From Lutraria lutraria (lineage: Eukaryota > Mollusca > Bivalvia > Venerida > Mactridae), in NCBI GenBank assembly GCA_964023205.1, contig OZ026847.1:7066819-7130818 (forward strand): a DNA stretch of 64,000 nucleotides. The letters are read 5' to 3'. This document shows, in pieces, positions 1 to 64,000 of this stretch. Each line of letters begins with the position of its first letter. Positions within the stretch are counted from its first letter, which is position 1. The translations under genes and the position numbers were made by a program. The notes beneath the pieces are model-generated. The model did no database searches, was not told the origin of the DNA, and saw only the letters and a program-made list of their open reading frames with translations.

Positions 1-2043
1 CCAATTTAAAACCGATTTTTTAAACGATGGTCTTATACGACGCAGAAATGCTTTTTCTTTATGCAACATTTAATGTTATATTTATGAATATATTGTTCTG
101 AACTGGAGCAGCAAGCCCTTCAACTTACAAAAAGTATGTCTCGACATCACTCGGACCGCTGTTAGCTACAGTATATTTTTATATCGTTCGTGATTTTATA
201 CCTACATCGGCGTTTATCGAAAGAATAAGATATACTCGCTGTAACAAAGTAAGGGAGATCACTGGGTAGATTTGACAACCTATTTTCGGTTTGATTTACA
301 AATGATGCATAAATCATGTGTCAATGTCGCATGTTTTCCCAAAAATGACCACTTAACGGTAATTAAATTTCCAAGTGGTAAGAATTATCATAGATCTAGA
401 TCAGATTTTTATTTATTTGCCGTGAACACCGACTGACCTACTTAAATTTTCCGAAAATCGACTTTCGCTTTCATGATGAAGTCGAAACATCACGAATTGC
501 CCTGTAACCAAGATACCAAGCGACATTTTTGAACACGTGTTTTCATTATGGATAGTAAATACATAATGATTGTGGAGAAGCAGTTTTGATTACAGATGCA
601 TACCCAACTTTCGCGGACATGCTGATTTGGAAAGTCGATAAAAAAATTACATTAAACAAAGAAGGTGATTTTCGCTATAATCGTCATAACTTTTATTCTA
701 TTTGAAATACGAAATTTGTACTCATCACAAAAGTTTAATTAATCTTTTATCTTTCTAATGGTGTATTTTTTATTATTTTAAATTAACGCTTTCTTCGACC
801 CTTTTGCGTTTGAAAAAGACACCTATGGATTCCCTCTATATTCAATGTAAAAAGCGTAAAATTGGTAGATTTTTCAATGAAAATTTGATGTTTTCAGCAT
901 CATAACTTTTTTGGGGGAAATGTGATCAAATTTGTACTCATTGCATTCGTTTTGAAAATTTAATTTCTTTCAGCATGTAAAATATGAAAACAATCAAATA
1001 ATATCTTCTTCGACCCTTTTGATGATTTTTAAAACTACCCCTTAGATTTTTTAAGTTCAATTCGTCAATCGTTCGGCAAATCTCGGACATTTACGTACGT
1101 TTACGGAAACAACGAGCATTGGCGATGATCATATCTGCTGATTAGGTACCCAAGTATATACAGCCACAGCATGATGTATTATACAGGGTGATTAAAATTG
1201 GACGCGTTGAATCAAGTTTTAGAATAATTGAGGTTGAAGACTAAAACATATTACAACATGGATGAAAATATTAGAATCTGTGAAATATTTTACTTTACTT
1301 CCGTATAAAAAAGCAAAATCGATATTTATAACCCAATTTGTTGATATTATATAAAAAAAAAAGATAAATAAAAAGATGGTTTTCATTATTGTTAAAGTCC
1401 CATTAGCTTTTTGGATGTCAAAATTGAAGTAGGTCTTATTTTACCTAGATTGATGTGAAACTGAATTTTACTTGCAATAAAAAGTACATTATACTCGTAG
1501 AAATACAGCACAGTATCTTTTAATAATGTTGCAAAAAATAAGAAAAAGCATCTGAAAACTATTTCATGAGATATGCCTAATGGAAGGCATTATGTAAATA
1601 TTGTTACAGATCAAGTAATATATATTTCTTATATTTTACTATCATTTCAATTCTAATGGGCCTTAAATAGACGATGATATTTCATTAAATGAAATTTATT
1701 ATTAATTCATTTTTGATAATATAATTATATGCTAAATATATCATTTTGGCATACGCCCACATGTCACTTAAAAAAAACCATGTAATAAAATAGTGTAGAT
1801 GAACTACTTTGTATCATGATTTATTTTTCAATGATGTGTAAACAAAGGACGGATAATAAAATCATATTTTTGAGATCCCTTTATATGGTTGCTAACTTTA
1901 CCTGATTATTGATTTTTATACGCATCTCACATTATTTACCAACAATTGGGCATGTCGAGTTATATTTGTTAGATATCATTTCAATTAAGACCGATGGAAA
2001 TTGCCATAACATTGCAGAAATTGAGTGTACTGTTTATACACCA
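1..2043. other. AT-rich gene-free sequence
   Basis: No open frame of note, no splice-supported exon and no recognisable RNA gene on either strand. Two similar phrases with TTCTTCGACCCTTTTG (about 791 and 1005) suggest an old internal duplication. Confidence 0.5.
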
Positions 2044-3977
2044 GGGCCCGTATTCACAAACCAACTAAGACGAAAAATCATCTAAGAATACCGAAATTAT
2101 CTTAGTTTTCACCAAGTTTTGCTAACATTGTAAGATTTGTCTTAACTTTTGTCTAAGAGTGAAAAAAATCTTAGAAAAATTCTTAAATCGACGATTTTTA
2201 TCTTAAAAGTTTAGTCAAGGTACGAGGTGTCTTAACTTTAAGAAATTTTCTTAGATAAAAAATAAAACGAAAATGGATGCTACGTCGAACTCATTATTTG
2301 TCCATATCTATGAAGAATAAAGTTAATTTCTTGGATTATGAACATTTAAACACTTTTCTGTCGTTATTTTGACTTGATCTTGGGCGGAGCAGTTGTCAAA
2401 ATAACGTGTCAATTTCATTTACAAACATTGTGAAAAGATACATTAAATTTTGCCATCACAAGATAAGCAAAGATCCAGCAGAATGTAGACCTTTGGTGCT
2501 TAACTTAAAATTCATTGCCAATGATCCAAGATGCTTTTCACTGGACTTTATGATAGAACAATTAACAAGTACGTGTTATGTGACTATTTGCGCATATCAT
2601 TGGGATATTGTACGATTTTCGGATAGACATTGGTTCAAGTTAATTGTGTTACAAGGACAGTGCAATGTGAACTAAAATATCATTAAACCATATATTTCGT
2701 TATTTATGTCGTTTTTGCTTCTTCATGAATAATTCAGCATCAGTTTCTGAGTTTATCAACTATGAAGACTTGCTATGAATTGAAATGATGTACTTTGTAT
2801 TCACAGATTCTTTTGAGGACTCCATGAAACAATTTTGGTGACATTAGTAAAGACAGATACCAGTGCCTAATGTGATTTTGATGTGATAAACATTTAGATA
2901 GATAAACATTGCTTTCCATGAATTTGGGTGCAAATATATTCAGCCACTGTTTTGCTGTATTAATGTTTGATATGAACGGGAAATCCAAACACAGCAGTAT
3001 AATCTTAAATCTTTATTACCTTGTTTACATATTCTTGTTAATGCACATATTGCGATAAAGTTTGTTCCAACTGAAAGAACATGCATGCAAGAATTTCAGT
3101 GTGACTTTAGTATATCATCAATTACAATTTATTTATTATTTGTGCAGTTTGTTGAATAGAGTATGATACAGGTATAAGCAATTTTGAAACTACCAGTAAA
3201 CATGTAATTGTATCCTTGACAATATGAATTAAGTGAAGCAAATGATATCAGTAAACTTTATAAAATGCGTTTGTTTACTGCTGCACAGCTGAAAGATGTT
3301 TTTGTTATTAACCATTAATGTTCAGTTACGGATGAAATATTCTACAGCTATACTGAGCCTGTGTTGTTATAAAATCTCCCAACTGGGAGTAATGATATGA
3401 CAAGCAGAAATATATCAGACAGTAAACAAAATACATACATGTATACATATTTCATAGTAAGAATCAATTAAAAACATGAGTGATAAATGATACTTGGGTT
3501 CTGATGCCCTAATGGTACATATTTTTATTTTTGATACTACTGTTGTTGGAACTTTACCGAATTACTGCATACTTCATAAAATTACATAATATCAAAGATA
3601 TTAATTTGAATTGATATATCAGTGACACTGTTCGTAAGGAACCTGTTTGTATTCTTGCAAACATGACCAACAATTATATTTGTGTCATCTGTGGCTGAAA
3701 AAATACCAATCGTATCCGTAAAATTGAGAAAGTGTATAACAGGTTAAACTAATCGCCAATCGTAAGTTATGACGTATGGGAATTCCGTGGAAAAAACCCT
3801 GACAACGGTAAATTTTCAAAATTAAGATTTCTTTTCAAACTAAGAATAATTCCGTCTTAGTTTACGCTTAGAATAAATCTAAGATGAAGACTAAGAAATT
3901 ACTTATGTCTTAGTCAAAATTTAAGATAAAGAAAATTCTCAACTCGGAAAACTAAGAACGTTTGTGAATACGGGCCC
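2044..3977. mobile_element. 1.9-kb TIR DNA element
   Basis: Perfect 18-bp terminal inverted repeats GGGCCCGTATTCACAAAC at 2044-2061 and its complement at 3960-3977. Subterminal regions on both ends are full of CTTAG/CTAAG motifs. Small frames inside (89 and 71 codons) resemble nothing I recognise, so it is probably non-autonomous. TIR style recalls PIF/Harbinger-type elements, but no target duplication is evident at the borders. Confidence 0.75.
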
Positions 3978-5576
3978 ATGTCTATAATTCGATCGTATTT
4001 TTTTTATTTTGTGATGGAAATAGATATCTGCAACAGTCATTGAAGGTTGTAATGGATTTGGAAGTAATTTCATTTATAACCATTGACCTACAAAACGTGT
4101 GACATAGTGGAAAATTTCTGGTTACTCGATCGACCTAATTTATTATATCCCGCGACCCTAGACATTTTCATGATTTTATCCGTTGAATGGAAAATCCTCT
4201 TTCTCCTTTTTACTTTCCCACATGCTTTCAAAAGCTAAATAAAGTCCATACCTACTAACCGACTTTTAATAAGAGAAGAAAACATTTTTTCATGCCTAAG
4301 TGTAATCATGATGATTTAATGTTAATTGTTTCAGAAGTGAAAATAAATGTATTGTAAGCTAATGTGGTAAGTTTATATGCAGAATAGAATCAAATTACTA
4401 TTTGACTGTGCATACAATAACACAATTATTACTAAGATTCTTTAATTTTGTCTTTTCATGATATTCGCATTTTCAAAATTAATTTTACTGGTGAAACAAA
4501 TTTAATTAATGTCAATAGCATACGTTTCTGTCCATTTTAACGACGTACATAATAGTTGGGACATGCTAAAGTCTTATCAGAGATCCAAAAGTAATGTATA
4601 CAGGGATAAATCGTTTTTTGGATCAATTAAGATAACAGATTTTATCTGTTACGCGTGACTGACTTTATTACTTTATGACCCCTAATAAAGTCAGCATAAT
4701 GCAAGCAAGGAGGGTAACAATAGATAGACTGTATATAAACCCCCGAATTGTAGTTGTTTCCCTTGAAAATTGATCAGATACTCGATAAGGCCATGTCCGC
4801 CAAAGTTGGACATGGCTGTTATTAATTAATTCTTCGCAGTTGGCACAACTTACCCTGACAGTTATTCAACTCGCGAACGGGTCGCCTCTCAAGTTTATGT
4901 TCGGTCAATTAGGGTCGGCAAAAAACGAAATCGGAACAAAAAGATGTCAGTTGCATCAATTAGACCGACTATCTATTGATCGGACCGTTGTTTTGACATC
5001 ACGCCGGGTATTTATTGTCATTTTTCAACAATTAGCAAAATCTTCGTCAAGCAGACATTCATGATAATCGGTTTACGAATGTAAAATAGCTATTTGAATT
5101 CATTGTTTATAGTAGCTACAAGTTTAAAAAATAGCTACATAATCTTTTATAGTATTACTCTCAAAATAGAAGAACTATATTAATATAAAGTATAAAATTA
5201 GTTATAAATAAAGTTAAAATTGTATACAAAATAGTACTCCCCCCCCCCCCTAAATAAAATAGTTCTTCCTAAATATAGTTGTAAATTAAGACACACACAC
5301 AAACTTTCACTTAAAATAGCCTAAATATGTATGTTATATTTTTATATAGTAAATTTTTAAATATAGTTTTTTAAATAACAGGCTATATTGAAAGATAGTT
5401 AAATTGTTAAAACAGTGAAAGCTCGCACATATGGGATTATCCCGGTTGCGAGGATAAACAAACTCAATAATCGAATACGCCAATTGTTTTAGTCCTTCCG
5501 CAATAAGACGTAGCGGACAATAGATAAAATAGCAAAATGATGAACGGATTGCTCGTACGTCTCATAAATGTAGACT
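3978..5576. other. Gene-free sequence with a small hairpin and a C tract
   Basis: Contains the hairpin at 4790-4816, the short palindrome AACAGATTTTATCTGTT near 4633, a run of twelve C at 5239-5250 and an (AC)n tract near 5291. The 74-codon frame at 4840 has no supporting features. Confidence 0.5.
4790..4816. other. Perfect hairpin, 9-bp stem
   Basis: GCCATGTCC at 4790-4798 pairs with GGACATGGC at 4808-4816 around a 9-nt loop. No T-run or gene context to assign a role. Confidence 0.6.
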
Positions 5577-6375
5577 AATCAAACCATCTACTTACCTTAA
5601 CACGAAACGCTTCTCTAACAATCTCGCAAGTTATCAATGCTCATTTCCGAAAATGGCAATCTGACTAAAGTATTCGATCTTCCTTACGACAAGATCTGAT
5701 GACGGCCTATACTAGTTTCTATTTTCAAAAGTCGGAATTTCCATGATCACTATTTATATCTATTTATAATTCAGCCAATCGTATAACTCGTTTCATCGGT
5801 ACTTTGGCCGAATGAACTTTCTACCTGACGATGTTATTTAAACGTTAGTAAACATTAAATTACGTATAACATATTTGTCTGCAACCACTTTTTGATTTTT
5901 TTAGTAATCCTGATCGATTCGGCCATAGTAGTACAGAAAATTTAATAAACACGCATGTCACATGGGCGCTATCATTACATTTAGTTGCGTAAGAATAGGT
6001 GTTCGTGATAACTACAAGTCAAATATTGCTTTTTACTGCGGTTAAAAATAGAATCAGATCACTTTCAGAATTATGAAAGTAAGGCGCTGATTGGCTAGTG
6101 GAAAAGGTCACCTGAGGTGACCTTCTATAGGTCGTCTTCAGATCCTCATAGCGTAGCGGGTTTGAGGATATGATTTTAATCAGATTGCGAAAATGGTGGC
6201 TTCTGATAGTGTTGTCCCGTTTTTCAGTGTTGTTTTTTTTGTCTGATTTCTGCACTACAGCAGAAACTGAGCATCACAATCGGAAACCACCATTTTCGGA
6301 AAATGCTAGTCTGGATTACCTACCCCTTCGTACATAAACACAGAAGCTAGGAACCAAACTCGGGAAAATTTATAT
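5577..6375. repeat. Dispersed repeat family A, split by an insertion
   Basis: Left part 5577-5656 and right part 6188-6375 together match 39979-40226 (shared ATCAAACCATCTACTTACC, CTACAGCAGA(A/C)ACTGAGC, AGAAGCTAGGAACCAAACT). The middle, 5657-6187, is an insertion. A reverse-oriented fragment is at about 55245-55275. Confidence 0.85.
5657..6187. mobile_element. 531-bp Mutator-like non-autonomous element
   Basis: Flanked by 9-bp direct repeats CGAAAATGG (5648-5656 and 6188-6196). Ends are inverted repeats CAATCTGACTAAAGT and CAATCTGATTAAAAT, with further inverted similarity about 35-60 bp inside (GATCTGATGACGGCCTATA against GATCTGAAGACGACCTATA). Nine-base duplication is characteristic of Mutator-like elements. 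The paralogous repeat at 40 kb has one copy of CGAAAATGG and no insertion. Confidence 0.85.
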
Positions 6376-8204
6376 TAGACTGGTTTCCTTTGTCCAATAT
6401 ACATAAAGTACGTAAAGTGGCGAAAAAAGCGTAAAGTGGCGTAAAACAACACGTGTATTTTATATTTTTCTAGTTCTAACGATTTAAAGCATGAAGTTAA
6501 TGAAATCAGAGACGTATAATTGTATTATACGTCTCTGATGAAATGTACAAAAAGTAATGTAATTTCATCCATTTTTTACAAAAAAATAGTTGATTCTCTG
6601 TGGGTAATGTTTGTTTTAAATATTTCTAATTACGCCTCATGTACTCCAGAAAATGCCCTAACAGTGCAACATTAATAGTACATTATTATAAATACAACAT
6701 TAACAGTACACTATTATAAGTACAACATGAATTGTTCATATTATACTAGATAAAATTACAATATATTTGTTGCATATTTCACTAATTTTATGTTGTTAAA
6801 TATTTAGAATTATAAAATATAAAATACATATATATATATGTATATTTGTTGTTTTACACCACTTAATTTACACTTAGTTACGTACTCAGTATTAGTTAAG
6901 TTTTTTTTAGATATTGCTTCAAATTACAATGTTTAAAATTGGTTTTATATTGCACTAGTTTCGTTTTCGTTTAGAAAAATAAAATATAAAAAACATCCGT
7001 ACGTGTATTTGTTTGTTTCAGGCCACTTAACGCCGTTTTGCTAATTAATTTGTAACGAGAGAAACAAAAGCCGTCAAGATAAAGCAGGAAAATTAAACAT
7101 GTGTATTTACTCAAATAAATCTCCACTGTATCAATTTACATCTCAATTTATTCATGAATCTCGCACTATGAAGTATTCATGAAAAAAATAGGATTTTAAA
7201 TCCAACGAAATTTAGCCCTTTACTTTTTGCCAATAAATATATTTGGTCTTCAATAACCTTAGTACGTATACTGATCTAAACCATTTCTTTGTATCTTACT
7301 TAGTAATCTAGACCCTACAATTATCAGGACAAAAATCGCATATCTATAAAATAAATTCATGCTCAATTTATGGGAGTAAATAAAAATATAACAACTAAAG
7401 AATCGTGTCATAAAATTTACAGGTATTTAAAGAGTCACATGCAATGACGTAAACTAGTACAATTCAGGAATGTTGCACCATCATGGCTAGAAAAGGATTG
7501 TGTAGTTACAATCCTGACAAATGGAACTGGTCACACCTGTTTGTGCAAAAACATGTGAGTATTGCGAAATGCTCTGTGACTGTATTATTTGCAATAGATG
7601 GCGGAGTCGACGATTTTTAGGAACAAAGTTCATATAGGTATACATATACACCTAATTTTGTTTTAACAAAACAGTGACGCCTCTCATCCGCCTTGAAAAA
7701 TAATACCATTTGTTGTATAAGAATACATTGCAGACTTTACAATTTTGATAAAAGTTGGAGATATATTGCAGAATTCTGTTTATTTTGAAAGCATGTGAAA
7801 TATTTTGGCGATTTAAACTGTAAAACTAACAAGTATGATAATTAAGTATACATCCACACAAAGATCATTCATAATCTGTCCAGGTAATAAGATTTACTAC
7901 ATACTGGAAATGGTTTCATTCACAAAAGTAGTACCACAATCTCAGTGTAGAGAGATTACATAATGACACAGGGTCAGAAGTTGAGTACAGACGTTTTATA
8001 TACAGTTCAATGTGTGTATATAAATCAAAGCGCTGAAGGTACTGAATTTGCTTGGGATTTTAGTTAATAATTTCTCACTGTATGTCATGACTTTTAGAGT
8101 GTAGCTTTTCCTTGATAATTGTGGTTAATTGACTTAAAGATGTACATTTTTTCAAGACTACATACTTGACCCTCAAATTCTAATTAACAATGATGACAAC
8201 ACCC
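6376..8204. other. Gene-free sequence with isolated satellite units
   Basis: Apart from the hairpin at 6506, about 6659-6730 carries a reverse-complement match to the 28-bp satellite of 32-39 kb (ACAACATTAACAGTACACTA). No exon recognised. Confidence 0.55.
6506..6538. other. 33-bp perfect hairpin
   Basis: TCAGAGACGTATAAT (6506-6520), loop TGT, then ATTATACGTCTCTGA (6524-6538): 15 perfect base pairs. Confidence 0.85.
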
Positions 8205-8390
8205 CTGTTGAGAACTTGTTCATGAACTGATCATGTTCTTGAACGGTTCATGAAGTTTCATGAATTGTTCATCAAAGTTCATTAAATGTTCATCAATGCA
8301 ATTCATCAATAGCTCATGAACCTAAATTTCACAAACTGTTGATCAACTGAAGTTCGTGAACAATTCATGGAATTTCAACATCATAAATCA
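8205..8390. repeat. TTCATGAA-rich tract, left part
   Basis: Dense overlapping half-palindromes such as GTTCATGAACTGATCATG and TTCATGAATTGTTCATC. A matching tract resumes at 9708, so a single tract appears split by about 1.3 kb of inserted sequence. Confidence 0.7.
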
Positions 8391-8908
8391 GGGTTGCCAG
8401 CAACTATGACTAAAAAAATTCCCTGACTTTTCACTGATTTTTCACTGACCAAATCAAGTTTTTCACTGACCAAAACCATGATATATTTTGGTCTCCTCCT
8501 CCCTACATTACAAACATTTAAACTTGACAGAGTTACAAACAACCAAATGACTTTAAACTGTGTGCGACATTAATGATAGCCCATTAGCCAATGGCTATTA
8601 AAATATACTCAGGGCTGTTAAAAGTGCTGAACTGTCTGTGGCCCTATGGGCAGTCAAAATCCAAAGTAAGGCAGTTGAGAAATTTACTACATCACCAGTC
8701 CAATTTATTACGGAAAATATGTTGTCACAAGAATGTATGGTCGGAAAAGAAGTTGACTGTATCACCCTTATTCCCTATCAATATATCCAGTACCAAAAAT
8801 ATGGTTAAACAATGTTTTTATCTGAGAAATTCTGTATCCAATCTTACCATTGACAAATGTTGGGCTGTTCGGTGCTTATGAGTGTCAAAGATGCAATACC
8901 TATGTCTG

Positions 8909-9152
8909 GGCCCGAGGTTATAAAACTTGAGATTGGTTTCTGAGCTCAAATCTCATTTTCATTCTCAAAGTATTATGGTTGAAAAGATAGCGCAGATTAA
9001 TGTTTAAAACCATACTTAGATCAATTATGCTGTAAGGCTAATATATCAATAAATGTAATAATTGTCTGATCACAATTAACTTAGAAATATTAAAAGACAA
9101 TATATGAGATTTGAACTCAGAGAGCGATCTAAAGTTTTATAACCTCAGGGCC
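8909..9152. mobile_element. 244-bp TIR element (MITE)
   Basis: Inverted ends of about 45 bp, imperfect: GAGGTTATAAAACTTGAGAT on the left against GAGGTTATAAAACTTTAGAT on the right, each followed by CTGAG(C/T)TCAAATCTCAT. No coding capacity. Confidence 0.8.
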
Positions 9153-9707
9153 TGATTACAGTGCTTCTTCACAAGTTCTTTGACATAGGTGATTAGTCTG
9201 AATCTAAGTCAATTACTATTTAGCTATGGGCTATCACAAATAGCTTGGGCAATCAAAATTTTGGAGACCATAGCCCTACTGGTTACCATGTTCAAAAAGT
9301 TAATGTCACACACTGTATAATGAGGGGGCTTTAATCAATGAACTCAAATGTGTGTCACTTTGCTCAGTAAGGAAAGCTAGGTTGCATACTCCTATTTGCT
9401 TCTACAATAGACAATTTGCATGAAGTAGTAATGATGATGTTCTTCACATACATTGTACTAGTACCCAGTTTAGAAAAAGAAATGCATGTACATGCAAAGA
9501 AAACTGTACAAATTTTACTCAGACAAATGTCAACAATGAATATCTGAATCAAAGCCATATGCATTAAGTATTAATTTGTAACATTTGAAAACTGCCATAG
9601 TCATACTTTCCACTGTCATTTATGTATATATGAGATTACTTTCGAGCTTAGTCATAATTTTCCCTGACTTTTCACTGACTTTTCAGGAATTTTATTTTTC
9701 ACTGACC

Positions 9708-9970
9708 AGTTCACGAAATGTTCATGAGCTTATTAATGAATTGTTAATCAAAGGCTCATTAAAATAATTCATGAATAGTACATGAACCTTATGAAAAACA
9801 CATTTAGATAAAGACTGCCTAAGGTTTCTAAATTAGTTCATGAACATTTTTTCATGAACTTCATCAGACAAAGTTCATGAACCAAATGTACAATTTGTAG
9901 GTCATGAATAAATATCATGAACTATTCATGAATAAGCTCATGAGCATTTTGTGAACTGTTCATCAAATTG
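9708..9970. repeat. TTCATGAA-rich tract, right part
   Basis: Continuation of the tract at 8205. The intervening 8391-9707 carries direct copies of TTCCCTGACTTTTCACTGA at about 8408 and 9660, near its two edges. Confidence 0.65.
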
Positions 9971-11664
9971 TCGACAGGGACAGGCCTTTAATCTTTTAAG
10001 GATGGTTTTATATATACAGTAACACATTTTAACTTTGTTCCTGACAGTACTCTCAGTGCTTTCATTTGCTAATTACATGTTATCGAGTGGAACTATACCG
10101 GATTATTATTTTGCGCTGAATAAGTGCACTTTCCTGGACCGTATTCTAACCAGTACTAGATAACTTATGCTTCCACAAGGAGCTGACAATCTCCACTCAT
10201 GTGGTGGAAAATCAACATTTTTGTCAAATAATAATATGGAAGGTACATATCGTCGGTGGGCGACGCAAACCTCGTATCTAAATTTTCATGAATATTTTTT
10301 CTTTTACATATCAAACAATATGGCGATTATAACAGTCCTGTAAGCTTATAAGTTTGATAGATATCACAAAAATATTTCAGTGTTGCGCTCAAAAGCATTT
10401 CAAGGTGAAATTGACCAAAGGGCAATAATGCAACAAAAAATGATTGAACGGCAAAAGCTGTATAATAAGCACTTATAATCATCAATACATGAAACATGCA
10501 CAGAAAAATAAGTAAAATATCATAAGAAAAATTAAACAAAGAGCAATGATTGCGTAAAAATTAATCATATCAGAAGTGACTGAAAATATGTGCTGATAAT
10601 AACTAATATTTCCAACTTCAAAAAAAATCACATGAAAAATGTAGCATGAATAAAAAACAAACAAGCATTATAAGATGAAATTAGATAAACAAAACAAGCG
10701 TGAAACCAATATAACCCCATCGGGGGGGGGGGGGTATATATAAATAAAGGGCCATAACTAGCCAAATAATGACCAAAAAGCAGAAGCCTGAGCGGTATGC
10801 TCTACATTTCTTGATACTTATCATTTTGTGGAATTTTAATAAAATTCACATAAACAATCAATGTGGGAGGAGTTACGAAGACAGAAGTGGCACAGATGGA
10901 CAGTGTGACTGCTAAATGCCACCCAACAGGGGACGTAAAAAGCAAGAATTAGGTACAAACAAAATTAGCATACATTAATAACATAATCTATGTCTGAAAT
11001 AAAAATAAAACTGACAGAAAAAAAGTAACACTGATTATAATTTTCCAGCTTTCACATTGGAGGAAGACACTAGGATTACATCTGATAGAACCACAGACCT
11101 GTAGGCTAGCTGGACAGCTTCCCCTCATGTAATTTTTTCAGGTTCCAGTAGGGATTCAAACACACAGTGATGAGGGGCTAGTGATTACAGTAATAGTCAG
11201 AGACCAAACTCAAGCATGGAGGCTCCCATAAATCAAACCAATACATACAATAACATGTAATATATGCAATGCACTTATAACAATTCATTATCAAACAATG
11301 ACTATTCTCCACAGTGTTAGATGCTACATAACATATAACATGGAAGATTTGGTATCAATAATAATAAGAATAAAAATAAGAATTCCACATAGCAATCTGT
11401 CAGAATATAATTTATCCCATTTTATCACTCATGCCAGAGTTTAACAACAATATGAACAACAATATGAATAAAAAAAAAAATAAACACAGCACACAGCACT
11501 ATATATCTTGAAATATTTCTAAACAAAGTTAACATCACCAAATAATAGTAATGATTAAACTACATGTATAGCCTTTATCAAAGGTATATGTTCAATTACC
11601 GTAGGTCAATTTACAATAACTATGACCATTCAAGCCATGTCATAATCATTGATAAGACTTAGTA
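9971..11664. other. Downstream flank of PARP gene copy 1
   Basis: Lies 3' of the stop at 11665 and must hold the 3' UTR and poly(A) site; no AATAAA was confidently placed on the minus strand. Contains a 13-G run at 10722-10734. Small minus-strand frames at 10327-10664 are hydrophobic by composition only and have no supporting context. Confidence 0.5.
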
Positions 11665-11786
11665 TTACTGCATACAGCATCCTTCATCTTTCTTCTGTGG
11701 TTGTGTTGAAGGTCTTGATGTATGCTGGGCTGATTCACTTCTTGGTGATTGTATTCTTATGTTACTGGACGTACTGGGCACAGTAC
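11665..11786 (-). CDS. PARP12-like: PARP gene copy 1, exon 8: C-terminus with CaaX box
   Basis: 122 coding nt; acceptor atatttgtacag at 11787, TAA at 11667-11665. Phase 1 fits the catalytic exon. It codes 39 residues after a split glycine; the Ser/Pro/Gln-rich tail ends in PQKKDEGCCMQ. The last four residues, CCMQ, fit the CaaX consensus, and Q at the last position favours farnesyl transferase. Vertebrate ZAP-L also ends in a farnesylated CaaX box that targets it to endolysosomal membranes. The exon is too short to show as an obvious frame; support is the splice site, phase and the motif at the stop. Confidence 0.75.
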
Positions 11787-14700
11787 CTGTACAAATATGT
11801 ATATTATAATAACAGCCAGTAACAGAATGATAATCAAAAGTATAAATGGATCAACATGAACACAAAATTTTCTAGGTGTTGGTTCATCAACCAAATTCTA
11901 ACTTTATCTTGAATGTTTTGATATTGATAAATTTGTTCAGTCACTAACTCCCTTGTGTGACCTCACACAGGTTACAAATAGATGCTGATAGGGTCAAACC
12001 TACCAAAATACCAATTGATGAAAGAAAACGTTTTATATGTAAAACTTTGGAAGACGAATATCATTTTGTTTTAGAATGTTTAATGTTTAAAAATTTGCAA
12101 ATAACATATGTACCAAAGAAATACTAGAACTGATAAAATATGTCAACATTTCTGGAACTTCTAAATACATATTATTAGAAACCTTGGAATATTTGTTGAA
12201 AAAGCTTTCACTCTTAGAAATACTATTATGTAAACTATATTTATTTTGCAAAAATGATTTTATCACTCAGTAGAATTGTTTTCATGAGAAATCACTCATT
12301 ACTAGTGTCATATGGTAAAAGCTTAAGTTAAATTATTATACGAAACATACATAAGTATGCATAGTTCTTATTTATAACACATATTATATTGACCTTCTCT
12401 GAGTGTGATAAAAATGTTTTCATAATATTATATGAATTGCTCTTGTCTATTTTACTTTCCTTATTATTTATCATTAATTAGTATGATACTTCCTTTGATT
12501 GTACAATCATATCTATATAATTATGTATATAAATGTCAATGTTTGTCAATCTCATATTATGTCTGTTTGTATCCTTGTGGGATGTTTAGCCTTTTTGGAA
12601 ATAAAATGTTTCTCTCTATCATAGCCAAAATAACATTTTACAAACGTCAGAATCAGCCAAAAAGTATTAAGCCAACAGAAATAATCAGTTTTAATCCTTC
12701 TATTTTAAATCTGTTCTAATTTCAAAAGTTTAAAGCATTCTTCTTCCTCATGCAAGCAGCAAGCACAAACAAGAGGACCATGATAGCCCTGTAATTGCTC
12801 TAGATTTTAGTCTGATATAATTCAAAATGTTTCAACTACTAATATATGTAAAACTACAAACATTAGTCATGGAAGAATTCATGCTGATTCTCTGACAGCT
12901 ACCCAAGATTCAACTTCAGTAACATTGTATACTAACTGCAACAAGAGCTCCGCGGTCGGAGACATATGCCCCCAAAACAGGGCCTTGACACAGTTATCGC
13001 TCAAACGATTTTCACACTCCATGACACAGTGTCCTTGACCTTTGTCCTAGTGACCCCAACGGGGGTCATCTACTGTCCAAGGCCAATGCACCTGCAAAGT
13101 ATCAGGCCCATCGGTCAATCCGTTGACGAGATATCGATTGGAAATGATTTTCACACTCCATGTCACAGTGACCTTGACCTTTGACCTAGCGACTCCAGTT
13201 TCAATAGGGGTCACTTAGTGTCCAAGGTCAATGCACCTGCAAAGTATCAGGCCCATCGGTCAATCCCTTGACGAGTTATCAATGGCAAAAGATTTTCACA
13301 CTCCATGTCACAGTGACCTTGATCTTTGACCTAGTGACCCCAGTTTCAATAGGGGTCACCTAGTGTCCAAGGCCAATGCACCTGCAAAGTATCAGGCCCA
13401 TCGGTCAGTCCGTTTACGAGTTATCGATCGGAAACGATTTTCACACTCCATGTTACAGTGACCTTGACCTTTGACCTAGTGACCCCAGTTGCAATAGGGG
13501 TCACCTAGTGTCCAAGGCCAATGCACCTGCAAAGTATCAGGCCCATCGGTCAATCCGTTGACGAGTTATCGATCGGAAACGATTTTCACACTCCATGTCA
13601 CAGTGACCTTGACCTTTGACTTAGTGACCCCAATTTCAATAGGGGTCATCTACTGTCCAAGGCCAATGTACCTGTGAAGTATCAGGCCTAACGATCAATC
13701 CGTTGACGAGTTATCGATTGGAAACTAACTGGTCTACGGATGGACAGACGGACAGACAGACAGACAGACCGACAGGCTAGCAAAACAATATATCCCCTCT
13801 TCTTCAAAGGGGGGCATAATAATATACACAGACTTACCTGTAGAAGATGTAGCTCTCACAGTTTGATTAACAGCTGACGTTGGGTCAGATGATGATGAAC
13901 TCATCCTGGTTCTATTCTGAGCAGCTTGACTTGGAATAGGAGGAGAATGTGTTGCTGATGAAAATGAGCTCACATTGGTTCTATTCTGAGCAGCTTGACT
14001 TGGAATAGGAGGAGAATGTGTTGCTGATGAAAATGAGCTCACATTGGTTCTATTCTGAGCAGCTTGACTTGGAAGAGGAGAGGAATATGTTGCTGATGAG
14101 GCACTATCAGTTAAATCTTGATACTGTATCAAATAATCAGGGTAATACTGATTCTTATCAAATACAACAAATATTTTTGGATTATCAACACTGTTCACAC
14201 ACGAGTCATAAAGTTCATGCTGACTTCCAGGTAATTGTGGGGGACGACGAATGGATTTATTTCCTTCAGTGAACTGACCAACCAAAACACTTGCAAGAAA
14301 CATGAGACGTTTTGGTGGTTGTGTGTAATTATGACTGTATTTGGCGTCCCGAGCAAAGTATGCCCCATCTCCATACACTGTACCATGTGTGCCAGAAACA
14401 CGCATGTCGAAATTGTTAATACTGATACCTCTGACAGCATCATAGTTTGTTGTACCATGGAATAATAGTCTCTTGTCAACCGAAATATTTTTTCCAACAC
14501 GCTGGTAATTGCTCTGCATATACTCTTCCTGGCTGAAATTAGGAGAAAAAGGTCATAATGACTCTATTTCACTCTAAACAATTTTATATGTCAATGCACT
14601 CAATGGGCTTCAAAATAAAATTGCATTACTCTATAACATGCTTTACACTGAATACACACATAGATGTTTCTACATAGGCAGACACACACACATAGATGTT

Positions 14701-17700
14701 TTGAAACAGACAGGCACACACACAGATGTTTCTATACAGACATGTACTAACACAGATGTTTCTACACAGACATGTACTAACACAGATGTTTCTACACAGA
14801 CATGTACTAACACAGATGTTTCTACACAGACATGTACTAACACAGATGTTTCTATACAGACATGTACTAACACAGATGTTTCTATACAGACATGTACTAA
14901 CACAGATGTTTCTATACAGACATGTACTAACACAAATGTTTCTATACAGACATGTACTAACACAGATGTTTCTATACAGACATGTACTAACACAGATGTT
15001 TCTATACAGACATGTACTAACACAGATGTTTCTACACAGGCTCATACATGCATTCACAAATGTTTCTAGAACATCCCTTGATTTGCAGTGGGATAAAAAC
15101 CACTCCCCAAAGGCACTCATCAAAGTAAGTTTAAGTTCCAAATGTTAATAAACTAGATGCCCAAGGGCAACATGTCGAGCCCTCCGTTTAGACAGCTTGT
15201 GACCTTGACCCTTGAACTACAAGTATGGGTGCTGTTCATGACAAATCATTTCAATGAAGTTAACTTTTATACCAATTTATTTCAAAATCCTTGAATGCAA
15301 ACAGAAGGCACAGCCCTGCAGACAAGGAAAATATATTTGAACAAATGTGTAATCTTGACCTTTGACCTATGGATCTGGGTGTTGCCAAGGAACATGGTCT
15401 CATTGTATTATGCCAAGTCATTTTTAAATAAGTCAATGCATAAGGGAGATACAGCGCAGACAAGATCTATAACACTTTTGATGTCTGACATCTAAGTGTG
15501 ACCTTGAACTTTAGCCTACGAGCCTTTGTCTTGCGCATGACACATTGTCTCATGATGGTAAATATTTCTGCCAAGTAATTCCAAAATCCATCAAGAAATG
15601 ACAATGACATGGTGTTTAACAATTATGCCAAGTTATCTTAAAAAGTTTCCATGCATAAGGGAGAAACAGCCCGGACAAGGTCTATAATGCTTACTTTTGA
15701 CTTTTGACCTCTATGTGTGACCTTGACCTTAGAGCTATGGATCATGCGCAATGCACACCGTCTCATGGTGTTTAACAATTATGCCAAGTTATTTTAAAAA
15801 GTGTCAATGCATAAGGGAGAAACAGCCCGGACAAAGATCCGGACGGACACACTATCTAACTAACTAACATGCAGACACCCAACCGCCCTTGTGGCGACTA
15901 TGTCGAGCTCACCGCAAGCGGGCTCGACAAAAAGCATAATTTTATGACAAAAGTTTTATCCTGTATTATATAAGGTAATGATATAATTATGTTGGTTTAC
16001 TTATCGTAATGAAATAACAAGAATATTATGTTTTAGCTGCAGAAATGAGTAAAGTCAATCAATTCAAATGATAAGACAAACTTTTACTTACTTTTTAAAC
16101 AATTTCCACAGTTTATGATTTTGAACACGAAAAATATCTGTAATCTTTTGTTGACTAGGATCGAGAGTCTTGTAGAAGTGTTCACAGACTAATTTATAAG
16201 ATGGATCCTTTTCATGCAGTGTAACAAGTTCAAAAGGGTTCACTAGATCCCATGGTACCCAGCTGTCAGGCAAATCTACTCTAATCTCAGGAGCAACAGA
16301 AAGAAATGCTGGGCTGAAAAAAAAGCAGTTTTAAGATAACCACAAAATCTGATTTCCTGCATTGTGTTCGGAGCAGTTTATTAATTTATCAAAGTACTTC
16401 ACATGTTAGTTATGATGTGATGAATAACAAGAGGGCCATGACGGCCCTATAATCGCTCACCTGAGAAAAGTCTGTGAGGCTAAAATAGGTCAATGCGTAA
16501 AATTTGCAGCTTTAGTTTCAAGTACAGTAGAATCTTGTTATCTCGAATTCCTAGGGACGGTGACAATAAGTTTGAGATAACCGAAATTTGAGATAAACAA
16601 ATACTGTATAATGAGTAACCAGTAACCATTTTTTTAACAAGATTCAACGGTAGTTAATAGCTCGCTTTGGGTGTCATTTTTTAGCATTTCTGTCACTTAT
16701 ATGTACAGTCAAACCTGTGAACAAAGGCCACCTTTCGGAAAGATAAAATGTGACCTTTACTGAAAGGTACCCTTAATTTGGAGGTCAATTTGTTCTAAAT
16801 TCCAGTAATCAATGACAGGTTTTTAAAAGAATGGCCTTTACTCACAGGTGGCCCTTATAAATCACTTGCATTGGACTTTTTACAGTGGATTTATTTAAGT
16901 ATATAATTATGGTTTAGTTTTTACTTCTATAAATTGGTGAAACTTGATATGACCATACATTAAATACAAATATTTACTTACAAGTGTCCGCTCTCGACAT
17001 CACCGGATGAAACAAACAATGGTCGTCTAAGAATAACCCTCTTTGTACCATATTCCAGATTAGTCTGCATCATTGAATCGAAACATATGGTATATTTAAA
17101 TCTGTAATTTTCTCGAGAGTAGTTATAGCAACTCTGTTTAGCCAGAAACTTATTTTCTAAAGTGTGCTGCATGGTATCCTGAAATACAAAACAAAATAAA
17201 TGATCATTATTTCATAAACATTTTGTGCAGTTAGAACAAGTTTGGATTAGATATGATCCACTGTACAACCATAGACAGCATATCATAATGCATTCTACAA
17301 TCATGGACAATATAATACAATGTCTAATCACAAAACAGCTTTATACATTTATTTTGGTTACTTCTATGAACATTCTTCAAATAAAAAATAAATGTTCGAT
17401 ATTTCTTTTAATAATTCATTACTACGAACCACAAGCTACTGGCCTGTAAAGACTCTACTACCTAGGATTTTTTTTTCACTCTGAAACACTGTTAAATAAT
17501 ATGTTTCATAACAGCAAAATAAAGTTTTAAATTTTTTTTTTTTCACAATTATGATTATATAACATCTAGCTGTTATAAAACATGTTATAAACATAATATT
17601 TAATGGTGTTTCAGAGTGTAAAAAGAATTCCTTGGTAGTAGAGGGTCTGTGGGGGCCTTTGTAGCCAGTGCTATGAACTACACATGTACATACTGGTTCA

Positions 17701-20700
17701 TATAGTTGCCATTGGTAATCATTATCCTGCCAGTACCATCTCCACTGTGTTTGGAAATCGTTTTCAGTAGCTGACTGAGCAAATGATACAGTTGACAAGC
17801 GACGTGCCTCCACTGGACTTTTATCACTACCAGGTTGGGCTAAATTTGTAACTGCCCTTATATATGGCTTGAAAAAAATCCTGACTCCAATCTCCATGTC
17901 CTCATGAATCTGTAAAGTTGTTTAATAAAATTATAACTCACAGACTGCCAATTGTTATATATTTAGGGCGTGGTGGGTTAATTGAGTCCGACACGCACAT
18001 CATGGTCAATTGGTGGATTTAGGTAATTTGTGGTCAGAAGGTAACAAACCTTGGTCAAAATGTAAAGAACTTTGTTCTGAGCAGTAAAATGTTAGGTAAT
18101 CAGGTGCTTTCAGGAAAACAACATATGAATGATGTGAAAATAGATTGTTGAAGACAAGAACGCAGAGTTTTGAAGCGTTCATACGTATCCGACACTACAA
18201 AGTCATGTTTAATCAAATTCCCCAATTGTAAGATTATAACACAATTCCCGCACAGAAAAGGAGCAAAGTTGTGAAAGGAGGAAGTTACAAGGTACAGAGA
18301 AAACAAAAGTACTATATAATAAGCTATCTGCATGAATTTACATTCAAATATTAATCAAAGCAAGCCAGGATTATGGTTCTTACGCTCTGCACTTCTCCTT
18401 ACCACCATCATTCTACCAACAAAGGTTAAAATAAATGACTTTTTTTATGACAGAAATGCTTTAAAACAAAATTCATACATGTTTACATACTGTATACGTC
18501 TTAATATTGGCGCCCGTTTTATTTTGGCGATATTGGCGGTCAGCATCGGAGCCGCCAAATCTAGACCACGCCAATATATAATGGTGGAAACTTATTTTCC
18601 TAAGTGTTTTCATTTTGGCGCTTAATAAGACAGGACATGGTTTTATTTCGGCGGTTGGATATGAAACCGCCAAATATAGAACCCGCTAATTCATGAACAT
18701 CTTAAAAACGCCAAATTTTGCACCCACAGAATTAAAGACGTATACAGTATGAAAATTATCAATGGGCAATAACTTGAAAGATAAACCATACAGAGTTACA
18801 ATTATTGTAATATGCACTTCCCTTTATTGACATCTACAAACACATTTAGTTTTAATAAGTTATTTTCCTTCATTGGTGAGTTATGCCCCAAACAAGATTT
18901 AAATCCAAATGTTAATCAAAGAGCAATAACCCAAAAAGTAGAAAAGCTAGGATTGTGCCCTGCACTTCTCTTAATCACCATCTAACTTCCTATCATGTTT
19001 CAAATCATTGTCTTGTTCCAATACAGAGTTATGTTATGGACAAGAAAGATATTTAAATACTAGAGCTTTGTCACAGGAGTTTTAAAATGTCCCGCCCGTT
19101 CAAGAAAGCTTGTGACCTTGACATTTGTGTCTGGATGATATCAAGGACTAAGGAGTATATAAGTCCTTGGTGATATTCATGACAAATCATCTCATTGAAA
19201 TAAACCTATATACCAAGTTATTTCAAAACAAGAAGTTTTTGTAAAACACGAATGACCCCTTACGGCCAACTGGATAGCAAGACCTTGACTTTTGACCTAT
19301 TGAACTTACAATCAATAGTGGTAATCTACATGCAATGACCAAAGTCCCAACCAAATCTGAGGACCTAAGTCCTCAAAGTGTGATCTTGACCTTTGACCTA
19401 CAGTCCTGGGACTTGCACATACCTTGGCCTTAGGGCTATGGACCTGAGTCTTGTGCACAACACACCGTCTCATGGTGGTTAACAATCAGGCAAAGTTATT
19501 TTAAATATGTCAAATGCATAAGGGAGATACAGCACAGACAAGGTCTACAATACTCTTTTGACCTTGACATTTTACCTACTAATCTGGGTCTTGCGCATGA
19601 CACATTGTCTCATGATGGTAAATATTTCTGTTAAGTAATTCTAAAATCCATCAAGGAATGACAAAGTTAAAAAACAGACAGAAAATATAGACCCCATTTT
19701 TTACCTTTGACCTCCAAGTGTGACCTTGACCTTGAAGCGGTAGACCTGGGACTTGCATGTGACACAATTTCTCATGGTGTTACCAATATCATCAAGTTAT
19801 TTTGAAATATGTCAATAAATAAAGTAGATACAGGGTAAATAATACTCTTTTTTGACGTTTGACCTCTAAATGTGACCTTGACCTTGGAGCTATGGATCTG
19901 GGTCTTGTGCACTGCATACCGTCTCATGAAGTTTAACAATTAGGCCAAGTCAATTTGAAATATGTTAATGCAGATGGATAATACAGCCAAGACAAGGACA
20001 ATCAGGATGGACGTACAAACTAATGTACAGACGTGCAACTGTCATAGTAGGCTCTACAAAAATTAATAGATGGTTATATGGAAATTATTGTTTTCTATCA
20101 TTTAGCTTTGTTTCAGCAAAAACGACAAAATACTTACCATCTGGAACATGTCAGAGTGGTCACACATGCCAGAAAAAGATTTTTCGATATCTTCAGTCTC
20201 ATCAACAGTTACCCAAGTTCCATTCAAGGATATTTGCCAGATATATGGTAACTTTAGGCTGCTATGAATATATTTGCAGTGTTGTTTACAAGTGCCAACA
20301 AGGTTTTGAGAACATATTTGAGAATCACCTGCAATATCTGCAAAAAGTACAAATAATAATTATCCATGTATATTTTTGTTCACATAGACATAATATTATA
20401 GGCAGAATGGAACAGAAATGGCCTAAAATAAGCAAACAAATTAAAGTCAAGGACGGATAACTCAAAAACAAGAAGAGTGACCCCATTTGTTTTCACTTAA
20501 AATGTTTCTATTATCATACGCTATGATCATGCAAAGTTAAGAATATTCTGTTAAACAGTTTTCTTTCTGCTGTATGATTTTGTGAAAACTGTAGGAAACG
20601 TTCTCAAAAGAGCAAAGCTACAATCTCGACTAGAGATTGGTAAAAATCTCAGTAAACAAAAATACCCAAACCTCAAGTATGGGCTTAGTTCAGCATGATT

Positions 20701-23700
20701 CATAAAAAGTTTATAACTGTTCAAAGTACAGCTGATGATACTAGATGAAATCAGATTATAAGGTTTATCTATAACAAGATCTTCAATGTCACAATATAGC
20801 TACAACAATATTGCTTAAACAAAGAAAGAATGACAACATAACTTTTTTACCTAAATTTTCACTGACACTAATCTTTTGTTTCCACTTCTTTTGTTTTCGT
20901 TGATCATCTGCCAAAAAGCCTTCATTTTGATCTTCACATACTTCCACAGATTCTCTAATACTGTCATCAGTAGTTGCATTCCTCATTACATAAATCATTT
21001 TCTTAAATAAGCCGTCATTCCACTTGCTCATCTTATAGGCATCTATAATTGGTTGATTATGCTCTGATGTTTTGTCATGGTTCAAGGTGCAATTATCACC
21101 TTCAAGGCATTTGCCAAAAATAAATCTAGGACAAATATGCAATGCATAACAGCCAACTTCTGAACAAATGCCATCTTCCTTCCAAGATGTACATAAATGA
21201 GGAAACCTAACTTTAAGTATGGAACAAATTTCTTCATTTGTAAATACATTGCTGAATCCAAGATCCTTAGAAATTTTCATGTTCCTTCCATCAAGAAGAT
21301 CATGAGAAAACTTGCATTTTTCAGGTCCATACAAACAGAAACCAGCCAGCATATCTTTACACACATGATATCTTGCACACTTTGGATTAGTACAAGACTT
21401 ATTCTTGACATAGTCAAGACAATAGGATGCTTCTTTACAGGAAACCAACACCAATTCAATGCATCCATTTCTTTCTATCACAGTGAATCTTCTCTCAAGC
21501 TTTTTGAACAATTTTGTTGAATCAAAATGGAGTGGAAACAGATCAGATTCTCGTACAATTTCCTCTGGCGTACCTTTCCCATCTAAAGTTTTCACTATAA
21601 ACTTAAATACTTCATTAGCATCAGGGCTAGCACCTTCATTGATTTTATGCTCCTTACCCGCCTTATTATCATTCCCCTTAAAACTTTTACAATCATCTGC
21701 GACAGCTCTAGAGACAGGTTTATCCTCAGCATATGACTGTTTAACATCATTTCTAATTTTCTTTGCCTTCTTCTTTTGACTTTTAGAACTCTTGTCAACA
21801 AAAGTGGACACATTTTCATCATCAAATGATTCAGATGAAGGATCTTTGGTGTACGATTTGTCCAATTTCTCATCCGAAATTATATTATCAAGTTTAGAAA
21901 GTATTCTATTTAGATTTTTATTTTTATTGATACTCTCCTTAACATTTTCCTTTTGATTGTCTACTGACAGTTTATACGACCCTGTTCCTTGTTTCTTTTT
22001 GGATCCCAATTCATTTGGTATGTAACTAGTTTCATTTTCCCATTCACTACTATCATCAGATGCTATTTCAGTGCCATCACTATAATCAGATACTATTCCA
22101 GTATCATCATGTCCTGTGTTCTTCGATAGCTTCGGATTGTTTGTACCACGTGACTTCAATTTTTTATTTCTTTTTGGTTGAAATGAAACACATCCTTTTA
22201 CTGATTTTACTACATGTAGCTTTTTTATCGCCCTATTGCTGTTTTTATTCTTTACTGCATCAACAGCATCATTTACTTCATCAGTAATGGATTCACCCAG
22301 CTCCTTCATTCGCTTTTCTTTGGCATCCTGGACAAGTTTTAGTCTACTCTCATATGTCTGTACAGTGTTTTTGTCAACACCTTTTTTTTTCATACTAGTC
22401 AACTTTCGCTTATGTCTTTTAACTCTGTTTTTCAATGTTGTCAAAGATACAGTGAATATGTCATCAATCTTTATATCTTCAATGTTGTTGCTATCTCTAT
22501 CAGTATTTATTTCATCATTTTCTTCATCAAAAACAGAAACTTCAGAAGTTAAACTGAGACTGTCATCCAAATCTGATACTTCAGAATTTATTGAAGCATT
22601 ATTCCTAGTCAAGAAGGTCCATCCCCCATGAAAACTTTGTTTTGACACATTTTTCAAATGCTTAAATGAATCTTGTTTGTTAAACTTATTTCTATTCATC
22701 TCTCTACTATTATATAAATCTTTCTGGCTATAGGAAGGATCATCCTTTCCTGATAAAAGTTGACTAGAATATCGCTGTTCTCTACCCTTATTGACCACTT
22801 CATTCGGATTGTGCTTCTGGTCAAAATTCCTCTTGTTGAAGTTCAGTGAGCTTGAAGCCCTCCCAACATTGCCTTCTCTTCCTCTGTAAGATGGTCTAAC
22901 ATGACGTAGCCCACGTCGATTGTTTCTTTCAATCTCACATCTTCTCCAATTGTTTCTATCAACAGCATCCTCTGCAAAATGCACACTGCTCAGTGAACTT
23001 GAAGCCCTCTCCATTCTGTTAGCATTACCATTGCCACCCCTTCCTCTGTAATGTGGTCTTCCACCCCGACCTCCTCTACCCCTGTAGTTTCTTTCATTTG
23101 GCAGCCTTCTATCAGCATTGCCATCTTCAGTACCTTCACTACTGATGCTCAGCGTACTTGAAGCCCTCTCCATCCTGTTAGCATTACCATGGCCACCCCT
23201 TCCTCTTTGATGTGGTCTTCCACCCCGACCTCCTCTACCCCTGAAGTTTCTTTCATTTGGCAGCCTTCTATCAGCATTGCCATCTTCAGTACCTTCACTA
23301 CTGATGCTCATCGTACTTGAAGCCCTCTCCATCCTGTTAGCATTACCATGGCCATCCCTTCCTCTTTGATGTGGTCTTCCACCCCGACCTCCTCTACCCC
23401 TGAAGTTTCTTTCATTTGGCAGCCTTCTATCAGCATTGCCATCTTCAGTACCTTCACTACTGATGCTCATCGTACTTGAAGCCCTCTCCATCCTGTTAGC
23501 ATTACCATGGCCACCCCTTCCTCTGTGATGTGGTCTTCCACTCTGACCTCCTCTACCCCTGTTGTTTCTTTCATTTTGCAGTCTTCTATCAGCAGCATCA
23601 TCTTCAGTACCTTCACTATTGATGCTCAGTGTACTTGAAGCCCTCTCCATTCTGTTAGTATTACCATGGCCATCCCTTCCTCTGTGATGTGGTCTTCCAC

Positions 23701-26700
23701 TCTGACCTCCTCTACCCCTGTTGTTTCTTTCATTTAGCAGTCTTCTATCAGCAGCATCATCTTCAGTACCTTCACTATTGATGCTCAGTGTACTTGAAGC
23801 CCTCTCCATTCTGTTAGCATTACCACGGCCACCCCTTCCTCTGTTATGTGATCTTTCATTCTGACCTCCTCTACCCCTGTTGTTTCTTTCATTTGGAAGT
23901 CTTCTATCAGCAGCATCATCTACAGAATCATCACTGTTGGACCTACGTGAACTTGATACCCTCTCAGTCCTGTTAGCATTACCACACCCACCTCTTCCAC
24001 CATGACCTCCTCTACCCCACTTGCTTCTTTCACTTGGCAGACTTCTATCAGCAACATCATAGAATGTATCATCATTGCTGATGTTTGGAGATCTTGAAGC
24101 CCTCTCCATCCTGTTATTGCTACCATGGTCAACCCTTCCTTTGTAAGGTGGTCTTCCACGCTGACCTCCTCTATCACTTTGGTTTCTAAATTGTTGCTCA
24201 TTTGAATTGTCTTGAAAATTTGAATTACCACTATTCATAGAGTGATAAGGTGGCGGTGGTTCTGTATATGGGGGGCTGTTTGTTCCAATCGGTTGATGGT
24301 AATATGGTGGCAGAATAGGACCTTGTTGCATTGACATATGGGGGGGCATCATTGGTTGGTAGATGACTGGCTGAATCACGGGAGCTGAAAAAAATTATAA
24401 TCAGGATTTGACAACTTTCAGACTTAACGTGTGAATCCAAGCTGAGTGAGGACCTATGCAAATAAAATTCATAGAGAAATTGGTTCAATAAAAGGATTTT
24501 GTCAAAGTATTTGGGCTAAAAGCCTTTGCTCATGTTTGTTGTAAACCGTGGAATGGGTTACCTTCTTCCATACTATGGTTTCATTTATTTTCATTGGGCT
24601 AAATTTTCATGTTTTTCACTAAAATGGCTATTTTGTGGGTACGTAAATTGTGGATTTTGATTTTTTTTAAAAATGCCTTATCGTTTTCTGTTGTTTTCCT
24701 CAAAAATTTGAATTAGAAGTAAAGAAAAAAAAGGTAATTTACTCTCACATGTCAAAAATTATACAATATGTGACTGTGTTAAACTTGAAGAGACTTGAGT
24801 CAATTTTGACTCTTGGCATTTGCAAATTGACAGGCGCCCACATTTTTAAGGTGCCATTCATGCTCAAACCTTTCTATTGACATTGTGTCCATAATGTCGA
24901 CATGATTTCAGCATAAACCCTTATAATTCATTTCTTTCACTGTAATGTTAAGCTACTAGTATGTACTAGTCACATAAAACTTCATTTACATCTCAACACA
25001 TCCTGAACATCACTGAACACATTAAATTTTTTGTCAACAACAAGGTAGAAAAAGAATTCGCTGACAAAATGGTTAGTTAAAATACCAGTCAAGCCTTTTC
25101 TTCCAAATCCCGAATGCAAATACATGTACATTCATAGTACATACGAGTAAATCAATATGTAGATTATTGTTAATCATCAATTTCCATTGGTAATAAACTG
25201 TGACCAGTCCAGTTTCTTTTTTATTGAATATAGTAGATATATGATAACTCACTAAGCATGCATTTATAGATTGACGACGCTCAATTGTTACTTGTCAGTT
25301 CTGGTATAAACCAAGTTGTATTTTAAGTAGCCCAATTTTGGATACCACGTACCATTTTTTGAATGGTTGACTGAAATCTCTGCATATATATTTGTGGGAA
25401 CAGTAAAACCTCGATTATTCGACGACCGATTATCCGAATACACAGTATTATCCGAATAAGATCTATGGCCCCAATTATGTCTCTATATATCTCAAGTACA
25501 ACAAACCCCAGTTATACGAATCAGATTTTATGAATACCTGGTGTAATCCGAATCCCTAAAGTCACAAATGCGCGTATTCACACTTATTATTCGAAATCGT
25601 CAATTGATAACAATGGCCGATTGAGAATCAACTGGCGTGTGACAAACAATTCATGCACGAAGCATGTCAACAGTTTAATCATTATTAAGTTGACCATATT
25701 ATTTCTTATGAATTGATACTAATCGCAACAAATATTTCACTGTTATCTCAGGTATAATAAGTTAATAAACGTACCTGGTGATCTGTATGAAATCATTTGC
25801 ATTTCAGCGTTGTTCTAAATTTAAAAACTAAAAACTGATTCGAACACACTTAAACAAAACAAACTAGAATATCACGTTTCAGTGAAAATAAGCAACAAAC
25901 ATAAAAAAATCACGTCTTTAATTAATTGTTTAAAACAAGTGACAACAGCTATGCCTAGTCGATTGTTAGTGAAGTGAAAATGACATGTCATTGTGTTCTG
26001 CATTATCCATAAATTATTCAAATTGTTTATTTAAACAAAAATTATTGTTTCATTCATTAACTCATAATTATACATTCATAAAAGTAGGATAAATAGTAAC
26101 AAGATGGCCCTATATCGCTCACAAGACAATCATAATACATTGTTTACTCATTAAAATATTGTTTTGAACCAGTGTCATGAGGTCTACTGATATCACGGTT
26201 ATCCTATGATTTGACCTGGTGACCTAGTGTTTTGACCCCAGATGATCCATGTTCGAACTTGACCTTCTTATCATTAAAATGAGCATTCTAACAATGTTTG
26301 GTGAAGATCCAATATAAGAACTATGACATCTACAATGTTAATAAAGCTTTCCTAAATTTGACCTACTGGCCTAGTTTTTGACCCCAGATGACCCATGTTC
26401 AAATCAATAAGACAAACGTTCTGACATCTACAGTGTTAATTAGATTTTCCTAAGATTTGACCTTGTGACCTGGTTTTTGACCCCAGGTGACCCATATTCA
26501 AACTTGACCCTCATACCATTAAGGCAAACAATTTGACAAGGTTTGGTGAAGATCCAATTAAAACTGTGACATCTACAGTATTAACAAGGTTTTCCTAAGA
26601 TTTTACCTGGTGACCTATTTATTGATCCCAGATGACCCATACTTGTACTTGACCTACATACCATTTAAACAAACAATTTGAAAATGTTTGGTTAAAATCC

Positions 26701-29174
26701 AATTATAATTGTGTAATCTAGAGTGTTAAAATGTTTTTTTAATAAGATTTGACCAAGTGAACTAGTTATTGACTGTAGATGACCCATATTTGTACTTGAC
26801 CTACATATCATTAAAACAAATAATTTGACAAAGTTTGTTTAAGATCCAATTATAACAGTGAAATCTAGAGTGTTATCATGTTTTTTTAATAAGATTTGAC
26901 TTAGTGAAGCAGTTTTTGACCCAAGATGACCCATGTTCAAACTTATCAAAGGTATTATAAAGACAAACATTCTGACAAAGTTTCATGAAGATCCAATCAA
27001 AACTGACATCTAAAGTGTTCACAATTAAGGATTTCCAGCAATTTGCCCTAGTGACCTAGTTTTGGACCGCAGATGACCCATTATAAAACTTGACCTACAT
27101 ATTATTGAAATAAACATTCTGACAAAGTTTCAAGAAGATCCAATCAAAACAGTGATTTCTAGAGTGTTCACAAGGTTTTCCCTTATCTGATCATGGTGAC
27201 CTAGTTTTTGACCCCATGTGGCCCATTATCGAGTCCTTTTTGTCGATATTAACATTCTGACCCAGTTTTGCAAAATTGAGCTAAAAATGTGGCCCCTAGA
27301 GTGTTCACAAGGTAAAAGTTGACGACGCATGACGTTGGACAAGTACTGATGACAAAAGTGTTTGTTATACATTCTATTATATTATTATTACTAACGTAAT
27401 GTCATGTTTGCATACGAGAGTTAACGCCTTTCAATATATGGACAGTACGGAATTTATCATTTTCCAACCAGTACATCATACTTAAATGGGTTATTCGAAA
27501 CCATGGATTATCCAAATGATTTTTCAGGACCCAACAACATTCGAATAATCAAGGTTTTACTGTATTTCCTTTCGTGGATGAGCCAATCCACGAAATCCAC
27601 GAAATTAAATCCCTAATAAAAAATAATGATTCCACAGTATTCTTTATTTCAAATCTAAGATTTAAGGTTACCATCAAAACCAACATTTTAGTCAAATTTA
27701 ATAAGCAATTAACAATCATGTTATCAGTATCGTCTGCATGTTTCATTATGTATTCCTCTTGTCTTAAGATTTTCTATGCTTATAAATACTGGTCAGGAAT
27801 GGTGATTTTCTCATTCAATTATTAAAATCAGTGATGAAGTTTCATTTGCAAAATTTATATTTTGATGTTCCAGGGCTTTTTTCCTTCTATAGCAGGGGCC
27901 TTTAACAGGCATCTTCCCATCAGGAAAATTCTTTCAAATCATGCAGTTTTCCCCTAAATTTCAATTTACATCAACTTTTTTCTTTCCCTTTCGCAAAAAT
28001 TAAGTGTTATTTTTCCCCAAATTTAAGGAAAAGGGCCCCCTACCTGTGAAAAAAGCCCTGTGTTCACCAAGCATTTTAATGCAGTTATAAGTGTGCACTT
28101 GTTTAAGTATATGTGATATTTTGTAATTTGAACTAGTATATGTCAATGAGACAAATATTCTGAAAAAATTTGATGAAGTTCCAATCAAACTCTGGCCTCT
28201 AGAGCGTTAACATCCCTAATTGTCGACAATAGACAATGACAGACTTATACTTAATGTGCTCTGGTGAACTAAAAAGTAAATGAATTTATGGAACTAATTT
28301 AGCCTTAAATGTGTATCTAAGAAAGTTATTTCACTTCAAAGAAGAAACAAAGAATTTTTAGTATACTGTAGAATCATTAATTTTCATTGGGGATTTAATT
28401 TCGTGGCTTTCATGGTTCGACTCATCCACGAAATCAAATCCCCACGAATTCAAATGCGGAGATAAGGCATTTCTTTTCAAAAATCAAAATCCACGAATTT
28501 ATGTCCCCATGAAATAGCCTTTTTAGTAAAAACCACGAAAATTGAACCCAACGAAAATTAATGATTCCACAGTATTTACTAAAATAATAAAGACAGGAAA
28601 TAATGAAATACAAAAGGTGATCTACATTTTTTGCTTTTACAATTAGGAAAGCAATAATTTGGCAGTTATGACATTCAATTTACAAGAATAAAATGTTGCC
28701 AAGTATAAATATTTATGTAATTAATAAATCATGTATGCTAAGTAACTTACGAGCAACATTGTATTGTGGCATTCTATGTTCAGGCAGCAATGGTGGTGGA
28801 TAATTGTGCATTGGTGTTTGAGCATATGATCCGTCTCTTCTAGATTGCTCTCTTCTATCTCTTCTATCACCTCCATTTCTGTCATTATTTCTCTGTTGAT
28901 ATTGTGGCATTCCAGACTGTTGATTTTGTGGCATACCAGACTGTTGATTTCGTGGCATACCAGACTGTTGATTTCGTGGCATTCCAGATTGTTGATTTCG
29001 TGGCCCATCAGACTGTTGATTTCGTGGCATACCAGACTGTTGATTTCGTGGCATACCAGACTGTTGATTTCGTGGCATTCTAGATTGTTGATTTCGTGGC
29101 CCATCAGACTGTTGATTTCGTGGCATACCAGGCGGTTGATTTCGTGGCATCTCAGACTGTTGATTTCGTGGCAT
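11665..29174 (-). CDS. PARP12-like: PARP12/PARP13-like CCCH-WWE-PARP gene, copy 1 (8-exon model)
   Basis: Spliced gene assembled by eye. Exons in transcript order: 29174-28751, 24384-20851, 20337-20138, 17909-17694, 17178-16982, 16313-16092, 14532-13838, 11786-11665. Every junction is GT-AG and phases match (1,1,0,0,2,2,1); the total of 5610 nt is divisible by three and ends in TAA, giving 1869 residues. Domain order after a ~1060-residue disordered N-terminus is winged-helix-like segment, CCCH x4, CCCH, WWE x2, PARP catalytic, CaaX tail. This is the architecture of PARP12 and PARP13/ZAP, known as RNA-binding, stress and antiviral factors. The H-Y-I triad favours PARP12-like mono-ADP-ribosylation over the inactive PARP13 type. 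Role in this organism is inferred from family only. The 5' end is least certain: upstream noncoding exons or another start are possible. Confidence 0.85.
12940..13829. mobile_element. Pearl-type repeat element inserted in PARP intron 7 (copy 1 only)
   Basis: Begins AACAAGAGCTCCGCGG, contains five tandem units of about 145 bp (each with GATTTTCACACTCCATGTCA and a TGACCTTGACC string), then a GGACAGACGGACAGAC stretch and a CCCC...GGGGGG hairpin before the end. Copy 2 has the uninterrupted sequence ACTAACTGCTATAATATAC at the same place. No coding capacity; no clear target duplication. Frames read through it are spurious. Confidence 0.8.
13838..14532 (-). CDS. PARP12-like: PARP gene copy 1, exon 7: PARP catalytic domain and tail repeats
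   Basis: 695 nt, residues 1598-1830; acceptor ctaatttcag, donor GTAAGT after TCTACAG, phase 2 in and 1 out. Catalytic motifs: LLFHGT (H1623), YGDGAYFARDAKYS (Y1656), MFLASVLVGQFTEG, and KIFVVFD with I1718 at the third triad position. H-Y-I is the triad of mono-ADP-ribosylating PARPs, and all donor-loop landmarks are present, so activity is expected. After DYLIQYQDL comes a Ser/Pro-rich tail of three ~23-residue units (SSATHSPPIPSQAAQNRT); copy 2 has two. Reading past the donor runs into the insertion at 12940-13829 and is intronic. Confidence 0.94.
14645..15050. repeat. 30-bp minisatellite in PARP intron 6, copy 1
   Basis: About eleven near-identical 30-bp units containing ACAGATGTTTCTACACAGAC and ATGTACTAAC, exactly in register with 60-bp text lines. 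Frames are open on both strands because 30 is divisible by three and the unit lacks stops in some frames; these are not genes. Homologous to the array at 60258-62870. Confidence 0.92.
15152..15943. mobile_element. Dispersed element (ATGTCGAGCCC ... GGGCTCGAC) in PARP intron 6, copy 1 only
   Basis: Starts TAGATGCCCAAGGGCAACAT, ends at a hairpin GTCGAGC...GGGCTCGAC. Internal degenerate units repeat the TGACCTTGACCTTTGACC theme and ATGCATAAGGGAGA(T/A)ACAGC. Copy 2 of the duplication shows the empty site near 62985. Other copies: 57656-58898 (near full) and 19060-20062 (decayed). Confidence 0.8.
16092..16313 (-). CDS. PARP12-like: PARP gene copy 1, exon 6: WWE to catalytic-domain linker
   Basis: 222 nt, residues 1524-1598 (both end codons split), phase 2 in and out; acceptor ttttttttcag, donor GTAAGT at 16091-16086. 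Contains DSWVPWDLVNPFELVTLHE and IFRVQNHKLWKLFKK. The RVQN-x-x-LW motif is the conserved entry into the PARP12/13/14-type catalytic domain. Its paralogue at 63140-63361 differs by only two residues (F to S, K to N). Confidence 0.92.
16426..16480. repeat. Pearl-type head sequence in PARP intron 5
   Basis: AACAAGAGGGCCATGACGGC followed by CCTATAATCGCTCACC. Also present at the equivalent place in copy 2 (63472), so the head predates the duplication. Confidence 0.75.
16982..17178 (-). CDS. PARP12-like: PARP gene copy 1, exon 5: rest of WWE2
   Basis: 197 nt, residues 1459 to 1524 (last codon split); acceptor tgtatttcag, donor GTAAGT, phase 0 in and 2 out. Translation has NKFLAKQSCYNYSRENYRF and LEYGTKRVILRRPLF, the Y-GTKR-x-x-RRP ending typical of WWE domains in PARP family members, where it lines the ADP-ribose-binding pocket. 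The matching exon of copy 2 would lie just beyond the right edge of the window. Confidence 0.9.
17694..17909 (-). CDS. PARP12-like: PARP gene copy 1, exon 4: end of WWE1, start of WWE2
   Basis: 216 nt, residues 1387-1458, phase 0 on both sides; acceptor aactttacag, donor GTATGT after codon CCA. Contains MEIGVRIFFKPYIRAVTNL, the conserved EARRLSTVSF segment and TQWRWYWQDNDYQWQLYEP, the tryptophan-rich start of the second WWE fold. The open frame continues past the donor into intron, but the family homology stops at YEP and resumes in the next exon. Confidence 0.9.
18486..18751. mobile_element. 266-bp TIR element (MITE) in PARP intron 3
   Basis: Inverted ends CATACTGTATACGTCTTAA (18486-18504) and the complement with one extra base (18732-18751). 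Interior carries repeated TTGGCG/CGCCAA motifs. Located in the intron between exons 3 and 4. Confidence 0.8.
19060..20062. mobile_element. Decayed ATGTCGAGCCC/GGGCTCGAC-family element
   Basis: Shares internal phrases with 15152-15943 (CTCATGATGGTAAATATTTCTG, cut here to short matches such as TGCATAAGGGAGATACAGC) and a degenerate right end (TCATAGTAGGCTCTAC). Lies in intron 3; contains several TGACCTTGACCTT strings. Confidence 0.65.
20138..20337 (-). CDS. PARP12-like: PARP gene copy 1, exon 3: fifth CCCH finger and start of WWE1
   Basis: 200 nt; acceptor tttttgcag at 20338, donor GTAAGT from 20137. Phase 1 in, phase 0 out; residues 1320-1386. Translation contains a compact finger C1328-X7-C1336-X3-C1340-X3-H1344 followed by LKLPYIWQISLNGTWV and EDIEKSF. 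This is the ZnF5-WWE1 arrangement of the PARP12/PARP13 central domain, which in ZAP binds poly-ADP-ribose. The plus-strand open frame over this region is a shadow. Confidence 0.9.
20851..24384 (-). CDS. PARP12-like: PARP gene copy 1, exon 2: RGG repeats, winged helix, four CCCH fingers
   Basis: A 3534-nt exon coding residues 142-1319; acceptor ttttttcag at 24385-24393, donor GTAAAA from 20850. First comes a P/Y-rich segment with a PPPY motif (residues ~185-188), then about nine 53-residue repeats (~210-690) with RGRGGRGGRPH and NRMERASSTLS motifs. An acidic/basic low-complexity linker follows. Residues ~1067-1120 (EVFKFIVKTLDGKG... to ...CIELVLVSCKEA) match the winged-helix segment preceding the PARP12/13 fingers. 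Fingers: C1130-X8-C-X4-C-X3-H1148, C1150-X7-C-X6-C-X3-H1169, C1206-X8-C-X4-C-X3-H1225, C1227-X7-C-X5-C-X3-H1245. In ZAP this module binds CpG-rich RNA. The long RGG extension is not typical of vertebrate homologues. Confidence 0.92.
22990..24130 (-). repeat. 159-bp coding tandem repeat (RGG units)
   Basis: Units spaced exactly 159 bp (for example AGCCCTCTCCATCCTGTTAG at 23162 and 23321) inside exon 2, translating to 53-residue RGG-rich units. Central units are nearly identical, edge units diverged, as expected from unequal exchange. Confidence 0.9.
25400..27563. mobile_element. 2.2-kb pogo/Tigger-like TIR element in PARP intron 1
   Basis: 23-bp inverted ends: ACAGTAAAACCTCGATTATT(CGA) at 25400 and the complement, one mismatch, ending at 27563. 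The CAGTAAAACCTCGATTA start is typical of pogo/Tigger-type mariner elements. No transposase frame remains; most of the interior is a nested repeat element at 26098-27345. Confidence 0.75.
26098..27345. mobile_element. Pearl-type repeat element nested in the pogo-like element
   Basis: Starts AACAAGATGGCCCTATATCG and consists of degenerate tandem units of roughly 130-140 bp with GTGACCTAGTTTTTGACCCC, CAGATGACCCATG and ACAAAGTTTGGTGAAGATCC. Same family as 56905-57655 plus 58899-59075. Confidence 0.75.
28363..28575. mobile_element. 213-bp mariner-like MITE near exon 1
   Basis: Inverted ends ATACTGTAGAATCATTAA and TTAATGATTCCACAGTAT; interior rich in CCACGAAAT and its complement. A truncated relative ends at about 27650 (AATGATTCCACAGTATTC). 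Confidence 0.8.
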
Positions 29175-29360
29175 CTCAGACTATTAATTAGCAGTTCTAG
29201 ACTGTTGATTTCATGACATTCCAGACTAATGATTTTGTGGAATCATGGACTGTTAATTAGCAGTTCCAGGCTGTTGATTTCATGACATTCCAGACTGATG
29301 ATTTCATGGAATCATGGACTGTTAAATTAGCAGTTCCAGGCTGTTGATTTCATGACCTTC
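28745..29360 (-). repeat. 24-bp tandem repeat, coding then degenerate
   Basis: Unit GTTGATTTCGTGGCATACCA plus four bases on the plus strand. From 28900 to 29174 it is in frame and clean on the minus strand (octads of exon 1). From 29175 to 29360 it carries stops, indels and a longer alternating unit with GCAGTTCCAGGCTGTTG. Confidence 0.85.
28751..29174 (-). CDS. PARP12-like: PARP gene copy 1, exon 1: 8-residue repeat N-terminus
   Basis: Codes residues 1-141 plus the first base of codon 142. It starts at ATG 29174 (G at -3) just after an in-frame TAG, and ends at a consensus GTAAGT donor (28750-28745). Twelve tandem octads of the type MPRNQQSG, rich in Q, N and R, are followed by an R/D-rich stretch and a proline/tyrosine-rich end (MHNYPPPLLPEH). 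The unit is 24 bp, so copy-number change keeps frame. Predicted disordered; no known domain. The same 24-bp repeat continues upstream to about 29355 in degenerate form with stops. The phase-1 junction to the next exon gives an uninterrupted Pro-rich reading frame. A possible acceptor (tctgattttag) lies near 29380, so this may be the second exon with a 5' UTR portion. Confidence 0.7.
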
Positions 29361-30087
29361 CAGAAAGAAGACCTAAAATCAGATATTTGAGAGTTGGATA
29401 GAAAAATCACGAACAAGATTTTATCATTATAATTATAGCAGTAGATAGATCATTCAACAAAAATATAAGTCTTTGGTTTAGTGTGATCAGTATAGGATAT
29501 GGTAACACCACTTTCAGGCTAGTGCTGCACACATAAGTTATAAATTGATACAGAAAATATTCATTAAAAGTCAGGGCCCTCATTTGATGATATTCAAATA
29601 CAGCCATTTTAAGCTTACAATGCTTATTGCAGGGTTATAAGGCAGTTGAAAAAGATCCCCTGAAATTCCCCTTTTTCCTCAAAATGACGCGAAGTTCCCC
29701 TACCTGAGGGCCCCGGGCCCCTTCCCCTAAAGTGCAGCTAGAGCCCTGAAAGTGCACTTATCTGGTATACAAAAAAACTTGAACATTTTTTAATTAAAGT
29801 ATATTATACACATGAATTACACAATTGTGACAGCTAGGCATAGACACTAAATGTTTTGTAATTTTTATTTAAATCTAGCGTCTCCTTTTATATCAGTAAT
29901 TTCTCTCTTGATATTTATACATACATGGATTCACAACTTCTGTATTCACAATTACAAGAAATCAAATCCTGTAACACGTGAATCAACAGGATTTCATGTT
30001 TGTCAAAAATATTCATGATATTCAAACGTTTAATCCTGGAGACGAAAAGATAATACTAAATGTCCGCCATGTTGGAATTTGAAATGC
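29361..30087. other. Upstream flank of PARP gene copy 1
   Basis: Region 5' of the first coding exon; promoter or a noncoding exon should be here or further right. TGTCCGCCATGTTGG at 30061 resembles a YY1-type site. No TATA box or CpG cluster stands out. Confidence 0.4.
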
Positions 30088-30091
30088 TTAA

Positions 30092-32234
30092 AGGGCAACG
30101 CAATGTTAACTTTTCAGGCACTTAGTCATGTAGAAATATTAAAGTTATGATGATTCCTGCAATTTTTTTTTAAAAATCCACCATTTAACAAAAATATTGG
30201 TGATTTAATATTGTTATTTAGTGATTGAGCGAATCTCCTAGGGCACCGCCATTTTGAAAGAATAGTCACATGCCGTGACGTCTTATATTACAAAGTGTAA
30301 AAGCCAGTACACCCGTTCTGCGAGCACTATTATAAAAGATACGGCCTTAAATTAAAGATATTGTATGGTATATTGTATTATAAATGACAATATTCTTTTA
30401 CACTTATCCAAATTAATGGTTACTAGCCGTTCGGTACAAACAATTTAACATTGCTAATTGTTTTAAATTTATACAAAAAGGATGTGATTGATGGTGTGAC
30501 AAACTTCAGTTAATTTCTAAAATAATATTATCAATTTTTTTATTTCATACCGACGTAATAATTATTGATTGTTTAAATGTGCATGAACGCATTATATATT
30601 ATGATGTTTGAACAAATAATTATGGTACAGTTATTTTGTCTGTATAATAAAGAAGAAAAGATGAAAATACGATTGTTAGTGATATTTCATAATGGAAAAT
30701 TAATAATAAACAGAAACATTTCATGAGATCAAAATAAAACTAAGTACGAGTTTTATATGTAATTCTTAAATCGTTTTACTGATAATGTAAAATATATGAT
30801 AATGATTTAATAATTCTTTCAAATCATGGACAACTGCATGACACTACTTGTTTATTTAGTCTACGTCACATACCTAAAACAATAACCAAGGTCCCAATTT
30901 GCTACTATTACTCCAATTTCACATGAAACTTCAATTAACAATCAGATGAGCGGTAAATTACACATCACCCTGTCTCAGCAAGTTTTATGACACCGAAATA
31001 TGCACTGGACAATGATATGTGGAGACAGCTGACTTCAAAAAGAAACACCGACAGACATGTGTAATATGGCAAAACCATGTGTGGTCGTGTGATCAACTGA
31101 TTAGCGACTTTTCATTGGTTGATCAATTAGAACATTATTTTTCAACATAAGTGTAAGATGTCTATGATGCAATATTATGTCTGGTTTTGTTGTCTTGTGA
31201 CGTAATTTTCATCAGTGTGGGAGATATTGATTTTTAAAGTGAGCGTATTGAGGTGGAAAATAAATGTGTAGTGATTATGGATTGACAGTCTGAAAGGTAA
31301 TTTAAGCAAACGTTTAAGAAGTAACTACACATGATTTTGGCTTTTATGTTTGTTATATGATTATTAAGCATTTACGTATATCATATTCTACTTTTCCGAA
31401 AATAATGGCCAATTTCTAGATTTTCCGTGCTTTCCCGCAAATCACACCAATGATACTATATATATTACCCCACAATTAAATGTGCAATACTGTTTAACTC
31501 CCAACTCAACAAACAATATAACTGTGCGTTCGCACACCACTTTGTATAGATGTGATAACTATAATAATCTTCAGTGATATTTTAATCTGTAAATTAACTT
31601 TTACATGTTTGTATATAGATAGATTTACGATGGAAATGGTGTAAGAAAATACAACCAATTATAATGTTTGTCGTACTTCGTAGTGTTTGATCTTATTCTT
31701 ATAAATGAAATATTACTTTAATCAGGGATGTTATACTACATCCCTGCTATAATTAAGTTTTCACGTCAGTATTTTTCACGCAATTCATAAATATAAAAAT
31801 AATTTTAGTATTAGTTTATGTCACTACAGAAATGGATTTACAAAGTGTCGAATGGAAAATTAAGCTTTGATTCTATTGAAGAATTTTGTGGCTGTGAAAA
31901 TTGTGTTTTGGTGGATAACGTGGAAGAATATGTTGGCTGTGATTCTAAAATACAAATGCGTGATTTCCTAAGCTTATTCCTCACAATTAAAGGCGATATC
32001 TAAAATAATCAACCATTCTCTTTCGCTACCGCTTATCCGCCATATCCATGTTTGTGAAATACGACGTCACACACACATGTTAATCGATTGTAAATGGGTA
32101 AAATGGCGGCGCCCTGTACTCTTTCAGATAGCCAAGTTTCTACGATATTTTCGTAAAATATCTTCAATTTTTTCAGAATAATAATGAATAATTATTTAAA
32201 TGAGATTAATTCATAATTAGGGTTGCGTTGCCCT
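30092..32234. mobile_element. 2.1-kb TTAA-flanked TIR element (piggyBac-like)
   Basis: TTAA at 30088-30091 and 32235-32238 flank inverted ends AGGGCAACGCAA. TTAA duplication is the signature of piggyBac-type transposition. About 130-150 bp inside each end sits an inverted pair GGGC(A/G)CCGCCATTTT followed by TGACGTC. The only frame (31818-32003, 61 codons) is not a transposase, so it is non-autonomous. The interior at 30840-31140 resembles 36570-37180 of the element at 35754. Confidence 0.8.
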
Positions 32235-32439
32235 TTAATCGATACCTTTTTCAATGTAAATCTTTACAGGTGTGAATTTTCAGTATTTCTATGAAGTTTA
32301 TAGCATCCCAACAATTTCTCTTGCTTAAATACCCGATTACAGCTGTCATCTCTCAATATCGTTTGAGCTATTTTTAGCAGTTGTGAAATATCAGTCCTTG
32401 AATCAATGTAGTAAATATACTTACAATAATAATGTTGTA

Positions 32440-33381
32440 GAGTTAATGTTGTACTGATGATGTTGTACTGTTGATGTTGTAATCATAATTATTTACTGTT
32501 AATGTTGTACTGTTAATATTGTAATTATAATTATTTACTGTTGATGTTGTACTGTTAATATATTGTATTTATAATTATTTATTGTTAATGTTGTACTGTT
32601 AATATTGTAATTATAATTATTTACTGTTAATGTTGTATTGTTAATATATTGTATTTATAATTATTTATTGTTAATATTGAACTGTTAACATTGTATTTAT
32701 AATTATTTACTGTTAATATTGTACTGTTAATATTGTATTTATAATTATTTACTGTTAATACTGTACTGTTAATATTGTATTTATAATTATTTACTGTTAA
32801 TGATGTAGTGTTAATGTTGCACTTATAATAATGTACAGTTAATGTTGTACTTATAATAATGTATAGTTAATGTTGTACTTATAATAATGTACAGTTAATG
32901 TTGTACTTATAATAATGTACAGTTAATGTTGTACTTATAATAATGTACAGTTAATGTTGTACTTATAATAATGTACAGTTAATGTTGTACTTATAATAAT
33001 GTAGTGTTAATGTTGTACTTATAATAATGTACAGTTAATGTTGTACTTATAATAATGTACAGTTAATGTTGTACTTATAATAATGTACAGTTAATGTTGT
33101 ACTTATAATAATGTAGTGTTAATGTTGTACTTATAATAATTAATGTACTGTTAATGTTGTACTTATAATGTACAGTTAATGTTGTACTTATAATAATTAA
33201 TGTACTGTTAATGTTGTACTTATAATGTACAGTTAATGTTGTACTTATAATAATTAATGTACTGTTAATGTTGTACTTATAATAGTGTACAGTTAATGTT
33301 GTACTTATAATAATTAATGTACTGTTAATGTTGTACTTATAATGTACAGTTAATGTTGTACTTATAATAATTAATGTACTG
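32440..33381. repeat. 28-bp satellite, block 1
   Basis: Begins with loose units (GTTAATATTGTAATTATAAT), becoming regular 28-bp units GTTAATGTTGTACTTATAAT+AATGTACA from about 32810. Interrupted at 33386 by a TTAA insertion. Confidence 0.93.
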
Positions 33382-33385
33382 TTAA

Positions 33386-34365
33386 AGGTTTTACGTTGGA
33401 ATATTTTAGTAGAAAGAACTTTTAAATATAAAGATTGTATACGTTATTTTGAATTCGAAGTATATGGATTTCATTTGGAGAACCGAAAATACCCATTTTA
33501 AAACAGTTTTTTTTCATTATTGAATAGGTATTTCCTAACTAGGGTGCGCACCCTAGATAGAACTATTTTAAGATCCCTGCAAAAAATAAACCTCGCTTTC
33601 AAAGCTAGGTAAATGCACGAAAACTACATGTTATGGTGGTGTTGAATAAACATAAATAAGGCAAATACATTTTAAAACTTAAGGTAGGTCGCTGGTTTCC
33701 TTCCGAAAAGTTTTCAGTTTCTAGAAGTCAACGCACAAGAAAACCTTTTTGCAGGAACATCCTTCAAAGTATTGGCTAAAGCAAAAATGATGTATTCAAA
33801 TGATATTTCCGAAGAAACCGCTCAAAAACGGCCACCCAGTGGAGCGATATGTTGTATATGTTTTTTCGCGTTATTTCATGTACTGCTCCGATAATTTTGT
33901 ATATTAAGCTATGAAATGTACTGTGCACAATGCTGAATCATTTACAAATCCGAAAAAGTTAATATACCTTCATTTTGCCGTCATTAAATCTTGAAAGGTT
34001 TTGATCGAACTATGTAGTGGCTATTTTTCGGGAGGAAACCCGTGACCCACCTTAACTAAAAGCTCGTATTGATAAAGAAGATTAATTAAAACACGTTTTT
34101 CTTACTGTGCACGGACAGTCTGACATGTTTCGTTGTTTACATAATTAGAAATACAAGTCAAAATAGGAAGTACACATTTCTAAAAATAGACCGAGGATAC
34201 CCTTTCGGTTTCAATACAACAACGAGTAATAAAGGTTTCCTTCCATAATTAATAGCAATCTTTGCCGAAATACTTCAGCAAGTGCTAAATATTGTCCAAA
34301 TCAACTTTACCGTCAGTTCTTTTCTTAACATGCATAATTTGAGAAAGGAAAGCAACTGACCCCCT
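33386..34365. mobile_element. 980-bp TTAA-flanked insertion in the satellite
   Basis: TTAA at 33382-33385 and 34366-34369; removing the element and one TTAA restores the satellite phrase GTACTGTTAATGTTGTAC. Ends are AGGTTTTACGTTGG and ACTGACCCCCT, only weakly inverted. The right end resembles the TIR of the element nested inside it. No coding capacity. Confidence 0.75.
33683..34051. mobile_element. 369-bp TTAA-flanked MITE nested in the insertion
   Basis: TTAA at 33679-33682 and 34052-34055. About 27-bp inverted ends with four mismatches: GGTAGGTCGCTGGTTTCCTT against GGTGGGTCACGGGTTTCCTC, both continuing into CCGAAAA. Confidence 0.82.
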
Positions 34366-34369
34366 TTAA

Positions 34370-35753
34370 TGTTGTACTTATAATAATGTACAGTTAATGT
34401 TGTACTTATAATAATGTACAGTTAATGTTGTACTTATAATACTGTACAGTTAATGTTGTACTTATAATAATGTACTGTTTATGTTGTACTTATAATAATG
34501 TACAGTTAATATTGTACTTATAATAATGTACAGTTAATGTTGTACTTATAATAATGTACTGTTAATGTTGTACTTATAATAATGTACTGTTAATGTTGTA
34601 CTTATAATAATGTACAGTTAATGTTGTACTTATAATAATGTACAGTTAATGTTGTACTTATAATAATGTACAGTTAATGTTGTACTTATAATATTGTACA
34701 GTTAATGTTGTACTTATAATAATGTACAGTTAATGTTGTACTTATAATATTGTACAGTTAATGTTGTACTTATAATACTGTACAGTTAATGTTGTACTTA
34801 TAATAATGTACTGTTAATGTTGTACTTATAATAATGTACTGTTAATGTTGTACTTATAATAATGTACAGTTAATGTTGTACTTATAATAATGTTCAGTAA
34901 GTGTTGTACTTATAATAATGTACAGTTAATGTTGTACTTATAATAATGTACAGTTAATGTTGTACTTATAATAATGTACAGTTAATGTTGTACTTATAAT
35001 AATGTACTGTTAATGTTGTACTTATAATAATGTTCAGTAAGTGTTGTACTTATAATAATGTACAGTTAATGTTGTACTTATAATAATGTACAGTTAGTGT
35101 TGTACTAAGTCTTATAATAATGTACAGTTAATGTTGTACTTATAATACTGTTTTACTGTTAATGTTGTACTTATAATAATGTAGTGTTAATGTTGTACTT
35201 ATAATAATGTACAGTTAATGTTGTACTAAGTCTTATAATAATGTACAGTTAATGTTGTACTTATAATAATGTACAGTTAATGTTGTACTTATAATAATGT
35301 AGTGTTAATGTTGTACTTATAATAATGTACTGTTAATGTTGTACTTATAATAATGTACTGTTAATGTTGTACTAAGTCTTATAATAATGTACAGTTAATG
35401 TTGTACTTATAATAATGTACAGTTAATATTGTACTTATAATACTGTTTTACTGTTAATGTTGTACTTATAATAATGTAGTGTTAATGTTGTACTTATAAT
35501 AATGTACAGTTAATATTGTACTTATAATACTGTTTTACTGTTAATGTTGTACTTATAATAATGTAGTGTTAATGTTGTACTTATAATAATGTACAGTTAA
35601 TGTTGTACTTATAATAGTGTACAGTTAATGTTGTACTTATAATAATGTAGTGTTAATGTTGTACTTATAATAATGTACTGTTAATGTTGCAGTGTTAATG
35701 TTGTACTTATAATAATGTACAGTTAATGTTGCAGAGTTAATGTTGTACTTATA
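34370..35753. repeat. 28-bp satellite, block 2
   Basis: About 48 units, mostly 28 bp, with variants TACTGTT, TAGTGTT and insertions such as ACTAAGTCTTATAAT. Ends at the TATA-flanked element. Confidence 0.93.
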
Positions 35754-37865
35754 GACGATTCTATTTCCATCAATTAGACCGCCGCCATTGTTTTATCACG
35801 TGACCGTCCGCCATTACAGGAGTGAAAGTTCTTAAGAAGTATGCGAGTTGATTACCGATAAAAATCTATAACCGCAAGTTTTTGTCTGTAAAAATGACAC
35901 AGAAGGAGCAATTTCGTTAGTATTTGCTAGCGGAGTAGTGTATAATAATGAATATACCTGTAAATAAATGATTTGCCTATCTTAATTGTGTCTTTTATTA
36001 TTTGTTTAATTGCTAATATGAGACCTCAGACTGTTTCTACCTGCCTTCATACGCAGAAAACGAATGCTTGATCAGATTTTAATTATTCAATTCAATATCT
36101 GGTGCTATATATGATGATGATGGTGCTCGTCGTAATTTCTTTATGATTTCGTAATGATGATGATAATGATGGTGGCGGTGATCGTGTGCTGGTTGTGATA
36201 AAAACTTTGTTGCATGAATGTGATTGTTTAAAACCACGTTTTCCTTTCAGAACTGCATGATGACAAATTTAATGCGATGTATTCGTTGTCAATTTCATAT
36301 TCCTGTGTCCACTTTTTGGAATATGTCACATATCTGACACGTGTGATATATTCGGTCGAATTTTTCACTCGTGTTACATATTCGATCTGTGACATATGTG
36401 TGACTCGATCAACAATTATAGTTAATCAATAATAAACAGCAACAGTTCATGAAAAAAATATAAAAAAGTAATTTTATATCACAGTTCTTATAGCTTTTTA
36501 CTGATATAACATCTAGCTGATAATGATTTTACATTTTATTTTCAAATTATAGACAAGTGACACACTTTGTTTATTTAGTCTATGTTGTACGTGTACCTAA
36601 AACAATCACCAAGGTCCAAATATGCTACTATTAATCCAATTCCACATCATTAAAACATCAGATAAGATGTCACACGTATATACTGTCTCAGCAAGTTTTA
36701 TGATACCGAGACAGGAAAACAGGAAATTGACTGCTGACTTCAAAAAGAAGCACCGACACTTAAAGACATTGAACCAGGAATGCGAGGCAAGTGCCTTATG
36801 GACCAGCAAGACCCCTGTTTCCACAGTAGGGGGTAATAAAACAGACAGGGTTATTGATAGACTAGCTTCTCTTTACATAATCAGTTACTCTATGCTTATA
36901 AAAACAACAGGAATTTAGTCATAAACTTATTATCACCATAAATCAATAAAATTATGACCCTACTTTTTTACTAGGTGTCAAGTCTACAGACCATGACCAG
37001 CCAGGATTAATCCAATTAGGGACAATAAAACAATTAAGAGATTTGACCTCATGTGGATTGGGGGGGGGGTCACTTATATAGTAGCTGTTCAATGTCTATT
37101 AGATGACTGTGTAATATGGCAAACCTAAGTGTGATCGTGTGATCAATTAATTAGCGACTTTCGGTTGTTCAATTAAAATTATGGATCACTGCATGATACA
37201 AATGATATACTGGGTGCTTACTCGTATGCCTTATCGTTAATAAAAACTATTTTGTAAAATACCTGCGATATGCGTAAAGACAAACTGAATATTATAGTTA
37301 TTTAAAATCATTGCAATGAACTCTGTACAGTGATTTATTTTATGTAAACAACTATGGTTTAGTTTTTAAATCTATAAATTGGCTAAATATATATATGACT
37401 GGATAATAAACAACGAAGAAGTTACTACGCTTTCCTATTCATTTGCTGTAGTTTTCACTATTTTACTAAAGATGTACATTATGTTTGTTTGAATTAATGT
37501 TCACAATGAAATGGAATTGTTTTATTAATTATGGCAATGAAATATCAGAACATTGTGATATTAGTTTACTAAATTTTACAATGATATATTGACAATTTAA
37601 TAATGCTGTACTTCTATAATTTGTGTTAAAATGTATGTCGCTATGTGTGTCTGGCACGTAGAATTTCCCATTCATTTAGTCTTTTTTTATTGTTAGATCA
37701 ATCAAACACAACACATTGTCTACCACCACCGCGCTTATAAGGCATTTTTACAGATTCATTTACTATCAGTTTCTTTGTGTTTTCACTCCTGTAATGGCGG
37801 ATAGGAGATTGAAGAGTACTTTTTCAGGGGAGGTAAATCATACAAAATTTAAAAATAGAATCGTC
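35754..37865. mobile_element. 2.1-kb TIR element with TATA duplication in the satellite
   Basis: TATA at 35750-35753 and 37866-37869; removal of the element and one TATA restores ACTTATAATAATG. Inverted ends GACGATTCTATTT (13 bp) and a perfect 21-bp subterminal inverted pair containing CCGCCATTACAGGAGTGAAA (35807-35827 and 37781-37801). No transposase frame; superfamily undetermined (4-bp duplication). Contains a 10-G run at 37060. Confidence 0.8.
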
Positions 37866-39345
37866 TATAATAATGTACAGTTAATGTTGCAGAGTTAACG
37901 TTGTACTTATAATAATGTACAGTTAATGTTGCAGAGTTAATGTTGTACTTATAATAATGTACAGTTAATGTTGCAGAGTTAATGTTGTACTTATAATAAT
38001 GTACAGTTAATGTTGCAGTGTTAATGTTGTACTTATAATAATGTAGTGTTAATGTTGTACTTATAATAATGTACAGTTAATGTTGCAGTGTTAATGTTGT
38101 ACTTATAATAATGTACAGTTAATGTTGCAGTGTTAATGTTGTACTTATAATAATGTACAGTTAATGTTGTACTTATAATAATGTACAGTTAATGTTGCAG
38201 AGTTAATGTTGTACTTATAATAATGTACAGTTAATGTTGCAGTGTTAATGTTGTACTTATAATAATGTAGTGTTAATGTTGCAGTGTTAATGTTGTACTT
38301 ATAATAATGTACAGTTAATGTTGCAGTGTTAATGTTGTACTTATAATAATGTACAGTTAATGTTGCAGTGTTAATGTTGTACTTATAATAATGTAGTGTT
38401 AATGTTGTACTTATAATAATGTACAGTTAATGTTGCAGTGTTAATGTTGTACTTATAATAATGTACAGTTAATGCTGCAGTGTTAATGTTGTACTTATAA
38501 TAATGTACAGTTAATGTTGCAGTGTTAATGTTGTACTTATAATAATGTACAGTTAATGTTGCAGTGTTAATGTTGTACTTATAATAATGTAGTGTTAATG
38601 TTGTACTTATAATAATGTACAGTTAATGTTGCAGTGTTAATGTTGTACTTATAATAATGTACAGTTAATGTTGCAGTGTTAATGTTGTACTTATAATAAT
38701 GTAGTGTTAATGTTGTACTTATAATAATGTACAGTTAATGTTGCAGTGTTAATGTTGTACTTATAATAATGTACAGTTAATGTTGCAGTGTTAATGTTGT
38801 ACTTATAATAATGTAGTGTTAATGTTGTACTTATAATAATGTACAGTTAATGTTGCAGAGTTAATGTTGTACTTATAATAATGTACAGTTAATGTTGCAG
38901 AGTTAATGTTGTACTTATAATAATGTACAGTTAATGTTGCAGTGTTAATGTTGTACTTATAATAATGTAGTGTTAATGTTGTACTTATAATAATGTACAG
39001 TTAATGTTGCAGTGTTAATGTTGTACTTATAATAATGTACAGTTAATGTTGCAGTGTTAATGTTGTACTTATAATAATGTACAGTTAATGTTGCAGTGTT
39101 AATGTTGTACTTATAATAATGTAGTGTTAATGTTGTACTTATAATAATGTACTGTTAATGTTGCAGAGTTAATGTTGTACTTATAATAATGTAGTGTTAA
39201 TGTTGTACTTATAATAATGTACAGTTAATGTTGCAGTGTTAATGTTGTACTTATAATAATGTACAGTTAAAGTTGTACTTATATAATATTGTACAGTTAA
39301 TGTTGTACTTATAATAATGTACTGTTAATGTTGTACTTATATAAT
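37866..39345. repeat. Satellite block 3 with 42-bp higher-order unit
   Basis: Mostly alternates a 28-bp unit with a 14-bp unit GTTAATGTTGCAGT, giving 42-bp repeats, sometimes with an extra 28-bp TAGTGTT unit. Confidence 0.93.
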
Positions 39346-39978
39346 ATTGATAATAATGTTTTACTGTTAATCCTGTATAATGCTATACATATCATATTAT
39401 GTAATAATGCTTTAATATATATCCTCAAGTTAATTCTGTGCTGAAGATGTAATGTTTATTATTATTATAATTATGTTATTTAATATTAATTTTGTAATAA
39501 TGATATTATAGATTTGAATTCATCGCTAATTATACATAATATTCTGGATAATCTATATATAATATAAATGTTATGATAAAATTGTATACAGTTAATTCTG
39601 TACTAATGTCAATACTTTTAATACTGTGTATAAAATGAAAATTGAGTGAGCATATAGACAGTGATCATTGTCACGTGAGAAGCAGTATACATGCAGTGGA
39701 CCATTGGCCTTGCTGACCCACCCCTTTATGCACCGTATACGATCACTGGGAGGTTAAGAACCTGTCAAAAACTTGGACCTGAAGAAGTACTGTAATAAAG
39801 ACCGGACTAAATTTTTGTCCTATATTTACCTCGAACGTGCATACAGTAGAGCTGTAAATGGTACTGAAAAGAAAATACTACGGTATATACATGTACAGAA
39901 TGTATGTCATCGTCCGTTTCCACAAATTCTCTTTTTGTCAGCAGATTCACGGAAGTGTTTACACATTTATAAATAAAC
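39346..39978. other. Gene-free AT-rich sequence beyond the satellite
   Basis: Decayed satellite phrases fade out by about 39620. Small frames at 39773-40193 overlap a dispersed repeat and lack support. Confidence 0.5.
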
Positions 39979-40226
39979 TGATCAAACCATCTACTTACCT
40001 CAACACTAAACGCTTCTCTAACAATCTCGCAAGTTGTCAACACTCAGTTCCGAAAATGGTGGTTTCTGATGTCCGTTTTCAGTTGTTGTTTTTTTCTCTG
40101 GTTCCTGCACTACAGCAGACACTGAGCATCACAATCGGAAACCACCATTTTCGGAAAATGCTGGTCTGGATTATCTACCCTTTCGCACACTAAGATAGAA
40201 GCTAGGAACCAAACTAGGGAAAATTA
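39979..40226. repeat. Dispersed repeat family A, uninterrupted copy
   Basis: Matches 5577-5656 plus 6188-6375. Contains an inverted pair, 22 of 23 bases: TTCCGAAAATGGTGGTTTCT (40048 on) and its complement at 40134-40156, giving a strong foldback. Confidence 0.85.
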
Positions 40227-40862
40227 GAGCGAGTTCGATTAATAACTATAATTGCAATAATTCAACTAAACATAGATCGAACCAACGCTAGTCGTGCTCT
40301 AGTCTGGTTAGCCTAGCTACTCTCGTTCAACCAACGATAATACGCTAGTTTATCCAAGATGGCGGCTATAGGAAATTTATAAGTTATTAATGACGTATTT
40401 CATTTGAATACATCGTATTTCTTTAATTAATATCATGATGCTGTAAAAGTGCAAACTCGTTAGATTTAGGGTTATGTAAGCATGTTTTGACCAACATAAT
40501 TGAATGTTACCAAGTTAAGAAGTATTTATCATATGATTTCGCGATTCAACGTAAACATTATAATTGCCACTAGTCACAGGAATATTATTCAAACATCATT
40601 CATTTGAATGAACACGAATACATAGTGTTTTACATCCTGGCATCAAAAAGTCTTGATATTTGGCTTGGGGTCGAAAAGTGCCTGGGTCGAAAAGACTCGC
40701 TTCTGCTTTGTTTTACCACAGTACGACCAATGTGTACACTACGGTAGACAAACGTAGTGACGTCACGCTATGTATAGAACGCAGTACGACTAGAAGGACA
40801 AGCGCAGATTAACTTCCGGAGAGCTACTAAGCTTGTACTATAGTTATTCATCGAACTCGCTC
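40227..40862. mobile_element. 636-bp TIR element
   Basis: 24-bp inverted ends with one mismatch, beginning GAGCGAGTTCGATTAATAAC at 40227 and complementary sequence ending at 40862. Interior has an AAGATGGCGGC motif and GTGACGTCAC. No target duplication recognised; no coding capacity. Confidence 0.8.
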
Positions 40863-41099
40863 ATAGACAAGCTGGCGACCGATAATGTATCGACCAATAA
40901 CAGCGACCAATAGCGATTTTCCGTAATATTTTCAAATGCGTAAGAATTGCAATTCCAGCGACCAATAACAATTGAGGTAATACACTACTAAATTTAGAGT
41001 AAAGAAGTTATCTAGTATTTGTTGTTTATTTCTGAAACCAGCAGGACATCTTTTTCGTGTTATGAAAATAATTAGCATAGACTTGTAAAGACCATTCTT

Positions 41100-42670
41100 G
41101 TGGTGCTACCTTGACCTGGTGGGTACTTATATATGCTCGGTCACAAGTTTAAGACAATCATGAAAATCTGATGTAATGTCATACTTGTAAATACATTTAA
41201 TTGTAAGTAGCTTGAAAACAAAGGAATGTGACCCCATAAAAGTGGGTATAGATATTTTGTACTATGTCATAGCTAAAAAATAACACCGTTTCTGTGGTGC
41301 TAGCTTGGCCTGGTGGGTACTTATGCTTAGTCACAAGTTTGAGCCCTTATGAAAATTTAGAAAAATGGTCAACTTTGTTAATATTCTTGTATGTAGCTTG
41401 AAATGAAGGGAATGTGACCCCATAAAAGTGGGTATAGACATTTTGTACTATGTCATAGCTACAAAATGAGACCGTTTCTGTGGTGCTAGCTTGGCCTGGT
41501 GGGTACTTATGCTTGGTCACAAGTTTGAGCACATATGAAAATTTAGAAAAATTGTTTTCTTTGTTAATATTCTTCCATGTAGCTTGAAATGAAGGGAACG
41601 TGACCCCATAAAAGTGGGTATAGGCATTTTGTACTATGTCATAGCTACAAAATGAGACCGTTTCTGGGGTGATAGCTAGGCCTGGTGGGTACTTATGCTT
41701 GGTCACAAGTTTGAGCCCATTATGAAAATGTAGTAAAATTGTCAACTTTGTTAATATTCTTGTATGTAGCTTGAAATGAAGGGAATGTGACCCCATAAAA
41801 GTGGGTATAGGCATTTTGTACTATGTCATAGCTACAAAATGAGACCGTTTCTGTGGTGCTAGCTTGGCCTGGTGGGTATTTATGCTTGGTCACAAGTTTG
41901 AGCCCATATGAAAATTTAGAAAAATTGTTTTCTTTGTTAATATTCTTCCATGTAGCTTGAAATAAAGGGAATGTGACCCCATAAAAGTGGGTATAGACAT
42001 TTTGTACTATGTCATAGCTACAAAATGAGACCGTTTCTGTGGTGCTAGCTAAGCCTGGAGGGTACTTATGCTTGGTCACAAGTTTGAGCCCATATGAAAA
42101 TGCAGTAAAATTGTCAACTTTCTTGATAATCTTGTATGTAGCTTGAAATGAAGGGAATGTGACCCCATAAAAGTGGGTATAAGCATTTTGTATTATGTCA
42201 TAGCTACAAAATGAGACCGTTTCTGGGGTGATAGCTAGGCCTGGTGGGTACTTATGCTTGGTCACAAGTTTGAGCCCATTATGAAAATGTAGTAAAATTG
42301 TCAACTTTGTTAATATTCTTGTATGTAGCTTGAAATGAAGGGAATGTTACCCCATAAAAGTCGGTATAGGCATTTTGTACTATGTCATAGCTACAAAATG
42401 AGACCGTTTCTGTGGTGCTAGCTTGGCCTGGTTGGTACTTATGCTTGGTCACAAGTTTGAGCCCATATGAAAATTTAGAAAAATTGTTATGTTTGTTAAT
42501 ATTCTTCCATGTAGCTTGAAATGAAGGGAATGTGACCCCATAAAAGTGGGTGTAGGCATTTTGTACTATGTCATAGCTATGAAATGAGACCATTTCTGGG
42601 GTGATAGCTAGGCCTGATGGGTACTTATGTTTGGTCACAAGTTTGAGCCCATATGAAAATGTAGTAAAAT
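41100..42670. repeat. 186-bp tandem array
   Basis: About eight units, spacing 186 bp (GGCCTGGTGGGTACTTATG at 41307, 41493, 41680 and on). On the minus strand the 62-codon unit stays open for 119-194 codons at a time with frame breaks between. Confidence 0.92.
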
Positions 42671-43548
42671 GTCAACTTTCTTAATAGTCTTGTATGTAGA
42701 ATCAATCATTATATACATGGACCTTATGAAGTGACCATCATAGAACCCTGAATAAAAAATGTAGAACTCTGTCAGGTTTCTATGCTATGTTGAGGATGAG
42801 CTTGAAAAGGATGGTCGCCCTCCTGAGCACGGGATTGGGCGGCTGTCACTCGTTGGGATTAGTAAAATTATTACAATGTACTAGTATTTAAAGCAATATG
42901 TATATGCCATTGCCCTTCAGGCACCCTTTTGATCATGTCTTTTTTTTATATACATTGTATATGTTGTACGTAACATATAATTATTGTCATCGGGCTCATA
43001 GGGTACCCCATCTATTCAACTATCGAGTATTGCTTAATTTTGTCAGGTGAGTACTAGTCTACTGTATGTTGTTTTCTCACAGGAGTACCATAAATAAAGC
43101 ATGTTTTATGTTCATCCTTGGATAGCCCAAAACAATTGAAATAGGCAAACAGTTATTATATATAATTTATGAATAATAATAACTTTTCGTTTGTGGACTG
43201 ACTACCTCTAAACTGGTTACAGTTCCATATAACATTCACAGTTGTTTGAAATCCCTTTTGAGGTCTAAATTTCAAGACAAAAATTTAATGCCCTTTCTCC
43301 AACATTGAGAGGCCCGAGCGTTTACATGGCAACAGTGAGTCATAATGATCCCAGAATAACTTCCACCTATCAATAAAGGTCCAGTTTGTGTTTCCCAAGG
43401 GTGTTCTTTGTTCACAGGCTTGGTTGTATTAGTAATTGTCATAATGGTATCATAGTATACAAAACGATTTTAGCTTGCCACTTCATCCCCGACCCCTAAT
43501 ATCATGAATTTATGTGAGAGTAATTGAAATTGGGACCTAGCTATATGC
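42671..43548. other. Gene-free sequence between two arrays
   Basis: No exon, RNA gene or repeat family recognised on either strand. Confidence 0.5.
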
Positions 43549-44570
43549 CCTTAATCACATACTAGTATGACAGGTGTGCATTGCCTTATCACATACTAGT
43601 ATGACAAGTGTGCATTGCCTTATCACATACTAGTATGACAAGTGTGCATTGCCTTATCACATACTAGTATGACATGTGTGCATTGTCTTATCACATACTA
43701 GTATGACATATGTGCATTGCCTTATCACATACTAGTATGACAAGTGTGCATTGTCTTATCACATACTAGTATGACATGTGTGCATTGTCTTATCACATAC
43801 TAGTATGACATGTGTACATTGCCTTATCACATACTAGTATGACATGTGTGCATTGTCTTATCACATACTAGTATGACATGTGTACATTGCCTTATCACAT
43901 ACTAGCATGACAAGTGTGCATTGCCTTATCACATACTAGTATGACAAGTGTGCATTGCCTTATCACATACTAGTATGACAAGTGTGCATTGCCTTATCAC
44001 ATACTAGTATGACATGTGTGCATTGCCTTATCACATACTAGTATGACATGTGTGCATTGTCTTATCACATACTAGTATGACATGTGTGCATTGTCTTATC
44101 ACATACTAGTATGACAAGTGTGCATTGCCTTATCACTTACTATATGACAAGTGTGCATTGCCTTATCACATACTAGTATGACATGTGTGCATTGCCTTAT
44201 CACATACTAGTATGACATGTGTGCATTGCCTTATCACATACTAGTATGACATGTGTGCATTGCCTTATCACATACTAGTATGACAAGTGTGCATTGTCTT
44301 ATCACATACTAGTATGACATGTGTACATTGTCTTATCACATACTAGTATGACATGTGTACATTGCCTTATCACATACTAGTATGACAAGTGTGCATTGTC
44401 TTATCACATACTAGTATGACATGTGTGCATTGTCTTATCACATACTAGTATGACATGTGTACATTGCATTATCACATACTAGTATGACATGTGTGCATTG
44501 TCTTATCACATACTAGTATGACAAGTGTGCATTGCCTTATCACATACTAGTATGACAAGTGTGCATTGCT
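43549..44570. repeat. 34-bp satellite with palindromic core
   Basis: About 30 units of CCTTATCACATACTAGTATG+ACAAGTGTGCATTG. CATACTAGTATG is a 12-bp perfect palindrome in nearly every unit; variants alternate ACAAGTG and ACATGTG. Confidence 0.95.
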
Positions 44571-45676
44571 GTTTTTCAAATACAGTATCTCCAGAATGCT
44601 TACAAATAGCTTGGGGAAATATCACCGTTTTGTGGGGTTATTCTTTGTGTTTTATTAGATTTAAGTTTATTGACACAAATTTGCTTTGTTTATAGGGTTC
44701 ATTTCTTAGAAACTAACAAAATGTCGCTGAAAAAGAATTTTAAAAAATCATTATTATGGGCTGAATTTGGTTTCGAAGTAGGCTGTTTAAAGTGAACAAT
44801 AACAGTACAAATAAAAAATATCAGAATTCATCAAACATTTATAGTCAGCATAATCTCAGAACCGTTCACATGTTCTTTATATCCATAACATTCATGTTTG
44901 ATCTAAAACATTGATCTGTAACACAAAATGACTACAAAGTTTAGTCAATAAATTTAAAGATAGAAAACAGAACATTGTGTTTTAAAGATGGATTTTTACA
45001 ACCGTCGGTTACATCATAAACCTATAAGAAGATGTAGAACAGATTTATCTATTTTGTATTTCCAAAAGTAATAATTTTCAGCTAGCCTACTTTAAGTTTT
45101 ATTTGTGTTTGACCGGCATAATTTTTGTGTTTGACCCATCTTTGATGTTTCTGAAATGTAAGTAATTTGTTTTTATGTATTTGGTTATTTGTATGTTACA
45201 AATATAGATGTCATTTAGTAGTGAAAATAAATGACAAAAGTTCAATCAATACTGGGTTGATTATATTTCATCCATCATCAAACAGAGCACCATCTATGTG
45301 TATATATATATTAGATACAGTGTTTTGGGGCGAAAAAATTGTAGGTTGGCGTACAAAAATGTAACTTATTAGTTAATGGTTACAATACTCTAATAATTAC
45401 TAGTATTGTATTTGTTATAGAATGTAGCACTGTCTCACGACTTTATGCCTAGGTTTGTGTAAGATTTATATTGAATGTGGTAGTCAGAAGTATAAATAAA
45501 CCCATTATATTAAGTGTGCTGCGACAAAACAACAATGTTTGCTCTGCGACCAGTGTTGACCCTGAACAGTCCAATCAGGGTCTAAATTGTTCACGGGAAG
45601 CATCTGAAATGTCCCGCCATGCCTCTTATAAACATCACTGGCCTAACTGCGACAAGTGATTAGATGTGTGTAAAAA

Positions 45677-45781
45677 CTCCTTCCCACGGCCACTGTTCAC
45701 CTCTGGAACCAATTGCCATTGACGCCCACATCTGTCCAAACACTTGACATCTTCAAGAAGTGCCTGGCCACAATGAAATAA
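45677..45781 (+). pseudogene. Possible non-LTR retrotransposon ORF tail
   Basis: Frame ending at TAA 45779 reads ...VHLWNQLPLTPTSVQTLDIF then KKCLATMK. WN-x-LP and S/T-x-x-x-FK spacing is typical of C-termini of jockey/CR1/RTE-type reverse transcriptase proteins in invertebrates. Only the tail is present; no RT core seen upstream. Confidence 0.35.
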
Positions 45782-47693
45782 TGGCACATCACAGGTCTTA
45801 TGTTTTTTAATCTGCACTTTTGTTCACGCCTCGCTTCAGCCTGTACGTAGTCTGTGCGTCGATGCTCCAGAGTGAGTCCTGCATTGAAATTCGATATTTT
45901 CCTGCTTGTATAACCTACTTAATAATATCATCCTAAGACAAATAATCTAAGAAATATTGAAGAAATTATTTTCAGATTACGGAGAATTTTTCAACAAATT
46001 ACCATATCACTACGTTCAAATTATCTCCCTTATTAAAACCACAAAATGTGATTCTTACGTTTATTTTCCTGTTCTTCTGCCTCAAATTATTAATTTAACA
46101 TCCTTACTAATATCTCTATCTAAAAGTCAAACATTTAATTAGCTGATTATAATCACAAAAACGATATTATATAAAGATGTGATCGAGGACCGTGGGAAAT
46201 TTATTTTGGATTTAAAAGTCAGTTCGAGTTGCGTCCCTTAGATATTATGGTAATAGGAACAAGAACAAGGAATGTTTGTCCCAAAGGGGTTTATCACGAA
46301 AAAAAGTAACACCAATAATTAGAGATTAATAACCAAGTATAGTGTGTAAGGCTCGTGGACAAACCAAAGGGGTTTGTCACGAAAAAACTTTTTTCATGTA
46401 AAGAACTTCGACAATTCGATTTTTCCAAAATGTGTTATAAACTCCCTAACATATTAATGTCTATAAAGTATTTCTTCCTGTATATAAGCATGACTACCTA
46501 TTGTTTGTGTCTGTTAAGTCTACAGTAAAAAAACATGTTTTTATAAATTATGTCGGCGTAGCTTGCCCTATAATAATGTGTAGGCATTTTTCTAAGGGGG
46601 CATCTTTACACCGTAGATTGCCGGAGGCGCATTCTGCAGCATTTTCCGGTGTGCTATAGCCTAAAATATTTTAATATGAAGTTCATGCAGTTCTCTGTGT
46701 ACTTGTACGTTGTATAAGCTCTGGGTACTCTAATGGTCCATTCTTCCAGCCCCTAACCACTCATTTTTATTGCGTTTTTCACTTTTTTTTGTTAGAAAAA
46801 GTGTAGGCACGTGTCGACAGTGCATGTAGTGTAGATAGACATATTTATGCAACATATAAAACATATGGTATGGTACAATATATAAATGTTATAAGTGTAG
46901 ACTTAAAGATAGTCTTGTCAGAGTTATTCAAGTGCCGGAGACTTACAGAAAGTTTTGTCAGAATGTCCATATAATCTAGAGTTTCCTCTAGAATGAAACA
47001 ACAACAACAACACATTATTCACTAGAAATATTTAATAAAACATTTAAAAATCACTGACATTATTTTTATTAAACATCATAATAACAACATGGTAACAAAT
47101 AATAACAAGAGAGCTAAGCGGTCCTGGGATACTCACCAGAAAGAAAAGTTTAAATATGGCAATTTCACTTGCGAATTTGATTTAGATGCGTGCTGCAGTT
47201 AGTAAAAAATATTGGAAAATAGATCTCAGGAACATTTTTAAACAATTTTGTTAGAGAGCCCCTACTTGATGCTACATGTAAATTATCTAAGCTCTAAACC
47301 TTGAGCTTCACACAAAAATATTTTTTTTGATTTTCCTAGGTATAAGTCCATGTAAAACATATGACCACTGAAGCAGTGCCAAAAATGACCTCAGTGACAT
47401 CGTTTTAGCAACTTTGTTAGATGGTCTCTAGTTGTTGCTCTATGCTAAATATCTAAGCTCCAAGATTTTCCATATTAGCCTATTAATCCCATTTATTATC
47501 ATGTTTATCCGAAATCAAGGTAGTTTTCTAGAATGTTGATATTTGTTTCCCAGGTGACAAATTCTTAATGGAACAGAAATCTAAATACATTTGTGTATAT
47601 GTGTAAAGCCTGATAGCTTGCTTCCTCTTATAAAAGCTTAATAAAGATATAAAAATGTATTGCGAAATTAAAGAATATTTCTAAATATCAACT

Positions 47694-47998
47694 AGAGCTG
47701 TCACAGAGGTGACTAATATCCCCGCCGCCGCTTTGATACTAAGAATGCAACAGTACACTATATGGATAAGTTCAAATGGACATAACTCAGCAATGAGTGA
47801 ATCGCTGGACATGAAAATCGTGTCTTGCACATTTACACTTCATGGTGATAACATATTTCAAGTTTCATTGCAATCACTTGAAGAATGTGGAAGTAGTTCG
47901 CTCCACAAACTTTAGGCGGACGGACGGACGGACCGACCAACGACCGACAGGGTGACTACAATATACCCCCTCTCAAACTTCGTTCGCGGGGGTATAAT
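47694..47998. mobile_element. CCCCGC...GCGGGGGTATAAT family element
   Basis: Begins AACTAGAGCTGTCACAGAGG, includes GCAATGAGTGAATCGCTGG, GGACGGACGGACGGACCGAC and ends at a CCCCC...GGGGG hairpin before TATAATAA. Related copy at 59076-59320; a more distant one spans 48649-49290. Confidence 0.75.
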
Positions 47999-48136
47999 AA
48001 GAAGAACATTAGAAAGAAACACTGTCTGAATTTATCACATAACAACACATCCATAGTTTAATAATCAACATACAGAAACATAGGTATATAGATTTACAAG
48101 ACATGTTCAAATAGAAGGCACAAGTGAAGAAAATTA

Positions 48137-48287
48137 TCATTTTTGTAATTCAAGTTGCCATGGCGCTAAATTACTTTTATCACCAGATTTACCAACAACA
48201 TTAAAAGATGGTGTTTTCTTTGCTTGACTAACAGATTTTTGTTGTTGATGTTCTTGCAACTCTTTTAATTTTCTTTCTTCTGCAGCT
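48137..48287 (-). CDS. Terminal exon of phostensin/taperin-like gene
   Basis: 151 nt; acceptor gtattttctag at 48288, TGA at 48139-48137. Phase 2 entry restores an Arg and continues the charged helix as AAEERKLKELQEHQQQK, likely coiled coil, then TPSFNVVGKSGDKSNL and APWQLELQK at the C-terminus, a second PxW-type motif. Gene family assignment is tentative; it rests on short motifs plus three phase-matched exons in order on one strand. Confidence 0.65.
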
Positions 48288-48648
48288 CTAGAAAATACAA
48301 AGGGGTAAACAACGATAAATGACATGTGAAATACAGCATTTCATGGTATCATTAATTGAACAGAGTAATTCATATAATAGGACAATATAATCATACATTA
48401 ATAAAAATTTAGATAACCCAGCAATATCTGTATATACATGTAAATCAAAACGAATAATAAACTATCATTCAAGCAAGGAACACACCTGTGAAGTTTGGTT
48501 GAAATTGACCAAGTGGTTTTAGTAGGAGATGTTGTTTAAAGAAATTGTTGACGACGGACTGACGGACAGACGACGACGGACATAGCTCGATCCTAAAAAC
48601 TCACCTTGGCACTCTGTGCCAGTTGAGCTAAAATAATACAATATGTTA

Positions 48649-49290
48649 AACTAGAGCTTTGCCTCCTGAATACCCCCACATGCCGCTTTGACACAGAATG
48701 TTTTAAATGGTTTTTCAGAATATTAGTGTTTATTTCTTAAAGATACAAACTTGATTTCTTTTGAGACGGAGTTTTATCGTTGGTCTTACACATGACACAC
48801 CATCATATGATGGTAAACAAAGTTACTTAGCTGACACGAAAAAAGACACAATGTTTTACCTTCAAGTGTGGACACGCCAAAAAGACCAAAACTATAAACT
48901 TTTAACTCTAAGTGTGACACTGACTGTGAAACTACAGCCATGGGAGTTGCGCGCGACACATTGCCTAATGGTGGTTAACATTTGTGGTAACTTATTTCAA
49001 AATCCTCCAATAAATGGAGAAGTTAATGAGTGGACACGCTAAAAAGACCAAAATTATAACCTTTTAACTCTAAGTGTGGCCTTGACGTTAATAGAGATAT
49101 GGAACTTGGACTTCATTGGACACATTGCCTAATATTAATGAACATTTCTGTCAAGTATTGCTAAATTCCACCCATGGACAATAGACTTATACAACCAGAC
49201 AGGAGCACACATGCACACACATGCACGCAGGTATGGACAAGTTGACTCCAGTATTCCCTAAAAACTTTGTTTGCGAGGGTATAATAAAAC
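48649..49290. mobile_element. Diverged GGGTATAATAA-family element in intron
   Basis: Begins AAACTAGAGCTTTGCCTCCT, has two similar internal parts (GTGGACACGC(C/T)AAAAAGACC) and ends TTTGCGAGGGTATAATAA. Lies between the last two exons of the phostensin-like gene. Confidence 0.6.
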
Positions 49291-49597
49291 ACTACATCTA
49301 TGTAATTACTATAATGCTTACAATACATTACGTAATAAGCTACATCTATGTAATTACTATAATGCTTACAATACATTACGTAATAAGCTACATCTATGTA
49401 ATTACTATAATACTTACAATACATTACGTAATAAGCTACATCTATGTAATTACTATAATGCTTACAATACATTACGTAATAAGCTACATCTATGTAATTA
49501 TTATAATGCTTACAATACATTACGTAATAAGCTACATCTATGTAATTATTATAATGCTTACAATACATTACGTAATAAGCTACATCTATGTAATTAC
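49285..49597. repeat. 48-bp tandem array touching a splice donor
   Basis: Six to seven units containing CTACATCTATGTAATTACTA, TAATGCTTACAATACATTAC and GTAATAAG. The last unit merges with the donor of exon 49598-49695: on the minus strand both donor and every unit read GTAATTACATAG. Open frames on both strands are products of the 48-bp period. Confidence 0.9.
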
Positions 49598-49695
49598 CTG
49601 GCTTCTGCCTTTTTCTTCTCTAAAAGTGCCCGCTTCCATGCTGGCATACTATTAAATCTTGATTCATGCTCTTCAACCAAAAACACATGAGAAAC
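49598..49695 (-). CDS. Exon with phostensin/taperin-like PxWK motif
   Basis: 98 nt; acceptor tcaactaacag, donor GTAATT after GCCAG. Phase 0 in and 2 out, giving VFLVEEHESRFN followed by SMPAWKRALLEKKKAEA. The PAWKR-x-LLEKK motif resembles the repeated motif of phostensin (PPP1R18) N-terminal regions and taperin, PP1-associated actin-binding proteins. With the RVxF-like motif in the preceding exon the combination supports a PP1-regulator identity. The donor sits at the edge of a 48-bp tandem array in the intron. Confidence 0.65.
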
Positions 49696-49953
49696 CTGTT
49701 AGTTGATAAAAGATTGCAGATGATAAAGATCAAATTCAATCCTCAGAAAAAGGAAAGCAGATAAAGCATAATAAGATATAAATATATACCACTAGATTAA
49801 ATGTGTAACCAGATAAGGATTTATACCACTAGATTATTTTAAAGGTAAAAGCAAATAAGAAGAGATCACATGATTAAGGGTAAAACCAAATAAGGTAATT
49901 AATTATTTAACTGGATCACTACGCATCCGAAATGTATTATTAGTTATGTTTAC

Positions 49954-50243
49954 AACCTTATCAAAGAACTTCACGTTTCTTTTCTCCGACTGCTCCTGTA
50001 CAACTAATGGTTTCTCTTTGGAGGATAATGGTTTAGCAACATATAGTCCAAGCTTAGCATCATGATCTGACTTTTCTGCTTTAGGTTCCCTTGGTACACT
50101 CACTTCATCACCATTGGAAAATGTTGAGAGAGAGGATTCACTTCGACTGTTGTTTCCAGTATTCAACAGAACATCAGTTGACCAATTATTGTGACGAAGA
50201 TATTCACTCACATCTCCTTGTTTTTGCTGGTTTAAACTGTTAC
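49954..50243 (-). CDS. Exon of putative PP1-binding protein (RVxF-like motif)
   Basis: Acceptor tattcatacag at 50244; the frame is open from phase 1 to a donor at 49953 (GTAAAC) or 49956 (GTTGTA), neither strong. Codes about 96 residues: hydrophilic start (NSLNQQKQGDVSEYLRHNN), Ser-rich middle, then EKRNVKFFDKV. The R-N-V-K-F string fits the PP1-docking RVxF consensus, followed by a second hydrophobic pair after DK as in several PP1 regulators. The next exon continues in phase 0. The 5' partner is unknown: no own upstream exon was recognised, and copy 2 of the PARP gene upstream ends in the required phase. Confidence 0.6.
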
Positions 50244-50309
50244 CTGTATGAATATATAAATTAAATTTCATAATTATATCCCCAGTACGATACATGCACA
50301 ACGCATATT

Positions 50310-50690
50310 ACAGAAATACAGGTAACATGTATTACAGAAAATACATATACCATGTAACATATGTATTACAGAAAATACACAAACCATGTAACATATGTAT
50401 TACAGAAAATACACAAACCATGTGACATATGTATTACAGAAATACACAAACCATGTGACAAGTACTACAGAAATACACAAACCATGTAACATGTACTACA
50501 GAAATACACAAACCATGTAACATGTTTTACAGTAAATATACAAACCATGTAGCATGTACTACAGAAATACACAAACGATGTAACATGTACTACAGAAATA
50601 CACAAACCATGTAACATGTACTACAGAAATACACAAACCATGTAACATGTATACAGAAATACACAAATCATGCACATGTTACATGTATTA
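50310..50690. repeat. ~31-bp tandem array
   Basis: About a dozen units of ACAGAAATACACAAACCATG followed by TAACATGTACT, length 26-32 bp, starting within 70 bp of the acceptor at 50244. Confidence 0.85.
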
Positions 50691-51258
50691 CAAAGATACC
50701 TAACACTAAAACCGTACTGACAAGATTGATACAGACAAAACAAGCCCAATGATAAAAAAGTATCCTCTGGGGAAATTGTATGCACATTGTTAATATTTTG
50801 GACATTATAATAATTTTATGTCATTATTAACAAGTCTAGTGCTTATGGTCAAGTATTAATTTACAGCTCAGGTGAGCTTAAAATCCAAAAGCTACCCTAA
50901 TTGGAAAGTTATTAACATTGATTATTAGCTACTTCATGATGATTTAACACAAGTTTTTTATTGATTGGATAAATTATGCATCATGATGAGTTGGATGGTG
51001 TGTGCAAATAAATCAAGCATATTTTTTTTGCTAAACATGCTTGTTATAGAAGATAGCTTCCACTTACAGTATCATATAATTGGTTTATCATCAAATAAAC
51101 TATGTGCATTCTGATTTTATGATCCTCACTAATGGAACTTATAAATAACTGAACTAATTCAAACTATTAATACAAAATTAGGCAATTAAAAGAATATAAT
51201 TATAGAATTATTTTTCCATTTTTTAAATATAAAACATATGCCATTTCAGGTAAGTATG
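50691..51258. other. Unassigned sequence upstream of the 50243 exon
   Basis: One of the few non-repeat stretches where a 5' exon of the phostensin-like gene could lie; no convincing frame with splice sites found. Confidence 0.4.
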
Positions 51259-52850
51259 ACAAGAGGGCCATGATGGCCCTATAAATGCTCACCAGGAGAA
51301 AAGGTCATTTGGAGATTAACATTGTTGAAGTTTTCTATACAAGTCTAAGTAAGATCAAGTGACCGATCTGGGCCGTTTTTATCCCATGGTCATTATATGA
51401 ACAGATTTAAAAGAGGTCCATTAGACAAAGCTACATACAAAATATCTTAGCTCTAGGCCTTGTGGTTTCGGAGAAGAAGATTTTTTAAAATTTTCCTATA
51501 TAAAATAGAATAAACCCCAGGGCAGGGCTAATTTTGACCCCGGGGCCATAATTTGAACAAACTTGGTAGTGGTCCACTAGACAATGCCACATACAAAATA
51601 TCTAAGCTCTAGGCCTTGCGGTTTCGGAGAAGATTTTTTAAATTTTCCTATATAAGTCTATATAAATCAAGTGACCCCCGGGGCGGGGCCAATTTTGACC
51701 CTAGGGCAATAATTTGAACAAACTTGGTAGAGGTCCACTAGACAATGCTACATACCAAATATCTTAGCTCTAGGCCTTGTGGTTTTGGAGAAGTAGATAT
51801 TTTAAATTTTCCTATATAAAATAGAATAAACCCCTGGGCAGAGCCAATTTTGACCCTAGGGCAATAATTTGAACAAACTTGGTAGAGGTCCACTAGACAA
51901 TGCTACATACCAAATATCTTAGCTCTAGGCCTTGTGGTTTCGGAGAAGATTTTTTAAATTTTACTATATAAGTCTATATAAATCAAGTGACCCCCGGGGC
52001 GGGGCCAATTTTGACCCTAGGGCAATAATTTGAACAAACTTGGTAGAGGTCCACTAGACAATGCTACATACCAAATATCTTAGCTCTAGGCCTTGTGGTT
52101 TCGGAGAAGAAGATTTTTTAAATTTTACTATATAAGTCTATATAAATCAAGTGACCCCCGGGGCGGGGCCAATTTTGACCCTAGGGCAATAATTTGAACA
52201 AACTTGGTAGAGGTCCACTAGATAATGCTACACACCAAATATCATAGCTCTAGGCCTTGTGGTTTCGGAGAAGAAGATTTTTTAAATTTTCCTATATAAG
52301 TCGTTATAAATCAAGTGACCCCCGGGGCGGGGCCAATTTTGACCCTAGGGCAATAATTTGAACAAACTTGGTAGAGGTCCACTAGAATATGCTACACACC
52401 AAATATCAAAGCTCTAGGCATTGTAGTTTTTGACAAGAAGATTTTTAAATTTCCTATATAAGTCTATGTAAAATCAAGTTACCCCCGGGGCGGAGCCAAT
52501 TTTGACCCCAGGGTAATAATTTGAACAAACTTTGTAGAGTTTCATTAGACAATGCTACATACCAAATATCTCAGCTCTAGGCACTGTGGTTTCAGACAAG
52601 AAGATTTTTTAAGTTTTCTCTATTTGTTGCCATAGCAACCAGAATTTTTAATGAAATTTAATTTTTTGAACAACTTGAAAGGGGACCACCCAAGGATCAT
52701 TCCAGCAAAGTTTGGTTGCAATCGGCATAGCGGTGTAGGAGGAGATGTTGTTTTAAGTAAACATGGACGCCACGAAATCGTAACGACGCACGATGGACGC
52801 AGGGCGATCACAAAAGCTCACCCTGAGCACATTCGTGCTCTGGTGAGCTA
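51259..52850. mobile_element. Pearl-type element, copy 1 of 3
   Basis: Head ACAAGAGGGCCATGATGGCC + CTATAAATGCTCACC; internal units of about 162 bp with TTAGCTCTAGGCCTTGTGG, GACCCCCGGGGCGGGGCCAA and TTTGACCCTAGGGCAATAAT; right end is the hairpin AGCTCACCCTGAGCAC...GTGCTCTGGTGAGCT. The short frame near 52651 is not a gene. Confidence 0.85.
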
Positions 52851-53142
52851 AAAACATAACCACATTTAAAACAATGAAACTAGAATAAATAGCAGGAAAG
52901 AAGACACTTTTCTGATTTCAGCCACAAAACCCCAAGTATCCTAATTAAGGTAAACAATCTCCTGATTTTTATTATTTCTGTCTCAGAATTATCAACTTCA
53001 AACATCATTTCAAAAGAGTGTTTTTTTCTTCACCTTAAGGGGAAAAGCTGCAGGGCCCTTAGCAATACAAGACAATTGACTCAGGACAATACTGGAGTAA
53101 CTATTTAAGATGCAAGACAATAATAACGCAGGACAATACTAG

Positions 53143-54902
53143 AACAAGAGGGCCATGATGGCCCTATAAATGCTCACCAGGAGAAAAGGTCATTTGGAGA
53201 TTAACATTGTTGAAGTTTTCTATACGAGTCCAAGTAAGATCAAGTGACCGATCTGGGCCGTTTTTTATCCCATGGCCATTATATGAATAGATTTAAAAGA
53301 GGTCCATTAGACAAAGCTACATACCAAATATCTTAGCTCTAGGCCTTGTGGTTTCGGAGAAGAAGATTTTTCAAATTTTCCTATATAAAATAGAATAAAC
53401 CCCAGGGCAGGGCCAATTTTGACCTCAGGGCCATAATTTGAACAAACTTGGTAGAGGTCCACTAGACAATGCCACATACAAAATATCTAAGCTTTAGGCC
53501 TTGCTGTTTCGGAGAAGATTTTTTTTTAATTTTCCAATATAAGTCTATATAAATCAAGTGACCCTCGGGGCGGAGTCAATTTTGACCCTAGGGCAATAAT
53601 TTGAACAAACTTGGTAGAGGTCCACTAGACAATGCTACATACCAAATATCTTAGCTCTAGGCCTTGTGGTTTCGGAGAAGAAGATTTTTCAAATTTTCCT
53701 ATATAAAATAGAATAAACCCCAGGGCAGGGCCAATTTTGACCTCGGGGCCATAATTGAACAAACTTGGTAAAGGTCCACTAGACAATGCCACATACAAAA
53801 TATCTAAGCTCTAGGCCTTGCGGTTTCGGAGAAGAAGATTTTTAAAATTTTCCTATATAAGTCTATATAAATCAAGTGACCCCCGGGGCGGGGCCAATTT
53901 TGACCCTAGGGCAATAATTTGAACAAACTTGGTAGAGGTCCACTAGACAATGCTACATACCAAATATCTTAGCTCTAGGCCTTGTGGTTTCGGAGAAGAA
54001 GATTTTTCAAATTTTCCTATATAAAATAGAATAAACCCCAGGGCAGGGCCAATTTTGACAGCGGGGCCATAATTTGAACAAACTTGGTAGAGGTCCACTA
54101 GACAATGCCACAAACTAAATATCTAAGCTCTAGGCCTTGCGGTTTCGGAGAAGAAGATTTTTTAAATTTTCCTATATAAGTCTATATAAATCAAGGGGGC
54201 GGGGCCAATTTTGACCCTAGGGCAATAATTTGAACAAATTTGGTAGAGGTCCACTTGACAATGCTACATACGAAATATCTTAGCTCTAGGCCTTGTGGTT
54301 TCGGAGAAGAAGATTTTTCAAATTTTCCTATATAAGTCTAAATAAATCAAGTGACCCCCGGGGCGGGGCCAATTTTGACCCTAGGGTAATAATTTGAACA
54401 AACTTGGTAGAAGTCCACTAGACTATGCTACACACCAAATATCAAAGCTCTAGGCATTGTAGTTTTTGACAAGAAGATTTTTTAAATTTCCTATATAAGT
54501 CTATGTAAAATCAAGTTACCCCCGGGGCGGAGCCAATTTTGATCCCAGGGGAATAATTTGAACAAACTTTGTAGAGTTCCATTAGACAATGCTACATACC
54601 AAATATCTGAGCTCTAGGCCCTGTGGTTTCGGACAAGAAGATTTTTAAAGTTTTTTCTATTTGTTGCCATAGCAACCAGAGTTTTTAATGAAATTTAATT
54701 TTTTGAACAATTTTGAAAGGGGACCACCTAAGGATCATTCCAGCAAAGTTTGGTTGCAATCGGCATAGCGGTGTAGGAGGAGATGTTGTTTTAAGTAAAC
54801 ATGGACGCCACGTAACGACGCACACCGCACAACGCACGACGCATGATGGACGCAGGGCGATCACAAAAGCTCACCCTGAGCACATTCGTGCTCTGGTGAG
54901 CT
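53143..54902. mobile_element. Pearl-type element, copy 2 of 3
   Basis: Same head and right hairpin as 51259-52850 with an extra internal unit. Differs near the end by a duplicated ACGCACACCGCACAACGCAC stretch. Confidence 0.85.
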
Positions 54903-55338
54903 AAAAACTATAAGAAATACAAGACTGGAATAGACAGCATTACTTTATCCAGTAATAAAATCTTTAAATATAAAGAATTATCAAAAATGACTGAATACAA
55001 AGCTATTATCTTTTCCAAGTAGTTAAGACGACAGGTGTCTGTCTGTGTCACAGACTGACTAATAGGTGACGTCATAGTGGATGATAAATATCAATTTTGA
55101 TAGTTTTATTTTTGTTGTTCGGTTCGAAACAAAACAGTCTGAAAAAATCTATACAATCCACTACCTCGGATTACTACAATATTTGCTATCAGTGCACATT
55201 TCCAAGGAAGGATGACGTCATAAATCTCGTGCTGTATATGCTAATTTAGTCTGGTTCCTAGCTTCTATTGTAAACATATAGATGTCATCATTGAATTCAG
55301 GGACGATGCAATGATAACTGTGAGACAACCAGATATCT
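54903..55338. other. Short spacer with palindrome and family A fragment
   Basis: Contains GTCTGTCTGTGTCACAGACTG near 55037 (partial palindrome), GTGACGTCAT, and a reverse-oriented family A fragment at about 55245-55275. No gene. Confidence 0.55.
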
Positions 55339-56750
55339 AAACAAGAGGGCCATGATGGCCCTGTAAATGCTCACCAGGAAAAAAGGTCATTTGGAGACGA
55401 ACATTGTTAAAATATTTCTACACGAGTCCAAGTAAAATCAAGTGACTCTAAGGTCAGGGCCAATTTTTACCCCAGGGCCATAATATGAACAAATTTGGAA
55501 GAGGTCTGCTAGACAATACTACATACAAAATATCTAAGCTCTAGGCCTTGCGGTTTCGGAGATGAAGATTTTTTTAATTTTCCTATACAAGTCTATATAA
55601 ATCAAGTGACCCCGGGGCGGGGCCAATTTTAAACCTAGGGCAATAATTTGAACAAACTTGATAGAGGTCAACTAGACAATGCTACATACCAAATATCTTA
55701 GCTCTAGGCCTTGTGGTTTCGGAGAAGAAGATTTTTTAAATGTTCCTATATAAAATAGAATAAACCCCAGGGCAGGGCCAATTTTGACCCCGGGGCCATA
55801 ATTTGAACAAACTTGGTAGAGGTCCACTAGACAATGCCACATACAAAATATCTAAGCTCTAGCCCTTGCAGTTTCAGAGAAGAAGATTTTTAAAATTTTC
55901 CTATATAAGTCTATATAAATCAATTGACCCCCGGGGCGGGGCCAATTTTGACCCTAGGGCAATAATTTGATCAAACTTGGTAGAAGTCCACTAGACAATG
56001 CTGTATACCAAATATCTTAGCTCTAGGCCTTGTGGTTTCGGAGAAGAAGATTTTTTAAATTTTCCTATATAAAATGGAATAAACCCCAGGACAGGGCCAA
56101 TTTTGACCCCGGGGCCGTAATTTGAACAAACTTGGTAGAGGTCCACTAGACAATGCCACAAACAAAATATCTAAGCTCTAGGCCTTGCGGTTTCGGAGAA
56201 GAAGATTTTTTAAATTTTCCTATATAAGTCTATATAAATCAAGTGACCCCCGGGGCGGGGCCAATTTTGTCCCTAGGGCAATAATTTGAACAAACTTGGT
56301 AGAGGTCCACTAGACAATGCCACTTACAAAATATCTAATCTCTAGGCCTTGCTGTTTCGGAGAAGATTTTTTAAATTTTCCGATATAAGTCTATATAAAT
56401 CAAGTGACCCCCGGGGCGGGGCCAATTTTGACCCTAGGGCAATAATTTGAACAAACTTGGTAGAGTTCCATTAGACAATGCTACATACCAAATATCTGAG
56501 CTCTAGGCCCTGTGGTTTCGGACAAGAAGATTTTTTAAGTTTTTTCTATTTGTTGCCATAGCAACCAGAGTTTTTAATGAAATTTAATTTTTTGAACAAC
56601 TTTGAAAGGGGACCACCCAAGGATCATTCCAGCAAAGTTTGGTTGCAATCAGCATAGTTGTGTAGGGGGAGATGTTGTTTTAAGTAAATATTGACGCCAC
56701 TTCACGACGAATGACGCACGATGGATGCAGGGCGATCACAAAAGCTTCAT
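55339..56750. mobile_element. Pearl-type element, copy 3 of 3 (right end truncated)
   Basis: Head and ~162-bp units as in the two preceding copies, but the terminal hairpin is missing: homology stops after GGGCGATCACAAAAGCT. Confidence 0.8.
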
Positions 56751-56904
56751 GGATGAGATATTACATTCTGCCTAAATTGAGTATACAAAGGGGCAGGTAA
56801 TGTAGATTATAATTATAATATTATGCTAATTGCTGATCTGCTTTTGGTGATCAGGTGGGAAACATAAATCAAAGTACTGAAAGTACATGGAACGGGAACA
56901 ACTT

Positions 56905-59075
56905 AAACAAGAGGGCCAAGATGGCCCTATATCGCTCACTTGACAATCACTGTTCACTCATTAAAACATTGTTTTGAACCGGTGACCTAGTTTTTGACCC
57001 CAGATCACCCATGTTAGAACTTGTCCTATATATAAGACAAACATTCTGACAAAATTTGGTGAAGATCCATCAAAACCATGAAAACTACAGCAAAGACAAG
57101 GTTTTCCTAAGATTTGACCTCGTGACCTAGTTTTTGACCCCGGACGACCTATGTTCGAATTTGTCTTACATATCATTAAGACAAACATTCGGACTAGGTT
57201 TGGTAAAGATACGATCAAAATTTGACATCTACAGTGTTAATAAGGTTTTCCTATGATTTGACCTTGTGACCTGGTTTTTGACCCTAGGTGACCCATATTT
57301 TAACTTGTCCTTAATATCATTAAAACAAACATTCTGACAAGGTTTGGCCAAGATCCAATTAAAACCATGACATTTAGAGCTTTAACAAGATTTTTACCTA
57401 AGATTTGACCTGGTGACCCAGTTTTTGACCCCGGCTGACCCATGTACAACCTTGACCCAAATATCATTGAGGCAAACATTCTGACAAGGTTTGGTGAAGA
57501 TCCAATTAAAACTGTGACATCTACAGTGTTAACAAAGTTTTCCTAAGATTTGACCTGGTGACCTAGTTATTGACCCCAGATGACCCATATTTATACTTGA
57601 CCGTTATATCATTAAAAAACGATTTGACAAAGTTTGGTGAAGATCCAGTAACTAGAAGCCCAAGGGCAACATGTCGAGCCCCTGTTTAGCCAGCTTGTGA
57701 TCTTGACCTTTGAACTACAAGTATGGGTGATATTCATGACACATCATTTCATTGAAGTAAACTTTTATACCAATTTATTTAAAAATCCTTGAATGCAAAC
57801 AGAAGTTACAGCCCAGACAAGGAAAATATATTTGACCGAATGTGTAATCTTGACCTTTGACCTATAAAAATCTGGGTGTTGCCCAAGACACATGGTCGCA
57901 TTGTATTATGGCAAGTCATTTTTAAATAATTCAATGCATAAGGGAGACACAGACCTGACAAGGTGTATAATGATTATTTTTTATGTTTGACCTCTAAGTG
58001 TGACCTTGACCTTTGAGCTAGAGACCTTGATCTTACGCACTGCACACCGCCTCATGGTATTTTACAATTATGCCAAGTTATCTTAAAAAGTTTCAATGCA
58101 TAAGGGAGATACAGCCCGGACAAAGTCTATAATGCTCATTTTTGACGTTTGACCTCTACGTGTGACCTTGACCTTTGAGCTAGAGACCTGGATCTTGCGC
58201 ACCGCACACCGTCTCATGGTGTTTAACAATTATGCCAAGTTATCTTAAAAAGTTTCAATGCATAAGGGAGATACAGCCCGGACAAAGTCTATAATGCTCA
58301 TTTTTCATGTTTGACCTCTAGGTGTGACCTTGACCTTTGAGCTAGAGACCTGGTTTTTACGCACTGCACACCGCCCCATGGTGTTTAACAATTATGCCAA
58401 GTTATCTTAAAAAGTTTCTATGCATAAGGGAGATACAGCCCGGACAAGGTCTATAATGCTAATTTTTCATGTTTGACCTCTAGGTGTGACCTTGACCTTT
58501 GAGCTAGAGACCTGGATTTTGCGCAATGCACACCGTCTCATGATGTTTAACAATAATGCCAAGTTATCTTAAAAAGTTTCTATGAATAAGGGAGATACAG
58601 CCCGGACAAGGTCTATAATGCTCATTTTTGACGTTTGACCTCTAAGTGTGACTTTGACCTTTGAGCTAGAGACCTGGATTTTGCGCACTGCAAACCGTCT
58701 CATGGTGTTTAACAATTATGCCAAGTTATTTTAAAAAGTGTCAATGCATAAGGGAGATACAGCCCGGACAAGGATCCGGACGGACACACTAACTAACTAA
58801 TTCACTCACTCACTAACTAACTAACTAACTAACTAACGTACAGACACGCAACCGCCATTGTGGCGACTAAGTCGAGCTCACCGCAGGCGGGCTCGACAAT
58901 AACTGTGAAATCTACAGAGTTAACATGGTTTTTCATAAGATTTGACCTAGCGACCTAGTTTTTGACCCAAGATGACCCATGTTCGAACTCGTCCAAGATA
59001 TTATGAAGACAAACATTCTGACAAGGTTTCATGATCATCCAATCAAAACAATGACTTCTAGAGTGTTCACAAGGT
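56905..59075. mobile_element. Pearl-type element of the 26-kb family, split by an insertion
   Basis: Head AACAAGAGGGCCAAGATGGC, units with CCTAGTTTTTGACCCC and ACAAGGTTTGGTGAAGATCC up to about 57655, then resumes at about 58899 with AACTGTGAAATCTACAGAG. The middle is another element. Confidence 0.8.
57656..58898. mobile_element. ATGTCGAGCCC/GGGCTCGAC element nested in the 56905 element
   Basis: Starts TAGAAGCCCAAGGGCAACAT and ends GCGGGCTCGACAA. Four to five internal units of about 162 bp with CATAAGGGAGATACAGCCCG and GTGACCTTGACCTTTGAGCT; an (ACTA)n stretch at about 58796-58837. Confidence 0.82.
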
Positions 59076-59320
59076 GACAAATACCCCCACCGCAGCTTTG
59101 ACACTAATACTGCAACTCTGCAATGAGTGAATCGCTGGGCATGAAAATATAGTGTCTTGCACATCTTCACTTGATGGTGATAATGTATTTCAAGTTTCAT
59201 TGCAATAGTTTAAAAAATGTGGAAGTAGTTCGCTCCACAAACTTTATGCGGACGGATCTACCGACCAACGACCAACCAACCGACAGAGTGACTCCAAACT
59301 TCGTTTGTGGGGGTATAATA
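59076..59320. mobile_element. GGGGGTATAAT-family element at the duplication border
   Basis: Matches 47730-47998 (GCAATGAGTGAATCGCTGG, GGAAGTAGTTCGCTCCACAA). Its end lies immediately left of the copy 2 duplication. Confidence 0.75.
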
Positions 59321-59537
59321 TAAGCATTATTTTTCATGCAAGCACAATCAAGAGGACCATGATGGCCCTATAATTGCTCTAGATTTTCGTCTGATATAAT
59401 CAAAAAAGTTTCAAGGACTGATTATGTAAAACCACAAACATCAGTCAAGGAAGAATTTGTGCTGATTCTCTAGCAGCTACCCAAATATAAACTTCAGTAA
59501 CATTGTATACTAACTGCTATAATATACACAGACTTAC

Positions 59538-60163
59538 CTGTAGAAGATGTAGCTCTCACAGTTTGATTAACAGCTGACGTTGGGTCAACTGATGATGAAC
59601 CCATCCTAGTTCTATTCTGAGAAGAGTGACTTGGAAGAGAAGGGGAATGTGTTGCTGATGAAAGCGAACTCATACTGGTTCTATTCTGAGCAGCGTGACT
59701 TGGAAGAGGAGGGGAATGTGTTGTTGACGTAGCACTATCAGTTAAATCTTGATACTGTATCAAATAATCAGGGTAAAACTGATTCTTATCAAACACAACA
59801 AATATTTTTGGAGTCTCAACACTGTTCACACACGAGTCATAAAGTTCATGCTGACTTTCAGGTAATGGTGGGGGACGACGAATGGATTTATTTCCTTCAG
59901 TGAACTGACCAACCAAAACACTTGCAAGAAACATGAGACGTTTTGGTGGTTGTGTATAATTATGACTGTATTTGGCATCCCGAGCAAAGTATGCCCCATC
60001 TCCATACAATGTACCATGTGTGCCAGAAACACGCATGTCGAAATTGTTAATACTGATACCTCTGACAGCATCATAGTTTGTTGTACCATGGAACAATAGC
60101 CTCTTGTCAACAGAAATATTTTTACCAACACGCTGGTAATTGCTCTGCATAAACTCCTCCTGG
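59538..60163 (-). CDS. PARP12-like: PARP gene copy 2, catalytic exon
   Basis: 626 nt; acceptor ataatttcag, donor GTAAGT after TCTACAG, same phases as copy 1. Triad H, Y and I are kept in LLFHGT, YGDGAYFARDAKYS and KIFVVFD. The catalytic part has only about seven substitutions against copy 1 (for example GTV to GTL, NQYYP to NQFYP) and no stop or frameshift. The Ser/Pro tail has two ~23-residue units instead of three, explaining the 69-nt length difference. Conservation of sequence and splice sites argues for a functional exon. No CaaX exon was found between here and 50.3 kb; the next candidate same-strand exon with a fitting phase starts at 50243. Confidence 0.9.
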
Positions 60164-60257
60164 CTGAAATTATGAGAAAAAGGACTCAATTTCACTCTAA
60201 ACAATTTTATATGTCAATGGGCATCAAAATAAAATTGCATTACTCCATTACATGCTT

Positions 60258-62870
60258 TACACTGAATACACACATAGATGTTTCTACACAGACACACACA
60301 CATAGATGTTTCTACACAGACAGACAGACACACACATAGATGTTTCTACACAGACAGACAGACACATAGATGTTTCTACACAGACACACACACATAGATG
60401 TTTCTACACAGACAGACAGACACACACATAGATGTTTCTACACAGACATACACACATAGGTGTTTCTACACAGACAGACAGACACACACATAGATGTTTC
60501 TACACAGACACACACACATAGATGTTTCTAATCAGACAGACAGACACATAGATGTTTCTACACAGACAGACACATAGATGTTTCTACACAGACACACACA
60601 TAGATGTTTCTACACAGACACACACACATAGATGTTTCTACTCAGACAGACAGACAGACACATAGATGTTTCTACACAGACAGACAGACACACACATAGA
60701 TGTTTCTACACAGACACACACACATAGATGTTTCTAATCAGACAGACAGACACATAGATGTTTCTACACAGACAGACACATAGATGTTTCTACACAGACA
60801 CACACATAGATGTTTCTACACAGACACACACACATAGATGTTTCTACTCAGACAGACAGACAGACACATAGATGTTTCTACACAGACAGACACACACATA
60901 GATGTTTCTACACAGACATACACACATAGATGTTTCTACACAGACATACACACATATATGTTTCTATACAGACAGACAGACACACACATAGATGTTTCTA
61001 CACAGACACACACACATATATATTTCTACTCAGACAGACAGACAGACACATAGATGTTTCTACACAGACAGACACATAGATGTTTCTACACAGACACACA
61101 CATAGATGTTTCTACACAGACATACACACATATATGTTTCTACACAGACATACACACATAGATGTTTCTACACAGACAGACACATAGATGTTTCTACACA
61201 GACATACACACATAGATGTTTCTACACAGACATACACACATAGATGTTTCTACACAGACATACACACATAGATGTTTCTACACAGACATACACACATAGA
61301 TGTTTCTACACAGACAGACACATAGATGTTTCTACACAGACATACACACATAGATGTTTCTACACAGACATACACACATAGATGTTTCTACACAGACACA
61401 CATACATAGATGTTTCTACACAGACAGACAGACACACACATAGATGTTTCTACACAGACAGACAGACACACACATAGATGTTTCTACACAGACACACACA
61501 CATAGATGTTTCTACACAGACAGACAGACACACACATAGATGTTTCTACACAGACAGACAGACACACACATAGATGTTTCTACACAGACAGACACACATA
61601 GATGTTTCTACACAGACAGACAGACACACACATAGATGTTTCTACATAGACACACACACATAGATGTTTCTACACAGACATACACACATAGATGTTTCTA
61701 CACAGACATACACACATAGATGTTTCTACACAGACATACACACATAGATGTTTCTACACAGACAGACACATAGATGTTTCTACACAGACATACACACATA
61801 GATGTTTCTACACAGACACACACACATAGATGTTTCTACACAGACAGACAGACACACACATAGATGTTTCTACACAGACACACACACATAGATGTTTCTA
61901 CACAGACATACAGACACACACATAGATGTTTCTACACAGACAGACAGACACACACATATATGTTTCTACACAGACAGACACACATAGATGTTTCTACACA
62001 GACAGACAGACACACACATAGATGTTTCTACATAGACACACACACATAGATGTTTCTACACAGACACACACACATAGATGCTTCTACACAGACAGACAGA
62101 CACACACATAGATGTTTCTACACAGACATACACACATAGATGTTTCTACACAGACAGACACACACATAGATGTTTCTACACAGACAGACAGACACACACA
62201 TAGATGTTTCTACACAGACACACACACATAGATGTTTCTACACATACACACATACACACACATAGATGTTTCTACATAGACACACACACATAGATGTTTC
62301 TACACAGACACACACACATAGATGTTTCTACACAGACAGACAGACACACACATAGATGTTTCTACTCAGACACACACACATAGATGTTTCTACACAGACA
62401 CACACACATAGCTGTTTCTACTCAGACAGACAGACAGACAGACACATAGATGTTTCTACACAGACAGACAGACACACACATAGATGTTTCTACACAGACA
62501 CACACACATAGATGTTTCTACTCAGACAGACAGACAGACAGACAGACAGACACATAGATGTTTCTACACAGACACACACACAAAGATGTTTCTACACAGA
62601 CAGACACACACATAGATGTTTCTACACAGACAGACACACACATAAATGTTTCTACACAGACAGACACACACATAGATGTTTCTACACAGACAGACACACA
62701 CATAGATGTTTCTACACAGACACACACATAGATGTTTCTACACAGACAGACACAAACATAGACGTTTCTATACAGACAGACACACACATAGGTGTTTCGA
62801 CATAGACAGGCAGACACACACACAGATGCTTCTATACAGACAGGCACACACACAGATGTTTCCACACAGG
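60258..62870. repeat. Expanded minisatellite in PARP intron 6, copy 2
   Basis: About 2.6 kb of units with CATAGATGTTTCTACACAGA separated by variable (CAGA)n and (CA)n spacers, unit length roughly 22-40 bp. Flanking sequence on both sides matches the flanks of the 30-bp array in copy 1 (GCTCATACATGCATTCACAA on the right). Small open frames such as HTHRCFYTDRHTH are repeat products. Confidence 0.92.
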
Positions 62871-63139
62871 CTCATACATGCATTCACAAATGTTTCTACA
62901 TCCCTTTATTTGCAGTGGGATAAAAACCACTCCCCCAGAGCACTTATCAAAGTAGGTTTAAGTTCCAAATGTTAATAAACAAGTATATGACAAAGTTTTA
63001 TCCTGTATTGTATAAGGTAAGGATATAATTACATGTATATTGGTTTACTTACTGAAATGAAATAACAAGAATATTATGTTTTAGCTGCAGAAATGAGTAC
63101 AGTCAATCAATTTAAATAATAAGACAAACTTTTACCTAC

Positions 63140-63361
63140 TTTTTAAACAATTTCCACAGTTTATGATTTTGAACACGAAAAATGTCTGTAATCTTTTGTT
63201 GACTAGGATCGAGAGTCTTGTAGAAGTGTTCACAGACTAATTTATAAGATGGATCATTTTCATGCAGTGTAACAAGTTCAAAAGGATTCACTAGATCCCA
63301 GGGTACCCAGCTGTCAGGCAAATCTACTCTAATCTCAGGAGCAACAGAAAGGGATGCTGGG
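63140..63361 (-). CDS. PARP12-like: PARP gene copy 2, WWE-to-catalytic linker exon
   Basis: 222 nt, same length and phases as 16092-16313; acceptor cttttttcag. Translation keeps DSWVPWDLVNPFELVTLHE and IFRVQNHKLWKLFKK; two residue differences from copy 1. The donor is GTAGGT instead of GTAAGT, so the +4 base is changed. The next downstream GT (GTAAAA, 4 nt on) would put TAG in frame. The exon upstream of it is not in the window: homology with copy 1 ends near 63748. Confidence 0.85.
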
Positions 63362-64000
63362 CTGAAAAAAGCAGTTTTAAGATAACCACAAAATCTGATT
63401 TCCTGCATTGTGTTCGGAGCACTTTATTAATTTATCCAAAGTACTTCACATATTAGTTATAATGTGATAAATAACAAGAGGGCCATAACGGCCCTATAAT
63501 CGCTCACCTGAGAAAAGACCGTGAGGCTAAAATAGGTCAATGCGTAAAAATTGAAGCTAAGTTTCAAGTACAGTTGAATCCTGTTATCTCGAATTCCTAG
63601 GGACTGTGAAAATTAGTTCGTGATAACCGAATTTTGAGATAAACAAATACTGCATAATATTAGTAACAGACACTTTTTTAACCAGATTCAACTGTAGTTA
63701 ATAGCTCGCTTAAGAAAGCCCACTGTGGGTGTCATTTTTTAGCATTGATGTAACTTTATTTTTGATGATGGATTTCAAAGCTGTTTTCAATGTTTTTGTA
63801 GCGAAAATGTTTATCTACGGAATGGTCCCTCAGAATGTATTATGTAATTGTCAGCAGGTTTCAGGCTACAGAATTTCTTTAAAGTCAAATATCTAATGAA
63901 CAAAGGACATTATCAAAGATCTGAGGCACGGTTCCCTACACTTTACATTTGTAGTTATTTTAAGGCTAATTGTTGTAATATATTCCCATGTACAGAGTAG

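Follow-up and report, generated by a model that had tools for sequence, protein, structure and literature searches.

A clam gene of the PARP12/ZAP family ends in a CaaX box that is probably an old feature of the family

One known relative that carries a C-terminal lipid anchor is ZAP-L (PARP13, ZC3HAV1), which combines CCCH fingers, a WWE domain and a PARP domain with a farnesylated CaaX box, CVIS. According to the accessible part of the source (PMC8568172), this box is crucial for ZAP-L and needed for its full antiviral activity, and human PARP12 lacks the motif. In the portions available of two further papers, ZAP is taken as having emerged in tetrapods (PMC9888277), and the family is traced to cnidarians and molluscs (PMC8102003). 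A 2025 study, likewise accessible in part, reports CAAX in a few amphibian ZAPs and in all mammalian, reptile and bird ZAPs, and places its gain in an early tetrapod (PMC12204182). Among the titles and abstract openings listed by searches of the open-licence literature, none mentioned a CaaX box for PARP12-like proteins from fish or invertebrates.

The gene described here lies in a window of 64,000 nucleotides (the whole stretch of DNA analysed) from the bivalve Lutraria lutraria. Its product resembles ZAP-L in having CCCH fingers, WWE, PARP and a terminal CaaX box, farnesylation of the clam box being only predicted. It resembles human PARP12 in architecture and in its ART histidine and tyrosine, and PARP12 is its best match in the PDB; unlike PARP12, it has the box. 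We favour, with a probability of about 0.7, the reading that the gene encodes a farnesyl-anchored mono-ART of the PARP12/ZAP family, and that this family has had the box for a long time, ZAP keeping it and the amniote PARP12 lineage being without it. A spliced model of eight minus-strand exons, with all introns GT-AG and consistent phases, yields 1,869 residues, its 5' end being uncertain. The exons, the box and a neighbouring paralogue are as follows:

29174-28751, minus strand: upstream exon with MPRNQQ repeats (spliced model)
24384-20851, minus strand: large exon with RG-rich repeats and tandem CCCH fingers (spliced model, PDB and Pfam matches)
20337-20138, minus strand: exon carrying one more CCCH-like finger, the fifth, and the first part of a WWE-like stretch (read by eye, not separately scored by Pfam)
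17909-17694, minus strand: WWE exon, first half (spliced model, Pfam)
17178-16982, minus strand: WWE exon, second half (spliced model, Pfam)
16313-16092, minus strand: exon in which the PARP domain begins (spliced model, PDB match)
14532-13838, minus strand: main catalytic exon with the FHGTT histidine, the GDGAY tyrosine and YPDYLIQY, followed by a linker rich in Ser, Pro and Gln that contains a repeated unit
11786-11665, minus strand: terminal coding exon, 122 nt, phase 1, ending KKDEGCCMQ-stop (splice and frame reading)
11679-11668, minus strand: CaaX box C-C-M-Q, at residues 1866-1869 when the model is spliced (sequence)
11667-11665, minus strand: stop codon of the terminal exon (sequence)
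63361-59538, minus strand: tandem paralogue, two PARP exons (63361-63140 and 60163-59538) with the same donor phase, its 5' part outside the window

The domains were observed directly. The Pfam scan covered a stretch of 680 residues from the fingers to the PARP domain, with E up to 0.001, and detected PARP (PF00644, 1.7e-25), zf-CCCH_PARP12 (PF25261, 3.6e-13) and a single stretch of WWE (PF02825, 2.8e-10), the first WWE-like half being unscored. Unlike ZAP, whose HTH_53 domain we take to be PF18606, this stretch gave no HTH_53 match at the same threshold. Against the PDB, the PARP domain matched PARP12 best (2.6e-46), followed by PARP15 (9.2e-27), ZAP (7.2e-26) and PARP14 (1.3e-23), while the CCCH region matched the RNA-binding domains of ZAP (chain 6l1w, 3.1e-13). 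In the aligned columns the ART histidine and tyrosine are present, and Leu-Ile occupies the strand position of the hydrophobic third residue; the clam, its histidine kept, has LLFHGTT at the place where LLFYATS stands in the ZAP chains 4x52 and 2x5y. Fingers, WWE and PARP domain thus argue for membership in the PARP12/ZAP family, and the ART residues point to a PARP12-type mono-ART. In the large exon, an RG-rich unit of roughly 53 residues stands in several copies; RG occurs 34 times in the clam, 46 in Mactra and 43 in Mya, and RGG 16 times in the clam against 0 in Mactra. Past the PARP domain, the linker carries a near-perfect SSFSSATHSPPIPSQAAQNRTNV-like unit about three times.

At its 3' end, the catalytic exon shows the donor TTCTACAG followed by gtaagt, and phase 1 is carried into the terminal exon, which is preceded on its acceptor side by ...atatttgtacag and translates as GTVPSTSSNIRIQSPRSESAQHTSRPSTQPQKKDEGCCMQ-stop. 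Since this exon is in phase and ends KKDEGCCMQ-stop, Cys1866-Cys-Met-Gln was read as a CaaX box. The preliminary description had announced a phase-matched last exon with this ending, joined in frame to the catalytic exon, and a PARP12-type enzyme with a ZAP-L-like CaaX; all of this was found again, with the ART histidine and tyrosine kept and the box in place. Its "good" acceptor was generous, as the site could serve for splicing but is preceded by a tract of intermixed A and T. At the level of sequence we regard the terminal exon and its CaaX ending as confirmed in the clam gene. CCMQ fits the C-a-a-X pattern, with a hydrophobic a2 and an accepted X. Since an X of A, M, S or Q is the one for which farnesylation is predicted (PMC9141697, accessible part), the glutamine of the clam box predicts farnesylation.

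The tandem paralogue shares 77% and 97% protein identity with the studied gene in its two PARP exons, and its linker has one copy fewer of the repeated unit. No CaaX exon for it came up in the region from about 59537 to 29500, which was searched with blastn, with tblastn and for a splice/CaaX pattern; the pattern scan downstream of the paralogue gave 29 matches, of which many repeat the same words and none resembles the real exon. Beside the last exons, tandem repeat copies built around GTCAAGGTCAC words fill two stretches of the minus strand (13734-12900 and 58900-57650).

The closest relative found was a "Poly ADP-ribose polymerase" of Mactra antiquata (P0121), with 55% identity over 99% of the searched region, which is the sister of the clam on the careful tree (support 100/100). 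It ends KKKDEGCNIQ, so that KKDEGC-x-x-Q is common to both while the a1 and a2 residues differ. The tails of the two proteins align end to end with 28% identity (40/145); the E-value of 4e-14 for this one-sequence comparison is overstated, because the tails are of low complexity, no correction for composition was applied and the aligned part takes in the conserved end of the PARP domain. Three scallops (Argopecten, Mizuhopecten and Ylistrum) end KKKDEGCVLQ, and further endings are CSIQ in Mercenaria, Ruditapes and Dreissena and CAIQ in Mya. All 13 of the hand-picked relatives whose tails were set beside that of the clam end in Q. In the clam's own clade, starred on the tree, the box is present in six of the eight rows with the window included, Mercenaria_b and Dreissena_b being without it. 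Box-less rows inside box-bearing clades also include Mya_c and Acropora_b, and one scallop protein (P0142) extends beyond the cysteine.

More widely, 314 relatives were compared, i.e. the matches listed from three homologue searches, two of which gave the best 120 of 1475 and the best 120 of 355. Among these matches listed, cysteine stands at position -4 in 176, a count that is not a frequency in nature, since the set is redundant (isoforms, salmonids) and partly made of such best matches; each of positions -5 to -30 has cysteine in 0 to 7 of the same matches. Within the box, cysteine is raised at -1 (23) and -3 (20) and occurs 0 times at -2 among the 314 listed. Of the 176 listed relatives with Cys at -4, 172 have I, L, V or M as a2; as X, 153 have Q, S, C, A or M, 20 have L or I, and V, G and N occur once each. 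In a few of them the cysteine seems to stand there by chance, as in P0305 and P0314, where CTSI stands seven residues past the PARP domain. The C-termini in the database are mostly predictions.

These endings bear on two doubts about the exon. The first is that the exon was mispredicted and ends in a box by chance. The acceptor is indeed preceded by a weak tract, but Mactra has the same KKDEGC-x-x-Q end and the excess of cysteine at -4 among the matches listed is strong; we consider this reading ruled out for practical purposes. As for the second, the exon might be real but the box confined to a minor isoform or left unprenylated, with the main transcript ending elsewhere, as in ZAP-S versus ZAP-L. 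Read-through of the donor at 13838 yields another ending and several paralogues end otherwise, yet most close relatives keep the box with a hydrophobic a2 and X = Q, which makes this reading improbable.

Taxon counts were taken from 92 rows picked by hand (the window included among the bivalves), and this picking affects them. Among the invertebrates of this set, the box was present in 6/7 cnidarian, 18/25 bivalve, 9/11 gastropod, 4/4 echinoderm and 1/1 hemichordate rows, so that corals and sea stars are among the box-bearing groups. Chordate counts were 1/1 for amphioxus, 11/14 for ray-finned fish, 1/1 for lungfish and 11/11 for tetrapod ZAP. None was seen in the picked rows of amniote PARP12 (5), amphibian PARP12 (3), coelacanth (1), crustaceans (2), chiton (1), annelid (1) and the outgroup (4). 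Tetrapod proteins named ZAP have Cys at -4 in 19 of 22 cases among the matches listed, the exceptions there being P0114 from a bird and P0263 and P0286 from frogs; a protein of the frog Spea named PARP12-like (P0265) has the box. With boxes ending the relatives of so many other animals, a clam novelty was discarded as an explanation.

Several claims of the preliminary description can be adjusted from this. Orthologues without a box, which it had named as evidence that would refute it, are largely absent, given the six of eight starred rows. Its statement that PARP12 lacks the box holds for the PARP12 treated in the accessible part of PMC8568172, and fails for many fish and invertebrate PARP12-like proteins. 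It had further presented the union of an active triad with CaaX as a hybrid. The ART histidine and tyrosine are present in each of the 62 CaaX rows of the tree, and likewise in every other row of the 88; the triad plus CaaX is therefore the usual state among box-bearing relatives. The 11 rows P0233-P0269 (amphibian, lizard and bird, grouped as ZAP) are among those keeping both residues. Since they do, the loss of the histidine seen in the PDB chains of ZAP looks, from these sequences, later than the tetrapod ancestor.

How old the box is was examined on a careful tree of 88 rows. The clam falls outside the ZAP clade, in a mollusc clade (100/100) of 30 rows, 27 of which have the box. The fish CaaX PARP12-like proteins (Salmo CLLQ, Astyanax CIIS) share with the clam the ART histidine and tyrosine and a CaaX after a long low-complexity tail but belong to the vertebrate clade, where ten teleost rows join tetrapod ZAP (90/92). 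A second group of molluscs without CaaX (P0264, P0268, P0287 and P0296) is placed beside echinoderms and apart from the main clade of molluscs (96/85), which may reflect an old duplication or an artefact of the tree. The CaaX state changes 8 times on this tree, compared with a mean of 22.4 and a lowest value of 14 in 500 shufflings. A single gain implies 10 losses on the careful tree, and 8 and 6 on two faster trees (LG+F+G4, fast search; one free, one with both vertebrate clades held).

For the ancestor of ZAP and the teleost group, a two-state model on the careful tree gave the box a probability of 0.94 (0.90 without the outgroup), and on the two further trees, one of them constrained to hold these rows together, the value was 1.0. 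Because of these reconstructions of 0.90-1.0, the box appears to predate the split of ZAP from the teleost group, a result robust on the three trees analysed (one constrained that way). Deeper in the family, the trees part. On the careful tree the family root has the box with a probability of 0.09 (0.21 without the outgroup) and the vertebrate root with 0.0; on the free LG+F+G4 tree the family root reaches 0.90 with 8 losses, and on the one with both vertebrate constraints 1.0 with 6 losses. When loss and gain were made equally likely, the family root took 0.47-0.53 on the two faster trees.

The main alternative is that CaaX arose several times on disordered PARP12-like tails, anchoring being repeatedly useful to antiviral proteins. 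It agrees with the box-less family and vertebrate roots of the careful tree, and with the tails, which are of low complexity and vary in length between 11-14 residues in 9 of the 11 tetrapod ZAP rows (44 and 61 in two songbird rows) and hundreds of residues in the fish. Gains without any loss would have to number 15, however, and the two other trees prefer a family root that has the box; in one of them the gain rate was fitted as zero. Moreover, the data do not reject the 23 box-bearing vertebrate rows forced into one clade (p-AU 0.245), the 12 box-less ones (p-AU 0.317), or both constraints together (LG+F+G4, fast; p-AU 0.318). We therefore regard repeated origin as unlikely, if still the strongest competitor. 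A single origin before the cnidarian/bilaterian split is likely from these sequences, dependent on tree and model. Between "ancestral or convergent", as the preliminary description had put it, inheritance fits better for ZAP and fish, while the deeper single origin depends on the tree. As the box also ends coral, sea star, amphioxus and fish relatives, the membrane anchor of ZAP was probably inherited and not invented in land vertebrates.

Under the favoured reading of an old, inherited box, we infer lipidation, location, activity and antiviral role of the clam enzyme, as well as the deepest origin of its ending. The protein of roughly 1,870 residues would bind RNA with its CCCH fingers and sense ADP-ribose with its WWE region. 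Cys1866 would be farnesylated, Cys-Met-Gln removed and the new end methylated; so modified, the protein would be held at endomembranes by a flexible, disordered tail of about 130 residues (136 from the YPDYLI motif). This tail would bring the RNA-binding fingers and ADP-ribosylation to the membranes where RNA viruses replicate. The common ancestor of ZAP and the CaaX PARP12-like group of teleosts would already have had the box, as would probably the ancestor of cnidarians and bilaterians; ZAP would have kept it, mostly with a short tether, and the amniote PARP12 lineage would be without it.

A side lead concerned CpG recognition. The residues of ZAP in contact with CpG are K89, Y98, K107 and Y108 (PMC8102003, accessible part), and the corresponding positions have K-Y-K-F in both the clam and Ruditapes, and K-Y-K-Y in Mactra. 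As the family often has Lys and Phe at these four columns, the match could be chance, and 0 of 6 aligned amphibian ZAP rows have all four residues. The CpG observed/expected ratio is 0.53 in the window and 0.31 in the coding sequence of the model. The ZAP-like CpG pocket of the clam fingers was kept as a weak lead and was not taken as evidence for CpG sensing.

In its boldest form, which we offer tentatively and at slightly less than even odds, the reading says that the cnidarian-bilaterian ancestor had a farnesyl-anchored, active, RNA-binding PARP12-like enzyme, and that the ZAP system started out in this form. In humans, ZAP would then be the copy with the anchor but no longer with catalysis, and PARP12 the one still catalytic but without its anchor; in clams near Mactra and venerids, with the CpG-poor coding sequence seen here, a ZAP-like pocket may even serve to read CpG. 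Should the box predate early tetrapods, membrane anchoring was not an innovation of ZAP, contrary to what the accessible part of PMC12204182 proposes, and ZAP and amniote PARP12 would have divided between them an inherited enzyme that was both anchored and active. An older box would suggest that membrane-localised ADP-ribosylation has long been part of the antiviral defences of animals.
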